Origin: Sporosarcina koreensis
Lineage (GTDB): Bacteria; Bacillota; Bacilli; Bacillales_A; Planococcaceae
DNA length: 64,000 nt
Assembly: GCF_000826145.2 (NCBI RefSeq)
Contig: NZ_LN651336.1
Coordinates: 2,501 to 66,500 of the forward strand
Direction of reading: 5' to 3'
In this document: positions 1 to 64,000 of the stretch, in pieces
How positions within the stretch are numbered: position 1 is the first letter of the stretch
Layout: each line of letters opens with the position of its first letter
Translations under genes and position numbers: made by a program
The notes under the pieces: generated by a model
Seen by the model: only the letters and a program-made list of their open reading frames with translations
Database searches by the model: none
Told to the model about the DNA's origin: nothing

Positions 1-468
1 AGCGAGGACGTCCCCGAAGAACGCACTGCCCCCCAGCCGGAAATCACCGAAGCTGATGATCACACTGCCCATTATCGCAATTACTGCGGACAGAATGGTT
101 TTTACCGATATCTTCTCCTTAAAGAAGAAGTATGTACCTGCGAATGCGAATATCGGCTGCAGTGTCACCAGAACGGTCGAGCTTGCAACCGATGTATAAT
201 TCAATGATTCAAACCAGAAGATGAAATGGAACGCTAAAAAGATTCCTGCCAGGGTGGAAAAAACCCAATCCCTTTTTGTCAGAACCCTGATTTCCTTCCG
301 GTATTTCAATAAAAAAACGGGAAGCATGAAGATCACCGAGAAAAACATCCTATAGAATGCGGTGACTCCGGCTTCAGCACTCACCAATTTTACAAATATG
401 GCAGAAAGGGCAACAGAAATTACACCTATGATAATAGGGATTGCCGGATGGACAGCAGGCTTGTTCAT
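1..468 (-). CDS. EamA/DMT-family permease, C-terminus cut by the window edge
   Basis: Reading the minus strand from the ATG at 468 gives 156 residues that begin MNKPAVHPAIPIIIG and run off the left edge. The visible part holds several hydrophobic helices, with loops such as YRKEIRVLTKRDW and the FAFAGTYFFFKEKIS segment typical of the first EamA half in drug/metabolite transporter permeases. The substrate cannot be told. A purine-rich stretch (GAAAGTGAAG) lies just upstream of the ATG. The gene is divergent from the CDF exporter that follows. Confidence 0.85.
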   Translation of the reverse strand, partial: MNKPAVHPAIPIIIGVISVALSAIFVKLVSAEAGVTAFYRMFFSVIFMLPVFLLKYRKEIRVLTKRDWVFSTLAGIFLAFHFIFWFESLNYTSVASSTVLVTLQPIFAFAGTYFFFKEKISVKTILSAVIAIMGSVIISFGDFRLGGSAFFGDVLA

Positions 469-655
469 GAACAACACTTCACTTTCTATCAATGACAGCG
501 ATTGAAAAAGATTGAGAATGGTTATAGCAATCAGTATAGCACAGCCGGTTGTTCTGCACATTCAGCAAATAAAACAGCCGGCTGCTGCCTGACCGGACTT
601 TCCCATCTGGCTTGCTATACTATTGCCACTAGCGACTTAAAAGGAGACTGATGTA

Positions 656-1654
656 ATGAATGGTTGGATCGGATTACTGAAAAACGGAAACAGATCCGCT
701 CTCATGGCGGCAATCGTCAATTTAATAATCTCTGTATTGAAAGCAGGCGCCTTCTTTCTTACCGGCAACGTCGCAATGTATGCGGAGATGATGCACTCAT
801 TGGGTGACGCCGCAAATCAGCTGTTTGTCTATACGGGATCCGCTCTATCCAAAAAGGCCCCGACCCCGAAGTTCCCCAACGGGTTCGGACGTATCGTCAA
901 TCTGGTCTGCCTGGGCGCCGTCCTTGTCGTTGCCATTCTTTCCTATGAAACGATCATCGGAGGTATCCATCACATTTTGCACCCTGCGGAGAGCACCGGA
1001 CTCCTCATTAACCTCGGTGTATTAGGGCTAGGCATTGTTCTGGAATCATTCGTGCTCTACAAAGCTTCCAAGGAAGTGATGCACGATGCAGGACTGGCCC
1101 ATAATGGGATCTCTTCCCTACCAAAGAGCTTTGCTCATCTGTCCAAAGCGAAGCCCCCGACAAAGTTGGTATTCATGGAAGATCTGGTGGCAACGAGCGG
1201 AGGTGTCATTGCATTCATCGCTGTCCTGCTGGCCCACTTCCTCGGATGGACAGCAGCCGAAGGGATTGCATCCATCGCAATCGGTGGGATGATGTTTTAC
1301 GTCGTCGGCAAGGTGTTCCTTGAAAACGCGCGCGGAGCAATCGGCGAGACGGATGAGGAAATGCTGGCCCATATCGCACATCTGGTTGCCGAAGACCCCG
1401 ACATAGTCGACATCCAGCGTGTGGAAGTTGTGAAAGAAGGGGAAAGCCTGCATGTTGAAATCGTCGCGGAAGTCTCTACTGCCAATACAGTGGAATATGT
1501 GCTCGCTGTGAAAGATCGCCTGATGACTCTCGTGCTGTCACAGAAAGGAATACAGGACGTGATCATTTCGCTGATCGGTGATGACGGCATCCAGTCCTGG
1601 AACGACACGAACAGCTCCCGTCTCATCGAAAACCGAAAAAAATTACCAGAATAA
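656..1654 (+). CDS. Cation diffusion facilitator (CDF) family metal exporter
   Basis: A 332-residue membrane protein of the CDF family, which exchanges cytoplasmic divalent metal (Zn, Co, Fe or Mn) for protons. The N-terminal half has the CDF helices. The second carries the metal-site motif AEMMHSLGDAANQ near residue 45, and a later helix carries FMEDLVATSGG near 172. The C-terminal 100 residues form the soluble metal-sensing domain (IGETDEEMLAHIAHLV onward). AAAGGAG lies about ten bases before the ATG. The gene is monocistronic and ends in a hairpin shared with the convergent dehydrogenase. The metal specificity cannot be assigned. Confidence 0.9.
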   Translation: MNGWIGLLKNGNRSALMAAIVNLIISVLKAGAFFLTGNVAMYAEMMHSLGDAANQLFVYTGSALSKKAPTPKFPNGFGRIVNLVCLGAVLVVAILSYETIIGGIHHILHPAESTGLLINLGVLGLGIVLESFVLYKASKEVMHDAGLAHNGISSLPKSFAHLSKAKPPTKLVFMEDLVATSGGVIAFIAVLLAHFLGWTAAEGIASIAIGGMMFYVVGKVFLENARGAIGETDEEMLAHIAHLVAEDPDIVDIQRVEVVKEGESLHVEIVAEVSTANTVEYVLAVKDRLMTLVLSQKGIQDVIISLIGDDGIQSWNDTNSSRLIENRKKLPE

Positions 1655-1703
1655 AAAACGGACCGGATCGCCAAATTTTGAATTGGCGCCGGTTCGTTTT
1701 TTT
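1653..1703. terminator. Bidirectional terminator between CDF gene and alcohol dehydrogenase
   Basis: A run of A, an imperfect stem (CGGACCGG...CGCCAA pairing with TTGGCGCCGGTTCG) and a run of seven T lie between two convergent genes. It can serve both strands. Confidence 0.85.
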
Positions 1704-2871
1704 ATAGTGAATTTGTCAGAATCTGAACAACATCCTGTTTGGACAGCTTGGCGAAATTGCCGAGCGGGCCATTGACAGCTGCTTTTTCTGCCATCAGCTC
1801 GATTTTTGAATCATCGATGTCGTAGTCCGCAAGCTTGCGCGGCGCACCGATCGATGACCAGAACGCTTCCAGTTTCTCAATGCCTTCGATTGCTATTTCC
1901 TCATCTGACTTCCCTTCTGGGTCCACACCGAATGCATTCACTGCGAGCTGTGCGTACCGTTTCGGGTTCAGATGCATCGTATAGCGCATCCACTCAGGGA
2001 ACAGGATTGCAAGTCCTCCGGCATGCGGGATGTCGTAGACTGCCGATACTGCATGTTCGATGTCATGGGTTCCCCAGTCACCTGTATACCCCATTCGCAG
2101 GAAGCCGTTCAATCCCCAGACGCCTGCGAGCATCATTGTCGCACGGAGCTCGTAATCATCGGGGTGATCGACGACTTGGGCGCCTGTACGGATAATCGTG
2201 CGGAGAGCACTTTCACACATCTCGTCCTGGAATGGCGTATTCGAGGATTCATTGAAATACTCCTCGAAGATATGGGACATTGTATCGACGATTCCATTGA
2301 CTGTCTGATCACGGGGAACAGACATTGTATACGTCGGATCCAAAACGGAGAATTTCGGGTAGTTGAGGGGTGTTCCCCATCCGTATTTCTCTTGCGTTGC
2401 TTCGTTCGTTATGACCGAACCGGCATTCATCTCCGAGCTGGTCGCTGACAAAGTCAGGACAGTGCCGAATGGAAGTGCATCTTGCGGTGTCGCTTTGCGG
2501 ACAACGAAATCCCATGGATTCCCGTCATACTTTGCCGCACAGGCGATGAGTTTTGTGCAGTCGATGACCGAGCCGCCGCCGACGGCCAAGATGACGTCGA
2601 TTTCTGCCCGCTTACACAGATCGGCTGCCGCGATCGCTGTGGACAGACGGGGATTCGGCTCCACTCCGCCGAATTCATGGATCGTCATGCCGCCGTCTTT
2701 CAGGACATTCATGACATCATCATACACACCATTAGTTTTGATGCTCCCGCCGCCGTACACGACAAGCACTTTGTTTCCATATTGTTTCAGTTCGTCTGCC
2801 AAGTTGCTGACCTGTCCTTTTCCGAACAGCAGTTTGACAGGATTTTGGAATACGAAATTATCCATTTCCAT
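1702..2871 (-). CDS. yugJ: Iron-containing alcohol dehydrogenase, BdhA/YugJ type
   Basis: A 389-residue group III (Fe-dependent) alcohol dehydrogenase, expected to reduce aldehydes such as butanal with NAD(P)H. The N-terminal domain has [12 protein letters not shown] (33-50) and the dinucleotide loop AVGGGSVID near 97. Metal ligands are visible as D and H in [14 protein letters not shown] and the two histidines of [18 protein letters not shown] near 270-285. Full length for the family. In B. subtilis yugJ lies close to yugI, as here, though the roc genes now sit between them. GGAGGCG precedes the start. The true substrate is unknown. Confidence 0.9.
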
Positions 2872-2946
2872 CGCCTCCTCAGGTACCTTCTATTATGTTT
2901 CACAGCTTTCAGCGGTGCAACTGATTTGCATAGACCGCCAGACAGG

Positions 2947-2980
2947 AAAAGAGCGCCCCGGCAGCGGGACGCTCTTCTGT
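2947..2980 (-). terminator. Terminator of glutamate dehydrogenase gene
   Basis: Stem AAGAGCG/CGCTCTT extended by CCC/GGG around a short loop lies just after the minus-strand stop at 2986. It closes the roc gene run. Confidence 0.75.
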
Positions 2981-2985
2981 ACTCC

Positions 2986-4230
2986 TTATGCCCATCCGCG
3001 GAAACGGGAGGCTTCCGCTGTTTTGCGGATTCCGATCATATAAGCTGCAAGACGCATGTCAATGCCGCGCGTAGTTGCCTGCGTGTAGACATTATCGAAG
3101 GCTGTGACCATTTTCTCGGTCATACGTTCACGCACGTCCTCTTCAGACCAGTAATAGCCCATGTTGTTCTGCACCCACTCGAAGTAGGAAACCGTTACGC
3201 CGCCAGCGCTTGCCAGCACGTCCGGAACGAGGAGGATACCGCGGTCCGTAAGAATCTTGGTCGCTTCGCTCGTTGTCGGTCCGTTCGCCGCTTCCACAAC
3301 GATATTCGCTTTGATGTTGTGTGCGTTGTGCTCCGTAATCTGGTTTTCGATCGCTGCCGGAACGAGGATATCGCAATCCAGCTCGAGCAGTTCTTCGTTC
3401 GTCAGTGTGTTTTCGAACAGCGTCGTGACTGTTCCGAAGCTGTCGCGGCGGTCAAGGAGATAGTCGATATCCAAACCGTCCGGATCATGCAATGCACCGT
3501 ATGCATCCGAGATACCGATGACTTTCGCACCTGCATCATGAAGGAACTTCGACAGGAAGCTTCCGGCGTTGCCGAATCCCTGGATGACGATCCGTGCACC
3601 TTTCATATCAATGCCACGGCGTTTCGCTGCTTCGTTGATGATGATTGTAACACCTTCAGCAGTCGCACGGTCACGGCCTTGTGATCCGCCGAGGACAATC
3701 GGTTTGCCTGTGATGAAGCCCGGAGAGTTGAACTCGTCGATCCGGCTGTATTCATCCATCATCCACGCCATGATCTGAGCGTTCGTGAAGACGTCCGGAG
3801 CAGGAATGTCTTTTGTCGGCCCCATCACTTGGGAAAGAGCGCGTACATAGCCGCGGCTCAGACGTTCCAGCTCACCCATCGACATTTCTCGCGGATCACA
3901 GACAACGCCGCCTTTACCTCCGCCATACGGGAGATCTACAATACCGGCTTTCAGCGTCATCCACATCGACAGCGCACGGACTTCGTCCAATGTCACGTCT
4001 GGGTGGAAGCGCACGCCGCCTTTTGTAGGGCCGACTGCATCGTTATGCTGGCCGCGGTATCCAGTGAATACTTTCACTTTCCCGTCGTCCATTTTGACCG
4101 GAATGCGGACTTCCGTCATGCGCATCGGTTCTTTCAGAAGATCATACATGCCTTCATCGTAGCCCAGCTTGTCAAGTGCCTCTTTGATAACAACTTGTGT
4201 AGATGTGAACAGATTCAGGTTTTCAGTCAT
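2986..4230 (-). CDS. gudB: NAD-specific glutamate dehydrogenase (RocG/GudB family)
   Basis: A 414-residue enzyme that deaminates glutamate to 2-oxoglutarate and ammonia. The N-terminal substrate domain carries VGPTKGGVRFHPDV and LPYGGGKGGVVCDP (catalytic lysine region, about residues 67-110), then PAPDVFTNAQIMAWMMDEY. The C-terminal Rossmann domain carries VIQGFGNAGSFLSKFL near 215. Its length matches RocG/GudB, and no insertion like the inactivating repeat in B. subtilis 168 gudB is evident. It is the last of three catabolic genes in the same direction (rocA, rocD, then this), which supports a role in using glutamate from arginine, ornithine and proline. rocG is an equally valid name. Confidence 0.95.
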   Translation of the reverse strand: MTENLNLFTSTQVVIKEALDKLGYDEGMYDLLKEPMRMTEVRIPVKMDDGKVKVFTGYRGQHNDAVGPTKGGVRFHPDVTLDEVRALSMWMTLKAGIVDLPYGGGKGGVVCDPREMSMGELERLSRGYVRALSQVMGPTKDIPAPDVFTNAQIMAWMMDEYSRIDEFNSPGFITGKPIVLGGSQGRDRATAEGVTIIINEAAKRRGIDMKGARIVIQGFGNAGSFLSKFLHDAGAKVIGISDAYGALHDPDGLDIDYLLDRRDSFGTVTTLFENTLTNEELLELDCDILVPAAIENQITEHNAHNIKANIVVEAANGPTTSEATKILTDRGILLVPDVLASAGGVTVSYFEWVQNNMGYYWSEEDVRERMTEKMVTAFDNVYTQATTRGIDMRLAAYMIGIRKTAEASRFRGWA

Positions 4231-4310
4231 TGGTTTGGCTCGCCTCTTTGTTTCATAATGGTTTTTCCTAGTTCATCGTATCATATCGGTCTGTCGAATT
4301 GGAAAGTTTT

Positions 4311-5504
4311 TTAGTTCGCAAAGACACTTTTGATCTTCTCGATTGCCCAGTCCAAATCTTCTTTGCTGATCACTAAAGGCGGCGCAAAACGGATGACTGT
4401 ATCATGCGTTTCTTTGCAGAGCAGGCCAAGTTCTTTCAGTTTTTCACAATATGGCCGCGCTTCTTCTGTCAGCTCCATGCCGATGAAGAGACCGCGTCCG
4501 CGGACTTCTTTAATGACGTCGTTCTCGATCTTTGCGAGCTCGCTTTTGAAGTAGTTGCCGAGTTCTTCCGAGCGTTCAGCGAGTTTCTCATCCTGCAGGA
4601 CATCCAGGGATGCGATGGAAACTGCGCACGCCATCGGGTTTCCGCCGAATGTCGAACCGTGTGAACCAGGGTTGAACACTTCCAGGACTTCCTTATCTGC
4701 AACGACACAGGAAATCGGGAACACGCCGCCGCCCAATGCCTTGCCGAGGATATACATATCAGGATCTACATCTTCCCACTCACATGCAAACATTTTACCA
4801 GTACGGCAAAGACCCGCCTGGATTTCGTCTGCAATGAACAATACATTGTTCTCCTTGCAGAGTTCGCGCGCTTTTTTCAAATAGCCTGCAGGAGGGATGA
4901 GGATTCCTGCTTCCCCTTGAATCGGCTCGATGATGAAGGCAGCTGTATTTTTCGTGATCGCTTGTTCAAGTGCATCAATATCGCCATACGGCACAAGCTT
5001 GATGCCCGGCAGCATCGGACCGAACCCGCGCTTGTATTCAGGGTCGGATGAAAGGGAAACAGCACCCATCGTCCGGCCATGGAAGTTGCCTTCGCAGCCG
5101 ATGATCTCCGCTTTGTCCGCTTCAACGCCTTTGACATCATATGCCCAGCGGCGCGCTGCTTTGATCGCTGTTTCTACAGCTTCAGCTCCTGTGTTCATCG
5201 GAAGAGCCATTTCTTTGCCTGACAGTTCAGTCACTTTTTCATACCATGGGCCCAATTGGTCGCTGTGGAATGCACGGGAAGTAAGGGTTACTTTGTCTGC
5301 CTGGTCCTTCAGTGCCTGGATGATTTTCGGGTGACGGTGTCCTTGGTTCACTGCAGAGTACGCAGAAAGCATATCCATATATTTGTTACCTTCCGGATCC
5401 TTTACCCATACACCTTCGGCTTCAGAAATAACGATCGGCAGCGGATGATAGTTTGGTGCACCATACTTGTTTGTTTGTTCAATCACTTGTTGAGATACAG
5501 ACAT
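4311..5504 (-). CDS. rocD: Ornithine aminotransferase
   Basis: A 397-residue class III PLP aminotransferase that converts ornithine and 2-oxoglutarate to glutamate semialdehyde and glutamate. Seen motifs are [19 protein letters not shown] (about 103-121), [28 protein letters not shown] and the PLP-lysine segment [18 protein letters not shown] near 255. Closely related acetylornithine transaminases exist, but the adjacent rocA and glutamate dehydrogenase favour rocD. GAGGAGGGAT-type SD lies upstream of the ATG. It is separated from rocA by 80 bases that contain a stable hairpin. Confidence 0.95.
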
Positions 5505-5532
5505 TCAAAATCCCTCCTCGGTTTGTTATGTA

Positions 5533-5563
5533 AAAGCAGCGCCTGCCCTGGGGCAGGCTGCTG
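5533..5563 (-). terminator. Hairpin between rocA and rocD, partial terminator or processing site
   Basis: On the minus strand, CAGCAGCCTGCCC pairs with GGGCAGGCGCTG around a two-base loop and is followed by CTTTTA. The short T run suggests attenuation or an mRNA processing boundary rather than full termination. Confidence 0.55.
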
Positions 5564-5585
5564 TGATAGTTGTCTGATCAGCTTA

Positions 5586-7130
5586 TTAGAACATTTCCGA
5601 AGTTGTCTTGCCCTGCATGTGGAGCTGCAGGTAATCCGGGCCGCCTGCTTTCGAGTCAGTTCCGGACATGTTGAATCCGCCGAATGGCTGGTATCCAACA
5701 ATCGCGCCTGTGCAGCCGCGGTTGAAGTACAGGTTCCCGACATGGAAGTCTTCACGAGCCTGCTCCAAGTGTTCACGGTTCGTCGTGATGACTGCGCCTG
5801 TCAGGCCGTAGTCTGTGTCGTTCGCCATTTCGATAGCTTCTGTGAAGTCTTTCGCTTTCGCCAATGCGACGAACGGTCCGAATACTTCTTCTTTCATGAT
5901 ACGTGCATCAGGCTTGACGTCAGCGAATACTGTCGGTGCGATGAAGAACCCTTTTGAGTCGTCCCCTTCGCCGCCCGCGATGAGACGTCCTTCTTTTTTG
6001 CCGATTTCAACATAACCCATGATTTTATCGAAAGCATTTTTGTCGATAACAGGACCTGCGAAGTTCGACTGGTCCGCCGGATCTCCGTACGTCAATTCCT
6101 TCGTCAGTTCCTCGACACGGCCGACAACTGTGTCGTACACATCTTCATGGATGATGGCACGTGAGCAGGCCGAGCATTTCTGACCGCTGAAGCCAAACGC
6201 CGATTTGACGATGGACTGAGCAGCAAGTTCAAGATCCGCTTCGCTGTCCACGACAATTGTATCTTTACCGCCCATTTCAGCGATGACACGCTTCAGCCAG
6301 ATCTGCCCTTCGTTCACTTTCGAAGCGCGCTCGTAGATGCGTGTTCCGACTTCGCGCGATCCTGTGAAGGAGACGAACCGTGTACGCGGGTGGTCGACGA
6401 GGTAGTCGCCCACTTCAGCGCCTGAACCCGGCACGTAGTTTACAACACCTGCAGGCATTCCTGCTTCTTCGAGCACTTCCATGAACTTGTAGGCAACAAC
6501 CGGAGTTGTCGATGCAGGTTTCAGAAGAACTGTATTACCTGTCACGAGTGCTGCGACAGTTGTTCCGGCCATGATCGCGAATGCGAAGTTCCATGGGGAG
6601 ATGACAACGCCTACGCCGAGCGGAATGTAACCGAAACGGTTGAACTCGCCCGGACGGCTTTCTACAGGGATGCCGTCTTTCAGCGTAAGCATCTGGCGGC
6701 CGTAGTATTCCATGAAGTCGATTGCTTCAGCAGTGTCCGCGTCCGCTTCGTTCCAAGGCTTCCCTGCTTCTTTCGTCAGAAGAGCTGAGAATTCGTGCTT
6801 GCGGCGGCGTACGATTGCAGCTGCTTTGAACAGGATATCCGCACGCATCTGCGGATCTGTCTTTCTCCATGTGCTGAACGTTTCGTCAGCGATTTTCATC
6901 GCCTTTTCCGCGATGTCTTTGCTCGCTTTGGATACGCGGCCGATTGTTTCTTCTTTGTTGGCTGGATTGAATGACACTAGCTTGTCATCTGTCATGATAC
7001 GCTCTCCGCCTACAATCAGGGGATAATCTTTACCAAGGTAAGCTTCAACTGTTTTCAAGCCTTCCTCGAATGCTTTTTTATTTTCTTCCTTAGTGAAGTC
7101 TGTAAATGGTTCATGTTTGTAGGGAATCAT
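5586..7130 (-). CDS. rocA: 1-pyrroline-5-carboxylate (glutamate semialdehyde) dehydrogenase
   Basis: A 514-residue NAD-dependent aldehyde dehydrogenase of the RocA/PruA-2 group that oxidises glutamate-5-semialdehyde to glutamate. Visible are [19 protein letters not shown] (NAD site, about 170-190), [26 protein letters not shown] with the catalytic Glu, and [12 protein letters not shown] with the catalytic Cys near residue 320. The frame opens further upstream at 7220, but the ATG at 7130 has an excellent AAAGGAGGACT site and gives the family N-terminus [12 protein letters not shown], so I use it. It heads the rocA-rocD-gudB run and is divergent from the RocR-like regulator. Confidence 0.95.
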
Positions 7131-7264
7131 GATAGTCCTCCTTTGAATTAGCGCAAAAAAAGTTTGCACTCCGTTCGTGATTACATTTATAATAATGCAA
7201 GATATTATTGCGCATTGCAAGTATTATTGTTTAAAACAGAGAAAAAGTTGGGCGGTGTCAATGA
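7131..7264. promoter_or_regulatory. Divergent rocA / regulator control region with tandem direct repeats
   Basis: TGCAAGATATTATTG (7196-7210) is repeated as TGCAAGTATTATTG (7216-7229). Repeat starts are 20 bp apart, about two helical turns, as expected for two bound dimers on one face. The sequence between contains AATGC...GCATT dyads that loosely resemble the B. subtilis RocR upstream activating site (recalled as AATGCAAAA-N-TTTTGCATT), but spacing differs. I could not find a -24/-12 (GG-N10-GC) sigma-54 promoter ahead of rocA. Confidence 0.55.
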
Positions 7265-8584
7265 ATGAACAGTTTCGACGAATCACTCTTCCCTTTCTAT
7301 GAATTCGCTGTCCAGAATGCGGGAATCGGCATCCACGCTGTCAACAGTGATGGCCGGACGATAATCTACAATGACAAGATGAAAGAGATCGAAGGGCTGG
7401 AACTCGAGGATATCCGGGAGTTGTCCATCCTTGAACTGTTTAAATTCCGTCAGCAGCCGAGCACACTTATGGAAGTGCTGCAAAACGGAAAAGAACAGCT
7501 GAATATCAAACAGACGTACTGGAACCGCAATGAAACCGAAATCACGACCATCAATAACACCTATCCGATCGTCCAGGACGGACGGCTGATCGGCGCGATC
7601 GAATTGTCACATGACGTCACTGCACTCGAGAAGTTCGTCCTCCAGCCGCTGAAGAAGGACAGGGATCCCATCCTTCTCAACCATATCGTGGCTGAGTCGG
7701 AGTCCATGAAACGAATCATCGCGACGGCCAAGAAAGCGGTGCGCGCACGGCTCCCTGTTCTGCTCATAGGAGAAGCCGGCACTGGGAAAGACCTTGTCGC
7801 GCAAGGGATCCATCATGAGGTGCCTGATGAGGACTCATCGTTCTATACGCTATATTGCAATCGTTCGGATATGCAGGCCATCGAACGGCTGGCTGGAAAA
7901 TTGGCAGAAGACGCACCGTTCACGTTATTTTGTGAACGTATCGACTTTCTATCCATCAAGCTCCAGCGAAAATTGCTGGAAATCCTTGAAACCTCTGAAG
8001 CAGGGTCACGGCAGTTCATCGCAAGTATCGGGGAAGATCCCGTGGAACTCATCTCCTCAGGTGTACTACTGAAGGAACTCTATTACTTCTTTGCCTCTTT
8101 CACGATCCGCTTCCCTCCTTTGCGGGAACGGACGGAAGATATCCTGCCCTTCGTCAGGAGATATTTGGCCAGACGCAGAGAAAGCTTCGGGACGGTCTTG
8201 GAAGACATCACAGAGGATGTACAGGATCTGTTCCTGTCGTACTCCTGGCCGGGAAATATGCGCGAGCTCGAAGTGCTGCTCGATGAGGTCGCGTCACTCG
8301 CCTCGTCGGAGACGATTATATCAGTGGATATGCTGCCGCTCCATTTCAGGAACAAGAGCAATGCATTGGAAACCGGCACAGCCCTTGCCTCCCCATTCCA
8401 GCCGGCAGGCGGCAGTGATTTCCTGCCGCTCGACAAGTTCTTGCGGGAAGCGGAATCCTACTATATACAGCGGGCGCTTGCCATGCATGACGGAAATATC
8501 ACCCGCACAGCGAATGCCCTGTCGATGAGCCGGCAGAATCTGCAATACCGGCTGCGGAAAAACAAAAACGGAGGAGAGGCATGA
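7265..8584 (+). CDS. RocR-like PAS/AAA+/Fis-HTH regulator with degenerate ATPase core
   Basis: A 439-residue protein with the layout of the arginine-catabolism activator RocR: PAS sensor (about 10-120), AAA+ domain (about 140-365) and Fis-type helix-turn-helix (about 400-433). Walker A is intact (GEAGTGKD, 169-176) and WPGNMRELE is present at 328. However, the stretch that should hold the GAFTGA sigma-54 contact loop is missing. The Walker B position reads TLFCERID (220-227) instead of a GTLFLDEI-type motif, and the usual arginine-finger segment reads LLKELYYFF. It therefore may not remodel sigma-54 holoenzyme. It is divergent from rocA, the obvious target. GGCGGTG sits before the ATG. Confidence 0.85.
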   Translation: MNSFDESLFPFYEFAVQNAGIGIHAVNSDGRTIIYNDKMKEIEGLELEDIRELSILELFKFRQQPSTLMEVLQNGKEQLNIKQTYWNRNETEITTINNTYPIVQDGRLIGAIELSHDVTALEKFVLQPLKKDRDPILLNHIVAESESMKRIIATAKKAVRARLPVLLIGEAGTGKDLVAQGIHHEVPDEDSSFYTLYCNRSDMQAIERLAGKLAEDAPFTLFCERIDFLSIKLQRKLLEILETSEAGSRQFIASIGEDPVELISSGVLLKELYYFFASFTIRFPPLRERTEDILPFVRRYLARRRESFGTVLEDITEDVQDLFLSYSWPGNMRELEVLLDEVASLASSETIISVDMLPLHFRNKSNALETGTALASPFQPAGGSDFLPLDKFLREAESYYIQRALAMHDGNITRTANALSMSRQNLQYRLRKNKNGGEA

Positions 8585-8603
8585 TGCCCCTTCTCCGTCT
8601 TCA
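8566..8603. terminator. Weak bidirectional hairpin between regulator and yugI
   Basis: ACGGAGGAGAGGC and GCCCCTTCTCCGT form an imperfect stem that includes the stop codon of the upstream gene. It lies between convergent genes. The flanking A and T runs are short. Confidence 0.5.
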
Positions 8604-8975
8604 ATAGCCTGATTTGTCGATCCAGTCGCGAAGTTTGTCTTTCAGTGAGTTGAATCCTGTTTCGTCCTGCTCGTCGACCCGTTCTTGCAGCGACTTGCGG
8701 GGGCGGTTGTTTTTCTTAGCGGCAGCAGGCGGTTCCTGCAATGCCCGGATGGACAGACTGATCTTGTGATCTTGTTCATCAACATCCAAAATCTTCACGT
8801 TCACCTGCTGCCCTACAGCCAGATGCTCATGGATGTCCTTCACAAATCCGTATGTGATTTCGGAAATGTGGACGAGCCCCTGTGTCTGATCATCCAGAGC
8901 GACGAATGCGCCATAAGGCTGAATCCCCGTCACTGTACCTGACAGTTCCTGACCTGCTTCGTATTTACCTGTCAT
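8601..8975 (-). CDS. yugI: S1 RNA-binding domain protein YugI (general stress protein 13 family)
   Basis: A 124-residue protein. Residues 5-72 form one S1 domain (GTVTGIQPYGAFVALDD, GLVHISEI, VKILDVDEQDHKISLSIRAL). A basic linker (KKNNRPRK) and the conserved tail GFNSLKDKLRDWIDKS follow. Members of this family associate with ribosomes or RNA. An in-frame TTG at 8990 would add five residues, but GGGAG lies at the right distance from the ATG at 8975, and the start MTGKYEAGQ matches the family. Confidence 0.9.
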   Translation of the reverse strand: MTGKYEAGQELSGTVTGIQPYGAFVALDDQTQGLVHISEITYGFVKDIHEHLAVGQQVNVKILDVDEQDHKISLSIRALQEPPAAAKKNNRPRKSLQERVDEQDETGFNSLKDKLRDWIDKSGY

Positions 8976-9091
8976 GCGAACAGCTCCCAATCGTGTTTTG
9001 ACTATCTGAAATTGCCATAACGGCCACTATCAGTATAGCATCGGAACACTAGCGGGAGCAAAAGATAGTCACTTGACGGCCGTACTGCCTA

Positions 9092-9355
9092 TTACGATAT
9101 GATACATTTCGCTTCGAACTTCACAGCGAGCAGCTTATAGGAGATCTGCATGCAGTCTTCCAGCGGAATCCACAGACCGCAACAAGGTTCATAGACATCG
9201 CGGATCCGTTTTGCGAGATCACTCGGATGATCCAGGACTTCCAGTTCGCCCAGGATTATCGCGATCTCCCGTCCATACGCTTTCGGCCCCGCTAGGAACG
9301 GGTCCCATTCTTCCAGCAGAGCCGCTGCTTTTTTATTGATTTCTGCAGTTTGCAC
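9092..9355 (-). CDS. DUF1871 family protein (YugE-like)
   Basis: An 87-residue small acidic protein that resembles B. subtilis YugE (DUF1871): EINKKAAALLEEWDPF at the N-terminus and SDLAKRIRDVYEPCCGLWIPLEDCMQISYKLL in the second half. No function is known for the family. It starts with GTG at 9355, preceded by AGGTGAC at six bases. It is divergent from patB, the same neighbour as in B. subtilis. It has four cysteines, two of them adjacent (CC), with no metal motif I recognise. Confidence 0.8.
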   Translation of the reverse strand: MQTAEINKKAAALLEEWDPFLAGPKAYGREIAIILGELEVLDHPSDLAKRIRDVYEPCCGLWIPLEDCMQISYKLLAVKFEAKCIIS

Positions 9356-9435
9356 ACCAAGTCACCTGATTTTTCTTTTTTATTTATGATAGCATAGGAT
9401 TGTGAAAGAATACAGATGGTACAGGGGGAATACAT

Positions 9436-10608
9436 ATGACTGAATTTACGCAACTTGTCGAAAGACGGAATACGACGTCCATGAAGTGGGATCGGATGGA
9501 TAGGATCTATGGCATTGAGAATACGGAGGACATCCTGCCGATGTGGATAGCGGACATGGATTTCAAGGCGCCGCAGCCTGTGCTTGACGCGCTTCAGGGA
9601 CGGCTGGATCATGGCGTGTTCGGCTATTCATACGTGTGCGAGGGCTGTAAAGACGCTGTCCGGGAATGGTTTTCGAAGCGGCACGGCTTCGAACCGAAAA
9701 ACGAATGGATGCTGTCCCATCATGGTGTCGTGCCTGCCATTGCTTCCGTCGTCGAGACACTGACCGAAGAAGGAGACACTGTCTTACTAACACCGCCTGT
9801 CTACCCACCGTTTTCCAGCGTGCCGAGCATGCAGCACCGGACTCTTGAAGAATGCCGGCTGACGGAAGGGGACGGACAGTATTCACTCGATCTTGAGAAA
9901 TTGGAAGATTCTTTGAAGAAAAATGTCAGACTATTCATATTTTGCAATCCGCACAACCCCGGCGGGATCGTCTGGCCGGTCGATGTGCTGCAGGAAGTCG
10001 TCCGCCTGTGTGCAAAGTACGATACGCTCATTCTGTCGGATGAAATCCATGCGGACCTGGTCTTCGCTCCGCATAAGCATACGCCGCTGCACCTGGCAGC
10101 AGGTGACGACTACAAACGGATCATCACATGCGTCGCACCGACGAAAACATTCAACCTGGCCGGCATCCAGGCGGCGATGATGATCATCCCGGACGATGCG
10201 CTGCGTCAGAAACTGCAGGACAACGGCATGGCACACGGTCAGATGGAATTGAACGCCTTCGCCGGAACTGCGCTGCAAGCCGCCTACCGCCACGGCGAAT
10301 CATGGCTCGAGACATTGCTCGACACGGTCTCGGGTAACATGGATTATGTGGTGGACACACTTCCTGCACAGGTCCCGGGCGTCCGTGTCACCAAACCGCA
10401 AGGCACGTACCTGCTGTGGATCGACTACCGGGGAACCGGCCTGTCGGAAGATGAGATGATGGACAAGCTCCTGAACAAAGGGAAACTTGCCCTCGAACCG
10501 GGAACGAAATACGGTGAAGCCGGCCGCGGGTTCCTGCGCATGAACGTCGCTGCATGCCGCTCCACCGTTGAGGACGGCGTCACCCGGTTTGTCCGGGCTA
10601 TGGACTAA
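9436..10608 (+). CDS. patB: MalY/PatB-family PLP-dependent C-S lyase / aminotransferase
   Basis: A 390-residue fold-type I PLP enzyme. The family cleaves cystathionine or other cysteine conjugates, and B. subtilis PatB acts as a C-S lyase. Seen are LPMWIADMDFKAPQPV (about 36-51), GVFGYSYVCEGC, FCNPHNPGGIVWP, LSDEIHADLVF, and the Schiff-base lysine in APTKTFNLAGIQAA near 236. The conserved end has GTKYGEAGRGFLRMNVA, where R binds the carboxylate. GGGGGAATACAT precedes the ATG. The physiological substrate is not known from sequence. Confidence 0.9.
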   Translation: MTEFTQLVERRNTTSMKWDRMDRIYGIENTEDILPMWIADMDFKAPQPVLDALQGRLDHGVFGYSYVCEGCKDAVREWFSKRHGFEPKNEWMLSHHGVVPAIASVVETLTEEGDTVLLTPPVYPPFSSVPSMQHRTLEECRLTEGDGQYSLDLEKLEDSLKKNVRLFIFCNPHNPGGIVWPVDVLQEVVRLCAKYDTLILSDEIHADLVFAPHKHTPLHLAAGDDYKRIITCVAPTKTFNLAGIQAAMMIIPDDALRQKLQDNGMAHGQMELNAFAGTALQAAYRHGESWLETLLDTVSGNMDYVVDTLPAQVPGVRVTKPQGTYLLWIDYRGTGLSEDEMMDKLLNKGKLALEPGTKYGEAGRGFLRMNVAACRSTVEDGVTRFVRAMD

Positions 10609-10618
10609 GAAGAAAGAA

Positions 10619-10652
10619 AACAGCATCCTCAGTCATGAGGATGCTGTTTTTG
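10619..10652. terminator. Bidirectional terminator after patB
   Basis: ACAGCATCCTCA and TGAGGATGCTGT form a perfect 12-bp stem with a four-base loop (GTCA), flanked by A and T runs. The stop codon of the convergent small gene lies inside the stem. Confidence 0.9.
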
Positions 10653-10862
10653 TCGTTCTCCGGCCTCGCGAGCTTCTCGCCGTTCGCGCAGGATCCGTTC
10701 TTCCAGTTCTTTCGTTTCCAGTTCCTGTTTCTTCGAATTCCGTCTGAACCAATAAAGCGTCAGCGCCATGAGGATCATGAAGAAGACAAAGGAAATGGCC
10801 GCTGGAATGTATTCCGTCTTGTCTTCCGGAAAGTAAAGGAAAGGCATCAGAATCGTCATCAT
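10629..10862 (-). CDS. Small single- or two-span membrane protein, unknown
   Basis: A 77-residue protein. A hydrophobic segment (MMTILMPFLYF) and a clear helix (AAISFVFFMILMALTLYWF) are followed by a charged tail rich in E, R and K (KKQELETKELEERILRERREAREAGERQK) that looks like a short cytoplasmic coiled coil. AGGAAG sits eight bases before the ATG at 10862. A GTG at 10871 would add three residues. I do not recognise a family. It is followed upstream by the cyclophilin gene in the same direction. Confidence 0.65.
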   Translation of the reverse strand: MMTILMPFLYFPEDKTEYIPAAISFVFFMILMALTLYWFRRNSKKQELETKELEERILRERREAREAGERQKQHPHD

Positions 10863-10899
10863 GCCAAGCACTTCCTAACACTAAAAATTTACAAAATCC

Positions 10900-11643
10900 T
10901 TACTGGACGTCGATCGATTCAATCTTGACATCTTCGAGAGGCTTATCGTTACTGTTCGTTTTGACAGCAGCAATCTTATCAACGATATCCATGCCCTCGA
11001 TGACCTGTCCGAATACGGTATGCTTCTGGTCGAGGTGCGGCGTGCCGCCCATTTCCCCATATGCTTCCGCGATTTCTGCCGGCCAGCCGCCTTGTTTCAG
11101 CTGCTCGACGGATGCCCCCATCAGCTTTGGCGCCTGCACGATGAAGAACTGGCTGCCGTTCGTGTTCGGACCTGCGTTCGCCATGGAGAGCGCACCGCGC
11201 AGGTTGAACAGATCCATTGTGAATTCGTCTCCGAATGAGCCGCCGTAGATGCTTTCGCCGCCCATTCCTGTACCTGTCGGGTCGCCGCCCTGGATCATGA
11301 AGTCCTTGATGACCCGGTGGAAGATGATTCCGTCATAGTAGCCTTCTTTTGCGTGCTCAATGAAGTTTTCAACCGTTTTCGGCACCTTTTCTTCAAAAAG
11401 CTTGATTTTGATCGGTCCCATTGTGGTATTCATCGTAATAAGACGTTCGCCTGCTGCTGTTTCTTTTGATAATTGCGGATACATGTGGGAATCCTCCTCA
11501 GGAATAGTGTTTTTCGGCTGTTCTGCCGTGGCTGCCTCTTCTTCGTCGGCTGTCTTCCCCTCTTTCGCCTGCTGTTGTCCGCATGCGGACAACACGAGCA
11601 ACAGGACAGCCGTAAGTGCAACTATGCACAGTTTCTTATTCAA
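10900..11643 (-). CDS. Cyclophilin-type peptidyl-prolyl isomerase lipoprotein
   Basis: A 247-residue secreted lipoprotein. The signal peptide ends in the lipobox LSAC (Cys21), an acidic linker runs to about residue 60, and a cyclophilin domain covers about 68-245. The catalytic pattern is visible: [41 protein letters not shown] and [15 protein letters not shown]. It should act on extracytoplasmic protein folding at the membrane surface, a role usually filled by PrsA in Bacillus. Its 3' end lies close to the small membrane protein gene, so the two could be cotranscribed. Confidence 0.9.
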
Positions 11644-11769
11644 TTTGCTTCACCCTGAACAAGTTTACCATATCCGGCGTTCAAACCGAACTGCAAGCAC
11701 TTGACTTCCTTCGGGTGCCGAATTGTTCTATACTGAAAAAATACAGTTTGTACAGAGGGAAGGACTTCT

Positions 11770-12993
11770 ATGGATATACAAAAACGAAATTTCATCATCA
11801 TCTGGGTTTCCAACTTCCTCGTCGCAGGCACCATGACGATGATCATGCCCTTCTTATCTCTTTATATCGAGACGTTCGGGAACTATTCCGATGCCTACGT
11901 GCAGAAATGGTCAGGCCTTGTATTTGGTGCGACATTCATTACAGCGCTGATCATGTCCCCGATCTGGGGGCGGATTGCGGATAAGTACGGCTTCAAACCG
12001 ATCCTCATTATCAATGGATTCGGGATTGCCGTCTCCGTCTTCCTGATGGGGTTCATCCATTCAGTGGAAGCTTTCTTCATATTACGCCTGCTGAATGGTG
12101 TCGTCACCGGCTTCATCCCCACCTCACTCGCATTCATTTCAGCTAATACGAAACGGGAAGAAGCCGGGAAACGCCTCGGGACCCTCCAGATGGGGAGTGT
12201 CACCGGGACGCTGTTCGGACCGGTGCTCGGCGGACTGCTGGCAGACGCATTCGGGTTCCAGTATACGTTTGTCATCACCTCCGTTTCCGTCATCATTGCA
12301 GCTTTGATCATCATCTTTGGTATCAAGGAAGAGCGGAAGGTGAAAAGCAGCCGGGCGGTTTCCTATTCACGCAAAACGATTCTCGGCGGGCTGCTGAAAC
12401 ACCGGCTCATGCTCAACGTTATGGTTGTGACGTCGCTGATCCAGATCGGGAATTTCAGCATCCAGCCGCTGCTGTCCCTGTACGTTTCCCACCTGACGAC
12501 CTCCGAGGATGTGGCATTTCTGGCAGGCATCACGTTCAGCGCTGCCGGTGTCGGAAACCTGCTGTTCGCCCGGAAATGGGGCAAGCTCGGCGACCAGATC
12601 GGCTATGAGAAGATTCTCAGCTTCCTGCTCATCCTGTCTTTCCTCTTCATCATTCCGCAGGCATTCGTCGGCAGCCTGTGGCAGCTCGTCATCTGGCGGC
12701 TGCTGTTCGGTATTTCAATGGGCGGCATGATCCCGATCACGACCGCGCTGGTACGGCGGGAAGCCCCGATCGATATCCAGGGCGAAGTGATGGGCTACAA
12801 TACGAGCTTCCGGTTCCTCGGCAACATCATCGGACCGATGTTCGGCGGGATTGTCAGCGGATTCCTCGGAATTTCATCAGTTTTCATCACGACCGGGGTC
12901 CTCTTCCTGCTCGGCTTCGCTTTCCTCTATTACGCGAAGCGGAAGCCAACCCAGGACTTCGAAGATTTCCTTGCCGAGTCCCAGGAGAAATAG
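11770..12993 (+). CDS. MFS transporter, multidrug-efflux (DHA1) type
   Basis: A 407-residue, twelve-helix major facilitator. The first half contains the loop signature GRIADKYGFKPILI (about 63-76), and FGPVLGGLLADAFG resembles the antiporter motif C in helix 5 of drug:H+ antiporters. The second half has NLLFARKWGKLGDQIGYEK. The closest general resemblance is to the MdtG/YfmO-like group. The substrate cannot be assigned. GAGGGAAGG precedes the ATG by about six bases, and the gene ends in a perfect hairpin terminator. Confidence 0.85.
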   Translation: MDIQKRNFIIIWVSNFLVAGTMTMIMPFLSLYIETFGNYSDAYVQKWSGLVFGATFITALIMSPIWGRIADKYGFKPILIINGFGIAVSVFLMGFIHSVEAFFILRLLNGVVTGFIPTSLAFISANTKREEAGKRLGTLQMGSVTGTLFGPVLGGLLADAFGFQYTFVITSVSVIIAALIIIFGIKEERKVKSSRAVSYSRKTILGGLLKHRLMLNVMVVTSLIQIGNFSIQPLLSLYVSHLTTSEDVAFLAGITFSAAGVGNLLFARKWGKLGDQIGYEKILSFLLILSFLFIIPQAFVGSLWQLVIWRLLFGISMGGMIPITTALVRREAPIDIQGEVMGYNTSFRFLGNIIGPMFGGIVSGFLGISSVFITTGVLFLLGFAFLYYAKRKPTQDFEDFLAESQEK

Positions 12994-13000
12994 ATTTGAA

Positions 13001-13038
13001 ATATAGCACACTCCACACGCCGGAGTGTGCTATATTTT
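13001..13038 (+). terminator. Terminator after MFS gene
   Basis: ATATAGCACACTCC pairs perfectly with GGAGTGTGCTATAT around a seven-base loop, followed by TTTTGTT. It falls directly upstream of the PBP gene, so the PBP needs its own promoter or readthrough. Confidence 0.9.
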
Positions 13039-13071
13039 GTTACAGTGAAACAATTTGAGGGGGAACAGACC

Positions 13072-14925
13072 GTGAGACAGCTGGCAGGAATCGCTGTTGC
13101 GCTGCTCAGCCTCCCGCTGCTCTTCTGGCTGCAGAATGCAGTTGCGGCAGAGTGGCAGGAAGCGAACGCGTATAAGGAACAAGTTGAAGAGACGATTGAA
13201 CTTTCAGAGCCGCCCGTCACTATACCGATGACGTTATATGATCGGAACGGTGCACTGTTCGCGGAGGACTATTCGGAATGGCGGGATCCGCTGCCGATCG
13301 GGGAAATCCCACTATTTGCGAAACAGCTGTTCCTGGAAAGTGAGGACAAGGGGTTCTACGAGCATCGCGGATATGATGTTGCCGCGATTGCACGGGCCTT
13401 CGCAGTGAATGCCGCATCCGACGGGCTGACCCAGGGAGCGTCGACGATCACCCAGCAAGTGGTGAGGATGCGCTTCCTCTCCCCTGAAAAGACATATGAA
13501 CGGAAATTCAGGGAAATCCTTTATTCGGCGGAACTCGAGAAACAGTCGACGAAAGAGGAAATCCTTGAGATGTACATGAATGAAATGTATTTCGGCAATC
13601 AAGTATACGGCATAGGAGGCGCCGCCACCTACTATTTCAGCAAACAGCTGAGCCAGCTGAACGAAGAGGAGACCGCATTCCTGGCGGCGATTCCGAACAA
13701 CCCGTCGATGTATGACCCGCTGCGTCATTTCGATGCCGCGAAAAAACGGCAGCAGCGACTGCTCGATGTGCTGGCAGCAGCCGGCGTCATTACAAAAGCG
13801 GAAAGTGAAGCGATCGGAAAACGTCCGGTCGTCCTGCAGGTCAAACGGAAGAACAGCAGATTTCCCGTTTATCATACATACGTGATGCATGAACTGAAAC
13901 AGCTTGTGTATGAAAAAGAAGGATTCTCGGAGCGGCTGCTGAAGGCGGAAAACAAGGAGCAGCGGACAGCGATTCGGCAGCAGGCCGATCAAAAGGTATC
14001 GGAGGTCGTCGATTCCGGTGTGCAAATCGATACAGCGCTCGATCCGCTGAAACAGCAGAACGTCGAAGAGCGGATATCTTCCCTGCTCAATGGCCGGGGC
14101 ATCCAGGCCGGGGCTGCAATTATCGATAACGACACACGCGAACTCGCTGCCCTGTACGGCGGCTATGGTTATCGTAAAGGTGATTTCAACCGTTCGTATC
14201 AGGCCGTACGCCAGCCCGGTTCCGCCATCAAGCCGCTGCTCGTCTACGCGCCTTACCTGGAAAGCGGGCCTTTCACGGAAAACTCACCGATCGACGGCAG
14301 CCCGATCTGCATCGGTTCCTACTGTCCCGAGAACTTCGGCGGGTATCAGTACGGCGTGACAACGCTGAAGAAAGCATTCAGCCGAAGCTATAACACGAGT
14401 GCCGTCCGGATCATGCAGCGTGTCGGTGCAGACAAGGCGTTCTCCTATCTGGAGCCGTTCCAGTTTGACCACTTCACGGCGAAGGACCGGCAATACACAG
14501 CTGCGCTCGGCGGATTCGAGCACGGGACCACACCTTATGAAATGGCGGACGCCTATACGAGCTTCGTCGACGGTACATACAAACCGTCCAGAGCAATCCG
14601 TTCCGTGAAGGACCGGAACGGAACGGTGCTGTACAAATGGGATGACATGCGTCAGACGGTCTGGTCAGCCAAGACCGCTGCCGCTGTCCGCTCGATGCTT
14701 GCGGAAACTGTGCGGACCGGCACGGCAAACGGGGTCCGGCAGACAACCGGCTACACTGGCGCGAAAACCGGAACGACGTCAGACTATAAAGATCTGTGGG
14801 TCGCCGGCATGGATGCCGATCATACAGCAGCTGTCTGGACAGGTGATGACCGGCCGCGCAGACTCCAGCAGGAAAGTGAACAGAAATTACATTTGCGTTT
14901 ATTTTCCGCCGCTCTGTCAGACTAG
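13072..14925 (+). CDS. Class A penicillin-binding protein (glycosyltransferase/transpeptidase)
   Basis: A 617-residue bifunctional peptidoglycan synthase. After one N-terminal membrane anchor, the GT51 domain shows ESEDKGFYEHRGYD (catalytic Glu), GASTITQQVVR and EILEMYMNEMYFG. The transpeptidase domain carries the triad SAIK (in VRQPGSAIKPLLVYAP), SYN (SRSYNTSA) and KTG (GAKTGTTSDYKDLW). I chose the GTG at 13072, which has GAGGGGGAAC upstream. An in-frame ATG at 13027 lies inside the preceding terminator. At 617 residues it is on the short side for class A PBPs, with no C-terminal extension. It most resembles the PbpG/PBP2d group. Confidence 0.9.
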   Translation: MRQLAGIAVALLSLPLLFWLQNAVAAEWQEANAYKEQVEETIELSEPPVTIPMTLYDRNGALFAEDYSEWRDPLPIGEIPLFAKQLFLESEDKGFYEHRGYDVAAIARAFAVNAASDGLTQGASTITQQVVRMRFLSPEKTYERKFREILYSAELEKQSTKEEILEMYMNEMYFGNQVYGIGGAATYYFSKQLSQLNEEETAFLAAIPNNPSMYDPLRHFDAAKKRQQRLLDVLAAAGVITKAESEAIGKRPVVLQVKRKNSRFPVYHTYVMHELKQLVYEKEGFSERLLKAENKEQRTAIRQQADQKVSEVVDSGVQIDTALDPLKQQNVEERISSLLNGRGIQAGAAIIDNDTRELAALYGGYGYRKGDFNRSYQAVRQPGSAIKPLLVYAPYLESGPFTENSPIDGSPICIGSYCPENFGGYQYGVTTLKKAFSRSYNTSAVRIMQRVGADKAFSYLEPFQFDHFTAKDRQYTAALGGFEHGTTPYEMADAYTSFVDGTYKPSRAIRSVKDRNGTVLYKWDDMRQTVWSAKTAAAVRSMLAETVRTGTANGVRQTTGYTGAKTGTTSDYKDLWVAGMDADHTAAVWTGDDRPRRLQQESEQKLHLRLFSAALSD

Positions 14926-15524
14926 CTGCCCATCGGCAGCTGGTCTTTTTCCATGCCCGGAATACTCGCGGAGATCCCATTATACAATCTGAGCAGTATA
15001 TAGACGACGGCGAACAGCAGGACCGCCCATATGACAACCTCGAAGAAAATGACGCCGATAATCGTCATCATGGAAAATTGATGGTGCAGCTGATACGTAC
15101 TGTAGATGAAATAGATGAATGCAGCCGCCAGAAAGACCGCACTCAGCCAGACGATGGACTGGACAGCGGCGACTGATGCCAATGCGCCGATGAAATAGAT
15201 CAGTTTTCCGCCCCGTCCGTCAGGGAGCGGTATCCCCTTTTCATCATCGGCAGGACGGTTCCTGTAAAAGAACAGCATAGCCGTCTCATGTATTGTTTCC
15301 GCTATGAGTTTCAGCGCGCTGAAGACCATGAAATAGGCAAGTGCGTAGATGGTCAGCAGGAACAGTTTCATCTGTGTGTCCGTCAAAAATTCTAGAAGTC
15401 CGTTATACAGGCCGATCTCCCGGAAGATGCCGAGCGACCAGCTGACTGTATAGACGCCGAACGTCAGGCTGAATAGCATGATCGTGAAGAACGGCAAGTA
15501 ACTGAATAAGTATGGATTTTTCAT
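14922..15524 (-). CDS. yufK: YufK-like (DUF5366) membrane protein
   Basis: A 200-residue polytopic membrane protein with about five to six helices: LPFFTIMLFSLTFGVYTVSW, LTIYALAYFMVFSALKLIAET, LIYFIGALASVAAVQSIVWL, LAAAFIYFIYSTY and IGVIFFEVVIWAVLLFAVVYILL. The start is the ATG at 15524 (MKNPYLFSYLPFF) with AGAGGTG upstream. B. subtilis yufK lies near the mrp operon, and the same arrangement here supports the identity. Function unknown. Its last codons overlap the terminator of the convergent PBP gene. Confidence 0.75.
   Translation of the reverse strand: MKNPYLFSYLPFFTIMLFSLTFGVYTVSWSLGIFREIGLYNGLLEFLTDTQMKLFLLTIYALAYFMVFSALKLIAETIHETAMLFFYRNRPADDEKGIPLPDGRGGKLIYFIGALASVAAVQSIVWLSAVFLAAAFIYFIYSTYQLHHQFSMMTIIGVIFFEVVIWAVLLFAVVYILLRLYNGISASIPGMEKDQLPMGS
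14924..14950 (+). terminator. Terminator of the PBP gene
   Basis: AGCTGCC-CATC-GGCAGCT followed by GGTCTTTTT. It overlaps the 3' codons of the convergent gene. Confidence 0.75.
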
Positions 15525-15697
15525 AATACACCTCTGCGGGCTTCTATTTTTCTCGGTTTTCCCAATGACTCTATAATATAGGAAGTGATTGACCTCCTGC
15601 AATTGTTTCTAAGTGCCGGCTGTGCATTCGGCCTGGTTTTGCGTTATACTTTAAAACAATGTCGACATCTAGTTAGCTTAGGAAAGGGGAAGTTTAC

Positions 15698-18092
<2,395 letters not shown>

Positions 18093-18106
<14 letters not shown>

Positions 18107-18515
18107 CGTCATATTGCAGACGACGACCAAGGTCGCGTTCTTCATCATTTTCTTGTTCTCGATCCATATTTTCTTTGCCGGACACTTTGCCCCGGGCGGC
18201 GGGTTCGTCGGCGGGCTGCTGACGACAGGCGCAATCGTGCTTCTGCTGCTCGCGTATGATCTGGAGACGATCCAGGCGACGCTGCCGTTCAATTTCACAA
18301 TTGTCATCGGCATCGGCCTGCTGCTATCGTTCAGCACAGCTGCCGGCTCGATACTGTTCGACGTTCCGTTTTTCACTCATGCATTCGGCCATTTCGACCT
18401 GCCGCTGTTCGGGGATACGGAGCTTCATACGGCGATGCTGTTCGACGCAGGGGTCTACCTCGTCGTCGTCGGTGCTGCCATCACCATCATCCAGTCGATC
18501 GGAGGGGATGACTAA
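18093..18515 (+). CDS. mrpB: Mrp Na+/H+ antiporter subunit B
   Basis: A 140-residue membrane protein with the MrpB signature FFAGHFAPGGGFVGGLLTTGAIVLLLLAYD (about 25-54) and three further helices. It overlaps mrpA by 14 bases, indicating coupled translation. Two tandem ATGs lie at 18090 and 18093. The GGAAAGGGG site ending at 18085 is better spaced from the second. Confidence 0.93.
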
Positions 18516-18856
18516 TGGAATTACTCATGGCTGTCACAGCGGGCCTGCTCTTCACAGCTGCCATCTACTTAATACTGTCCAGAAGTCTCATCAAGGTCGT
18601 GCTCGGTACTGGGCTGCTGAGTCACGGCGCCCATCTGTTCATCCTGACGATGGGCGGGCTCGGCGGCGATGCCCCGCCTGTTCTCGCTGACGGAGTGGAT
18701 TCATTTGCAGATCCTCTCCCCCAGGCGCTGATCCTGACGGCGATCGTCATCAGCTTCGGGGTGACGGCGTTCATCCTCGTGCTGGCGTACCGGACGTATG
18801 CTGTCCATAAGACGGATGACCTCAGTCTGATGAAAGGAAATGATGAACATGATTAA
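18515..18856 (+). CDS. mrpC: Mrp Na+/H+ antiporter subunit C (NuoK-like)
   Basis: A 113-residue protein with three helices. The NuoK-like part has LILSRSLIKVVLGTGLLSHGAHLFILTMGG and the characteristic ADPLPQALILTAIVISFGVTAF, which is nearly invariant in MrpC. The start ATG overlaps the mrpB stop (TAATG). In the complex, MrpC aligns with the complex I NuoK proton channel. Confidence 0.94.
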   Translation: MELLMAVTAGLLFTAAIYLILSRSLIKVVLGTGLLSHGAHLFILTMGGLGGDAPPVLADGVDSFADPLPQALILTAIVISFGVTAFILVLAYRTYAVHKTDDLSLMKGNDEHD

Positions 18857-20330
18857 CCTTTTGTTGTTTCCGATCATCATCCCGTTCTTCACTGCGATCC
18901 TGCTGCTGTTCTTCAAGGAGCAAGTTCGCATCCAGCGGGTACTGACGGTTATCGGGCTCAGTGCCGGCATCGCTGCCGCACTTTCTCTTGTTTATAAAGT
19001 GAAACAGGACGGGATCCAGTCGATCACGCTCGGCAGCTGGCCGGCGCCGTTCGGCATCACGTTGGTATCCGATATGCTGTCCGCACTCCTCGTGACGACG
19101 ACACTGATCATCACACTGATCATCGTCATCTACAGCTTCAGCTCGATCGGGCGTGAACGGGAGCGCTTTTTCTACTATCCCGCCATCCTGTTCATGATCA
19201 CCGGGGTGAATGGCGCATTCACCACGGGAGACATTTTCAACATGTTCGTATTCTTTGAGGTGCTGCTGATTGCGTCCTACCTGCTGATCGTACTCGGCGG
19301 TGAAAAGCGGCAGCTCCGTGAGTCCATTAAATACATACTGGTCAATGTCATTTCATCAGCATTCTTCGTCATTACCATTGCGTATTTGTACTCAGTCGTC
19401 GGCACGCTCAACATGGCGGATATCGGCGATAAGATTGCAAGCATCGGACAACCGCCGATCCTATCGGTGATCGGTGTGCTGATGATGCTCGTCTTCGGCA
19501 TCAAAGCGGGGATCTTCCCGCTGTACTTCTGGATGCCCGGTTCATATGCCGCGCCGCCTGTGCCGATTCTGGCACTGTTCGGCGCTCTGCTGACGAAGGT
19601 CGGCGTCTACGCCATCATGAGAATCGATACGCTGTTCTTTGTGAGTGACCTGGGCTTCACGCACACGATCCTGCTTGTGCTCGCCCTCCTGACCATTGCA
19701 GCCGGCTGTATCGGTGCACTCGCCTATTTCGACTTGAAGCAGATCATCATCTACAATATCCTGATCGCAATCGGTGTCATCCTGTTCGGCGTCGCGCAGA
19801 TGAACGAACCCGGCATGCAGGGTGCCATCTTCTATCTGCTTCATGACATGCTCATCAAAGGGGCCCTGTTCCTGCTCATCGGCATTATCATCTATGTGAC
19901 CGGGACATCGAATCTCCGCGAAATGGGCGGTCTCATCAAGACTCATCCGTCCCTCGGCTGGATGTACCTGGTTGCGGCCTTCGGGCTGGCCGGCATCCCC
20001 CCGCTCAGCGGGTTCGTCGGCAAGCTCCTGATCGTCCAGGGCGGTTTTGAACACGGCCGTCTGTTCAGCACGATCGTAATACTGGCTTCCAGTCTCGTCG
20101 TCCTGCTTTCCGTCATCCGGATATTCGTCTATGCGTTCTGGGGAGAACCGAAAGTCCTCAGGCCGTCAGACCGCAGCATATACCGCCGGATGATGTTTCC
20201 TGCAGTCCTGCTAGTCGCTCTGTCCGTTGCATACGGAGTCGGAACGGAGTGGATTTACCCGTACATCTCGGATGCAGCACATGTGCTGCTCAATCCGGAC
20301 AGTTACATCACTGCCGTGTTAAAGGAGTAG
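18840..20330 (+). CDS. mrpD: Mrp Na+/H+ antiporter subunit D (NuoN/NuoM-like)
   Basis: About 493 residues with some fourteen helices, homologous to the antiporter-like subunits of complex I. Key features are FFEVLLIASYLLIVLGGEKRQ (with the essential Glu, near residue 137), GIKAGIFPLYFWMPGSYAAPPVPILALFGALLTKVG (near 220-255, with the channel lysine) and LHDMLIKGALFLLIG. Three ATGs (18840, 18843, 18849) are possible. The AAAGGA at 18834 serves the later ones best, and 18849 gives the typical start MINLLLFP. It overlaps mrpC by 8-17 bases. Confidence 0.94.
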   Translation: MMNMINLLLFPIIIPFFTAILLLFFKEQVRIQRVLTVIGLSAGIAAALSLVYKVKQDGIQSITLGSWPAPFGITLVSDMLSALLVTTTLIITLIIVIYSFSSIGRERERFFYYPAILFMITGVNGAFTTGDIFNMFVFFEVLLIASYLLIVLGGEKRQLRESIKYILVNVISSAFFVITIAYLYSVVGTLNMADIGDKIASIGQPPILSVIGVLMMLVFGIKAGIFPLYFWMPGSYAAPPVPILALFGALLTKVGVYAIMRIDTLFFVSDLGFTHTILLVLALLTIAAGCIGALAYFDLKQIIIYNILIAIGVILFGVAQMNEPGMQGAIFYLLHDMLIKGALFLLIGIIIYVTGTSNLREMGGLIKTHPSLGWMYLVAAFGLAGIPPLSGFVGKLLIVQGGFEHGRLFSTIVILASSLVVLLSVIRIFVYAFWGEPKVLRPSDRSIYRRMMFPAVLLVALSVAYGVGTEWIYPYISDAAHVLLNPDSYITAVLKE

Positions 20331-20336
20331 ATCACG

Positions 20337-20816
20337 TTGGCATTTCAAATCTTATTGAATTTCTTCATCGCAATTACGTGGGTGCTCATTACGGCGACTT
20401 TCACTCCATCCACTTTTGTCATCGGCTATTTGATCGGCGTCCTGCTGATCTTACTGACCCGGCGGTTTTTCCGGGACAGGCTTTACTTTTTCCGTCTGTG
20501 GGCATGTGTCAAGCTGACGGTCATCTTCTTCAAGGAACTGATCCTGTCGAATATTTCAGTCGCTATGCTCGTCTTGAGGCCTAAGCTGCATCTGCAGCCG
20601 ATGATCTTCGCGATGCCGACGCTCCTCGAAAAAGACTGGCAGATCACTCTTCTGTCCAGTCTGATCACGCTGACACCGGGTACCATCGTCGTCCATGTCT
20701 CAGATGACCAGCGGACGCTGTATGTGCACGCCATCGACGTGGATGATGTTGACGAAGCCATCAATTCCATTCGGGAATCATTTGAAAAAGCGATACTGGA
20801 GGTGAGCCGGACATGA
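20337..20816 (+). CDS. mrpE: Mrp Na+/H+ antiporter subunit E
   Basis: A 159-residue subunit with two N-terminal helices, a conserved FFKELILSNISVAMLVLRPK region, and a soluble end with SSLITLTPGTIVVHVSDD, the MrpE hallmark. It starts with TTG at 20337. The AAAGGAG that serves it overlaps the mrpD stop. MrpE is generally needed for assembly or full activity. Confidence 0.94.
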   Translation: MAFQILLNFFIAITWVLITATFTPSTFVIGYLIGVLLILLTRRFFRDRLYFFRLWACVKLTVIFFKELILSNISVAMLVLRPKLHLQPMIFAMPTLLEKDWQITLLSSLITLTPGTIVVHVSDDQRTLYVHAIDVDDVDEAINSIRESFEKAILEVSRT

Positions 20817-21094
20817 AGCTGTTCATATGGATCTGCCTGATCATCGTCTTCCTGTCGATGCTCGGAACGCTGGTGCGGGTCTTCAAAGGGCCTTCGACAC
20901 CTGACCGGCTGATTGCACTTGACGGGATCGGTATCATGCTCATTTCCATCATCGCCCTGCTGTCCATTGCGTTCGACACGATGTACTTCATCGATGTCAT
21001 TCTGCTGATTGCGATCATGTCATTCATCGGCACGGTATCATTCTCGAAATTCATCGAGAAAGGGGCGATCATCGACCGTGATATACGTCGCTAA
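20813..21094 (+). CDS. mrpF: Mrp Na+/H+ antiporter subunit F
   Basis: A 93-residue protein with three helices and the MrpF motif RVFKGPSTPDRLIALDGIG (about 21-39). It overlaps mrpE by four bases (ATGA), with GGAGG shortly upstream inside mrpE. Confidence 0.94.
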   Translation: MKLFIWICLIIVFLSMLGTLVRVFKGPSTPDRLIALDGIGIMLISIIALLSIAFDTMYFIDVILLIAIMSFIGTVSFSKFIEKGAIIDRDIRR

Positions 21095-21443
21095 TCTAGT
21101 TATCGGGTTCTGCATAGCCGTCGGTGTGTTTTTCACAGTTGTCACGGTGGTCGGTATCCTGCGGCTGCCGGACGTCTATACACGGGCGCACGCCGCTTCC
21201 AAGAGCGCCACGCTCGGCGTACTCGGCATCCTGGTCGGGGTGTTCCTCCACTTCTGGTGGATCAAAGGGCATTTCAGTATCCAGCTTCTGCTCGGAAGTG
21301 TGTTCCTGTTCATCACCTCTCCGGTCGGGGGTCACTTGATGAGCCGCGCCGCCTACATGTCCGGCGTCAAGCCGACCGACCTTACCGTCGGTGACGACTT
21401 AGGTCAAGCGATCGGGGAACAGAAATCACATGAAGAAGAATGA
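21078..21443 (+). CDS. mrpG: Mrp Na+/H+ antiporter subunit G
   Basis: A 121-residue last subunit. It has three helices and the MrpG signature GILRLPDVYTRAHAASKSATLG (about 28-49), then LLGSVFLFITSPVGGHLMSRAAY. The GTG at 21078 (reading VIYVANLVIGF) is the proper start and overlaps mrpF by 17 bases. Earlier in-frame ATG codons fall inside mrpF. It is followed by a strong terminator, so mrpABCDEFG forms one unit. Confidence 0.93.
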   Translation: MIYVANLVIGFCIAVGVFFTVVTVVGILRLPDVYTRAHAASKSATLGVLGILVGVFLHFWWIKGHFSIQLLLGSVFLFITSPVGGHLMSRAAYMSGVKPTDLTVGDDLGQAIGEQKSHEEE

Positions 21444-21484
21444 AAAAGCAGCTTTCCGGTATTGTGCCGGGAAGCTGCTTTTTT
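21444..21484 (+). terminator. Terminator of the mrp operon
   Basis: AAAAAGCAGCTTTCCGG and CCGGGAAGCTGCTTTTTT form a long stem immediately after the mrpG stop. It could also act on the minus strand for the Gly/Tyr-rich gene. Confidence 0.9.
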
Positions 21485-21523
21485 CCGTCCTGCCGATACA
21501 GCAGGTATAGCCTATTTTAAGTG

Positions 21524-21763
21524 TCACCAATAGCCGTAAGGTGAGTACGGCGGATAATAGCTGTATGGGGAATATCCATATGGAGGATACCCTCCATACG
21601 GCGGATATCCTCCATATCCGCCTCCGTAGCCGCCTCCTCCGTATGGCTGAAACGCATTTCCAATGAAACTGCCGACGAGCCCCCCGAGGAACGGCGCACC
21701 GAATCCATAACCGAATCCGCCGCCTCCGTAGCCTCCAAAGGAATTACCTCGATAACGTGACAT
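21524..21763 (-). CDS. Small Gly/Tyr/Pro-rich low-complexity protein, unknown
   Basis: A 79-residue protein made mostly of G, Y, P, F and S. Residues 10-22 are G/F/Y rich, 23-38 form a glycine-zipper-like hydrophobic stretch (APFLGGLVGSFIGNAF), and 41-79 are built of GGGYGG, YPPYGG and SPYSYY units. A strong AGGGGGAGGACG site six or fewer bases before the ATG at 21763 argues that it is translated. Low-complexity proteins of this kind in Bacillales are often spore-coat or surface components, but nothing here proves that. It lies between mrpG and pepA with its own reading direction. Confidence 0.65.
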   Translation of the reverse strand: MSRYRGNSFGGYGGGGFGYGFGAPFLGGLVGSFIGNAFQPYGGGGYGGGYGGYPPYGGYPPYGYSPYSYYPPYSPYGYW

Positions 21764-21822
21764 CGTCCTCCCCCTTTCCCACCTATCCTATTCAATGGGC
21801 TTACGGGGAGGCAGGCAGCTGC

Positions 21823-23340
21823 CTATTCCGCGTCCGGCTCTTCCTCCGCCAGGCGCTCGATGAATGTCGCAAGCGTGCGGGACATGACGCCGGTCGCCCC
21901 TTTCGGCCCGAGATCATGCGGTGCGCCTGCTTCTGACGTACCCGCGATATCGAGATGGATCCACGGGGTATCGCCTGCAAATTCGCCGACAAACCCCCCG
22001 CCGAAAATCATATGGCCGTCACGGCCAGGGGAATTGTTAAGGTCCGCCATATCGCTTGTGCGCAGACGCTTCTTGTCGTTTTCGGTGAGCGGCAGCCGCC
22101 AGACGAACTCGCCAGTTTCGAGGGAAGCTTCCATGAACGATTCGAAAAATGCCTCATCATTCGTTAAGGCACCCGTCTTATCCTTGCCAAGTGCGACGAT
22201 GACGCCGCCTGTCAAGGTCGCGACATCGATCAGGCAGTCCGCACCCGACTGCTTCGCGTAAGTGACTGCATCCGCCAGAACCAGCCTGCCTTCCGCATCC
22301 GTATTGAGCACCTCGATCGTCTTGCCGGACAGGGACGTGATGACATCATCCGGTTTGAACGCATCACCTGATACCATGTTGTCTGTCGAAGCGATGACTG
22401 CAATGACGTTCTTTTTCGGACGCAGCTCACCGATGATCTGCATTGCGCCGAACACAGCTGCAGCGCCTCCCATATCTCCCTTCATGCCGACCATACCGTC
22501 TTTCGGTTTCAGCGAGTAGCCGCCGGTATCATAGGTGATGCCTTTTCCGACCAGTCCGACAACATCCGTCCAGTCCTCATTGCCGCCCGCATACTTGAGG
22601 ACGATGAGCCGCGGCTCTTCGACAGACCCTTTGTTGACCGCAAGGATCGCTCCCATGCCGAGTTCTTCCATCTCCTCTTTCCCGAGCACTTCCAGTTCGA
22701 AATCATACCGTTCCGCCAGTTGTTCCGCATGCTCCGCCATCTTGACCGCTGTCAGGATATTCGGCGGTGTGTTGACGAGTGTCCGTGCGGAATTGACAGC
22801 TTCCGCATGCACTCTTCCCACTTCGGCTGCGGCCTTCAGCTCGTCCTCATCTGCCGTGCTGATCAGTTCAATTTCAGCGAAGCAGAAGTCCTTTTCATTC
22901 GACGTCGTTTTATAGTCATCGAATTGGTAGCTGCCCAGAAGCATTCCCTGGATTGCGGCAAATGCAGTGTCATCCGCTTCCAGTGTATCCGTTGTAAAGG
23001 AATCCGCCCAGATCGAGACATTTTCCGCTTTCCGTCCTTTCAGCTCTTTTCCGGCTTTCGCGAAGACTTCCAGCAGAATCTGGTCAGTCAGCTTCTTCGC
23101 TGGACCGAGGCCGATGAAGAGGACACGTTTGACCGCTGTACCGGAAGCAGCCGGCAGTTTTGTGACCGCTTTCAGATCGGTGGAGACATCCCCTTCTTTC
23201 ACCCAATCCAGCAGACGTCCGCCGAACAGGTCATTCAGACTGTCCCATCTTTCCAAGTTTTCCGGATGTTCCGGCAGGCCGACGACGAGCACATCGAGCG
23301 CCGCCTGTTCGATTTCCTTGTTCGCAATGGTTGTTTTCAT
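21823..23340 (-). CDS. pepA: Leucyl aminopeptidase, M17 family (PepA/YuiE)
   Basis: A 505-residue cytosolic zinc/manganese aminopeptidase. The C-terminal catalytic domain shows the M17 pattern: VGKGITYDTGGYSLKP (metal Lys and Asp), MKGDMGGAAAV, the signature NTDAEGRLVLADAV near 345, and LTGGVIVALG. The N-terminal macro-like domain is less conserved, as usual. Expected to trim N-terminal residues in peptide turnover. It matches B. subtilis yuiE in position, being divergent from yuiD. Confidence 0.93.
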   Translation of the reverse strand: MKTTIANKEIEQAALDVLVVGLPEHPENLERWDSLNDLFGGRLLDWVKEGDVSTDLKAVTKLPAASGTAVKRVLFIGLGPAKKLTDQILLEVFAKAGKELKGRKAENVSIWADSFTTDTLEADDTAFAAIQGMLLGSYQFDDYKTTSNEKDFCFAEIELISTADEDELKAAAEVGRVHAEAVNSARTLVNTPPNILTAVKMAEHAEQLAERYDFELEVLGKEEMEELGMGAILAVNKGSVEEPRLIVLKYAGGNEDWTDVVGLVGKGITYDTGGYSLKPKDGMVGMKGDMGGAAAVFGAMQIIGELRPKKNVIAVIASTDNMVSGDAFKPDDVITSLSGKTIEVLNTDAEGRLVLADAVTYAKQSGADCLIDVATLTGGVIVALGKDKTGALTNDEAFFESFMEASLETGEFVWRLPLTENDKKRLRTSDMADLNNSPGRDGHMIFGGGFVGEFAGDTPWIHLDIAGTSEAGAPHDLGPKGATGVMSRTLATFIERLAEEEPDAE

Positions 23341-23455
23341 TTGACTACCTCCTCATTTTCATACATTCTAATTATATACCAGTTGAGGAGGAAACGAAAA
23401 AGATTCTTCGGGTTCCGTACTAATACAATGACTATTTCATACGAGGAGTGCCTGC

Positions 23456-23932
23456 ATGATGATACTGAACAACGTCCCATTGCTCGTAGCGCTGTTTGGG
23501 ATCCTTTTTGCCCAATTCGTCAAAATACCGATCCACTTCCTGCTGACGCGGGAGCTCGACTGGAAGCTGATGACGTCGACAGGCGGTATGCCAAGCTCCC
23601 ACTCTGCGGCTGTCACGGCACTTACAACCGCTGTCGCCTATGAGCATGGACTCGATTCGTCCCTGTTTGCGGTATCGGCCATCTTTGCAGTGATCGTCAT
23701 GTTCGATGCGACGGGCATACGGTATCAGGCCGGCCAGCAGGCGGTCATCATCAACGAAATGCGGAGGGACTTCCAAGTGTTCGTCAGTGAAGCGAAAGAC
23801 TGGGTCCAGAAAGACGATGAGCAGAAGATGCAGGAACTCAAGACCCTTCTCGGCCACAAGCCGAATGAAGTGGCCGCTGGCGCGATCACCGGCATCCTGA
23901 TCTCCGTTATCACCTATACCTTCATACTATGA
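23456..23932 (+). CDS. yuiD: Divergent PAP2-family (DUF212) membrane protein YuiD
   Basis: A 158-residue protein related to PAP2 phosphatases: N-terminal helix, the core motif TSTGGMPSSHSAAVTAL (about 40-56) with the SSH residues, and FDATGIRYQAGQQAVIIN (about 83-100). It closes with a conserved LLGHKPNEVAAGAITGI segment and a final helix. The substrate of this divergent group is not known. Tandem ATG codons stand at 23456 and 23459. It is divergent from pepA. Confidence 0.88.
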   Translation: MMILNNVPLLVALFGILFAQFVKIPIHFLLTRELDWKLMTSTGGMPSSHSAAVTALTTAVAYEHGLDSSLFAVSAIFAVIVMFDATGIRYQAGQQAVIINEMRRDFQVFVSEAKDWVQKDDEQKMQELKTLLGHKPNEVAAGAITGILISVITYTFIL

Positions 23933-23934
23933 CA

Positions 23935-23966
23935 AAACGCCCGGACAAAGCCGTCCGGGCGTTTCG
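23935..23966. terminator. Bidirectional terminator between yuiD and yuiB
   Basis: ACGCCCGGAC-AAAGCC-GTCCGGGCGT with A and T runs on both sides lies between convergent genes. Confidence 0.9.
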
Positions 23967-24308
23967 TTAAAACATCTGATAACCCTGCTTACGCAAGAGC
24001 TTGCTGACGATACCTGAGATGATCGCACCGAGCATTCCGCTCGACAGGATGACGATGTCGACGGTGTGGAGCGCCATCAGTTTCTCTCCGAGCAGGCTGA
24101 ATGCATGACCCGGTTTCGTGATGTATTCATATGCCTTCACTTCATCTATGATCAGGATGACGACAATCGGGTAGATGACCGCCATGATCCACGACATGCG
24201 CAATAGCATATTCAGCAAAAAACCGATGCCGAAGAACATGACGATAAAGATGAGGACTGACAGGATGATCTCTGTGAGTGAAATTGTTCCCAAATCGATG
24301 ACCTCCAT
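23967..24308 (-). CDS. yuiB: YuiB-like small membrane protein
   Basis: A 113-residue protein with three hydrophobic segments. The middle contains the family-specific FFGIGFLLNMLLRMSWIMAVIYPIVV (about 25-50), and the C-terminus is GIVSKLLRKQGYQMF. It resembles B. subtilis YuiB in sequence and in lying next to the YumB-type NADH dehydrogenase. Function unknown. Confidence 0.82.
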   Translation of the reverse strand: MEVIDLGTISLTEIILSVLIFIVMFFGIGFLLNMLLRMSWIMAVIYPIVVILIIDEVKAYEYITKPGHAFSLLGEKLMALHTVDIVILSSGMLGAIISGIVSKLLRKQGYQMF

Positions 24309-24583
24309 TTTCCTTAGTCTAGTTTACCGGATTCCTCCCCCCCTTTCAACAGCCTGGACAACTGTCATGAAGTTGTCGAAAAAGCAAAAGACTTGGGGAT
24401 CATACTGCAAACCGGCCCGTTTCCCTTCGCTGCAAAAGGCACGCTTTCCGCGGGGCGCCCTTGAGCCTCCTCATCGCTCCGCTTTTGCGGAGTCTCAAGA
24501 CTGGCGCTGGTTCCCGCAGGAGTCGGCCTTTTTCCGCTCAGGTACACTCTGTTCACGCATTAGTAAATACTTGCAGCAAATAG
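24309..24583. other. Intergenic region with a dispersed Bacillales-type repeat
   Basis: No gene was seen in the gap between yuiB and yumB. It holds the repeat element described separately at 24441-24528. The rest is unremarkable. Confidence 0.6.
24441..24528. repeat. Structured dispersed repeat (GCTTTCCGCGGGGCG type)
   Basis: The segment begins ACGCTTTCCGCGGGGCGCCC, continues with TTGAGCCTCCTCATCGCTCC, has an inner hairpin CTCCGCTTTTGCGGAG, then GTCTCAAGACTGGCGCTGGT, and ends TTCCCGCAGGAGTCGGCC. This order of blocks is that of an interspersed repeat I know from many Bacillaceae and Planococcaceae genomes. The outer blocks are also partly complementary (TTGAG...CTCAA). Only one copy is in this window, so the repeat status rests on recall, not on comparison. 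Confidence 0.65.
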
Positions 24584-24621
24584 AAAATGCGCAGAGGATG
24601 TAATTCCTCTGCGCATTTTTG
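24584..24621. terminator. Terminator downstream of yumB
   Basis: AAAATGCGCAGAGG and CCTCTGCGCATTTTT form a perfect 14-bp stem. Either strand could use it, but the minus-strand yumB gene ends 39 bases away. Confidence 0.88.
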
Positions 24622-24659
24622 CGTTCCTATCGAATCTCGTCAACTTTAAACTGCATGTC

Positions 24660-25874
24660 TTACAGGAAATCGAATTTCCCTTTTTTGAATGTCAGTCCGG
24701 CACCGCCGATCAAGTACAGCGCGCGGTTGTCGACCATCTTTTTCATGAACGAGGCTTTCGCGCCGGTCATCTTCTTGCCGAACGCGACACCGATCGCGTC
24801 ACTTGAGCCGAGCGACGCAATGCTGCCCTTCAAGTCCGGCACAAATGGAGATGTCGGCTGGCCTTTCATGAGAGCTATGAGGTTGTTCGCACACATGTCG
24901 CCCTGCTGCATCGCGATCTGCGCAGTCGGCGGATACGGCCGGTTGACCTCTTCGTTGATCATCAGTGCGCAGTCCCCGACGATGAACACATCATCGTATC
25001 CAGGCGCGCGCAGGTCTTTTTCGACTTTGACACGGGCACGCATATTTTCGATGCCCGTTTCTTCAATAAGGCGGTTGCCGCGGACGCCTGCAGCCCAGAC
25101 CACAGTCCCCGCCTCGATGAATTCGAATTCGTCCTCGCCCTTTTTGAGCTTGACGCCTTCCGGTGTCGCTTCGACGACCGGTGTGCCGATCGAAAACTCG
25201 ATGCCTTTGGACTTGAGCTGGCGCACTGCATAATCGACGAGTTCCGGGTCGAATCCGGGAAGCACCATCGGCGCAGCCTCAACACAAAGGACTTTCACTT
25301 TGTCCGCCGGCACGTCGAATTCTTCACAAAGTTTCGGGATACGGTCCCCGAGTTCGCCAAGGAACTCGATGCCGGTGAACCCGGCGCCGCCGACGATGAT
25401 GGTCAGACGGCTGTCGGACTTCTCTTCTTCTTGCGACCAAGTGGCGAACTGGTACTCGATATGCTCGCGGATCTGACGTGCAGCGTTTACATTGGCGATC
25501 GAAAGCGCATATCTGTCGAGACCCGGGATACCGAACGTCTCGCCTTCGAATCCGAGTGCGATGACGAGATAGTCGTACGTGAAGTCTCCGGCAGTCGATG
25601 CGACGGTCTTCCCGCTGACATCGATTCCTGTCACTTCCGCTTTGACGAATGTCACTTTATCCTTTTTAATGACGCGGCTGATATCGTACCGCACCTGCTC
25701 GGGGCTCAGTGTCCCGGCAGCTGCTTCATGGAGCCAGGTCGATTCGTAGTGGTAATCGTTTTTGTTGATGAGGATGATTTCGGCTTCGTCTGTTCCAAGT
25801 GACTTCTGAAGGTTCACTACAGTAGACAATCCGCCATATCCGGCGCCTAACACGAGGATTGTAGGTCTTTTCAC
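24660..25874 (-). CDS. yumB: Type II NADH dehydrogenase, YumB group
   Basis: A 404-residue FAD enzyme that oxidises NADH and reduces menaquinone without proton pumping. The FAD site TILVLGAGYGGLSTV is at the N-terminus, the NADH-binding Rossmann segment IIVGGAGFTGIEFLGELGDR sits near 168, and the second FAD motif is DDVFIVGDCALM. The RPYPPTAQIAMQQG quinone-site segment is present near 315. The frame is open upstream to 25964, but the GTG at 25874 gives the family N-terminus, and AAAGGTGG lies eleven bases before it, a somewhat long spacing. Confidence 0.9.
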   Translation of the reverse strand: MKRPTILVLGAGYGGLSTVVNLQKSLGTDEAEIILINKNDYHYESTWLHEAAAGTLSPEQVRYDISRVIKKDKVTFVKAEVTGIDVSGKTVASTAGDFTYDYLVIALGFEGETFGIPGLDRYALSIANVNAARQIREHIEYQFATWSQEEEKSDSRLTIIVGGAGFTGIEFLGELGDRIPKLCEEFDVPADKVKVLCVEAAPMVLPGFDPELVDYAVRQLKSKGIEFSIGTPVVEATPEGVKLKKGEDEFEFIEAGTVVWAAGVRGNRLIEETGIENMRARVKVEKDLRAPGYDDVFIVGDCALMINEEVNRPYPPTAQIAMQQGDMCANNLIALMKGQPTSPFVPDLKGSIASLGSSDAIGVAFGKKMTGAKASFMKKMVDNRALYLIGGAGLTFKKGKFDFL

Positions 25875-26102
25875 GGCAATCGGTTCCACCTTTACATGTA
25901 TGATGTGCCGGTTTGCAAAAATCGTGCGACCCTGCAATCCAGCGCGGTTATTTCGTTTCCACATATTATAGTAGCCTTTTTACCATGCCAATACAATAGC
26001 AGTTTCGGTTTCTTATGATTGCTGTCGAAATAAGTTCGGATGAACTTCACAATTCACGGAAGTGTATTTTGCGCTGAGCGGGCCCTGCACCCGGGCCATA
26101 CG

Positions 26103-26140
26103 AAAAGCCCTCCGCCGGCTGACACCGGTGAAGGGCTTTC
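26103..26140 (-). terminator. Terminator downstream of yutM
   Basis: AAAGCCCT...CCGG and CCGG...AGGGCTTT form an interrupted stem about 30 bases after the yutM stop on the minus strand. Confidence 0.7.
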
Positions 26141-26168
26141 CTGAAATGCATCATGTGCAAATGGCCGA

Positions 26169-26534
26169 TCAGTCGCAGCTCGCCGGCGCGCCGGCTTTCT
26201 TTGCTGTGCGGAATGAAGTCCCGCATCCGCATGATGCAATCGCATTCGGATTTTCGATTGTGAATCCGCCGCCCATGAGAGACTCCTTGTAATCGATTTC
26301 CGTTCCGGCCAGGATGTCGGTATCTTCGGAAGAGACGACAATCTGGATACCGTGCAGTTCAAGCATCTGATCCGTATCATGCTGTTCCTTGTCGAATCCC
26401 ATGCCGTATGTCAGTCCGCTGCAGCCGCCGCCATTGACCGAGACACGGAGGAAAGAGCCTTCTTCCCCGTTATGCTCCATCATCTGTTTGACGCGGTATG
26501 CAGCTGATTCCGATAAGTTGATCAGTTGTGTCAT
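26169..26534 (-). CDS. yutM: A-type Fe-S carrier, HesB/IscA family (YutM)
   Basis: A 121-residue A-type iron-sulfur carrier. The three conserved cysteines are in GGGCSGLTYGM (Cys38) and ASCGCGTSF (near 101-103), the arrangement that binds and transfers Fe-S clusters to apoproteins. The family core MGGGFTIENPNA precedes the CGC motif. An unusual short tail (FRTAKKAGAPASCD) ends with another Cys. It most resembles B. subtilis YutM. AGGAGGAG precedes the ATG. It works with the suf system encoded downstream in this window. Confidence 0.92.
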   Translation of the reverse strand: MTQLINLSESAAYRVKQMMEHNGEEGSFLRVSVNGGGCSGLTYGMGFDKEQHDTDQMLELHGIQIVVSSEDTDILAGTEIDYKESLMGGGFTIENPNAIASCGCGTSFRTAKKAGAPASCD

Positions 26535-26652
26535 ATGATCTCCTCCTAATTTGTTTCTATTATATCAATATTAAAATTTCCAATCCAACAAAATCCCTTT
26601 GGTCCTGTCTGTTTGGTATACTGGGAAGGAATGCATGAAAGGATGATCTGCC

Positions 26653-27330
26653 ATGGAAGTGACCCCGCTCTATGATAAGAAGATGACTTGCCTGAACTGC
26701 AAGGAGCACTTCACGACGACAAAGGTGCGGTCCCGGTTTGCAAGAGTCGCGTCGACCGATAGCGATTTCAAACCGAATTACAAGGACCGTGCCGTAAACC
26801 CCCTTTTCTATAATATTGCCGTATGCCCGGCGTGCGGCTTTTCGTTTACGGAGGACTTCGCTCCGTACTTTGCGCCGGGAACGAAAGAACAGATCGCTGC
26901 GGTCATCACTGCCGGCTGGCAGCCGCGCTCCCTCGGCGGCGAGCGGACACTCGAAGAAGCGATAGATGCCTATAAGCTCGGCTATCTGAGCGCAATGGTG
27001 AAACGGGAAAAAGCACTTACGATTGCGGGTATTGCAGTACGGACGGCCTGGCTGTACCGTGAGTCAGACAGCCAGGGAGAAGAAACACGATTTCTGAAAT
27101 TGGCACGCAATCTGTACGAAGAAGCCTATTCCAACGACGATCATGCCGGCACGCAGATGTCGGAATCCCGTGTCCTCTATATGATCGCGGAACTCTCCTG
27201 GCGCATCGGTGATCGGGAAAAAGCGATCCAGCACTTCTCCCGCATCATCGAACACCAGCGGATATCCACGGAGCCTCAGCTCATTGACATGACGAAGGAG
27301 CGGTGGCAGGAAATCCGGAACGAAACGTAA
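26653..27330 (+). CDS. DUF2225 family protein with two zinc-type CxxC pairs
   Basis: A 225-residue cytosolic protein of the DUF2225 family. The N-terminus carries CLNC (about 14-17) and CPAC (about 58-61), likely one zinc site, with the conserved NPLFYNIAVCPACGFSFTEDF around the second. The C-terminal two thirds are helical and tetratricopeptide-like (AELSWRIGDREKAIQHFSRII). Function unknown. It is convergent with yutI and ends at a shared hairpin. GAAAGGATG stands before the ATG. Confidence 0.85.
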   Translation: MEVTPLYDKKMTCLNCKEHFTTTKVRSRFARVASTDSDFKPNYKDRAVNPLFYNIAVCPACGFSFTEDFAPYFAPGTKEQIAAVITAGWQPRSLGGERTLEEAIDAYKLGYLSAMVKREKALTIAGIAVRTAWLYRESDSQGEETRFLKLARNLYEEAYSNDDHAGTQMSESRVLYMIAELSWRIGDREKAIQHFSRIIEHQRISTEPQLIDMTKERWQEIRNET

Positions 27331-27332
27331 AA

Positions 27333-27362
27333 CAGGAACAGGCCCGGTCGGCCCATTCCTGT
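27333..27362. terminator. Hairpin between DUF2225 gene and yutI
   Basis: CAGGAACAGGCC-CGGTC-GGCCCATTCCTG, with TTTT following on the minus strand. It lies between convergent genes. Confidence 0.65.
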
Positions 27363-27379
27363 CAGGTTGCAGCGGAAGA

Positions 27380-27616
27380 TCAGAATACTTGCTCCACTTC
27401 CACGACACCGGGCACTTCTTCGAGAAGCGCACGCTCGATGCCGGCTTTCAATGTGATCGTCGAACTAGGGCACGTACCGCATGCGCCAAGCAGGCGCAGT
27501 TTAACGATCCCGTCTTCCACGTCGATCAATTCACAGTCACCGCCGTCACGCAATAGGAACGGACGCAATTTATTCAAAACTTCCTGGACGGATTCGTTCA
27601 TGGTAGCTTCAGTCAT
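27380..27616 (-). CDS. yutI: NifU C-terminal-domain Fe-S scaffold/carrier (YutI)
   Basis: A 78-residue protein that is a single NifU-C (Nfu) domain: [22 protein letters not shown], then [20 protein letters not shown] with the CxxC that binds a 4Fe-4S cluster (about residues 46-49). It is a target-delivery factor for Fe-S clusters. The ATG at 27616 has AGGGGAG upstream, and an in-frame ATG at 27601 is a second option. It is divergent from yuzD, as in B. subtilis. Confidence 0.9.
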
Positions 27617-27699
27617 TGGTTGTAAACTCCCCTTTCCTTTATATTCATTATAAACTGGATCACCCGAAAAATCCATTGAAGAATCAGGAGGCGTTGTTG

Positions 27700-28029
27700 A
27701 TGGAGACAAAACATGTCCTAGTTGAAGTATACGGTGCAGAGGTGGTCTGTGCAAGCTGCGTGAACGCACCGACCTCGAAAGATACGTATGAATGGCTCGA
27801 TGCCGCAATCCGGAGGAAATATCCAGATCAGCCATTTGAAATAGTATATATCGATATCGATTCTGTCATTACGGATGCTCGGCAGGCCGATATTGCCGCC
27901 AAGGTGCAAGATGATGAGTACTTCTATCCGCTTGTTCTTGTCAATGAGGAAGTGGTCGGCGAAGGACACATCCAGCTGAAGCGGGTGTACCGGGAACTCG
28001 AGAAGAACGGTTACATCCCTGCCGGCTGA
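27700..28029 (+). CDS. yuzD: YuzD family protein (DUF1462), thioredoxin-fold-like
   Basis: A 109-residue protein with [26 protein letters not shown] at the N-terminus (CASC at about 14-17) and [15 protein letters not shown] later. The beta-alpha-beta pattern with CxxC looks thioredoxin/glutaredoxin-like. No biochemical role is established that I know of. AGGAGG precedes the ATG at 27700. It is divergent from yutI and next to yutJ, a conserved neighbourhood. Confidence 0.85.
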
Positions 28030-28057
28030 GTGATAATCGCGAATTTATAAATGAGAA

Positions 28058-28097
28058 CAAAAAATCGCACGCTGCCGGCCGGCACGTGCGATTTTCT
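28058..28097. terminator. Bidirectional terminator between yuzD and yutJ
   Basis: AAAATCGCACG...CGTGCGATTTT with a GC-rich palindromic top (GCCGGCCGGC) lies between convergent genes. Confidence 0.88.
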
Positions 28098-28099
28098 CT

Positions 28100-29164
28100 T
28101 CAGCCGTTATGCCATTTGTACATCCAGAGAACACCCGATTTCAGCAGCCGGGCGATCCTGCCTGTGACAGTGCGGTCAGCGAGATAGGCGAATCCCTGCT
28201 TCTTGCCGAGCGATCCCATGAATCCTTTCAGCTTGATATCCGGCATCGTGTCCGGCAGTTTTTCCCCATTCCACGTGTGGCGGAGCACCGTGACGATCTG
28301 TTCCGCCTGACCTTCTGCCAGCTGCGCGCTCGGCGCATGCGGGAGTGAGGCGATATCACCGACTGCATACACGTCTTCACGGCCCGGTATCTGATGATAC
28401 TGATTGAGCACAACACGGTTGGACTTGTCTTTTTCGACATCGAGGTCACGAACCACTTTTGTCGGCTGGATGCCGGCAGTCCAGACGACTGCGTCGACTT
28501 CGATGCGGTCCTCGTGATTGAACAGGCGGTTTTCTTCCACCCTTGTAATGTTGGAGTTTGCAATGACGTCGACATCGTGCTTGTCGAACCAGCTCTGGAT
28601 GAAATTACTCAGGCGCTCCGGAAAATCACGCAGGATCCGGGGACCGCGGTCGAACAGTTTGATGTTCAGATCCGAACGGCTTTCCCGCAGCTCGCTTGCC
28701 AGTTCTATTCCGCTGAGTCCCGCGCCGACGATCGCGACGGTGGCACCGCCGCTCAAGTTCAGCAGTTTCCTGTACGTTTCCCGGGACTGGCCGATCGTCT
28801 GGATGCTCGATGTATACTCTTGTGCACCCGGGACGTCATGGTAGTTGTCTTCACAGCCGAGTCCGATGACCAGCTGATCATAGGGCACTTTCCTTCCATC
28901 TGCGAGCAGGACGCATTTCTCATCCAACTCGATGGATGCAATTTCGCCTTCCGTCACTTTGAGCCGTTCGTGGGTCGGCAGCTGGACACGCACATCGCTG
29001 TCAGGGACTGTGCCGGAAGCGAGGGCATAGAATTCCGTTTTCAAGCTGTGGAAGGAGGTGCGGTCAACGAGCGTCACCTCGACATCTTCGGGCAGATTGC
29101 TGAGGATCCGGCTCAGGATTCTCATATTGCCGTATCCGGCGCCCAATAATACTAGTTTCTTCAT
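28100..29164 (-). CDS. yutJ: NADH-dehydrogenase-like flavoprotein YutJ
   Basis: A 354-residue pyridine nucleotide-disulphide oxidoreductase of the type II NADH dehydrogenase superfamily. FAD motif KLVLLGAGYGNMRIL is at the N-terminus, the NADH site TVAIVGAGLSGIELASEL is near 142, and DVYAVGDIASLPHAPSAQLAEGQAEQ is near 265. Compared with YumB it is shorter and has lost the RPYPPTAQIA quinone segment, reading LPHAPSAQLA instead, so its electron acceptor may differ. It is the second such enzyme within 4 kb. Confidence 0.87.
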   Translation of the reverse strand: MKKLVLLGAGYGNMRILSRILSNLPEDVEVTLVDRTSFHSLKTEFYALASGTVPDSDVRVQLPTHERLKVTEGEIASIELDEKCVLLADGRKVPYDQLVIGLGCEDNYHDVPGAQEYTSSIQTIGQSRETYRKLLNLSGGATVAIVGAGLSGIELASELRESRSDLNIKLFDRGPRILRDFPERLSNFIQSWFDKHDVDVIANSNITRVEENRLFNHEDRIEVDAVVWTAGIQPTKVVRDLDVEKDKSNRVVLNQYHQIPGREDVYAVGDIASLPHAPSAQLAEGQAEQIVTVLRHTWNGEKLPDTMPDIKLKGFMGSLGKKQGFAYLADRTVTGRIARLLKSGVLWMYKWHNG

Positions 29165-29303
29165 AATAGTCTCCTTTGCCTGAGAGATTTCCGATCGTTC
29201 TTCATTCCTGAGTATAACAGTTTGTGACTTCCTTCACAATAAGGCAAGTGTTTTGACGGCTTCGGGAAAAAAGAGTACCATCGGATAAGGTGAGGTGATG
29301 GAT

Positions 29304-29540
29304 GTGAACCCGATAGTGGAGTTCTGCATCAGTAATTTAGCGAATGGTTCTCAAGAAACCCTCGAGACGCTCGAAAGGGATCCGAATATCGACGTACTGG
29401 AATACGGCTGTCTCAGCTATTGTACACTTTGTGCAGAGTCGCTGTATGCCCTGGTGAATGGTGAAGTCGTCGAGGGGGACAGTCCCGCCGAGCTGACGGA
29501 AAATATTTATCAGTTCATCGAAGAGAACCCTCTTTTTTAA
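29304..29540 (+). CDS. yuzB: YuzB family protein (DUF1450)
   Basis: A 78-residue small acidic protein: [20 protein letters not shown], then [23 protein letters not shown], with four cysteines, three of them in CLSYCTLC. This may be a metal or redox site. I chose the GTG at 29304, which gives the family start (V/M)NP and fits GAGGTGAT upstream. An ATG at 29298 is an alternative. Function unknown. It is divergent from yutJ. Confidence 0.85.
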
Positions 29541-29554
29541 TAGAACAAATGGAG

Positions 29555-29604
29555 AAGGCTGTCCTGCCGGGTCGTTGTTGCGACCTTACAGGACAGCCTT
29601 TTCA
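29555..29604. terminator. Bidirectional terminator between yuzB and yutF
   Basis: AAGGCTGTCCTG and CAGGACAGCCTT form a perfect 12-bp base stem with a structured loop, followed by TTTTC, between convergent genes. Confidence 0.88.
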
Positions 29605-29616
29605 ATTGTACGGCCT

Positions 29617-30393
29617 TCAGAATAACTGATGATCTTTCCAGTCGGCAAGTGATTTGAATACATGCGTAGGCTGTTCAGGTTTGCTGAGGACGAGCTCACG
29701 CGGTGTAACACCGCCTTCAAGATGGATCGTATCGATGCCGTACCGGATGCCCGACAGAATATCCGTATCATAATTATCACCGATCATGATCATCTCATCT
29801 TTCCGGACACCGCTCTCCTGGCGGATGAATTCCAGCATATATGATTCCGGTTTGCCGACGATGACCGGCGCCACACCTGTGGAGGACCGGACCAGTTCGG
29901 CAAACGCCCCGTTCCCCGGAACGAGCCCTTCTTTGCCAGGCACGGACAAATCTCCATTCGTCGCGATGAATTCAGCACCTGCCCGGATGGAAAGGCAGGC
30001 ATCCGCAAGCTTGTCATACGTAATGCCGTGATCGATTCCCATGACCACCACGTCTCCGCCCCGGCTGACGGTCCGGATGCCCTTCTCCGCAAGCGCCTCT
30101 TCCAGCCCTGCTTCCCCGATCATCTGGATGGTCCTGCCGTGCAGCTCCCGTGCGCAGTATTCAGCAGCGGCAATGGCGGACGTCATAATATGCGATTCAT
30201 CCGTCTCGATACCGAATGCCGCAAGCTTCCGAACGATCTGTTCGCGGGTATGCGAAGAATTGTTCGTGATGAAATACGCATCGGCTGAAGTGCCTGCCAG
30301 CGACTTGAGGAACGCGACCGATTCTTCGATCGGCTCGTTCTCTTTATAGACAGTGCCGTCCAGGTCGAAACAAACCGCCTTATAATGTGTCAC
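29617..30393 (-). CDS. yutF: HAD-IIA family sugar/nucleotide phosphatase YutF
   Basis: A 258-residue haloacid dehalogenase phosphatase. Motif I is FDLDGTVYKENEPI (about 9-22), motif II is FITNNSSHTREQ, motif III is VGKPESYM, and motif IV is MIMIGDNYDTDILSG near 203. The cap is of type IIA as in NagD/YutF. The physiological substrate is unknown. It overlaps the end of yutE by 14 bases, so translation is probably coupled. Confidence 0.9.
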   Translation of the reverse strand: MTHYKAVCFDLDGTVYKENEPIEESVAFLKSLAGTSADAYFITNNSSHTREQIVRKLAAFGIETDESHIMTSAIAAAEYCARELHGRTIQMIGEAGLEEALAEKGIRTVSRGGDVVVMGIDHGITYDKLADACLSIRAGAEFIATNGDLSVPGKEGLVPGNGAFAELVRSSTGVAPVIVGKPESYMLEFIRQESGVRKDEMIMIGDNYDTDILSGIRYGIDTIHLEGGVTPRELVLSKPEQPTHVFKSLADWKDHQLF

Positions 30394-30844
30394 TGGATGA
30401 CTCCTCCGGAAGGAACGCGGACACAGGCCCGAGCTCGTTTTCGAGATAGGTCAGCACCCGCTCCGGGAACCGCTTGAGTGCCGGCAGGCTGCCTTCAAGT
30501 GTCTTCGTCACTGCGTCGAGATCGACGTGCGTGAAATCGCGGACAAGCATTTTGCGCAGGCCGATCACGTCTTTCAGCGGCCGGTCCATGTCAGGATCGA
30601 TGACTTTCTCGTCGTTCATGATATCGATGATGTCATCATAGCTGCCGGGATCCCGCATGATGAAACCGTCGATCATCGAATTGCCGACATCGATGACGGA
30701 TTCGATTACACTCTGGGCGATTCGTTCCAATGCAAGTTTCTTTAGGGAGCTGTCCTGCCAGCCGCTCTCCGATGAAAACTGAGTGAGCAATTCTTCCATA
30801 TAGCCCAGTGTTTCACTGATCTTCTTCCTGTCGATAAAATACAT
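30380..30844 (-). CDS. yutE: YutE family (DUF86/HepT-like fold) protein
   Basis: A 154-residue helical protein that begins MYFIDRKKISETLGYMEELL and contains the strongly conserved DVGNSMIDGFIMRDPGSYDDIIDIM. The fold is that of DUF86/HepT proteins, but the RX4HXY ribonuclease motif of HepT toxins is not present (LRKMLVRDFTHVD). No MNT nucleotidyltransferase partner lies beside it, so a toxin role is unlikely. GGAGGCG stands before the ATG at 30844. The frame continues upstream to 30928 without a good start. Confidence 0.85.
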   Translation of the reverse strand: MYFIDRKKISETLGYMEELLTQFSSESGWQDSSLKKLALERIAQSVIESVIDVGNSMIDGFIMRDPGSYDDIIDIMNDEKVIDPDMDRPLKDVIGLRKMLVRDFTHVDLDAVTKTLEGSLPALKRFPERVLTYLENELGPVSAFLPEESSSDTL

Positions 30845-30924
30845 ACAGACGCCTCCAGTGTGTAAGTTTCTCTGCCACAGCAAACAGGCGCCGCCGAAGT
30901 TTCTGACTGACGCCTGCCGATCGA

Positions 30925-31284
30925 TCATGAAGTTTTCTTAGTTGTCTCCGCAGGTCCGTCCTTCGGCTGCTGGGATGCATCCGGCTGCTCTTTCTTCACT
31001 TTGCCGATTTTCTTCAGGACGAAGTGCGCACAGCCGAAATTGCAGTACTCGTACAGATAGTCCTGAAGTGTACTTATTTTGGTTTCGTAGGTGGCCTTCG
31101 AACTGCGGTCATCGAAGAACCCTTTGAGCCGCAGCTGGCCATATCCCCAGTCACCGAGAATATAATCGTACTTGGACAGTATTTCGCTGTATCGGCTTTC
31201 CAACGCTTCACTATTGAACCCGTCACGGTGATTTTCGATCACTTCGAATTCAACCTGATCCAGCGTAATCCGCTGTTCTGTCAT
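30925..31284 (-). CDS. yutD: YutD family protein (DUF1027)
   Basis: A 119-residue soluble protein with the family core SRYSEILSKYDYILGDWGYGQLRLKGFFDD and DYLYEYCNFGCAHFVLKKI (about 30-95). It ends in a low-complexity charged tail (KEQPDASQQPKDGPAETTKK). The C-x3-C pair in YCNFGCAHF is conserved. Function unknown. It starts six bases after lipA stops, so it is probably cotranscribed with lipA. Confidence 0.88.
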   Translation of the reverse strand: MTEQRITLDQVEFEVIENHRDGFNSEALESRYSEILSKYDYILGDWGYGQLRLKGFFDDRSSKATYETKISTLQDYLYEYCNFGCAHFVLKKIGKVKKEQPDASQQPKDGPAETTKKTS

Positions 31285-31290
31285 GCTGAC

Positions 31291-32238
31291 TCAGCCTTTC
31301 ACCGTCAAGGACTCCAGTTCCTCTTCGCCCTTGCGCTGGCGTTCCTTTGCCGCGCTGTTCACCTGTTCGTCCGCATGGTAGCTGGAACGCACGAGCGGAC
31401 CGGACTGGCAGTGGGAGAAGCCTTTGCTCATCGCGATATCGAAGAGCTGCCTGAATTCCTTTGGCGTATAATATTTTTGGACAGCCAGATGTTTTTTCGT
31501 CGGCTGCAAGTATTGCCCGATCGTCATGATGTCCACACCGTTTGCACGGAGGTCATCCATCGTTTCGATGATCTCTTCCCATGTTTCACCGACACCGAGC
31601 ATGATCGAAGACTTGGTCGGAATATCCGGATGCATTTCCTTTGCCCGGCGCAGCAGTTCGAGCGACCGGTCGTATTTCGCACGCGCCCGCACCCGCGGCG
31701 TCATCCGTCTCACCGTTTCGATGTTATGGTTGAGTATATCCGGCTTCGCATCCATCAGGCGCTTGATGTTGTCATACTCCCCGCCCATATCGGAAGGGAG
31801 CACTTCCACTGTCGTGAACGGATTCTTTCTCCGGATCGCACGGATGGTCTCCGCGAACACCCCGGATCCGCCGTCTTTCTGATCGTCCCGCGCAACCGCC
31901 GTCACAACGACGTGCTTCAGATTCATGAGCGCGACCGAGTCCGCGACCCGCTCCGGTTCTGCCAGATCCAGTTCGGTCGGCAGACCTGTTTTCACCGCAC
32001 AGAAACGGCAGGCCCGTGTGCACGTATCCCCGAGGATCATGAACGTAGCTGTTCGCCGTTCCCCCCAGCATTCATGGATGTTCGGACAGCGTGCTTCCTC
32101 ACAGACCGTATGCAGATTCTTTTCACGCATCAGCTTCTTCAGATCTGTATAGTTTTCATTCGTGTTCAGTTTGATTTTCAGCCAATCCGGTTTCCGGATG
32201 TGCTCTTTTTTCGTTCCCGTCCCAGGTGTGCAAGACAT
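31291..32238 (-). CDS. lipA: Lipoyl synthase
   Basis: A 315-residue radical SAM enzyme that inserts two sulphur atoms into octanoyl groups on lipoyl domains such as GcvH, encoded at 54102. The auxiliary cluster is held by [13 protein letters not shown] and the radical SAM cluster by [10 protein letters not shown]. The conserved end [10 protein letters not shown] is present. The ATG at 32238 matches the family start. A second ATG at 32268 would add ten residues and cannot be excluded, since a weak TTGTCC-N17-TACATT promoter just upstream leaves room for both. It leads a lipA-yutD-yutE-yutF cluster. Confidence 0.95.
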
Positions 32239-32343
32239 CGTGACATCGACTCCATTCCCTTTAAACATTTTCAGAATTCCCGCTTCAGTAAATGTACCAT
32301 ACTATCCGGCGGCGGACAACATACCGGACAGCGGGCTGCATGA

Positions 32344-32372
32344 GAAAAAGCACCCTGCGCAAGGGTGCTCTC
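32344..32372 (-). terminator. Terminator of the liv operon
   Basis: On the minus strand, AGCACCCT-TGCGC-AGGGTGCT is followed by TTTTTCTC, about 20 bases after the livF stop. Confidence 0.85.
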
Positions 32373-32391
32373 CGCCGTTTTCCTTCTATCG

Positions 32392-33105
32392 TCAATGTCC
32401 TCCGAGATAGGCGTTCCTGACCTCTTCACTCGACTGCAGTTCTTCTGCCGTCCCGGACAGGATCACCCGTCCGGTCTCGATGACGTAGCCCCGGTCCGCA
32501 ATCGATAATGCCAAGTGGGCGTTCTGCTCAACGAGCAGGATGGTCGTCCCGGCATCATTAATATCTTTGACCGTTTCGAAGATCGTTTTCACCATGAGCG
32601 GCGCAAGGCCCATCGACGGCTCGTCGAGCAGCAGCAATTTCGGTCTTGCCATGATGGCACGGCCCATCGCAAGCATCTGCTGCTCGCCGCCGGACAGTGT
32701 CCCTGCCGACTGCTTGCGGCGTTCGTACAATCTCGGGAAGATGTCGTACACTTTCTTGTAATCCTTCCCGATTTCCCCTTTGTCCTTGCGGAGGAACGCG
32801 CCGAGTTCAATATTCTCCTCCACGGACATTTCCGCGAATACCCGCCGCCCTTCCGGCACCTGCGACACTCCCATCTTGACGATGGACTGCGCAGGCTTCC
32901 CCTGGATGGCGGACCCGGTATACTCGATCGTCCCCTGTTTCGGTTTCAGCAGGCCGGACACCGTTTTCAGGAGAGTGCTCTTCCCTGCTCCGTTCGCGCC
33001 GATCAATGTGACGATCTCCCCTTCGTTCACCTCGAGCGAGACGCCTTTCAATGCATGGATGCTGCCGTAGTAGACATTCAGATCCTGGATGCTCAGCATG
33101 CTCAT
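32392..33105 (-). CDS. livF: Branched-chain amino acid ABC transporter ATPase LivF
   Basis: A 237-residue ABC ATPase. Walker A GANGAGKST (36-44), signature LSGGEQQMLAMGRAI (near 138), Walker B LLLLDEPSMGLAP, and the LivF-type LVEQNAHLALSIADRGYVIETGRV. It pairs with LivG to power uptake of leucine, isoleucine and valine. The start overlaps the livG stop by four bases. Confidence 0.95.
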   Translation of the reverse strand: MSMLSIQDLNVYYGSIHALKGVSLEVNEGEIVTLIGANGAGKSTLLKTVSGLLKPKQGTIEYTGSAIQGKPAQSIVKMGVSQVPEGRRVFAEMSVEENIELGAFLRKDKGEIGKDYKKVYDIFPRLYERRKQSAGTLSGGEQQMLAMGRAIMARPKLLLLDEPSMGLAPLMVKTIFETVKDINDAGTTILLVEQNAHLALSIADRGYVIETGRVILSGTAEELQSSEEVRNAYLGGH

Positions 33106-33878
33106 ACGACTTCCTCCCCCAAATACGCTTCGATGACTTTCGGATTGTTCCGGATCTCAGCAGGCGTCCCTTCCGCGAGCAGCACACCGTGGTCCAGTAC
33201 ATAGATCCGTTCACAGATGCCCATGACCAGGTTCATGTCATGCTCGATCAGCAGGATGGTCAGCCCGAATTCCTTGCGGATGAACGCAATCAGATCCATC
33301 AGTTCCTTCGTTTCGAACGGGTTCATGCCCGCAGCCGGTTCGTCGAGCAGCAGCAGCTTCGGATTGGCCGCCAGCGCCCGTGCGATTTCCAGCCGGCGCT
33401 GTTTCCCGTACGGCAGGTTCATCGCCTTTTCGTCCTTATACTGGTCGAGTTCGAAAATCTTCAGGAACTCCATCGCCTTCTCTTCCATTTCATGTTCACT
33501 TTTGAAATAAGGCGGCAGCCGGAGCATGGAACTGAGTACGGAATCCTTGGCCAGCGAATGGTAGGCCACTTTCACGTTATTCAGGACGGACAGTTCGTCG
33601 AACAGCCGGATATTCTGGAACGTCCGGCTCATGCCGAGTCGCGTCACTTTGAACGGCGGCAGGCCGTTGATCTTCTTCCCGTCGAAAAAGATCTCCCCTT
33701 CAGTCGGTACATAAACGCCCGTCAGCAAGTTGAAACTCGTCGTCTTGCCGGCCCCGTTCGGACCGATCAGACCGACCAGTTCCCCTTTATGGATTTTCAT
33801 ATCGAATCCGGAAACAGCTTTCAAGCCGCCGAATTGGATGCCGGTATTCTGGACATCCAGTAAGATGTCACTGCTCAT
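33102..33878 (-). CDS. livG: Branched-chain amino acid ABC transporter ATPase LivG
   Basis: A 258-residue ABC ATPase. Walker A GPNGAGKTT (38-46), the LivG marker SRTFQNIRLFDELSVLNNV, signature LPYGKQRRLEIARAL, Walker B LLLLDEPAAGMNP, and LLIEHDMNLVMGICERIYVLDHG. The signature motif is the usual LivG variant (PYGKQR rather than SGGQ). It overlaps livM by 11 bases and livF by four. Confidence 0.95.
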   Translation of the reverse strand: MSSDILLDVQNTGIQFGGLKAVSGFDMKIHKGELVGLIGPNGAGKTTSFNLLTGVYVPTEGEIFFDGKKINGLPPFKVTRLGMSRTFQNIRLFDELSVLNNVKVAYHSLAKDSVLSSMLRLPPYFKSEHEMEEKAMEFLKIFELDQYKDEKAMNLPYGKQRRLEIARALAANPKLLLLDEPAAGMNPFETKELMDLIAFIRKEFGLTILLIEHDMNLVMGICERIYVLDHGVLLAEGTPAEIRNNPKVIEAYLGEEVV

Positions 33879-34821
33879 GCTGCCGTCCTCCCTTCGGCCG
33901 CATCCACATCTTCAAGTAATCGGTGAATTCCAGCTTGCCCATCAGCCCTTTCGGCCGGTAGAGCATGACGATGATCAGAACGAGACTGTAAAGGATCATC
34001 CGGGTTTCCGGGAAATCCTGCAGGAATGTCGAGACGACCGTCAGCAGGATAGTTGCCACGATCGCCCCTGACAGACTGCCAAGACCGCCCAGCACGACAT
34101 AGATCAGAATATCGATCGATTTCAGGAACCCGAAGTTCGCTGGCTGGATAATATAGAAGTTATGCGCATAGAGCGCACCTGCCACGCCTGCAAAGAACGA
34201 GCCGATTGCAAATGCGAGTACCTTGTAGTACGTCGTGTTGATGCCCATCGCGTCAGCGGCGATTTCATTTTCCCTGACTGCGATGCAGGCCCGCCCATGC
34301 CTGGAATTTGTGAAGTTCACGATGACGAGGATCGTCACGAAGAGGCAGATGAATGTATAGGTCCACGTCGTCAGGTGGGTGACCTGCATTCCGGCCGCGC
34401 CGCCGACGTAATCGATGTTGAGGAACACGATCCGGATGATCTCCGCGAACCCGAGCGTGGCGATGGCCAGATAGTCTCCGCGCAGACGCAGACTCGGAAT
34501 CCCGACGACGAGCCCGGCAAGCGCTGCGGCGATGCCGCCGATCAGGATGGCAGCGACGAACGGCAGGTCGAGTTTCATCGTCATGATCGCGGCGACGTAC
34601 GCGCCGACCGCCAGGAATCCCGCATGGCCGAGGGAAAACTGTCCGGTGATACCGATGACGAGGTGCAGGCTGACCGCAAGCATGATATTTATTCCCATGA
34701 AGATAAGTGTATTGGAGTAGAAATTATTCAGGAAGCCTCCGCTGATCGCAAACTGGACAGCCGCATAGAAGACGATCGCCAGTCCGGCAAACACCCAGAA
34801 CTGCTTAGATTTTTTCATCAT
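33868..34821 (-). CDS. livM: Branched-chain amino acid ABC transporter permease LivM
   Basis: A 317-residue permease with about nine helices. The BPD_transp_2 motifs are GQFSLGHAGFLAVGAYVAAIMT (about 55-76), VGIPSLRLRGDYLAIATLGFAEIIR (about 108-132), and VLGGLGSLSGAIVATILLTV. A short basic cytoplasmic tail follows YRPKGLMGKLE. Partner of LivH. Confidence 0.95.
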   Translation of the reverse strand: MMKKSKQFWVFAGLAIVFYAAVQFAISGGFLNNFYSNTLIFMGINIMLAVSLHLVIGITGQFSLGHAGFLAVGAYVAAIMTMKLDLPFVAAILIGGIAAALAGLVVGIPSLRLRGDYLAIATLGFAEIIRIVFLNIDYVGGAAGMQVTHLTTWTYTFICLFVTILVIVNFTNSRHGRACIAVRENEIAADAMGINTTYYKVLAFAIGSFFAGVAGALYAHNFYIIQPANFGFLKSIDILIYVVLGGLGSLSGAIVATILLTVVSTFLQDFPETRMILYSLVLIIVMLYRPKGLMGKLEFTDYLKMWMRPKGGRQHEQ

Positions 34822-34831
34822 TTCCTTTCAC

Positions 34832-35707
34832 CTACACTTTCTCTCTTGTGTGTTTGCCGAAGATGCCGGAAGGCTTGAAGATCAGGATCAGAATCAGGAT
34901 GATGAAGGCCGCCGCATCGCGCCACAGGGAGAACCCGAGCGCGCTGACAACCGTTTCCACGACACCGAGGACAAGTCCGCCTGCGACAGCACCCGGGATG
35001 ATGCCGATCCCTCCGAGCACCGCAGCGACAAACGCCTTCAAACCCGGGATAACACCCATCAGCGGATCGATCTTCGTGTAATAGATTCCGAAGATGACAC
35101 CTGCCGCGCCGGCAAGCGCCGATCCGATCGCAAACGTTGCGGAAATCGTGTTATCCACGTTGATGCCCATCAGTTTTGCAGCTTCCGCATCGTAGGAGAC
35201 AGCGCGCATCGCTTTCCCGATCTTGGTCTTATGTACAACGAACTGCAAGATGATCATCAGGACAACAGAGACTGACAGAATCAGGATCGCCTGTGTACTG
35301 ATCTGTGCGCCGAACAAATTGAATGTCTTATTCGCGAACACTTCCGGGTATGCAGCAGGCTGTGCGCCCCGGATGTAGATCACTCCGTTCTGAATGAGCA
35401 GGGACACGCCGATCGCCGTGATGAGCGCCGCAATCCGTGTTGCGTTTCGCAGACGCTTATACGCGACACGTTCTATGATGACGCCAATCACCGCACAGAT
35501 CGCCATCGACAGGAGCAGTGCCGGAAAGAAGCTCAGGCCCCATCCGGTAATAGAAATGTAACCGATGAATGCGCCGATCATGAACACTTCGCCGTGCGCG
35601 AAGTTGATCAGCTTGATAATGCCGTACACCATCGTATAGCCGAGCGCAATAAGCGCATAGATACTGCCTAACGAAATGCCGTTGATGAGCTGCTGCAGCC
35701 ATTCCAT
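34832..35707 (-). CDS. livH: Branched-chain amino acid ABC transporter permease LivH
   Basis: A 291-residue permease with about eight helices. Family motifs are GISLGSIYALIALGYTMVYGIIKLINFAHGEVFMIGAF (about 10-47), MRAVSYDAEAAKLMGINVDNTIS, and VAAVLGGIGIIPGAVAGGLVLGVVE. It ends FKPSGIFGK. Upstream, a strong hairpin separates it from livK, so it is probably expressed at a lower level than the binding protein. Confidence 0.95.
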   Translation of the reverse strand: MEWLQQLINGISLGSIYALIALGYTMVYGIIKLINFAHGEVFMIGAFIGYISITGWGLSFFPALLLSMAICAVIGVIIERVAYKRLRNATRIAALITAIGVSLLIQNGVIYIRGAQPAAYPEVFANKTFNLFGAQISTQAILILSVSVVLMIILQFVVHKTKIGKAMRAVSYDAEAAKLMGINVDNTISATFAIGSALAGAAGVIFGIYYTKIDPLMGVIPGLKAFVAAVLGGIGIIPGAVAGGLVLGVVETVVSALGFSLWRDAAAFIILILILIFKPSGIFGKHTREKV

Positions 35708-35744
35708 GAAGTCTCACTCCTTATTTCTCATCTGACTTCCATCC

Positions 35745-35783
35745 AAAAAAAGAAGGGGGAGGGAGTTCCCCCGCCCCCCTGAT
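35745..35783 (-). terminator. Hairpin between livK and livH, partial terminator
   Basis: On the minus strand, GGGGGGCGGGGGAACTCCC and CCCCC pair strongly and are followed by TTCTTTTTTT. Termination here would raise the binding protein over the membrane components. Confidence 0.8.
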
Positions 35784-35784
35784 A

Positions 35785-36975
35785 TTACGGATTCACCTTC
35801 GTATTGAACACTTGCTCGCCATCTTTGTATTCAAGGATGGTGGCCGATTTGACAGGATGGTGATTTTCATCGACGGAATACGTACCGGTTACGAGATCCA
35901 GTCCGTCCGTCTTTTCGAGTGCCTCTTTGATTTTCGTGGAATCTGCGCTGCCTGCCCGCTCAATTGCATCTTTCAGCAGGTACACCGTATCATAGCCGAG
36001 CGCATTGAAGGCATCCGGGGACTTGCCGTATTTCTCATTGAACTTATCGTTGAATGCTTTTACGGCTCCATCCGGGTCATCAGCTGAGTAGTGGTTCGTC
36101 GTGAATGTATTGTTGAGCGCATCCGCGCCTGCCAGATCCAGCAGTGTCGGAGAATCCCAGCCATCGGCGCCCATGAGCGGAACGTCGATGCCCATTTCAC
36201 GCGCCTGCTTGACGATCAGTCCGACTTCTTCGTAATAGCCCGGGATGAAGATGAATTCAGGGTTCGCGGATTTGATACGTGTCAGTGTCGAACGGAAGTC
36301 CGAGTCTTTCGCTACATAGGACTCTTCCGCGATCACTTTCCCGCCAGCCTTCTCAAAGTCCTCTTTGAATGAAGCGGCCAGGCCTTTCGAATAGTCGCTC
36401 GAGTTGTCCGCATAGATGGCGACATTCTTCACGCCTAAGTCGTTATATGCGAAGTTCGCTGCGACAGTCCCCTGGAAAGGATCGATGAACGATGTCCGGA
36501 AAACATATTCGTTCACGTCGCCCTTTTCATTGACCGTGACGGTCGGGCTTGTGCCGGACGGACTGATGAGCGGTGTCTTATTGTCATTGGCGATCTGTGC
36601 CTGTGCGACTGTCGCACCGCTCGTTGCAGCCCCGATGATGACGGATACGTTTTCCTGTGTTGTCAGTTTGATAGCTGCGTTCGTTGCTTCCGCAGCATCG
36701 GACTTGTTATCGATTTTGACGAGCTTGATCTTTTGGCCGTCGATTCCGCCGTCGTCGTTGATTTCATCGACCGCCAGCTGGATGCCGTCCGCTTCGGATG
36801 TCCCATACGAGGCGACCGCTCCCGACAATTCGAGGTTCACACCTACCTTGATGTCGCCGCCGTCTTTCGAACCGGAAGCGCTGCCCTTATCTCCGTCTCC
36901 GTCTGAACAGCCGGCCAGGAGACCGACGCCAAGCGTCATTGCTGCCAGTAAACTCCATGCTCTTTTGAATTTCAT
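35785..36975 (-). CDS. livK: Branched-chain amino acid ABC transporter substrate-binding lipoprotein
   Basis: A 396-residue lipoprotein. Signal peptide with lipobox LLAGC (Cys23), a short D/G/S linker, then a type I periplasmic-binding fold. KVGVNLELSGAVASYGTSEADGIQLAVDEIN opens the domain and VIIGAATSGATVAQAQIANDNKTPLISPSGTSPTV forms the ligand pocket. It is tethered outside the membrane and delivers ligand to LivHM. It is the first gene of a complete livK-H-M-G-F set. GGGGGAAGAG precedes the ATG. Confidence 0.94.
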   Translation of the reverse strand: MKFKRAWSLLAAMTLGVGLLAGCSDGDGDKGSASGSKDGGDIKVGVNLELSGAVASYGTSEADGIQLAVDEINDDGGIDGQKIKLVKIDNKSDAAEATNAAIKLTTQENVSVIIGAATSGATVAQAQIANDNKTPLISPSGTSPTVTVNEKGDVNEYVFRTSFIDPFQGTVAANFAYNDLGVKNVAIYADNSSDYSKGLAASFKEDFEKAGGKVIAEESYVAKDSDFRSTLTRIKSANPEFIFIPGYYEEVGLIVKQAREMGIDVPLMGADGWDSPTLLDLAGADALNNTFTTNHYSADDPDGAVKAFNDKFNEKYGKSPDAFNALGYDTVYLLKDAIERAGSADSTKIKEALEKTDGLDLVTGTYSVDENHHPVKSATILEYKDGEQVFNTKVNP

Positions 36976-36996
36976 TTCTCTTCCCCCTTATTTTTA

Positions 36997-37124
36997 ACTA
37001 TTCTGAAATTTGGACAGAAAGCAAAACACAAGGCGGATCAGCAGATTGTCTGCCGGCCGTTTCTGTCTGTAACCCTATTCTAGAACAAACTTCTAATTCA
37101 GTCTATACAAATTTTCATAATCTT
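36997..37124 (-). promoter_or_regulatory. Two CodY-like boxes in the liv promoter region
   Basis: Against the CodY consensus AATTTTCWGAAAATT, positions 36997-37011 read ACTATTCTGAAATTT (12 of 15 match). On the minus strand 37110-37124 read AAGATTATGAAAATT (12 of 15). The second lies within the spacer of a possible promoter (TTGTAA, 17-18 bases, then TATAG). CodY repression of branched-chain amino acid uptake is well known, so the pairing makes sense, but both boxes are imperfect. Confidence 0.5.
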
Positions 37125-37222
37125 ATTACAAGATTGATAAATCAGCATTATCCCGTCATTCCTGTCCTCTGGATAATGGGAACTATTTCTAAATAACTAG
37201 TTGATGAATTCCAGGAAACAAG

Positions 37223-37262
37223 AAAAAAGGTATCCCCCACAACTATGGAAGAATACCTTTCA
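37223..37262 (-). terminator. Terminator of the NhaC-family gene
   Basis: AAAGGTAT and ATACCTTT bracket a loop with further TCTTCC/GGGGGA pairing, followed on the minus strand by a T run. It lies directly after the stop. Confidence 0.75.
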
Positions 37263-37266
37263 CCTA

Positions 37267-38844
37267 TTATTCAGCTGCAGGAGCCACTGCATTCTGACGG
37301 GACCGCATCGTCCAGAAAGTGAACAGGACTGCAAGGATGATCACGACAGCGATGAGGCCTATCCAGATCGAACCGGTCAGACCGAGCACGATATACCCTC
37401 CTGTTGCAATCCCCGCTGCGACAAGTGCATACGGCAGCTGTGTGGCAACATGGTCGATATGGTTGCTGCCAGCCCCTGTGGACGACAGGATCGTCGTATC
37501 GGAGATCGGCGAACAATGGTCACCGAACACTGCGCCCGCAAGCACTGCAGACAGCGCCGGCAGAAGCAGCTCAGGTGCAGCATTCACCATGATCGTCCCT
37601 GCTATCGGCAGCAGGATTCCGAACGACCCCCACGACGTGCCTGTCGAGAATGCCATCAGGCCGGCCAGGACAAACAATACGACCGGCAGGAAGCCGACGG
37701 GAATATTCGACTTCGAGACGGCTTCGGACAGGAACAGCCCAGTCTCCAGCAGGTCGATGAGATGCGTCAGCGACCAGGCCAGGATCAGGATCAGCACAGC
37801 CGGCAACATCGCTTTCACGCCGCTGACGAACGCTCTGCCGATCAGGCCGGCGGAAGCGGTCTCATTCACCTTGAACTGTGCGGCGTACAGGATGATCGCT
37901 GCAAGTATGCCGGCAGCACCGCCGAAGACCAGTGACAGAGGTACATCCGTATTTTCGAAAATCGTCCAGAGGTTGAGTTCCCCGCCGATCCGGAATCCCG
38001 TCACGATCATCGCTGTCAGAGTGACGGCCACCAGTGTGACAATCGGGGCGACTAGATCGCGCACATGACCGTGGGCATGCTCGGGAAACTCGTCTTTCAA
38101 CTGTCCCGGTATCTCTTTTTCAGGATCGAACAGCTGGCCTGTTTCCTCTGCCCGTCTTTCGTGTTTCTTCATGGTGAAGAAATCGACATTCGTCCAGGCG
38201 AAGAAGAAGACCATGGCGAGTGTAGCGAGAGCATAGAAGTTCATAGGGGCCATCAGCAGGAAGGCCCCAAGCGGTGAATAGTTCACTGCTGTAGTTGTCG
38301 CCAGGATCAGCGTCAGCTGTCCGATCAGGAATGCCCCCCAGCTCGAAACCGGGGAAATGACGCAGACCGGGGCGGATGTCGAGTCGATGAAGTATGCGAG
38401 TTTTGCGCGTGAAATCTGATGGCGGTCGGTGATCGGCCGTGCAATCTGCCCGACTGCCAGTGCGTTGAAGTAGTCATCCACGAAGATGGCGATCCCGACA
38501 GCGACTGTCAGCAGTTTCGCACTCCGCCGCGTCCGGATGCGTTTCACAGCCCATTCGGCAAATGCCCGGCTGCCGCCTGACAGGCTGACGAGCGCGGTGA
38601 TGACGCCGAGAAAGAGGATGAACACCATGATGTAAATATTGTACGTATTAAGTGCGCCATCGTCCCAGAAGGAGACAGCCAGTGCTTTTCCGAGCTGCAT
38701 AGCCGTTTCCCCCGGTGCGAACGATGCGACGAGCAGCGCAGCCGACAAAATTCCTGCGCTCAGTGACAGCAGGACCCGCTTCGTTGTCAACACCATGACA
38801 ATCGCAATTACGGGCGGCAGAATCGAAAGCCAAGTACCGATCAT
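37267..38844 (-). CDS. NhaC-family transporter under a lysine riboswitch, probable lysine transporter
   Basis: A 525-residue polytopic protein with about eleven to twelve helices, classed by sequence with NhaC Na+/H+ antiporters. Motifs include IFVDDYFNALAVGQIARPITDRH (about 135-157), SAPVCVISPVSSWGAFLI, FSTGTSWGSFGILLPIAG and GDHCSPISDTTILSSTGAG. The ATG at 38844 has AAAGGAGGAAA upstream. Its leader carries a lysine riboswitch with terminator, and NhaC-type genes under L-box control have been proposed to be lysine transporters. I therefore infer lysine (or Na+/lysine) transport rather than plain Na+/H+ exchange. Confidence 0.85.
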   Translation of the reverse strand: MIGTWLSILPPVIAIVMVLTTKRVLLSLSAGILSAALLVASFAPGETAMQLGKALAVSFWDDGALNTYNIYIMVFILFLGVITALVSLSGGSRAFAEWAVKRIRTRRSAKLLTVAVGIAIFVDDYFNALAVGQIARPITDRHQISRAKLAYFIDSTSAPVCVISPVSSWGAFLIGQLTLILATTTAVNYSPLGAFLLMAPMNFYALATLAMVFFFAWTNVDFFTMKKHERRAEETGQLFDPEKEIPGQLKDEFPEHAHGHVRDLVAPIVTLVAVTLTAMIVTGFRIGGELNLWTIFENTDVPLSLVFGGAAGILAAIILYAAQFKVNETASAGLIGRAFVSGVKAMLPAVLILILAWSLTHLIDLLETGLFLSEAVSKSNIPVGFLPVVLFVLAGLMAFSTGTSWGSFGILLPIAGTIMVNAAPELLLPALSAVLAGAVFGDHCSPISDTTILSSTGAGSNHIDHVATQLPYALVAAGIATGGYIVLGLTGSIWIGLIAVVIILAVLFTFWTMRSRQNAVAPAAE

Positions 38845-38881
38845 TCCAATTTCCTCCTTTGTTTTCGGGTATGCGGGAAAA

Positions 38882-38931
38882 CAAAAAGCCGGCACCCGCT
38901 CACTTGTGAAAGTGTACCGGGCACCGGCTGT
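38882..38931 (-). terminator. Leader terminator, expression platform of the lysine riboswitch
   Basis: On the minus strand, GCCGGTGCCCG pairs with CGGGTGCCGGC, with an inner CACTT/AAGTG stem, then TTTTTGTTTT. It stands about 40 bases before the coding start, so it must control readthrough into the transporter gene. Confidence 0.88.
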
Positions 38932-39009
38932 CTACATGTCGTTTGTTTGATAATCACGTTCGTTATCCAACTGACGATTGTAGCTCATCACGGACAATAT
39001 AACGTCCAT

Positions 39010-39151
39010 GACAGTGCCATTCCTGTTCGAAATGACCCCAACCGCAATGGAGATGACCTCCATACGGCTTCGGCAAAACTTCCTTTTTCACATGGTCTTC
39101 AACGTCACTCTCGCATGTGATACTCATAAGCAATGCAGCCTCTACCCTATC
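39010..39151 (-). ncRNA. Lysine riboswitch (L box) aptamer
   Basis: Read on the minus strand. P1 pairs GATAG (39147-39151) with CTGTC (39010-39014). Next come the conserved AGAGGCTGC and TATGAGTA of P2, an arm closed by TCACATG/CATGTGA, the core GGAAGTTTTGCCGAAG (compare GGGAGCGTTGCCGAAG), a stem with TATGGAG/CTCCATTG, then GGTTGGGGTC and a last arm. Order and motifs match the lysine riboswitch. At about 140 bases it is a compact version. Ligand binding should favour the downstream terminator and shut the gene off. Confidence 0.82.
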
Positions 39152-39171
39152 GAATATGATATTACCTTTTC

Positions 39172-39200
39172 AGCATACCAGATAGTGAAGGGACATGCAA
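39172..39200 (-). promoter_or_regulatory. Promoter of the riboswitch-transporter transcript
   Basis: TTGCAT (39195-39200) and TATGCT (39172-39177) on the minus strand are separated by 17 bases. This gives a start about 15 bases ahead of the aptamer. Confidence 0.65.
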
Positions 39201-39206
39201 GGGAGC

Positions 39207-39974
39207 TTACGGAGCATTCGTGTCGCCCATCGGCACTTCGATATTAGCCGGACTCTGTCCCCCCTTCGTGTAGATTTGAGGTACGACTCCCTGGATGATG
39301 CCGATCGCCACTGGGAAGGAATGCTCGACAGTACTCTGTTTTGTCGCCACCGGGATGATGATTTCAACATTGACTTCCAGGATTATGTTCACTTCCATAT
39401 ACACGTTGTTAATGCCGTATTCCGTGATTTTCGTATCGATATTGCCATGGACATCACCGATGATATGGAAACGGATCGGTATTTTCGGGCCAAGATTACC
39501 GAGCAGCGGAATGCCCGCCACCTGCCCGATCGGCACGAAAAAGACGACCCCGCCGTGTTTCTCCATTTCCTCAGTGTCAAAGTCGATCCCTTCCCCGTCC
39601 GGCAGCATTGCCAGATCTCCGGATTCCGCCCGGTCCAGATGCTCCTCCACAAGCTCATGGATCTCCGCCATGATCTGACTGATCGTCTCGGCATCGACTT
39701 TCATCGTCACGGTCTCTTTTGAATCGTTCGGGATATTGATGAGCACATCATTGACATCCAGGACACTGTCCGACCTGGATTGGATCGCCTGGCTGATGAC
39801 GTGCGCCGCTATTTTACGTGTCTGCACCTCAGCATATTTCATGTAGACGGGTGTCAGTTTGGCATTCAGATAATAGAAACTGAAGACGATCGCCACCACT
39901 AACGACGGCAGGAGGATTTTGAGCCATCTGCCTTTCGATTTCTTCCGCTTCGGAACTTGCGTATGGAATCTCAA
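39207..39974 (-). CDS. yunB: Sporulation protein YunB family
   Basis: A 255-residue protein. A basic N-terminus (VPKRKKSKGRWLK) precedes one membrane helix (ILLPSLVVAIVFSFYYL) and an extracytoplasmic domain with LTPVYMKYAEVQTRKIAAHVI and VPIGQVAGIPLLGNLGPKIPIRFHIIGDVHGNI. It matches YunB, a sigma-E controlled sporulation protein in B. subtilis. The start is TTG at 39974. Its GGAGGTG site lies in the 3' arm of the hairpin that follows yunD, so initiation may depend on that hairpin. Confidence 0.88.
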   Translation of the reverse strand: MRFHTQVPKRKKSKGRWLKILLPSLVVAIVFSFYYLNAKLTPVYMKYAEVQTRKIAAHVISQAIQSRSDSVLDVNDVLINIPNDSKETVTMKVDAETISQIMAEIHELVEEHLDRAESGDLAMLPDGEGIDFDTEEMEKHGGVVFFVPIGQVAGIPLLGNLGPKIPIRFHIIGDVHGNIDTKITEYGINNVYMEVNIILEVNVEIIIPVATKQSTVEHSFPVAIGIIQGVVPQIYTKGGQSPANIEVPMGDTNAP

Positions 39975-40020
39975 AAAGGCAGCACCTCCTTTTCATATCC
40001 TATGAAAGGGGGGTGCTGCC
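39972..40020 (-). terminator. yunD terminator that contains the yunB ribosome binding site
   Basis: On the minus strand, GGCAGCACC...TTTCAT pairs with ATGAAAAGGAGGTGCTGCC around GATAT-like loop bases, followed by TTTTT. The 3' arm includes AAGGAGGTG, and the T run runs straight into the TTG start codon of yunB. Confidence 0.85.
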
Positions 40021-40024
40021 TATG

Positions 40025-41398
40025 TCAGTTTCCAAGCTGCCTGCCATACCAGCCGGCGATATCCCGGATCAGTTCAGGGACGAGATAATCGATCTTTTCG
40101 GACTTCATGTCCGGGTAGAAGAAGCCGAATGTGAACATGTCCAGGGTGGCCAGCTTATAGGTTCTATCCATCCGGACACGCTCGCTCCCTATGTACAGCA
40201 GGCCGTCTTCCATTGAAAGCCGGGTCTGGATCATGGCCCCCATCATCGTGCCCCGGAAGCCGAGCCCTCTCACTTCCGTACGGATCCATGAAGGATCATC
40301 CGAAATGATCCAATACTCGAGCAGTGCCCGGCCGGTCACCGTCATGACACAGGCATTGATGGGATGCGGCAGAACGCGGTGCAGATCGCGCAGCGTCACA
40401 TCCCCTTCCGGCAGGCTCCCGAGAAACAGACCGGCATTGAATAGTGCGCAGTCCGCACCTGTATACGCCAGCAGCGCCCTTCCGAAGAAATCCGACAGGC
40501 CGCTCGGACCCGACAGATTCTGGCTGAGCGGACACGGGGACTTGAACACAGTTTCATCAAGCAGTTCCTCACCCGCCTGCAGGAAAAGTCCGAACGCCCG
40601 CTCCGCTGCCGGCGGAGCATTCAGCTGTTCAGCCGGTATGACGGCAGCTACCCTGTCCGTGATTTGTCCGGCTTCCAGCGTGATGCACATATGGCCGACA
40701 TACTGCCCGTATTTGCCGGTGGCGGCGAGAAGGGTAGTTCCTTCCCATTCACCGCGCAGGAACAGGTGATGAGTGTGTGCACCGAGGATGACATCGATGT
40801 CCCCCGTCTCCGCTGCAAGTTTTCTGTCTTCATGGATCCCCAGATGGGACAGGCAGATGACCACATCGGATGTTTCTTTCAGCTGTTCCGCGAGTGTCTT
40901 CAGGATGGGCAGTGGCTCACTGACAGCCCAGCCGAGCTTCCCGTAGAAGGCTTCATAGACCGCTGTCGCCGCGATGACGGCAACTGAAGTGCCCTGTGCT
41001 GTCTCGTATTGTTCATAAGGGACTGCCCACTCCAGCGGACGGCCGCCCGCTTCCGACAGGTTTGCGACGATGACATCGAACGCCGCGTCATCGTACAGAT
41101 GTGCAAGATCTTCCGGAGGCAGTGTGATCCCTTCATTGTTGCCGATCGTAACCGCATCGTAGCGGGCCCGGTTCAGCAATTCGGTATTCCCTTTCCCATG
41201 TGTCGCTTCCGTGAAAGGGTGCGAGCGGTCCACGAAGTCCCCGAGATCGAACACGAAGACCGATTCTCCAGCCAGCTCATGCTGTTTGCGCTGCTGGAGC
41301 AGATACTCGTGGATGCCCGGCCAGTTGTCAAAATGGCTGTGTACATCATTCGTATGATAGATATGGATCGTTTCCGTTTTCTGTGTAATGCCGATCAT
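40025..41398 (-). CDS. yunD: Cytosolic 5'-nucleotidase-like metallophosphoesterase YunD
   Basis: A 457-residue two-domain enzyme of the UshA/5'-nucleotidase family. The metallophosphoesterase domain shows HIYHTNDVHSHFDNW, FDLGDFVDRS, TIGNNEG (usually GNHE, here NNEG), LSHLGIHED and LGAHTHHLF. The C-terminal substrate domain follows from about 270. There is no signal peptide, so it acts inside the cell, as YunD does. The GNNE variation is also typical of this subgroup, as far as I recall. It overlaps yunE by four bases. Confidence 0.88.
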   Translation of the reverse strand: MIGITQKTETIHIYHTNDVHSHFDNWPGIHEYLLQQRKQHELAGESVFVFDLGDFVDRSHPFTEATHGKGNTELLNRARYDAVTIGNNEGITLPPEDLAHLYDDAAFDVIVANLSEAGGRPLEWAVPYEQYETAQGTSVAVIAATAVYEAFYGKLGWAVSEPLPILKTLAEQLKETSDVVICLSHLGIHEDRKLAAETGDIDVILGAHTHHLFLRGEWEGTTLLAATGKYGQYVGHMCITLEAGQITDRVAAVIPAEQLNAPPAAERAFGLFLQAGEELLDETVFKSPCPLSQNLSGPSGLSDFFGRALLAYTGADCALFNAGLFLGSLPEGDVTLRDLHRVLPHPINACVMTVTGRALLEYWIISDDPSWIRTEVRGLGFRGTMMGAMIQTRLSMEDGLLYIGSERVRMDRTYKLATLDMFTFGFFYPDMKSEKIDYLVPELIRDIAGWYGRQLGN

Positions 41399-42219
41399 CC
41401 CCAGATTCCGTCAATGATTGAATTGACCCCGAACAGCAGAAGCAATATACGCAATACGACAACGAGCGCTTCGGAGCTCAGCTTCTTATTCAGCATCGAA
41501 CCGACCGTGCCGCCGATATAGGCGCCCGGAATGACTGCGAGCGAATACAGCCAGGGCACATGGCCGAGATAGATATGCGTCCCTGAATTCACAAGCGCGG
41601 ACAGGAACACCATGAGCATCGATGTGCCGACCGCCACGTGGGGCGGGAACAGGAACAGCAGGATCATTCCCGGCACGAGCATCGCTCCGCCGCCGATCCC
41701 GAAAAGACCTGACGTCAGGCCGATGAAAAAGGTGAATACGAGTGCGAACCAGATGGGATACCCGTACACATGGTCCTGACCCTGCGGATCGGTGAATGTG
41801 ATCGGTTTGCCATGGTCGACGAACCAGCGGATCGGTTTTAAATATTTTTTCACAAGCAGAAGTGCCGCCAGGAAGATCAGCAGCAGCCCAAAATAGATAT
41901 TGAATGAATTCAGATCGAGCCCTCTGTTGAAAAAGGCACCGACAATTGTCCCGGGAACACTCCCGGCGAAAAAGATGAGTCCGCTGCGGTAATCGACGGT
42001 CTTCGCTTTCAAGTGATACAGCGTGGACGACAGCCCGTTGAACACCATCATGATGACGGACATGCCGACGACCGTCTGCGGCGTCACATGCGGAATCCAC
42101 CCGAGATCAATGCCGACGAGCAGTGTCACCGGCACGAAGATCGTCCCGCCGCCGAGCCCGACGAGCGAGCCGACGACGCCCGACAGCATGCCGATGGCAA
42201 TGAGCAAAATATATTCCAT
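41395..42219 (-). CDS. yunE: TauE/SafE-family sulfite/anion exporter (YunE)
   Basis: A 274-residue membrane protein with about eight helices in two similar halves, each with the family pattern: GSLVGLGGGTIFVPVTLLVGI (about 15-35) and GLFGIGGGAMLVPGMILLFLFPPHVAVGTSMLMVF (about 170-204). The family exports sulfite, sulfoacetate or other small anions. The substrate here is unknown. It is coupled to yunD and two bases from yunF. Confidence 0.9.
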   Translation of the reverse strand: MEYILLIAIGMLSGVVGSLVGLGGGTIFVPVTLLVGIDLGWIPHVTPQTVVGMSVIMMVFNGLSSTLYHLKAKTVDYRSGLIFFAGSVPGTIVGAFFNRGLDLNSFNIYFGLLLIFLAALLLVKKYLKPIRWFVDHGKPITFTDPQGQDHVYGYPIWFALVFTFFIGLTSGLFGIGGGAMLVPGMILLFLFPPHVAVGTSMLMVFLSALVNSGTHIYLGHVPWLYSLAVIPGAYIGGTVGSMLNKKLSSEALVVVLRILLLLFGVNSIIDGIWG

Positions 42220-42221
42220 TC

Positions 42222-43082
42222 CTATTCCCCCTCAAAGATGTCGAGCTGCTTCGGGGCAAGGTCTTCGAAGGAGAGGCCGAGCATCTGCTGGAACTGTTTC
42301 GCATTCCCGGCAGCATGCCCGCCTGAATTATTGTTGAAGATGACTGCCGTATACGCCGCGTGCTCAGACGCCTGCTCCACAGCCGCCTGGATCTCCTGTA
42401 GCTCCCGATCATTGTAATCATACAAATAGCGGACTTTCCGCCAGGCTTCCCGGCTGCCGCCAGGGTTTTTCCAGCCGGCGAGATTGCGTCCATGCAGCCG
42501 TACCATCGCCTTATCCGGATGCGTCACCCGGGGGATGAACGGCACACTGCCTTCCCCGGCCTGCGGTTCGTCGGTGATGACGTGGATCAGTTTGTTGTCG
42601 GACAGGAACTTGAACGTCTTTTCCCGCAGCTGCTCCGAATACCAGGACTGGTGCCTGAACTCGACAGCCAGATCGAACCCTTCCAGCTGCCCGCATATGT
42701 ATCGTATTTCCTCGACATGCTCTTTGACACAATCGAACCAAGGCGGGAACTGTATGAGGATCATCGACAGCTTGTCCGCTTCCTCGAGCGGCTGCAATGA
42801 CAGACGGAACAGCCGGAACATTTCCTCCTTCGATTCATACGGCAGCTCCCCGCGCAGATGACCGGTCATCCCCTGATACGCTTTGACGATGAACTGGAAA
42901 TGATCCGGCGTCTCCCGTATCCATTTCCGGATATTGCGCTCCGGCTGAATCGCGTAAAATGTAGAGTCCAGCTCCACGATCGGAAAATGCGCGCTGTAAT
43001 CGATCAGTTTGTCTTTGGCGGATGAGGTCGGTGCATAGACATCCGGATGGTCGCCCCAGCCCGTCAGGCCGATTTCTATCAT
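42222..43082 (-). CDS. yunF: DUF72 family protein YunF
   Basis: A 286-residue TIM-barrel-like protein of the DUF72 family. It starts IEIGLTGWGDHP, continues FPIVELDSTFYAIQPERNIRKWIRETPDHFQFIVKAYQGMTGH, and has the conserved VEFRHQSWYSEQ and MVRLHGRN segments. It ends with the NNNSGGHAAGNAKQF motif. The family is widespread and uncharacterised. A GGAGGG-like site precedes the ATG. Confidence 0.9.
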   Translation of the reverse strand: MIEIGLTGWGDHPDVYAPTSSAKDKLIDYSAHFPIVELDSTFYAIQPERNIRKWIRETPDHFQFIVKAYQGMTGHLRGELPYESKEEMFRLFRLSLQPLEEADKLSMILIQFPPWFDCVKEHVEEIRYICGQLEGFDLAVEFRHQSWYSEQLREKTFKFLSDNKLIHVITDEPQAGEGSVPFIPRVTHPDKAMVRLHGRNLAGWKNPGGSREAWRKVRYLYDYNDRELQEIQAAVEQASEHAAYTAVIFNNNSGGHAAGNAKQFQQMLGLSFEDLAPKQLDIFEGE

Positions 43083-43170
43083 GAGAATCCCTCCATTCTT
43101 GTCTTGTTCCTTACCCGTATCATATCATAACTAGTCGTCCTGGCCGGGCAGTCTGCCTGAACGCAGCAAC

Positions 43171-43196
43171 AGCCGGCAGATCGGGATCCGCCGGCT
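43171..43196 (-). terminator. Hairpin after the amidase gene
   Basis: AGCCGGC and GCCGGCT with a 12-base loop lie right after the stop on the minus strand. The following T run is weak. Confidence 0.5.
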
Positions 43197-43200
43197 CTCG

Positions 43201-43911
43201 TTACTCTTCTTTTACATAGACGGTCCAGCCATGGGCGGCCTTGATCAGCTCTGCCGCTTTCTCTGCACTGTCCCGGCTGCTGAATGTGCCCGTCACGAGC
43301 CGGTATGCGCTGCTGCCCAGCGGCTTTTGATTTTGCGGTGTCAAAACCAATCCGAAGTACGCAGCTATCGCGGAAGCTGCTGCCCTTCCTTGTGCCTGCA
43401 GTTTCTGCGAATTGCGGAGTGCAGCAATATCCGTCCGGGAATCCATGAACCCACCTTCCATAAGCACGGCGGGCATACGGGTCTCCCGCAGGACATGGAG
43501 ATTCTTCTTCTTCACTCCCCGATCGCGCAGCCCCATCGCTTTCACGATCTCCGGCTGGATTAACCGGGCGAGCCGGACAGACTCTGGATTCGCATTCCGT
43601 GCATCCATCGTGTACGTTTCCACGCCGCCCCAATCGCCCCAGGAGCCTGTATTCGCATTATGATGGAACGAGATATACAGATCGGCCTGCTGTGCATTCG
43701 CTCGATCTGTCCGCTGTCTGAGCGGTATGTCCGCCATTCCTGATGGATCATCCACCCGTACGACTTCTACGTTTTCATATTGCAATAATGCCGTCTGTGC
43801 AGCCAGCAGAACCCTGTTGTTGAACAGCCATTCCTTCTCCCCGGCGGGCGACTGTTTCCCTGGGGTGCCCAGCCCATGTCCTGCATCCAATACAATACGA
43901 ACCAAAGTCAT
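43201..43911 (-). CDS. N-acetylmuramoyl-L-alanine amidase with SPOR domain, CwlC-like
   Basis: A 236-residue zinc amidase. The Amidase_3 domain (about 4-175) shows IVLDAGHG with the first ligand His, KEWLFNNRVLL with Glu, and ISFHHNANTG with the next His. PAVLMEGGFMD carries the catalytic Glu. A single SPOR repeat follows (about 190-235, YRLVTGTFSSRDSAEKAAEL). There is no signal peptide. That and the domain order resemble CwlC, the mother-cell lysis amidase of sporulation. A phage-type endolysin is the other possibility, but no phage genes are near. Confidence 0.87.
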   Translation of the reverse strand: MTLVRIVLDAGHGLGTPGKQSPAGEKEWLFNNRVLLAAQTALLQYENVEVVRVDDPSGMADIPLRQRTDRANAQQADLYISFHHNANTGSWGDWGGVETYTMDARNANPESVRLARLIQPEIVKAMGLRDRGVKKKNLHVLRETRMPAVLMEGGFMDSRTDIAALRNSQKLQAQGRAAASAIAAYFGLVLTPQNQKPLGSSAYRLVTGTFSSRDSAEKAAELIKAAHGWTVYVKEE

Positions 43912-44029
43912 CGTCTCCTTTCCTTCCTGCCCGTTATATAGGACCCTGCGGCGGAAAGGGATAGCGGCTGCCGGGCAAAAGCATCTGGACGGACAAATTG
44001 TAATCCTGAACCTGTCCGGGTTCCCAAAT

Positions 44030-44059
44030 GAAAAAACCTCTGCACGGATGTGCAGAGGC
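44030..44059 (-). terminator. Terminator of the suf operon
   Basis: On the minus strand, CCTCTGCAC-ATCC-GTGCAGAGG is followed by TTTTTT, ten bases after the sufB stop. Confidence 0.92.
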
Positions 44060-44069
44060 AGGAGGGGGA

Positions 44070-45467
44070 TCAGCCGATCGATCCTTCCATTTCGAACTTG
44101 ATCAAGCGGTTCATTTCCACCGCGTATTCCATCGGCAGTTCTTTCGTGAATGGCTCGATGAAGCCCATGACGATCATTTCGGTCGCTTCCTGTTCGGAGA
44201 TGCCACGGCTCATCAGGTAGAAGAGCTGCTCTTCCGATACTTTGGACACTTTCGCTTCGTGCTCGAGCGAGATGTTGTCGTTCAGGATTTCGTTGTACGG
44301 AATCGTATCGGATGTCGACTTGTCATCCATGATGAGCGTATCGCATTCGATGTTGGAACGGGCGCCGTCCGCTTTCCGTCCGAAGTGGACGATACCGCGG
44401 TAGCTCACTTTTCCGCCGTGCTGTGAAATCGACTTCGACACGATTGTGGACGAAGTGTTCGGTGCCAGGTGCATCATCTTCGCGCCGGCATCCTGATGCT
44501 GGCCTTTTCCGGCGATGGCGATTGATAATGTCATACCGCGGGCGCCTTCACCTTTCAGCAGGACTGCCGGGTATTTCATCGTCAGTTTGGAACCGATGTT
44601 GCCGTCGATCCATTCCATCGTCGCGTTCGCTTCACAGACCGCACGCTTCGTCACGAGATTGTAGACGTTGTTCGCCCAGTTCTGGATCGTCGTATAACGG
44701 CAGTACGCGTCTTTCTTGATGATGATTTCGACGACTGCACTGTGCAGGGAGTTTGTCGTGTAGACAGGTGCTGTACAGCCTTCCACATAGTGGACGCTTG
44801 CGCCTTCGTCGACGATGATGAGCGTACGCTCGAACTGTCCCATGTTTTCCGAGTTGATCCGGAAATAGGCTTGCAGCGGTGTATCGACTTTCACGCCCGG
44901 CGGCACATAGATGAACGATCCACCCGACCAGACAGCCGAGTTCAGTGCGGCGAACTTGTTGTCCGAATTCGGGATGACGGTGCCCCAGTACTGCTTGAAG
45001 AGTTCTTCGTTCTCGCGGAGCGCGGAGTCCGTGTCCTTGAAGACGATCCCCATGTCTTCGAGCTCTTCTTTCATGTTGTGGTAGACGACTTCCGACTCAT
45101 ACTGAGCCGACACGCCTGCCAGGTATTTCTGTTCCGCTTCCGGAATCCCAAGCTTGTCGAACGTCTGCTTGATCTCTTCCGGCACTTCGTCCCAAGAACG
45201 CTCAGTCGCTTCAGACGGTTTGACGTAGTATGTGATCTCGTCGAAGTTGAGCGAGTTCAGATCGCCGCCCCATTGCGGCATCGGCTTGCTGTAAAACAGC
45301 TCGAGGGATTTCAGGCGGTAGTTGAGCATCCATTCCGGTTCTTCTTTCATGCGCGAGATCTCTTCGACGATTTCTTTCGTCAGACCGCGCTCGGAACGGA
45401 ATACAGATACGTCCTTGTCGTGGAACCCGTATTTGTAATCGCCGATTTCCGGCATTTGTTTAGCCAT
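44070..45467 (-). CDS. sufB: Fe-S cluster assembly protein SufB
   Basis: A 465-residue scaffold subunit of the SufBCD complex. Conserved segments are [21 protein letters not shown] at the N-terminus, [25 protein letters not shown] (about 180-205), [10 protein letters not shown] with a conserved Cys, [26 protein letters not shown], and [22 protein letters not shown] near the end. It is the last gene of sufCDSUB, as in B. subtilis, and the most strongly conserved. Confidence 0.96.
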
Positions 45468-45488
45468 TTGCTATTCCTCCCGTTCATA

Positions 45489-45925
45489 TCATTCGGAATC
45501 GTGTGCGATCCCTTTCTCCATTGCTTTCCATGGCAAGGTTGCGCACTTGATGCGGGCCGGGAATTTGGCCACACCCGTCAATGCCTCGATATCTCCGAAG
45601 TCGACGGTGTCGTCCACGTCCTTGCCGAGCATCATATCGGAGAATGCATGCGCTGCGTGAAGGGCATCTTCGGTATTCTTCCCTTTGACGAGCTGTGTCA
45701 TCATCGAAGCGGAGGCCATCGAAATCGAGCAGCCTTCCCCTTCGAATTTGGCATCTTTCACGATATCGTCTTCCACTTGCAGAGTCAGATGGATGACATC
45801 GCCGCACGTCGGGTTGTTCATGTCGATAGTGACGTTGCCTTCGTCGAGCACACCTTTGTTCCTTGGTGTTTTGTAGTGATCCATGATGACCGATCGGTAC
45901 AGCTGGTCGAGTTTTTCGTTTTTCA

Positions 45926-45926
<1 letters not shown>
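45489..45926 (-). CDS. sufU: Zinc-dependent sulfurtransferase SufU
   Basis: A 145-residue IscU-like protein that accepts persulfide sulphur from SufS. The three cysteines are in NNPTCGDVIHL (Cys40), EGEGCSISMASASMMT (near 65) and RIKCATLPW (near 127). The stretch between the second and third Cys is longer than in IscU, as expected for SufU. The start codon overlaps the sufS stop (TAATG), with AAAGGAG upstream. The frame is open to 46058 without a sensible start. Confidence 0.95.
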
Positions 45927-48453
<2,527 letters not shown>

Positions 48454-48471
48454 GTTCAATCGTCCTCCCTC

Positions 48472-49251
48472 TTACGCTTCTTGTTCTACTGTCTCTTCTT
48501 CGATACCGAGTTCTTCTTTGATCCAGTCATAACCGTGCTCTTCCAGCTTGCGTGCAAGTTCTTCGCCGCCTGATTTGACGACACGGCCCTGCATCATGAC
48601 ATGGACGTGGTCCGGCGTGATGTAGTTCAGCAGGCGCTGGTAGTGGGTGATGATCAGGCAGCCGAAGCCTTCGCCGCGCATTTCGTTGATGCCTGTCGAG
48701 ACGATACGCAAAGCATCGATGTCAAGACCGGAGTCGATCTCGTCGAGTACTGCAAATTTCGGTTTCAGCATCATGAGCTGCAGGATCTCGTTACGCTTCT
48801 TCTCCCCGCCTGAGAATCCTTCGTTCAGATAGCGTGTTGCCATATCTTCATCCATTTCAAGGAGTTCCATTTTGCTGTCGAGTTCACGGATGAACTTCAT
48901 GAGGGAGATCTCATCCCCCTCTTCACGGCGAGCATTGATAGCAGAACGGAGGAAGTCCGCATTCGTGACGCCTGTGATCTCACTCGGATACTGCATGGCC
49001 AGGAACAGACCGGCTTTCGCACGCTCGTCCACTTCCATTTCAAGCACATCTTCGCCGTCCAGCAGGACCGTACCTGATGTCACTTCGTATTTCGGATGCC
49101 CCATGATTGCGGACGCGAGCGTGGATTTACCTGTTCCGTTCGGTCCCATGATTGCATGGATCTCATTTGTATTGATGGTCAAGTTGACCCCTTTAAGTAT
49201 TTCTTTGTCTTCGATTGAAACGTGAAGATCTTTGATTTCCAAAGTTGCCAT
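48472..49251 (-). CDS. sufC: Fe-S cluster assembly ATPase SufC
   Basis: A 259-residue ABC-type ATPase. Walker [19 protein letters not shown] (about 35-52), the SufC-specific [22 protein letters not shown], signature [13 protein letters not shown], and Walker [17 protein letters not shown]. It energises the SufBD scaffold. The ATG at 49251 has GGAGG eight bases upstream and is the first gene of the suf operon. Confidence 0.95.
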
Positions 49252-49297
49252 TCCAATACCTCCAGTATGCGTAATAAGATGATTGCTCACCTTCTAA

Positions 49298-49360
49298 TTA
49301 TCATCATTCTAATCTTACCCCATCCCACCGTCCGTTGCAAATCATTGAGAATGATTATAA
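49298..49360 (-). promoter_or_regulatory. Fur/PerR-like boxes in the suf promoter region
   Basis: TGAGAATGATTATAA at 49346-49360 matches the Fur 7-1-7 core TGATAATNATTATCA at 12 of 14 informative positions. On the minus strand it contains a TATAAT -10-like hexamer. On the minus strand, 49298-49312 read TTAGAATGATGATAA, which matches the PerR core TTATAATNATTATAA at 12 of 14. Fur, PerR and Zur sites are hard to tell apart by eye. Confidence 0.5.
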
Positions 49361-49476
49361 ATAATATAAAAATCCTTTAATTCTTCGCGATCAGCAAGTA
49401 TTTTCATTTTCAATTAAGTTTCACAGAGTGAGAATATAAGCCTTCATAAATTGGCTTAAAACCGCGGCTCAGACGC

Positions 49477-49507
49477 AAAAAACCGCTTCCTCCGAAAAGG
49501 AAACGGC
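49477..49507 (-). terminator. Terminator of the DAACS symporter gene
   Basis: On the minus strand, CCGTTTCC...GGAAGCGG is followed by TTTTTTGCG, just past the stop at 49518. Confidence 0.85.
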
Positions 49508-49517
49508 TCGGGCCCGG

Positions 49518-50705
49518 TCATTTGGCCGGTGTTCTGTCTGAAAAGCTGTCGACGATGATGGCAAGGGCTCCGTCGCCCGTGACGTTCGTCGCTGTGCCGA
49601 AACTGTCCTGCGCCATGTACAGGGCGATCATGAGCGCAATCATCGACTCGTCGAATCCGAGCATCGATGCGAGAAGTCCGGTCGCTGCGACGACTGCGCC
49701 CCCCGGTACGCCCGGAGCTGCGATCATCGTGACGCCGAGCATGAAGATGAAGCCCAAATACGAAACGAAACTGATCGGTGCTCCGTTCATGAGCATGACG
49801 CCGATCGAGCAGGAGACCAATGTGATCGTACTGCCGGACAAGTGGATCGTGGCGAACAGCGGAATGGTGAAATCCGTAACTTTCGCGGACGCTCCGGTCT
49901 GCTTCGCCTGCCTGAGTGTCACCGGGATCGTTGCCGCCGAGGACTGTGTCCCGATTGCTGTGAAATAGGCGGGAGCCATCGTTTTCATCAGGCGGAACGG
50001 ATTGCGCTGGGACACAGCGCCCGCCACGGTGTACTGGACTGTCAGCATGATCAGATGGAGCACGATGATCATGACGAACACGAAGATGAAGATCGACAGC
50101 ACTTTCGCAACTTCACCTGTATAGGTCATGTTCAGGAAGATCCCGAAGATATGTATCGGCAGAAGCGGGATGATCACGACGCTGATGACTTTTTCAATGA
50201 TCGTATTCAATTCCTCGAACACGCGGAGCATCGTCTTGCTGCCGATTGACGCCATGCCGATGCCGAGCACGAACGCCAGCAGCAGGGCCGTCATGACGCC
50301 CATGAGCGGTGTCATCTCCATTTTGAAGAAAGCGGCCGCGGCTTCCTTTCCCGTACTGATGGACTTATCCGACAGTCCATTGATATAGGAAGGCAGAATG
50401 GCCGTTGCCGCAAAGTACGCAAGGATTCCAGCCACGATCGTGGACGCATAGGCGAAAACGGTTGCAAGACCGAGCAGCTTGCCGGACCCCTTCCCGAGTT
50501 TGGCAATTCCCGGTGCGATGAACGCCAGGATGATGAGCGGCACGACGAAGTTCAGGAACCCGCCGAACAGCATATTGAATGTCGCAAACAGACGGGTGAA
50601 GTTTTTCGCGAACCCTTCCCCGATCAGCGGAGTCAAATAGCCGAAGCCCACGGCCAGGCCGATGGCGATGACAATTCTCCAGATGAGTCCTATCTTAAAT
50701 TTCAA
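49518..50705 (-). CDS. Dicarboxylate/amino acid:cation symporter (DAACS family)
   Basis: A 395-residue transporter of the glutamate/aspartate/C4-dicarboxylate symporter family with the eight-helix and two-hairpin fold. The serine-rich reentrant loop appears as AIGTQSSAATIPVTL (about 250), with FTIPLFATIHLSGSTITLV after it. The C-terminal part carries GVPGGAVVAATGLL and MAQDSFGTATNVTGDGALAIIVD. The start is probably TTG at 50705, which has AAAGGGG eight bases before. A GTG at 50723 overlaps that site. Substrate and coupling ion are unknown. Confidence 0.88.
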   Translation of the reverse strand: MKFKIGLIWRIVIAIGLAVGFGYLTPLIGEGFAKNFTRLFATFNMLFGGFLNFVVPLIILAFIAPGIAKLGKGSGKLLGLATVFAYASTIVAGILAYFAATAILPSYINGLSDKSISTGKEAAAAFFKMEMTPLMGVMTALLLAFVLGIGMASIGSKTMLRVFEELNTIIEKVISVVIIPLLPIHIFGIFLNMTYTGEVAKVLSIFIFVFVMIIVLHLIMLTVQYTVAGAVSQRNPFRLMKTMAPAYFTAIGTQSSAATIPVTLRQAKQTGASAKVTDFTIPLFATIHLSGSTITLVSCSIGVMLMNGAPISFVSYLGFIFMLGVTMIAAPGVPGGAVVAATGLLASMLGFDESMIALMIALYMAQDSFGTATNVTGDGALAIIVDSFSDRTPAK

Positions 50706-50803
50706 AACGCAAACCCCTTTCACTTGCTAAGTCGGTAAAGACCATTCCATCATACAATATATTCATCTATATTATTAGCCCGTAAACCTTTTTCTTTCTA
50801 TTC

Positions 50804-50842
50804 AAAAAACCGCTCCAGCCGGATGAGCGGCTGCAGCGGTTT
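50804..50842 (-). terminator. Terminator of the met operon
   Basis: On the minus strand, AAACCGCT...AGCGGTTTTTT with an inner CAGCCG/CGGCTG stem lies right after the metQ stop. Confidence 0.88.
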
Positions 50843-50851
50843 GGATAGCTA

Positions 50852-51703
50852 TTATTTTTTTACCGGGACAACGGATCCCTTCCATTTGTCGAGGATGAAG
50901 TCCTGGATCTCTTTTGACGTCAGGACTTCGACGAGTGCTTTGACAAATTCTTTGTCTTCGTCCCCCGAACGGACGGCGATGATATTGACATACGGCGAAT
51001 CGGAATCTTCAAGTGCAATCGCGTCTTCCAGCGGGTTCAGGCCTGCGTCGATCGCATAGTTCGAATTGATGAGGACTGCATCGCCTTCTTCGCTTTCATA
51101 CATTTGCGGAAGCAGGGCCGCTTCGTAGTCCGCTTCGAACTTGAGGTTCTTCGGATTGTCCGTGATATCTTTCACTTCGGCTTTTGTCTTGTCGATACCG
51201 TCTTTCAGTTTGATGAGTCCTTGTGCTTCAAGCATTGCAAGGACGCGTCCGTGGTCTGCGACCGAGTTGCTGATCAGGATGGTCGCACCGTCCGGCAGTT
51301 CATCGAGGGACTTGTATTTCTTCGAATAGACACCGATCGGTTCGATATGGATACCGCCGGCATTCTTGAAATCATAGCCGTTGTCCGCAATCTGTGTCTC
51401 CAAATACGGAATGTGCTGGAAGTAGTTCGCATCCAGGTCCCCTGACTCCAGATCTTTGTTCGGAAGCACGTAGTCCTGGTATGTCTCGATTTCAAGATCG
51501 TACCCTTTCTCTTTTAGCAGCGGTTTCGCTTCTTCAAGGATTTCAGCGTGAGGCACGTTGGATGCCCCGACTTTGATTGTTTTTGATTCTTCGTCCGAAC
51601 CGCCTGCGCTGCCGTTCTTATCATCTTTCGTACCGCAAGCCGCCAGTGCCAGAACGAGCACAGCGAGTAAAATACCTGTCAACAGTTTTTTCATCCATTC
51701 CAC
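50852..51703 (-). CDS. metQ: Methionine ABC transporter substrate-binding lipoprotein
   Basis: A 283-residue NlpA-family lipoprotein. Signal peptide with lipobox LAAC (Cys23), then KVGASNVPHAEILEEAKPLLKEKGYDLEI and LESGDLDANYFQHIPYLE, the methionine-site signature. The ATG at 51703 lies close to AGGGAAGTGG. A second ATG three codons later (MKKLLTG) is an equally good start. It delivers methionine to MetNP. The SAM riboswitch in front of metN supports this specificity. Confidence 0.94.
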   Translation of the reverse strand: MEWMKKLLTGILLAVLVLALAACGTKDDKNGSAGGSDEESKTIKVGASNVPHAEILEEAKPLLKEKGYDLEIETYQDYVLPNKDLESGDLDANYFQHIPYLETQIADNGYDFKNAGGIHIEPIGVYSKKYKSLDELPDGATILISNSVADHGRVLAMLEAQGLIKLKDGIDKTKAEVKDITDNPKNLKFEADYEAALLPQMYESEEGDAVLINSNYAIDAGLNPLEDAIALEDSDSPYVNIIAVRSGDEDKEFVKALVEVLTSKEIQDFILDKWKGSVVPVKK

Positions 51704-51755
51704 TTCCCTTTACTGTATTTTTATAATGCAGGCTGTGATGCCTGGTAATGCCGGA

Positions 51756-52424
51756 TCAGCGTTTGTCGAGCTTTTTGACTGCCCAGTCCCCAGCGAACTG
51801 GAGGATGAAGACGACGATGAGGATGAGTACCGTGGACACGAGCGTGACGTCGGTGCGGCTCCTCTGGAAACCGTCCAGGAAGGCCAGTGTGCCGAGTCCG
51901 CCTGCGCCGATGATGCCCGCCATCGCCGTATAGCCGACGAGTGCAATCGCCGTGACCGTGATGCCCGAGATGAGCGCGGGCATCGATTCAGGCAGCAGAA
52001 CTTTGAAGATGATGGTGGACGTCTTCGCCCCCATTGACCGGGCCGCTTCAAGCACCCCTTTGTCAATCTCCTGCAGAGCGATCAGCACCATCCGTCCGTA
52101 GAACGGCGCGGCACCGATGATCAGTGCCGGCATCGCCGCCATCGGCCCCCGGATCGTCCCGATCAGGTATTTCGTGAACGGAATCAGCAGGATGATCAGG
52201 ATGATGAACGGGATCGAGCGGAAAATATTGACGATCGATCCTGTGAGCAGGTTCACAAGGCGGTTCGCCCACACATGACCCGGTGATGTCAGGAATAATA
52301 GGATACCGAGCGCAAGGCCGAGCACGAAGGTGAAGACGGTGGAAACGGACGTCATATAGAGCGTCTCGGCGGTCGATTCCCACATTTTCGCCCAATCGAC
52401 GTTAGGCAGATACGTTTCAATCAT
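51756..52424 (-). CDS. metP: Methionine ABC transporter permease
   Basis: A 222-residue MetI-type permease with five helices. The inner-membrane loop that contacts the ATPase is [36 protein letters not shown] (about 137-172). It overlaps metN by four bases. Confidence 0.95.
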
Positions 52425-53443
52425 TTCCCGAACACCTCCGTCTGGACACCCTGCTCATTTAAGTATCCGATCGCTTTGCCGATGGCCGCTTCTTCACCGG
52501 TCAGCTGCAGGATCAGCGTTCCATATGCGCCGCCGCGTGTCTGCGAAATGTTGCCCTGCAGGATGCTGACGTCAATCGGGAATTCACGGATCAGACTGGC
52601 GAGTACCGGCTGTTCGGTCCGTTCCCCGACGAACGCGAGCTTGACGAGTGTTCCGTCCGGATGGTCCTCCCGCATGAGCGACATGACTTTCTTGGCGTCC
52701 TCCGGCTCGGTCACCTGTGATACGAACCGCTTCGTGATCGCCTCTTTCGGCGCCTGGAAGATTTCCAGCACATCGCCTGTTTCGACGACACGCCCCTGTT
52801 CCATCACCGCCACCTCATGGCAGATTTTGCGGATGACGTGCATTTCGTGTGTGATCAGGACGATCGTCAGGCCGAGGCGCTCATTGATGCTCGTCAGCAG
52901 GTCGAGGATTGCATCGGTCGTCTCCGGATCGAGTGCGGAGGTTGCTTCATCGCAGAGAAGGACTTCCGGATCGTTGGCAAGTGCTCGCGCGATGCCGACC
53001 CGCTGTTTCTGACCGCCCGACAGCTGGGACGGATACGCATTCTCCCTTCCGCCCAGGCCGACCAGTTCGATCAGCTCGGCCGCTTTCCGTTCACGCTCCG
53101 CTTTCTTGACGCCGGCGATCTCGAGCGGGAACGTGATGTTCTCTTTCACGGTGCGTGACCAGAGCAGATTGAAGTGCTGGAAGATCATGCTCACCTTCTG
53201 ACGGGCGGTGCGCAGTTCCTTTCCGCCGATCGACGACATGAGCCTGCCATTCACTTCGACAGAGCCCTCTGTCGGCCGCTCCAATCCGTTCAGCAGACGG
53301 ATCAGCGTACTCTTGCCGGCGCCGCTGTATCCGATGATGCCGTAAATACGGCCTTCTTCGATCGTCAGCGTGACGTCATCGACGGCTTTGATACCGGACT
53401 CCACCGTGCCGAACCGCTTGTTGACATTCGTTAGTTGAATCAT
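52421..53443 (-). CDS. metN: Methionine ABC transporter ATP-binding protein
   Basis: A 340-residue ABC ATPase. Walker [21 protein letters not shown] (about 38-57), signature [15 protein letters not shown], Walker [19 protein letters not shown]-terminal regulatory NIL domain (about 265-340, [19 protein letters not shown]) senses methionine and inhibits the transporter. The ATG at 53443 has GAGGTGGAG upstream. First gene of metNPQ under a SAM riboswitch. Confidence 0.95.
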
Positions 53444-53499
53444 CCCACTCCACCTCATCGTTCATTCAAATAGATCATTCTGTCCGTATGACGCATAAA

Positions 53500-53536
53500 A
53501 ACAAAAACACCTTTCTGCAGATTCACAGAAAGGTGT
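53500..53536 (-). terminator. Expression-platform terminator of the SAM riboswitch
   Basis: On the minus strand, ACACCTTTCTG-TGAATCTG-CAGAAAGGTGT is followed by TTTTTGTTTTT. About 57 bases separate it from metN. Confidence 0.93.
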
Positions 53537-53565
53537 ACGCAAAAAATTATGTGCGTTCAACCGAT

Positions 53566-53672
53566 CTCTCATCTTTCAAAGCATGCGCTTTGCGTGACTT
53601 GGCACCATTTCAAATGAATTTGACGGTTGCCGGGCTTCATAGGGCACTTCCCTCCACCACTCTGTATAAGAG
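53566..53672 (-). ncRNA. SAM-I riboswitch (S box) aptamer
   Basis: Read on the minus strand. P1 is CTCTTAT (53666-53672) with ATGAGAG (53566-53572). The canonical conserved blocks are present in order: CAGAGTGGTGGAGGGA, GCCCTATGAAGCCCGGCAACC, GGTGCCAAGTCACGCAAAGCG, and GAAAGATGAGAG. Ligand-bound RNA should promote the terminator and silence metNPQ when SAM is plentiful. Confidence 0.96.
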
Positions 53673-53722
53673 TCAGCTATTCAATTGGTTGCTACTAGTT
53701 ATACCATAAGGGTTTCCGGGTG

Positions 53723-54022
53723 TCAACTGAGTTTTTCGAGGATATTCTGGACAGACCGGAAGGCGTAGACTTTCTGAACAGGCTGCCCTTTCCGCTGGAT
53801 GAGCAGACAGGGCACGCTCTCGACCTGGTAGTCTTCTGCGATCTGTTCTTCATAGTTCAAGTCGGTTTTCCCGATGACGAGATCGGGTTTCAGTTCGGTC
53901 ACGACGGAGAGGATTTTGGAAGCGACGGCGCATGTGCCGCAAAGAGGTGTGTATAAGTAGAACGCACACAGGTCCTCTTTGTCCGTGATCTCTCTCCATT
54001 CGCGGTACGACCATTGTTCCAT
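53723..54022 (-). CDS. yusE: Thioredoxin-like protein YusE
   Basis: A 99-residue thioredoxin-fold protein. Its active-site CGTC stands in the segment TPLCGTCAVASKIL (about residues 28-31). The cis-Pro loop VESVPCLLIQRKG follows, with an extra Cys after the Pro. The N-terminus is WSYREWREITDKE. Cytosolic disulphide reductase role inferred. Same place as yusE between metNPQ and gcvH in B. subtilis. Confidence 0.87.
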   Translation of the reverse strand: MEQWSYREWREITDKEDLCAFYLYTPLCGTCAVASKILSVVTELKPDLVIGKTDLNYEEQIAEDYQVESVPCLLIQRKGQPVQKVYAFRSVQNILEKLS

Positions 54023-54062
54023 ATGGCGTCTTCCCCGCTTTCTGTTACATGCTGATCAAAAA

Positions 54063-54092
54063 GAAAAAACGCCGGAGCTGCCCGGCGTCTGT
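54063..54092 (-). terminator. Terminator of gcvH
   Basis: On the minus strand, ACGCCGG-GCAGCT-CCGGCGT is followed by TTTTTTC, ten bases after the stop. Confidence 0.9.
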
Positions 54093-54101
54093 TTGCTGCT
54101 G

Positions 54102-54485
54102 TTATTCTCCGACAGTCATCTTGTCGTAGTCTTCCGCCGACATGAGCTCGTCGAGTTCTTCCGGCTTGGACGCTTCCACGACGACCATCCATGCGCCTTC
54201 ATACGGAGACTCGTTGACGAGTTCCGGGCTGTCTTCGAGGTCTTCGTTGACTTCGACGACTTTGCCTGTGATCGGTGCATACAGTTCAGATACTGTCTTC
54301 ACGGATTCAACGCTGCCGAACGGCTCGTCCGATTTCAATTCATCGCCGACTGACGGCAGTTCCACGAATACGATATCGCCGAGTTCGGATTGTGCGAAAT
54401 GTGTGATCCCGATCCGGTATTTACCGTCTTCTTCTTTTACCCATTCATGCTCTTCGGAGTACTTCAAACCTTGTGGTGTGCTCAT
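54102..54485 (-). CDS. gcvH: Glycine cleavage system H protein
   Basis: A 127-residue lipoyl carrier. The lipoylated lysine sits in [24 protein letters not shown] (Lys near 63). The domain is complete, from [14 protein letters not shown] to the C-terminal DYDKMTVGE. In Bacillus it also serves as the donor of lipoyl groups to other dehydrogenases. LipA, which makes its cofactor, is encoded at 31291. No gcvT or gcvP is in the window, as is normal for this locus. Confidence 0.95.
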
Positions 54486-54562
54486 TCCATTTCCCTCCAG
54501 CTATCAAATTAAATGTCTAATTTCATATTGCCACAGCCGTCCGTGAAAGACAAGAAATGAAC

Positions 54563-54922
54563 TCAGGATTTCCAGGTGTCTTCAAACGTCTGTTCCGAAA
54601 ACCCGACTGTCGTCTTAGACCCGTCCGTCACGAGCGGGCGCTTGATGAGCATGCCTTCTGAGGCAAGCAGTGCCAGCTGTTCATCCTCGGACATTGCCGG
54701 GAGTTTGTCTTTCAGACCGAGTTCCCGGTACTTCTGGCCACTCGTATTGAAGAACTTTTTGAGGGGCAGACCCGACGTCTCCACCATCTGCCTGAGTTCA
54801 CCAGCGGATGGCGGCTCTTCCACGATATTGGCAGCCGCATATGAAATGTCGTTCTCCTTCAGCCATTTCTCCGCCTTTTTACATGTCGTGCACTTCGGGT
54901 ATCCGTAATACGTCACGTCCAT
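54563..54922 (-). CDS. yusI: ArsC/Spx-family protein YusI
   Basis: A 119-residue member of the ArsC/Spx thioredoxin-fold family. Active-site-like CTTC at residues 10-13 (YYGYPKCTTCKKAEKWL) and the helix LKKFFNTSGQKYRELGL are seen, then MLIKRPLVTDG. This group is related to YusI/YfgD-like putative reductases. It is not Spx itself, which lacks this pattern and carries a conserved RNA polymerase-binding Gly. GGAGGTGAC precedes the ATG at 54922. Confidence 0.88.
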   Translation of the reverse strand: MDVTYYGYPKCTTCKKAEKWLKENDISYAAANIVEEPPSAGELRQMVETSGLPLKKFFNTSGQKYRELGLKDKLPAMSEDEQLALLASEGMLIKRPLVTDGSKTTVGFSEQTFEDTWKS

Positions 54923-54954
54923 TCCAGTCACCTCCATGGTGATAAGTGTACCGC

Positions 54955-54988
54955 AAAAACACCCAGACTGCCGAGCGGCAGTCTGGAT
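54955..54988 (-). terminator. Terminator of the fad operon
   Basis: On the minus strand, CAGACTGCCG-CT-CGGCAGTCTG is followed by GGTGTTTTTGC, just downstream of fadE. Confidence 0.92.
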
Positions 54989-55009
54989 GCTCATCAGGCC
55001 TATCCCTTA

Positions 55010-56797
55010 TCAGACGACATAGCGTGCAGCATCGATCAGTTTCTCGGATGCTTCGCGCTTTTTCGCGATGATGTTGTACGGGTTGGACCGGGTCAGTTTG
55101 CGCAATGCCGACACCATCATGCGCTGGTTGTCGCCGTCCACTGCGGCGTACAAGGTTTCCTTCGCATCGCGCTCGATGGCGGCGAATGCTTCCTGGCAGA
55201 TGATTTCCGTATACAGGACTTTCTGACGCTCTTTTTCCGGACCGTTCTTATCGACCGCCTTCTCCGCGCGCAGCAGTGCCGACTCCATGGCGAAGATGTT
55301 GTTCGCGATGTCCGCGATGTTGACAAGCACTTCCTGCTCTTCTTCGAGCTTCGTGCCGAAACGCTGCGCGGCAAGGCCGGCTGCAAGGAGACCGATCTTC
55401 TTCGCGTTCTTCACGAGCATCCGCTCCTGTGCGAGCGGCTCGTCACCGGGCTCTTCCGGCATCATCATAAGCAGCTCTTCCTGCAGGGCCTGGGCCTGCT
55501 GCAGCAGAGGCAGCTCGCCTTTCAATGCTTTCTTCATGAACGTGCCCGGTACGATCATCCGGTTGATTTCATTCGTACCTTCGAAGATCCGGTTGATGCG
55601 TGAATCGCGGTAGGCGCGCTCCACTTCGTATTCCTGCATGTAGCCATAGCCGCCATGCAGCTGGACCGCTTCGTCGACGATGTAATCGAGTGTTTCCGAT
55701 CCGACGACTTTGTTGATGGAGCATTCGATCGCATACTCGGCAATCGCTGCAGCGATCGCTTTCCCGTCTTTCTGCTGCTCTGCCGTCATCTGGCTCTGCC
55801 GCTGTTCAAAATAACCGACTGTGCGGTAGATCAGGCTTTCCGTCGCGTACAGACGTGCCGCCATCGTTGCGATCTTCTCCTTCGTCAAGTTGAACGAAGA
55901 AATCGGCGTGTTGAACTGCTTGCGCTCGTTCGCATACGAAATCGCGAGTTCGAGTGCACGCTTTGCGCCGCCCACTGTCCCGACACCGAGCTTGTAGCGG
56001 CCGATGTTGAGGATGTTGAATGCGATAATATGGCCACGGCCGATCTCGCCGAGCAGGTTCTCGACGGGCACTTCCGCGTCAGACAGGATGAGTGTCCGTG
56101 TGGAGGAAGACTTGATGCCCATCTTCTTCTCTTCCGCACCGACCGACACGCCCGGGAATTCACGCTCGACGATGAACGCCGAGAACTTCTCGCCATCCAC
56201 TTTCGCATAGACGACGAAAACATCTGCGAACCCTGCGTTCGTGATCCATTGCTTTTCACCGTTCAGAATATAGTGTGTGCCGGCGTCGTTCAGCTTTGCA
56301 GTCGTCTTCGCACCAAGCGCATCCGACCCCGAGCCCGGTTCCGTCAGCGCATATGCAGAAATCTTGTCACCTGCAACCGAGTTCGGCAGATACTTCTTCT
56401 TCTGCTCTTCGTTCCCGAACAGGACGATCGGCAGTGTCCCGATTCCGACATGGGCGCCGTGCGTGATCGAGAAGCCGCCCGCGACGGCCATCTTCTCTGA
56501 AATGAGTGCCGAGGAGATCTTGTCGAGACCGAGACCCTCATATTCTTCCGGTACGTCAGCGCCGAGAAGGCCGAGGTCCCCAGCCGACTTCAGCAGACGG
56601 ACGGAATGCTCGAATTCATGGTTCTCGAGTTTCTCGACGACCGGCAGCACTTCGTTTTTCACATAGTCCTCTGTCGTCTTCGCGATCATCTTCTGCTCAT
56701 CTGTATAGTCTTCCGGTGTGAAGACACGGTCCGGTGTAATATCCTCCGTCAGGAACGCCCCGCCTTTTACCAGCTCGTTTGTAGTTGTCTCACTCAT
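55010..56797 (-). CDS. fadE: Acyl-CoA dehydrogenase FadE
   Basis: A 595-residue flavoprotein that introduces the 2,3 double bond in acyl-CoA. The acyl-CoA dehydrogenase domain is about 30-430: AYALTEPGSGSDALGAKTTA, GEKQWITNAGFADVFVVYAK, QFNTPISSFNLTKEKIATM, and IFEGTNEINRMIVPGTFMKKAL near the end of the core. A C-terminal extension of some 150 residues follows, as in YusJ/VLCAD-type enzymes. Third gene of the fadN-fadA-fadE operon, 33 bases after fadA. Confidence 0.94.
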   Translation of the reverse strand: MSETTTNELVKGGAFLTEDITPDRVFTPEDYTDEQKMIAKTTEDYVKNEVLPVVEKLENHEFEHSVRLLKSAGDLGLLGADVPEEYEGLGLDKISSALISEKMAVAGGFSITHGAHVGIGTLPIVLFGNEEQKKKYLPNSVAGDKISAYALTEPGSGSDALGAKTTAKLNDAGTHYILNGEKQWITNAGFADVFVVYAKVDGEKFSAFIVEREFPGVSVGAEEKKMGIKSSSTRTLILSDAEVPVENLLGEIGRGHIIAFNILNIGRYKLGVGTVGGAKRALELAISYANERKQFNTPISSFNLTKEKIATMAARLYATESLIYRTVGYFEQRQSQMTAEQQKDGKAIAAAIAEYAIECSINKVVGSETLDYIVDEAVQLHGGYGYMQEYEVERAYRDSRINRIFEGTNEINRMIVPGTFMKKALKGELPLLQQAQALQEELLMMMPEEPGDEPLAQERMLVKNAKKIGLLAAGLAAQRFGTKLEEEQEVLVNIADIANNIFAMESALLRAEKAVDKNGPEKERQKVLYTEIICQEAFAAIERDAKETLYAAVDGDNQRMMVSALRKLTRSNPYNIIAKKREASEKLIDAARYVV

Positions 56798-56830
56798 ATC
56801 GTTTTCCTCCTCATGTATTGGATAAGGTTG

Positions 56831-58006
56831 TCATAGTAATTCGAACACGCCTGCAGCGCCCATGCCGCCGCCAATGCACATCGTGACGACGCCGAACTGT
56901 TTCTTCTGACGCTTCAGTTCATTCATCATGCGGACAGTCAGGATCGTACCCGTCGCACCGAGCGGATGACCGAGCGCGATCGCTCCGCCGTTGACGTTCA
57001 CCTTGTCGGTATCGAGACCGAGTTCCCGGATGACCTGCAGCGACTGAGAGGCGAATGCTTCGTTCAATTCCCATACATCGATATCGTCTTTCGTCAGGCC
57101 TGCCAGTTTCAGCGCTTTCGGGATTGCGGCGACCGGTCCGATCCCCATCACTTCCGGCGGGACACCCGCGACTGCGAAGGAGCGGAATTTCAGTATCGGT
57201 GTCAGCCCTTCGGCAAGAGCTTTTTCCCGGTCCATGACGAGGACGGACGCCGCTCCGTCTGACGTCTGCGACGCATTGCCCGCTGTCACAGACCCTGTGA
57301 CGGAGAATGCCGGCCGCAGTTTCGCGAGGATTTCCGTCGTCGTCCCTCTTCTTACGCCTTCATCCATCGAGAACGTTTCGTGCTTCTCATCGAATTTGCC
57401 GCTGCTGTCCACGTACCCTTTCATGAATTCGACAGGGACGATCTCTTCGTCGAATTTCCCGGCATCGATCGCAGCGGCCGCCCGTTTGTGGGATTCCACT
57501 GCAAAGGCATCCTGGTCCTCACGGCTGACCCCATATTTTACGGCGACCTGCTCTGCGGTATGCCCCATGCCCATGTAATACTGCGGCGCCTCTTCCGCAA
57601 GTTTCGCGTTCGGACGGACCGTATTGCCCATCATCGGCACCATGCTCATCGACTCCGCACCACCTGCGAGGATTGCTTCCGATGCACCGAGCATGATCCG
57701 CTCGGCTGCATAGGCGATCGACTGGAGACCGGACGAACAGAACCGGTTCACTGTGATGGCGGGAGTCGTATCCGGGAGTCCCGCAAGCGCTCCGATATTG
57801 CGCGCCATGTTCATGCCCTGCTCCGCTTCCGGCATGGCACAGCCGATGATCAGGTCCTCGATCGGCCCGTCATAGCCGCCAGCGCGTTTCAGCGTTTCTT
57901 TTATAGTAAGGGCCCCGAGGTCATCCGGCCGTACTGTCGCGAGCGATCCTTTGCCCGCCTTCCCGACCGGTGTGCGGGAACCCGCAACGATTACTGCTTC
58001 ACGCAT
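56831..58006 (-). CDS. fadA: Acetyl-CoA acyltransferase (3-ketoacyl-CoA thiolase) FadA
   Basis: A 391-residue thiolase. Active-site Cys in TVNRFCSSGLQSIAYAAERI (near 91), SMVPMMGN, the His in NEAFASQSLQVIRELGL, GGAIALGHPLGATGT near 345, and the second Cys in TMCIGGGMGAAGVFE. It cleaves 3-ketoacyl-CoA in the last step of beta-oxidation. Middle gene of the operon. Confidence 0.95.
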   Translation of the reverse strand: MREAVIVAGSRTPVGKAGKGSLATVRPDDLGALTIKETLKRAGGYDGPIEDLIIGCAMPEAEQGMNMARNIGALAGLPDTTPAITVNRFCSSGLQSIAYAAERIMLGASEAILAGGAESMSMVPMMGNTVRPNAKLAEEAPQYYMGMGHTAEQVAVKYGVSREDQDAFAVESHKRAAAAIDAGKFDEEIVPVEFMKGYVDSSGKFDEKHETFSMDEGVRRGTTTEILAKLRPAFSVTGSVTAGNASQTSDGAASVLVMDREKALAEGLTPILKFRSFAVAGVPPEVMGIGPVAAIPKALKLAGLTKDDIDVWELNEAFASQSLQVIRELGLDTDKVNVNGGAIALGHPLGATGTILTVRMMNELKRQKKQFGVVTMCIGGGMGAAGVFELL

Positions 58007-58040
58007 TGTATTTCCTCCTCTGTTGATTGCTCTCTTTCCT

Positions 58041-60425
58041 TCAGTTGCGGAGCGGTTTGCCTTTGACGAGCATATGCTGCATGCGCGCCTGTGATTTCGG
58101 CTCCGCCACCAGGCTCAGGAAGGCTTCCCGTTCCAGATCGAGCATGTACTGCTCATCGACGAGTGTACCGTACGGCAGCTTACCGCCAGCGAGCACGTAG
58201 GCCAGTTTCTTCGCGATCTTCATATCATGATCGCTGATGAACCCTGACAGCCGCATGCCTTCCGCACCGAGCAGCAGTGTCGCATAGCCGGTCTCCCCGA
58301 CGACCGGGAATTTCTCTTTTTTCGGCGGCTGGTAGCCGTTTTCCGCTAACGCGAGCGCTGCTTGTTTTGCGTCATAGAGCAGATGATCTGGATTCACACT
58401 GATCCCGTCCGCGAAATCGAGGAAGTTGTTCTCCCGCGCTTCCTCGGCGGAAGTGGAGACGTTCGCAAGCGCGATCGATTCGAACACTTTGTTCGCGATG
58501 TTCTGATAGTCGACCTGCACGCCCTGCGGCAGCCCTTTCAGATGCTTCAAGTAGAGTCCGACGTTGCCGCCGCCGCCCGGGATGAGTCCGACACCTGCTT
58601 CGACAAGACCGATATACGTCTCCATCGATGCCTGGATGTGCGCAGCCGGCAGACAGACTTCCGCACCGCCGCCGAGTGTCATCTGGAACGGCGCCGCAAC
58701 GACCGGTTTCGTCGAGTACTTGATTTTCATCATCGCGTTCTGGAAGGTGCGGACGACGAAGTCCAGTTCAAAGATGTTGTCGTCCTGTGCTTCCATGAGA
58801 ATCATGCCAAGGTTCGCGCCGACGCAGAAGTTCTTGCCCTGGTTGCCGATGACGAGCCCTTTGTAGTTCTTTTCGACTTCATCCACAGCAAAGTTGATCA
58901 TCTGCATGATGTCGAGTCCGATCGCGTTCGACTGGGAATGGAATTCAAGCAGCGCAATGCCGTCGCCCATGTCGATCAGGCTCGCGCCGGAGTTCTTTTT
59001 GATGACACCGTGCTGCTTCTTGTACCGCTTCAAGTCGATCACTTTCTCATTGACCGGCACTTCCGAGTAGCCGTCGCCATCGAAGTAGTAGCGTGTATGG
59101 TCTTCTTCCTTATAGAACGTTTCATAGCCTTTGCCGAGCAGGTTCTGTACGAATTCCGGGATGGTGTCCCCTTCTTCTTTCATACGTTCGACGGACTTGG
59201 CGACGCCGATCGCATCCCATGTCTCGAACGGTCCCTGCGTCCAGCCGAAGCCCCACTTCATGGCATTGTCGATGGCGACGATATCGTCTGCAATCCGGCC
59301 ATGCATTTCCGCGGAATACCGGAGTGTCGGCGCGAGAATATGCCAGAGCAGTTCACCGGTCCGATCATCTGCATAGACGAGCGATTTCACACGGTTGCCG
59401 AGGCCCTTCTGCTGTTTCGCCATCTCGATTGAAGGCGTTTTCAATTTTTTCGCCGGGCTGTACTCGAGCGTCGCCGAGTCGATCTCGAGGATCTCCTTGC
59501 CCTTTTTCAGGAAGAAGCCCTGCTTCGCTTTGGCGCCGATCCAGCCGTTGTCGATCATCTTCTGCATGAACGGCGGCAGTTCGAACACTTTCTGTTCGTC
59601 GCCTTCCGTCTTGTCGTAGGCGTTCTTCGCTACGTGCATGAACGTATCCAGTCCGACCACGTCAAGGGTGCGAAATGTTGCTGATTTCGGGCGTCCGATC
59701 AGTGTACCGGTAACGGAATCGACTTCCCCAACGGAATACCCACGCGCCTCCATTTCACGCAGCGTGACGAGCAGCCCATATGTCCCGATCCGGTTGGCGA
59801 TGAAGTTCGGGGTGTCTTTCGCCAGAACAACACCTTTCCCGAGACGGTCCTCCGCGAACCGTGCCATGTAGTCGGTCACTTCCTGTGATGTCCGCTCAGC
59901 CGGGATCACTTCCAGCAAATGCAGATAGCGCGGCGGGTTGAAGAAATGGGTGCCGAGGAAATGGGTCTGGAAGTCTTCCGAACGGCCCTCGGCCATATCA
60001 TTGATACTGATACCGGATGTATTGGATGTGACGATCGTTCCCGGTTTCCGCACACGGTCGATTTTTTCATAGAGTGACTTTTTGACAGCCAGGTTTTCCA
60101 CAACGACTTCGATGATCCAGTCTGCGTCGGCCAGTTTTTCCAGGTCGTCTTCCAGGTTGCCGGGTTCGATGAGGGACAGATTCTTCTTCGATGTCAGCGG
60201 AGCCGGTTTCTGTTTCAGCAGTTTCTTCAATGCTCCGGCCGCCATCCGGTTGCGCACTGCCGGACTCTCGATCGTAAGCCCTTTCTTTTCCTCGTCATCT
60301 GTCAGCTGGTTCGGCACAATGTCGAGAAGAAGCACAGGGATCCCGATATTGGCGAGGTGCGCCGCGATTCCGGAGCCCATGACACCGGACCCGATGACCG
60401 CCGCTTTCTTGATATGATAAGCCAA
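58041..60425 (-). CDS. fadN: Bifunctional 3-hydroxyacyl-CoA dehydrogenase/enoyl-CoA hydratase FadN
   Basis: A 794-residue enzyme in the Bacillus order, with dehydrogenase domains first and hydratase last. NAD site KKAAVIGSGVMGSGIAAHLANIG (about 6-28), TFRTLDVVGLDTFMHVAKN and SNTSGISINDMAE lie in the 3HCDH half. The crotonase-like half (about 470-700) shows LGGGAEVCLPAAH and GLVEAGVGLIPGGGGNVGLYL. It carries out two beta-oxidation steps. First gene of the fad operon, with GGGAGGACATT before the ATG and the FadR operator 23 bases upstream. Confidence 0.95.
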   Translation of the reverse strand: MAYHIKKAAVIGSGVMGSGIAAHLANIGIPVLLLDIVPNQLTDDEEKKGLTIESPAVRNRMAAGALKKLLKQKPAPLTSKKNLSLIEPGNLEDDLEKLADADWIIEVVVENLAVKKSLYEKIDRVRKPGTIVTSNTSGISINDMAEGRSEDFQTHFLGTHFFNPPRYLHLLEVIPAERTSQEVTDYMARFAEDRLGKGVVLAKDTPNFIANRIGTYGLLVTLREMEARGYSVGEVDSVTGTLIGRPKSATFRTLDVVGLDTFMHVAKNAYDKTEGDEQKVFELPPFMQKMIDNGWIGAKAKQGFFLKKGKEILEIDSATLEYSPAKKLKTPSIEMAKQQKGLGNRVKSLVYADDRTGELLWHILAPTLRYSAEMHGRIADDIVAIDNAMKWGFGWTQGPFETWDAIGVAKSVERMKEEGDTIPEFVQNLLGKGYETFYKEEDHTRYYFDGDGYSEVPVNEKVIDLKRYKKQHGVIKKNSGASLIDMGDGIALLEFHSQSNAIGLDIMQMINFAVDEVEKNYKGLVIGNQGKNFCVGANLGMILMEAQDDNIFELDFVVRTFQNAMMKIKYSTKPVVAAPFQMTLGGGAEVCLPAAHIQASMETYIGLVEAGVGLIPGGGGNVGLYLKHLKGLPQGVQVDYQNIANKVFESIALANVSTSAEEARENNFLDFADGISVNPDHLLYDAKQAALALAENGYQPPKKEKFPVVGETGYATLLLGAEGMRLSGFISDHDMKIAKKLAYVLAGGKLPYGTLVDEQYMLDLEREAFLSLVAEPKSQARMQHMLVKGKPLRN

Positions 60426-60447
60426 TTGAATGTCCTCCCTTAACGTT

Positions 60448-60465
60448 TGAATGAATACTCATTCA
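60448..60465 (-). promoter_or_regulatory. FadR operator upstream of fadN
   Basis: TGAATGAATACTCATTCA is an exact match to the B. subtilis FadR (YsiA) consensus TGAATGANTANTCATTCA and a near-perfect palindrome. It lies just downstream of a -10-like TATAAA on the minus strand (60466-60473), so repressor would block transcription. Long-chain acyl-CoA normally relieves FadR. Confidence 0.92.
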
Positions 60466-60636
60466 TTTTATACGTAAAAAAATAGAAACCCCTTCTATGA
60501 ATACAAGTCTAGCTCATTTCCAGCGTTTTCGCAATATTTAAATCTGAAAAACTTCCATCACTATGGGGAAGGCAAGTTCGTTCCCACTTACCGGTTTTCA
60601 TTGTACACTGGGGGTATGAAAGGTAGGGATTGCAAT

Positions 60637-60957
60637 ATGGAATCAATCAAAACTTCAGAACAATTTTACGACATCATTTCGGATAAGTGCCGCTCCATCG
60701 TCAAGTTCCAGGCCGGCTGGTGCCCGGACTGCCGCGTGATGGACATGTTCATCGGACCGATCGAAGAGAAATACGACGAGTATGACTGGTATGACGTCGA
60801 CCGCGACGTTCTCCCTGAAATCGCCGAGAAATACGATGTCATGGGCATTCCGAGTCTTCTTGTGTTCGAAAATGGCGAAAAGAAGGCGCATTTGCACAGT
60901 GCCAACGCGAAGTCCCCGGATCAGGTGACCGGGTTCCTTGAAGGGATCTCCATCTGA
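60637..60957 (+). CDS. Thioredoxin-family protein
   Basis: A 106-residue thioredoxin fold with active site WCPDC (in KFQAGWCPDCRVMDMFIGP, Cys near 28 and 31) and cis-Pro loop VMGIPSLLVFENGEKK. WCPDC rather than WCGPC places it with YtpP/YdfQ-like proteins of Bacillus rather than TrxA. The ATG at 60637 lies nine bases after AGGTAGGG. Upstream ATG codons at 60601 and 60616 are less likely. It is divergent from the fad operon and has its own terminator. Confidence 0.87.
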   Translation: MESIKTSEQFYDIISDKCRSIVKFQAGWCPDCRVMDMFIGPIEEKYDEYDWYDVDRDVLPEIAEKYDVMGIPSLLVFENGEKKAHLHSANAKSPDQVTGFLEGISI

Positions 60958-60966
60958 CAGCACGCG

Positions 60967-60997
60967 CAACCGGATGTTTCGGCATCCGGTTTTTTCG
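60967..60997 (+). terminator. Terminator of the thioredoxin-like gene
   Basis: AACCGGATG-TTTCGG-CATCCGGTT followed by a T run. Confidence 0.92.
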
Positions 60998-61059
60998 TGC
61001 CATTTTTCCAAGTTCCTGTATAATAGGGGAGAACCATAGAAACTACACAGAGGTGTACC

Positions 61060-61518
61060 ATGAATCCAACAGAAGAGATCCGGCAGTTGAAAGAGAAGAT
61101 TGCCAATTATGAAGAGATCATCAGTGAGACGTCCGTTCCGATCATTCCTTCGATCGTCGAAAATACAATTCTTCTCCCCATCACGGGACATACAGACCAA
61201 AGCCGCTTCGAACGTATCCGGTCCACTGTCCTCGCATATACAGGCGACCACAGGGATATCGAATATGCCGTCTTCGACTTTTCCGGTCTCCGGCTGGACG
61301 AAGAAGATGGCCCGGAAGTCATGACAGCGGAACTCCGTCTCATGCAGGCCGAACTGCAGATGATGGGGGTCCGTCCTCTCATGGTCGGGTTCACACCTCC
61401 TTTCGTCCGCGAATTGACGAACGCCGGAGTTGCCGACCAGATCGAGTCCTATGCAAACTTCAAAGGCGCTCTCCAAGTCCTCATGAAAGAGAATGGACTG
61501 TCGTTCGCCAGGAACTGA
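61060..61518 (+). CDS. Minimal RsbR-like STAS protein without a sensor domain
   Basis: A 152-residue protein. A coiled-coil start (EEIRQLKEKIANYEEIISE) leads into the RsbR-type linker SVPIIPSIVENTILLPITGH and a STAS domain (about 35-145). The usual phospho-acceptor segment (compare LSGLQTTDTYVA in the RsbR protein encoded at 62117) here reads FSGLRLDEEDGPEV, so no Ser/Thr is present at that place by my alignment. TATAAT (61018) and GGGG precede, then a GAGGTGTACC site. It is followed after 14 bases by a C39-like peptidase. Function unknown. It may compete with or cap stressosome subunits. Confidence 0.75.
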   Translation: MNPTEEIRQLKEKIANYEEIISETSVPIIPSIVENTILLPITGHTDQSRFERIRSTVLAYTGDHRDIEYAVFDFSGLRLDEEDGPEVMTAELRLMQAELQMMGVRPLMVGFTPPFVRELTNAGVADQIESYANFKGALQVLMKENGLSFARN

Positions 61519-61532
61519 TAGGAGGTACCGCA

Positions 61533-62048
61533 ATGCCGCTGTTAAAAGAATTCACGGGGAAATCCCAGTATGACAGCGATATCGGTCAAAAAATCCGCTC
61601 ATCCGCATGCGGGCCCGTGACCGCTTCCCTGCTGCTGCGCTACGCACGCCACCCGCTCGGGGATGTGCCTGTGGATAAGCTGTACCGGCTTCTCGGGACA
61701 ACACGGATCGGTCTGTTCACAGGCCGCTTCGTCCGCCGTCTGCGGAAACTGCTCGGCGCAGGCTGGACGGTCGAAAAATGCACCGTTGAAGAAGCCCTCT
61801 CCGAAATCGATGAAGGGCGGCCTGTTGCAGCGAAGTTCGATAAATGGCTGTCCCGGAAGTGGCGGCAGTCTGCAGCATTCGACTACCACTGGGTGCCGGT
61901 CATCGGTTACGAAAGAGCCGCTGGGGATATCCAGCTGGCCGTCCATGATAATGGCTCCCCCTCTTCACCGAGCCGCCTGCGGTATATTTCCTATAAGGAG
62001 AATGCGCCGGTACTGACGTTTGTGCGCATTGTTCCGCGCCGCCTATAG
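61533..62048 (+). CDS. C39-like cysteine peptidase family protein, cytosolic
   Basis: A 171-residue protein with a papain-like C39 pattern: Cys26 in RSSACGPVTASLLLRY, His119 in DYHWVPVIGYE, and D139/N140 in VHDNG, the order of the catalytic triad. It has no signal peptide and no transporter domain, unlike bacteriocin-exporting C39 proteins, so it belongs to the stand-alone C39_2 group. GGAGGTACC stands before the ATG at 61533, which is 14 bases after the STAS gene and probably cotranscribed. Substrate unknown. Confidence 0.7.
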   Translation: MPLLKEFTGKSQYDSDIGQKIRSSACGPVTASLLLRYARHPLGDVPVDKLYRLLGTTRIGLFTGRFVRRLRKLLGAGWTVEKCTVEEALSEIDEGRPVAAKFDKWLSRKWRQSAAFDYHWVPVIGYERAAGDIQLAVHDNGSPSSPSRLRYISYKENAPVLTFVRIVPRRL

Positions 62049-62059
62049 ACCGCAGAATG

Positions 62060-62106
62060 GAAAACCGGACCTGCCTGGATCACTTCCATGGCAGGTCCGG
62101 TTTTCC
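62060..62106. terminator. Bidirectional terminator between peptidase and RsbR genes
   Basis: AAAACCGGACCTGCC and GGCAGGTCCGGTTTT form a perfect 15-bp stem between convergent genes. Confidence 0.9.
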
Positions 62107-62116
62107 TATGCGAGTT

Positions 62117-62932
62117 TCAGGACACGTGCTCGATTGCCGTTTTCAGATTCCCGAAGCTGCGGATCGCTCCGAAATCGAGGCCCAATCCGACCAGTGTCTG
62201 GGCAATGACCGGTGTGATGCCGCTCACGACGGGCGTTGTCCCTACAAGTGTCAGAGAATCGAACAGCGTGAACAGCTGCTGCGCAACATAGGTATCCGTC
62301 GTCTGGAGGCCCGACAGGTCGATAATGAGATATTCCAGTCTCATCCGGACAGCTTCCATCAGCACCCTTTCCTGCAGCACGGTGCTCCTGTTGAAATCGA
62401 GGACACCGATCAGCGGCAGGATGGCAGTCGTATCACTTATCGAAGAAATAGGTACAGACAATGCCTCGACCGCTTCCTGTGATTTCAGCAGCATCTCTTT
62501 TTCATACTGCACGAACGGGAGGCTGAAGTAATAGACGATGTCATTGACGATCCTGTCGAAGTCGGTTGTCAGGTCATACATCTCTTCCGCACTGATCCCC
62601 TGGTTCAGTCCTTCATGTTTCATAACGGTTCCAATATACTCGCGGTACTCAGGAACTTCACGGAGCATCATATCCAGTGAGATGATCTCCTTCTTTGCGA
62701 ATGCCGTGCCGACTTCCTCACCCCAGCGTTTCAGCCGTTCACTCCGCTCTTCTTCATCCATCATCATCGCACTCGCATATAGTTTCACCAATTCCACACG
62801 GGCCGGATAGAGCTCGCCTTCCAGTTTCCGCATGATCGGGTACCGCTCGTTCTGGGCACGGGTGATCAGACCCGCCAGCTGTTCAGCGTTTCCGATCACT
62901 TTCTCACTCAAACGGATCAATAAATTCCTCAT
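62117..62932 (-). CDS. RsbR-family stressosome protein
   Basis: A 271-residue protein with a helical N-terminal sensor-like domain (about 1-145, including SVPISSISDTTAILPLIGVLD at the linker) and a C-terminal STAS domain (about 150-268). The phospho-acceptor threonine is present (SGLQTTDTYVAQQL), and the second conserved AQT segment appears as VIAQTLVGLGL. Such proteins build the stressosome that controls sigma-B through RsbT. The ATG at 62932 has GGAGGGGAT upstream. It overlaps the end of the exonuclease gene by 29 bases. No rsbS, rsbT or sigB is near. Confidence 0.85.
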   Translation of the reverse strand: MRNLLIRLSEKVIGNAEQLAGLITRAQNERYPIMRKLEGELYPARVELVKLYASAMMMDEEERSERLKRWGEEVGTAFAKKEIISLDMMLREVPEYREYIGTVMKHEGLNQGISAEEMYDLTTDFDRIVNDIVYYFSLPFVQYEKEMLLKSQEAVEALSVPISSISDTTAILPLIGVLDFNRSTVLQERVLMEAVRMRLEYLIIDLSGLQTTDTYVAQQLFTLFDSLTLVGTTPVVSGITPVIAQTLVGLGLDFGAIRSFGNLKTAIEHVS

Positions 62933-63839
62933 TCCGATCCCCTCCTGACTGTAATACCGGCTCGGATAACACCAGCTGATTGACAACACCGCGCAGGCCG
63001 TTGCCGGACAGCCTGCTGATGACCATGCTGTCATAAGACGGAATCATGAGGTCCTCCAGTGTTCCTCCGACGTCCGCTTCACAATGGATTTCCGCCAGTT
63101 CCCTGGAGATACGCAGCATGTCCAGGTTCTGCTCGATCTTGGTCCGTTCTGATTTGGTCAGCTTGTCCAGAGACCGGGCCACGTTCTCTGCTGTACCGTA
63201 GGTCTGAATCAGTTTCAAGGCGGTTTTCGGCCCGATCCCTTTGACGCCCGGATAACCGTCGCTCGGATCGCCGATGAACGCTTTGTAGTCGATGAACTGC
63301 TGCGGCGTCATCCCATACTCCTCGACAAAACGGTTTTCCGTATAGACATCATAGATGGAATGGCCTTTCTTCGTCAGGGCGATCCGGACATCAGGCGCCA
63401 GCAGCTGGAGCAGATCCTTGTCTCCGGATACGACGGTCAGCTGTGCCTCGGCTTTCCATCTTTTCACAAGCGATCCGATCAGGTCATCCGCTTCCATGCC
63501 GGCGATGCCGAAATTTGCCCAGCCCATGTCTTCGGACACCTGGCGGGCGAGATCGAATTGAGGCACCAGTTCCGGAGCCGGTGCGGGCCGGTTCGCTTTA
63601 TAGCCATCATAGAGCTCGTTCCGGAACGTGACAGCTCCCATATCCCAGCAGACCGCCAGATGTGTCGGCCGGAAGACGGAGACGGCGGTCAGTGTATGCC
63701 GGACGAATCCCTGGACGCCGTTCGTCGGAATCCCCTGCTCGTTGTATTGGTATCGATTGTGCACAGCGGTCGCAAAGAATGAACGGAACAGCAGAGCCAT
63801 TCCGTCAACGACCAGGATGTGCGGGCGCATGTCTGTCAT
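62904..63839 (-). CDS. ypcP: 5'-3' exonuclease/flap nuclease of the YpcP family
   Basis: A 311-residue protein equal to the N-terminal nuclease domain of DNA polymerase I, standing alone as in YpcP. It has ILVVDGMALLFRSFFA at the start, YDGYKANRPAPAPELVPQ, GMEADDLIGSLVKRW and VVSGDKDLLQLL with the metal-binding aspartates. The helix-hairpin-helix region is FIGDPSDGYPGVKGIGPKTALKLI near 190. The C-terminus extends some 40 residues past the H3TH. It should process RNA primers or flaps at Okazaki fragments. ATG at 63839 with AAGGAGAG. Overlaps the RsbR gene. Confidence 0.93.
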   Translation of the reverse strand: MTDMRPHILVVDGMALLFRSFFATAVHNRYQYNEQGIPTNGVQGFVRHTLTAVSVFRPTHLAVCWDMGAVTFRNELYDGYKANRPAPAPELVPQFDLARQVSEDMGWANFGIAGMEADDLIGSLVKRWKAEAQLTVVSGDKDLLQLLAPDVRIALTKKGHSIYDVYTENRFVEEYGMTPQQFIDYKAFIGDPSDGYPGVKGIGPKTALKLIQTYGTAENVARSLDKLTKSERTKIEQNLDMLRISRELAEIHCEADVGGTLEDLMIPSYDSMVISRLSGNGLRGVVNQLVLSEPVLQSGGDRNEEFIDPFE

Positions 63840-63990
63840 GAGGCACTCTCCTTGGTTGTTAGATGCTGTTTTCATCATATCATGTTTGCACTGCTGGTGG
63901 CAGAAAGGTTTAGCCGGGCGGATGTCCAGACGGCGATGTGCGGGCTGCATAGGATAGAGCGAAGAGCGAATGAGTGAGAGGAGTTTTTGG

Positions 63991-64000
63991 ATGAATCAGA
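63991..64000 (+). CDS. Start of a further gene, cut by the window edge
   Basis: GAGAGGAG followed by an ATG at 63991 and codons for N and Q gives a convincing translation start, but only ten bases remain. Nothing can be said of the product. Confidence 0.45.

Follow-up and report, generated by a model that had tools for sequence, protein, structure and literature searches.

The regulator RocR of Bacillus subtilis and Bacillus thuringiensis, which combines PAS, AAA+ and helix-turn-helix (HTH) domains and is encoded beside roc genes, is the closest described system to the locus analysed here. RocR as known so far acts together with sigma-54 at promoters of the -24/-12 type, and RocR of B. thuringiensis contains the GAFTGA motif (PMC4348106; PMC4428206). 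The B. subtilis protein responds to citrulline and ornithine (PMC4348106). Former sigma-54 activators that lack an intact GAFTGA motif and act at sigma-70 promoters are already known, namely TyrR, DhaR, HupR and the NtrC proteins of Rhodobacter and Caulobacter (PMC3162934; PMC10274813). TyrR and DhaR of Escherichia coli are GAFTGA-defective and sigma-70 dependent, and VpsR and YplP are also listed as lacking the motif (PMC3162934). HupR and the NtrC proteins of Caulobacter and R. capsulatus, which act at sigma-70 promoters, are without GAFTGA through a deletion in loop 1 (PMC10274813; PMC3162934). The Walker A and Walker B residues remain required in Caulobacter NtrC, and R. capsulatus NtrC depends on ATP binding (PMC10274813).

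The window, the whole 64,000-nucleotide stretch of Sporosarcina koreensis DNA that was analysed, encodes a protein that is best read as its group's RocR, a former sigma-54 enhancer-binding ATPase that has become a sigma-A regulator (Table 1). It has PAS, AAA+ and Fis-type HTH domains beside roc genes, 17-bp palindromes occur at its locus, and it belongs to a clade sister to the GAFTGA-bearing RocR proteins of Bacilli, which share the palindrome. In contrast to known RocR, it has neither GAFTGA nor a recognizable -24/-12 promoter, a comparison that was drawn with these GAFTGA-bearing relatives and not with B. subtilis RocR itself.

Table 1. Features of the roc region, in coordinates of the window
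Feature	Position	Strand	Remarks
Glutamate dehydrogenase gene	2986..4230	-	best NCBIfam matches are glutamate dehydrogenases, below their cut-offs
rocD, ornithine aminotransferase	4311..5504	-	NCBIfam NF003145, 795.7 bits, above cut-off
rocA, L-glutamate gamma-semialdehyde (pyrroline-5-carboxylate) dehydrogenase	5586..7130	-	divergent from regulator; NCBIfam TIGR01237, 810.8 bits, above cut-off
Putative operator site 1, CGCAAAAAAAGTTTGCA	7152..7168	.	between predicted rocA start point and rocA ribosome site; overlaps possible regulator -35 (read from sequence)
Possible sigma-A promoter of regulator gene, TTGCAC-N18-TATAAT	7164..7193	+	overlaps divergent rocA promoter; read from sequence and alignment
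Predicted sigma-A-type rocA promoter, TTGCAA-N17-CATTAT	7192..7220	-	8/12 consensus matches
Putative operator site 2, TGCAAGATATTATTGCG	7196..7212	.	44 bp from site 1; in rocA -35/-10 spacer, overlaps -10 by 2 bp
RocR-derived regulator	7265..8584	+	439 aa; PAS, degenerate AAA+, lid, Fis-type HTH
Walker A GEAGTGKD, residues 169-176	7769..7792	+	intact; Lys in 79/85 distinct clade sequences
Former Walker B TLFCERID, residues 220-227	7922..7945	+	Asp replaced by Glu, catalytic Glu by Arg
Former arginine-finger segment LLKELYYFF, residues 268-276	8066..8092	+	two Arg replaced by L and F

A preliminary description of this DNA had assigned PAS, AAA+ and Fis HTH domains and an intact Walker A motif to the regulator. 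The motif is present as described, and the domains were confirmed with Pfam (PAS_9/PAS_4 at residues 20-121, PAS_4 above its own cut-off and PAS_9 0.2 bits below; Sigma54_activ_2 at 142-286; AAA_lid_14 at 287-369; HTH_8 at 392-432). The absence of GAFTGA and the degeneration of the Walker B and arginine-finger segments, also described there, were borne out by the sequence. GAFTGA occurs nowhere in the protein, and the altered residues are replaced throughout the clade. Among the features of a sigma-54 activator, Walker A is retained and GAFTGA, the Walker B Asp-Glu pair and the arginine fingers are missing. In an alignment with GAFTGA-bearing RocR relatives, loop 1 is shorter by about 15 residues (17 alignment columns), and the loop preceding sensor I is likewise shortened. 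A further clade-wide change, replacement of the sensor I Asn by Gly, was not named in the preliminary description.

The AAA+ fold of the sigma-54-activator type is predicted to be intact. An AlphaFold2 model of the regulator (mean pLDDT 79.6, pTM 0.53) retains the five-stranded AAA+ core and the lid, with a short helix (residues 203-213) at the former loop 1. Fold comparison with the whole model, which covered residues 133-366 only, aligned the AAA+ part with FleQ (Z 22.7, 226 aligned, 2.4 Å), NtrC1 (Z 22.1) and VpsR (Z 21.1, 220 aligned, 2.5 Å). VpsR resembles the window regulator in its AAA+ fold and in lacking GAFTGA; since Z is slightly higher for FleQ, the fold does not single out VpsR. 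Model and sequence together point to an enhancer-binding protein fold without GAFTGA, as in the GAFTGA-less regulators. The loop 1 deletion in a former sigma-54 activator is shared with HupR and with NtrC of Caulobacter and R. capsulatus; unlike these NtrC proteins, the window regulator has Walker B, sensor I and both arginine fingers replaced. The NCBIfam models of DhaR and TyrR match it far below their cut-offs. TyrR, DhaR, VpsR and YplP have targets and sensors other than those of the window regulator, and TyrR represses or activates depending on operator position.

The closest named relative is a Sporosarcina protein at locus L001 (85% identical). A contig scan found 50 public relatives, in Sporosarcina, Paenisporosarcina, Rummeliibacillus, Viridibacillus, Kurthia, Planococcus, Metasolibacillus and one Bacillus ndiopicus, and GAFTGA is present in 0/50. 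When 151 genomes of the window's family were searched, 150 gave a match to the regulator and 142 were found to carry a relative of group A, to which the window belongs, or group B (membership meaning a best E below 1e-90). Group B proteins are 39-45% identical and also GAFTGA-less. rocA is divergent from the regulator in 48 of the 50 public loci (exceptions L045 and L046). The same arrangement is seen in 18 of the 20 loci L060-L079, there being none at L068 and a dehydrogenase 34% identical to RocA at L071. Some of the loci L156-L175 are also among L001-L050. At L021 (6001-7307), on the complete chromosome of Sporosarcina thermotolerans, the regulator's reading frame shifts before its end.

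A maximum-likelihood tree was built from 73 chosen rows, 24 of them from group A, with the loop columns left out. The GAFTGA-less proteins form a single clade (support 94/84), sister to the GAFTGA-bearing RocR proteins (96/89), here called canonical, whose identity as RocR rests on roc synteny; this amounts to one change of state. Within the GAFTGA-less clade, the intermediates L101 and L102 branch first, then L100, then L105, and then groups A and B, here called derived. Long branches meet at L105, so the order of the intermediates is less sure than the single clade.

Regions at roc loci were compared for 16 of 20 canonical loci (L111, L113, L117 and L119 drop out, as the DNA examined has no divergent roc gene within 900 bp), 49 of group A, 19 of group B and two intermediates. 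No more than 17 distinct rocA regions are represented among the 19 of group B, since L049/L070 and L045/L068 appear to be the same places and the L071 neighbour resembles RocA only distantly. The palindrome YGCAA-N7-TTGCR, with no more than one mismatch, was found in 15/16 canonical, 49/49 group A, 19/19 group B and 2/2 intermediate regions, compared with 0.42, 0.35, 0.18 and 0.01 regions in shuffles, a comparison that is mildly overstated as the palindrome was counted on regions from which it was derived. Pairs of palindromes 41-45 bp apart occur in 6/16 canonical, 48/49 group A, 10/19 group B and 1/2 intermediate regions, and in 11/16, 48/49, 18/19 and 2/2 respectively when two mismatches are allowed. 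L036 is the sole group A region without a pair, and at the one-mismatch level nine of the group B regions show just one site. Intermediate L101 has a pair 43 bp apart.

At canonical loci, the palindromes lie upstream of the -24/-12 site. At derived loci, the sequence TTGANN-N17-CATWAT has one copy in its spacer, and the other copy is nearer rocA. This sequence was found within one mismatch in 61/68 derived regions (45/49 in group A, 16/19 in group B) against 2.8 in shuffles (1.81 and 0.97), a contrast that is overstated, more strongly than that for the palindrome, because the motif was derived from the regions on which it was counted. A conserved sigma-A-like promoter is thus predicted at rocA. 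A generic promoter scan of positions 7050-7300 gave two other sigma-70-like matches (shuffle mean 0.6), neither of which is the promoter proposed for rocA or for the regulator. The palindromes are probably bound by the regulator, as their co-occurrence with it suggests.

Repressors typically have sites placed as these are, one within a spacer of normal 17-bp length and another just past the predicted start; from this geometry the direction of control is inferred to be repression, and a ligand-relieved repressor is more likely than an activator. The preferred reading, held with somewhat better than even confidence, is that a pseudo-ATPase RocR acts at a sigma-A promoter as a ligand-relieved repressor of the roc genes and of its own gene. 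Dimers or higher oligomers of the regulator would bind both palindromes, about four turns apart, and would thereby block sigma-A polymerase at rocA-rocD-glutamate dehydrogenase from the spacer and from just downstream of the promoter. Autorepression would follow from the overlap of site 1 with the possible promoter of the regulator gene. A metabolite from the breakdown of arginine, ornithine or proline, once bound by the PAS domain, would release the regulator. In most members Walker A persists in the AAA+ core, which would serve as a nucleotide-binding or purely structural oligomerization part.

The regulator might instead be a sigma-54-independent pseudo-ATPase that directly activates the sigma-A promoter of rocA, bending DNA or contacting polymerase when its PAS domain is charged, much as R. 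capsulatus NtrC is an activator of sigma-70 promoters. This is a real but rather unlikely possibility, because one site occupies a spacer of ordinary length and the second is past the predicted start, and such placements usually block polymerase. In its favour, the rocA -10 sequence CATWAT is weak, as is often seen in activator-dependent promoters. Activators that bind within a spacer also exist (MerR type). A MerR-like reading of the rocA promoter with 20 bp between the -35 and TATTAT was considered and dropped, as group B keeps the 17-bp spacing and often does not have TATTAT. B. subtilis RocR itself is an activator (PMC4348106), and NtrC, HupR and TyrR work at sigma-70 promoters without GAFTGA (PMC3162934; PMC10274813).

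It is very improbable that the palindromes belong to another regulator and that the window protein acts elsewhere. Roc genes in Bacillus are also targets of other regulators, binding is deduced from co-occurrence, and L080, of group B, has no palindrome in the stretch scanned upstream of the longest regulator open reading frame. Against this, the palindrome is also found at canonical RocR loci, and two Kurthia genomes in which rocA is not adjacent keep one copy with one mismatch upstream of the regulator, a count made without a shuffle control. Moreover, four of the nine family genomes without a group A or B regulator gave rocA, and at these four neither the palindrome pair (0/4) nor a -24/-12 site (0/4) was found; one of them has a single one-mismatch palindrome 368 bp away. 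In the window's own genome, YGCAAN7TTGCR occurs at 14 places, against seven for the reversed control, and the only pair is that of the roc region (7152-7168 and 7196-7212). No clear further target was seen among the six of the other twelve places that were examined (L150-L155), and four of the matches (L150, L151, L152 and L154) fall within listed open reading frames.

Promoters of the -24/-12 type were scored with a matrix built from published B. thuringiensis sites (PMC4428206), leaving out the intermediates L100 and L101, which have no divergent roc gene in the DNA examined. Scores of at least 14 bits were obtained in 14/16 canonical regions compared with 0/49 in group A, 0/19 in group B and 0/2 intermediates, and scores of at least 10 bits in 16/16 canonical compared with 1/68 derived regions. 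At the window rocA, the best score was 2.4 bits and no site was convincing. Judged by sequence, the -24/-12 promoter is gone from the roc loci of the derived clade. RpoN was searched for as PF04963, and no match was found in the window's genome (93% complete). Of the 142 family genomes with a group A or B regulator, 73 have a strong RpoN match and 69 do not (strong meaning E below 1e-20, as in 80 family genomes). Twenty group A loci from RpoN-bearing genomes have GAFTGA in 0/20, a best -24/-12 score of 7.9 bits and a palindrome pair at 43-44 bp in 20/20. The switch thus does not depend on loss of rpoN, which was rejected as its cause.

The preliminary description had proposed that this clade switched roc control to sigma-70. 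That proposal is upheld as far as the loop and hydrolysis residues are lost, no convincing -24/-12 site is seen and a sigma-A-like rocA promoter appears conserved; rpoN loss does not explain the switch. Sigma-54 independence of the regulator is well supported. It is scarcely credible that the protein is still a sigma-54 activator through an unrecognised contact surface: a score of 14 bits is reached in 0/68 derived regions, the window's own genome gave no RpoN match, and the hydrolysis residues are absent in 85/85 sequences. In favour of such an activator stand an AAA+ fold predicted to be intact, the effect of Caulobacter NtrC mutants without GAFTGA on sigma-54 genes (PMC12421884) and weak -24/-12-like matches in three group B regions (L067, 10.7 bits; L073, 8.1 bits; L077, 9.1 bits; shuffle p 0.02, 0.025 and 0.045).

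Residues were compared in 109 distinct sequences, left from 116 after identical ones were removed, among them 20 canonical, 64 of group A (window included) and 21 of group B. The canonical proteins, which have GAFTGA in 20/20 by construction as they were picked for it, all retain the Lys of Walker A, the Asp and Glu of Walker B, the Asn of sensor I and the two arginine fingers (20/20). In groups A and B together, GAFTGA is present in 0/85, so that the deletion is clade-wide, a point that the preliminary description had asked to be checked. The Walker B Glu is replaced by Arg in 85/85 and the Walker B Asp is kept in 3/85; likewise, the sensor I Asn is replaced by Gly, and Arg is found at neither finger, in 85/85. 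The Walker A Lys is lost in six of the 21 group B sequences (L071, L072, L073, L077, L078 and L046). The replacing residues are themselves largely conserved, which indicates fixation of a new state rather than drift. Across 16 close pairs, dN/dS came to 0.02-0.07 for the AAA+ core, a rough value because many dS values were saturated (above 1), and up to 0.17 for the lid. At the level of sequence, the contact loop and hydrolysis residues have thus been lost throughout the clade under what appears to be strong purifying selection. A pseudogene or a sequencing error was rejected, as the same state is found at 50/50 public loci and AAA+ dN/dS is low. The idea that the AAA+ domain is a relic decaying under weak selection, to which the lost Walker A Lys in 6/21 group B proteins and the frame shift at L021 might be attributed, can be dismissed as next to negligible given the low dN/dS, the conserved replacements and the close relatives in 142/151 family genomes.

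Outgroups of A and B within the GAFTGA-less clade keep parts of the ATPase. L101 and L102, from another family, have lost the loop and have Ser for the sensor I Asn, with Walker B and fingers intact, and RpoN is present in 4/4 intermediate genomes. It is proposed, at what is judged an even chance, that an enhancer here became an operator. The sites would have been kept, about 44 bp apart as before, a sigma-A promoter would have come to sit between and under them, and the motor-driven activator would have turned into a sigma-A repressor whose pseudo-ATPase is conserved. The steps would be preserved in living outgroups, the loop and the sensor I Asn having gone first and Walker B and the fingers afterwards, with a BkdR-like activator losing GAFTGA in parallel. 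As a rule, when a regulator has crossed from ATP-driven sigma-54 control to sigma-70/A control, nothing but the end state is seen. In this case, one orthologous regulator beside the same genes displays the states before, between and after, together with the promoter change, the kept sites and genomes with and without RpoN, which makes the order of events testable. The label 'sigma-54-dependent regulator' would be wrong for the derived clade.

In the literature searched on GAFTGA together with RocR, only the B. thuringiensis activators were found, and those have the motif; in further searches, no title or opening of an abstract among the matches listed describes such a conversion of RocR. Points that are new within the literature searched are RocR's conversion and the intermediates that accompany it, the disappearance of all hydrolysis residues tested, and the new use of the palindrome on a sigma-A-like promoter.

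Canonical RocR is also found in the window's own family: the genomes G099, G106, G131 and G149 have it instead, beside rocD and close to rpoN. At L107 (genome G209), a GAFTGA-bearing RocR is accompanied by a -24/-12 site upstream of rocD, and no RpoN match was found in that genome. At L081-L084, in four family genomes, rocD, a GAFTGA-bearing RocR and rpoN lie within a few hundred bases of one another, like a portable set.

A second sigma-54-type regulator without GAFTGA, with an intact Walker B (TLFLDEI), is encoded on contig C4 of the window's genome (L051, 1060-3054). It adjoins a phosphate butyryltransferase gene, the neighbour from which its label 'BkdR-like' derives. It has a match in 72 family genomes; of 30 aligned proteins, its own included, four keep GAFTGA and 26 do not. 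The loss of the motif is graded across these 30 relatives and is seen in RpoN-bearing and RpoN-free genomes alike.
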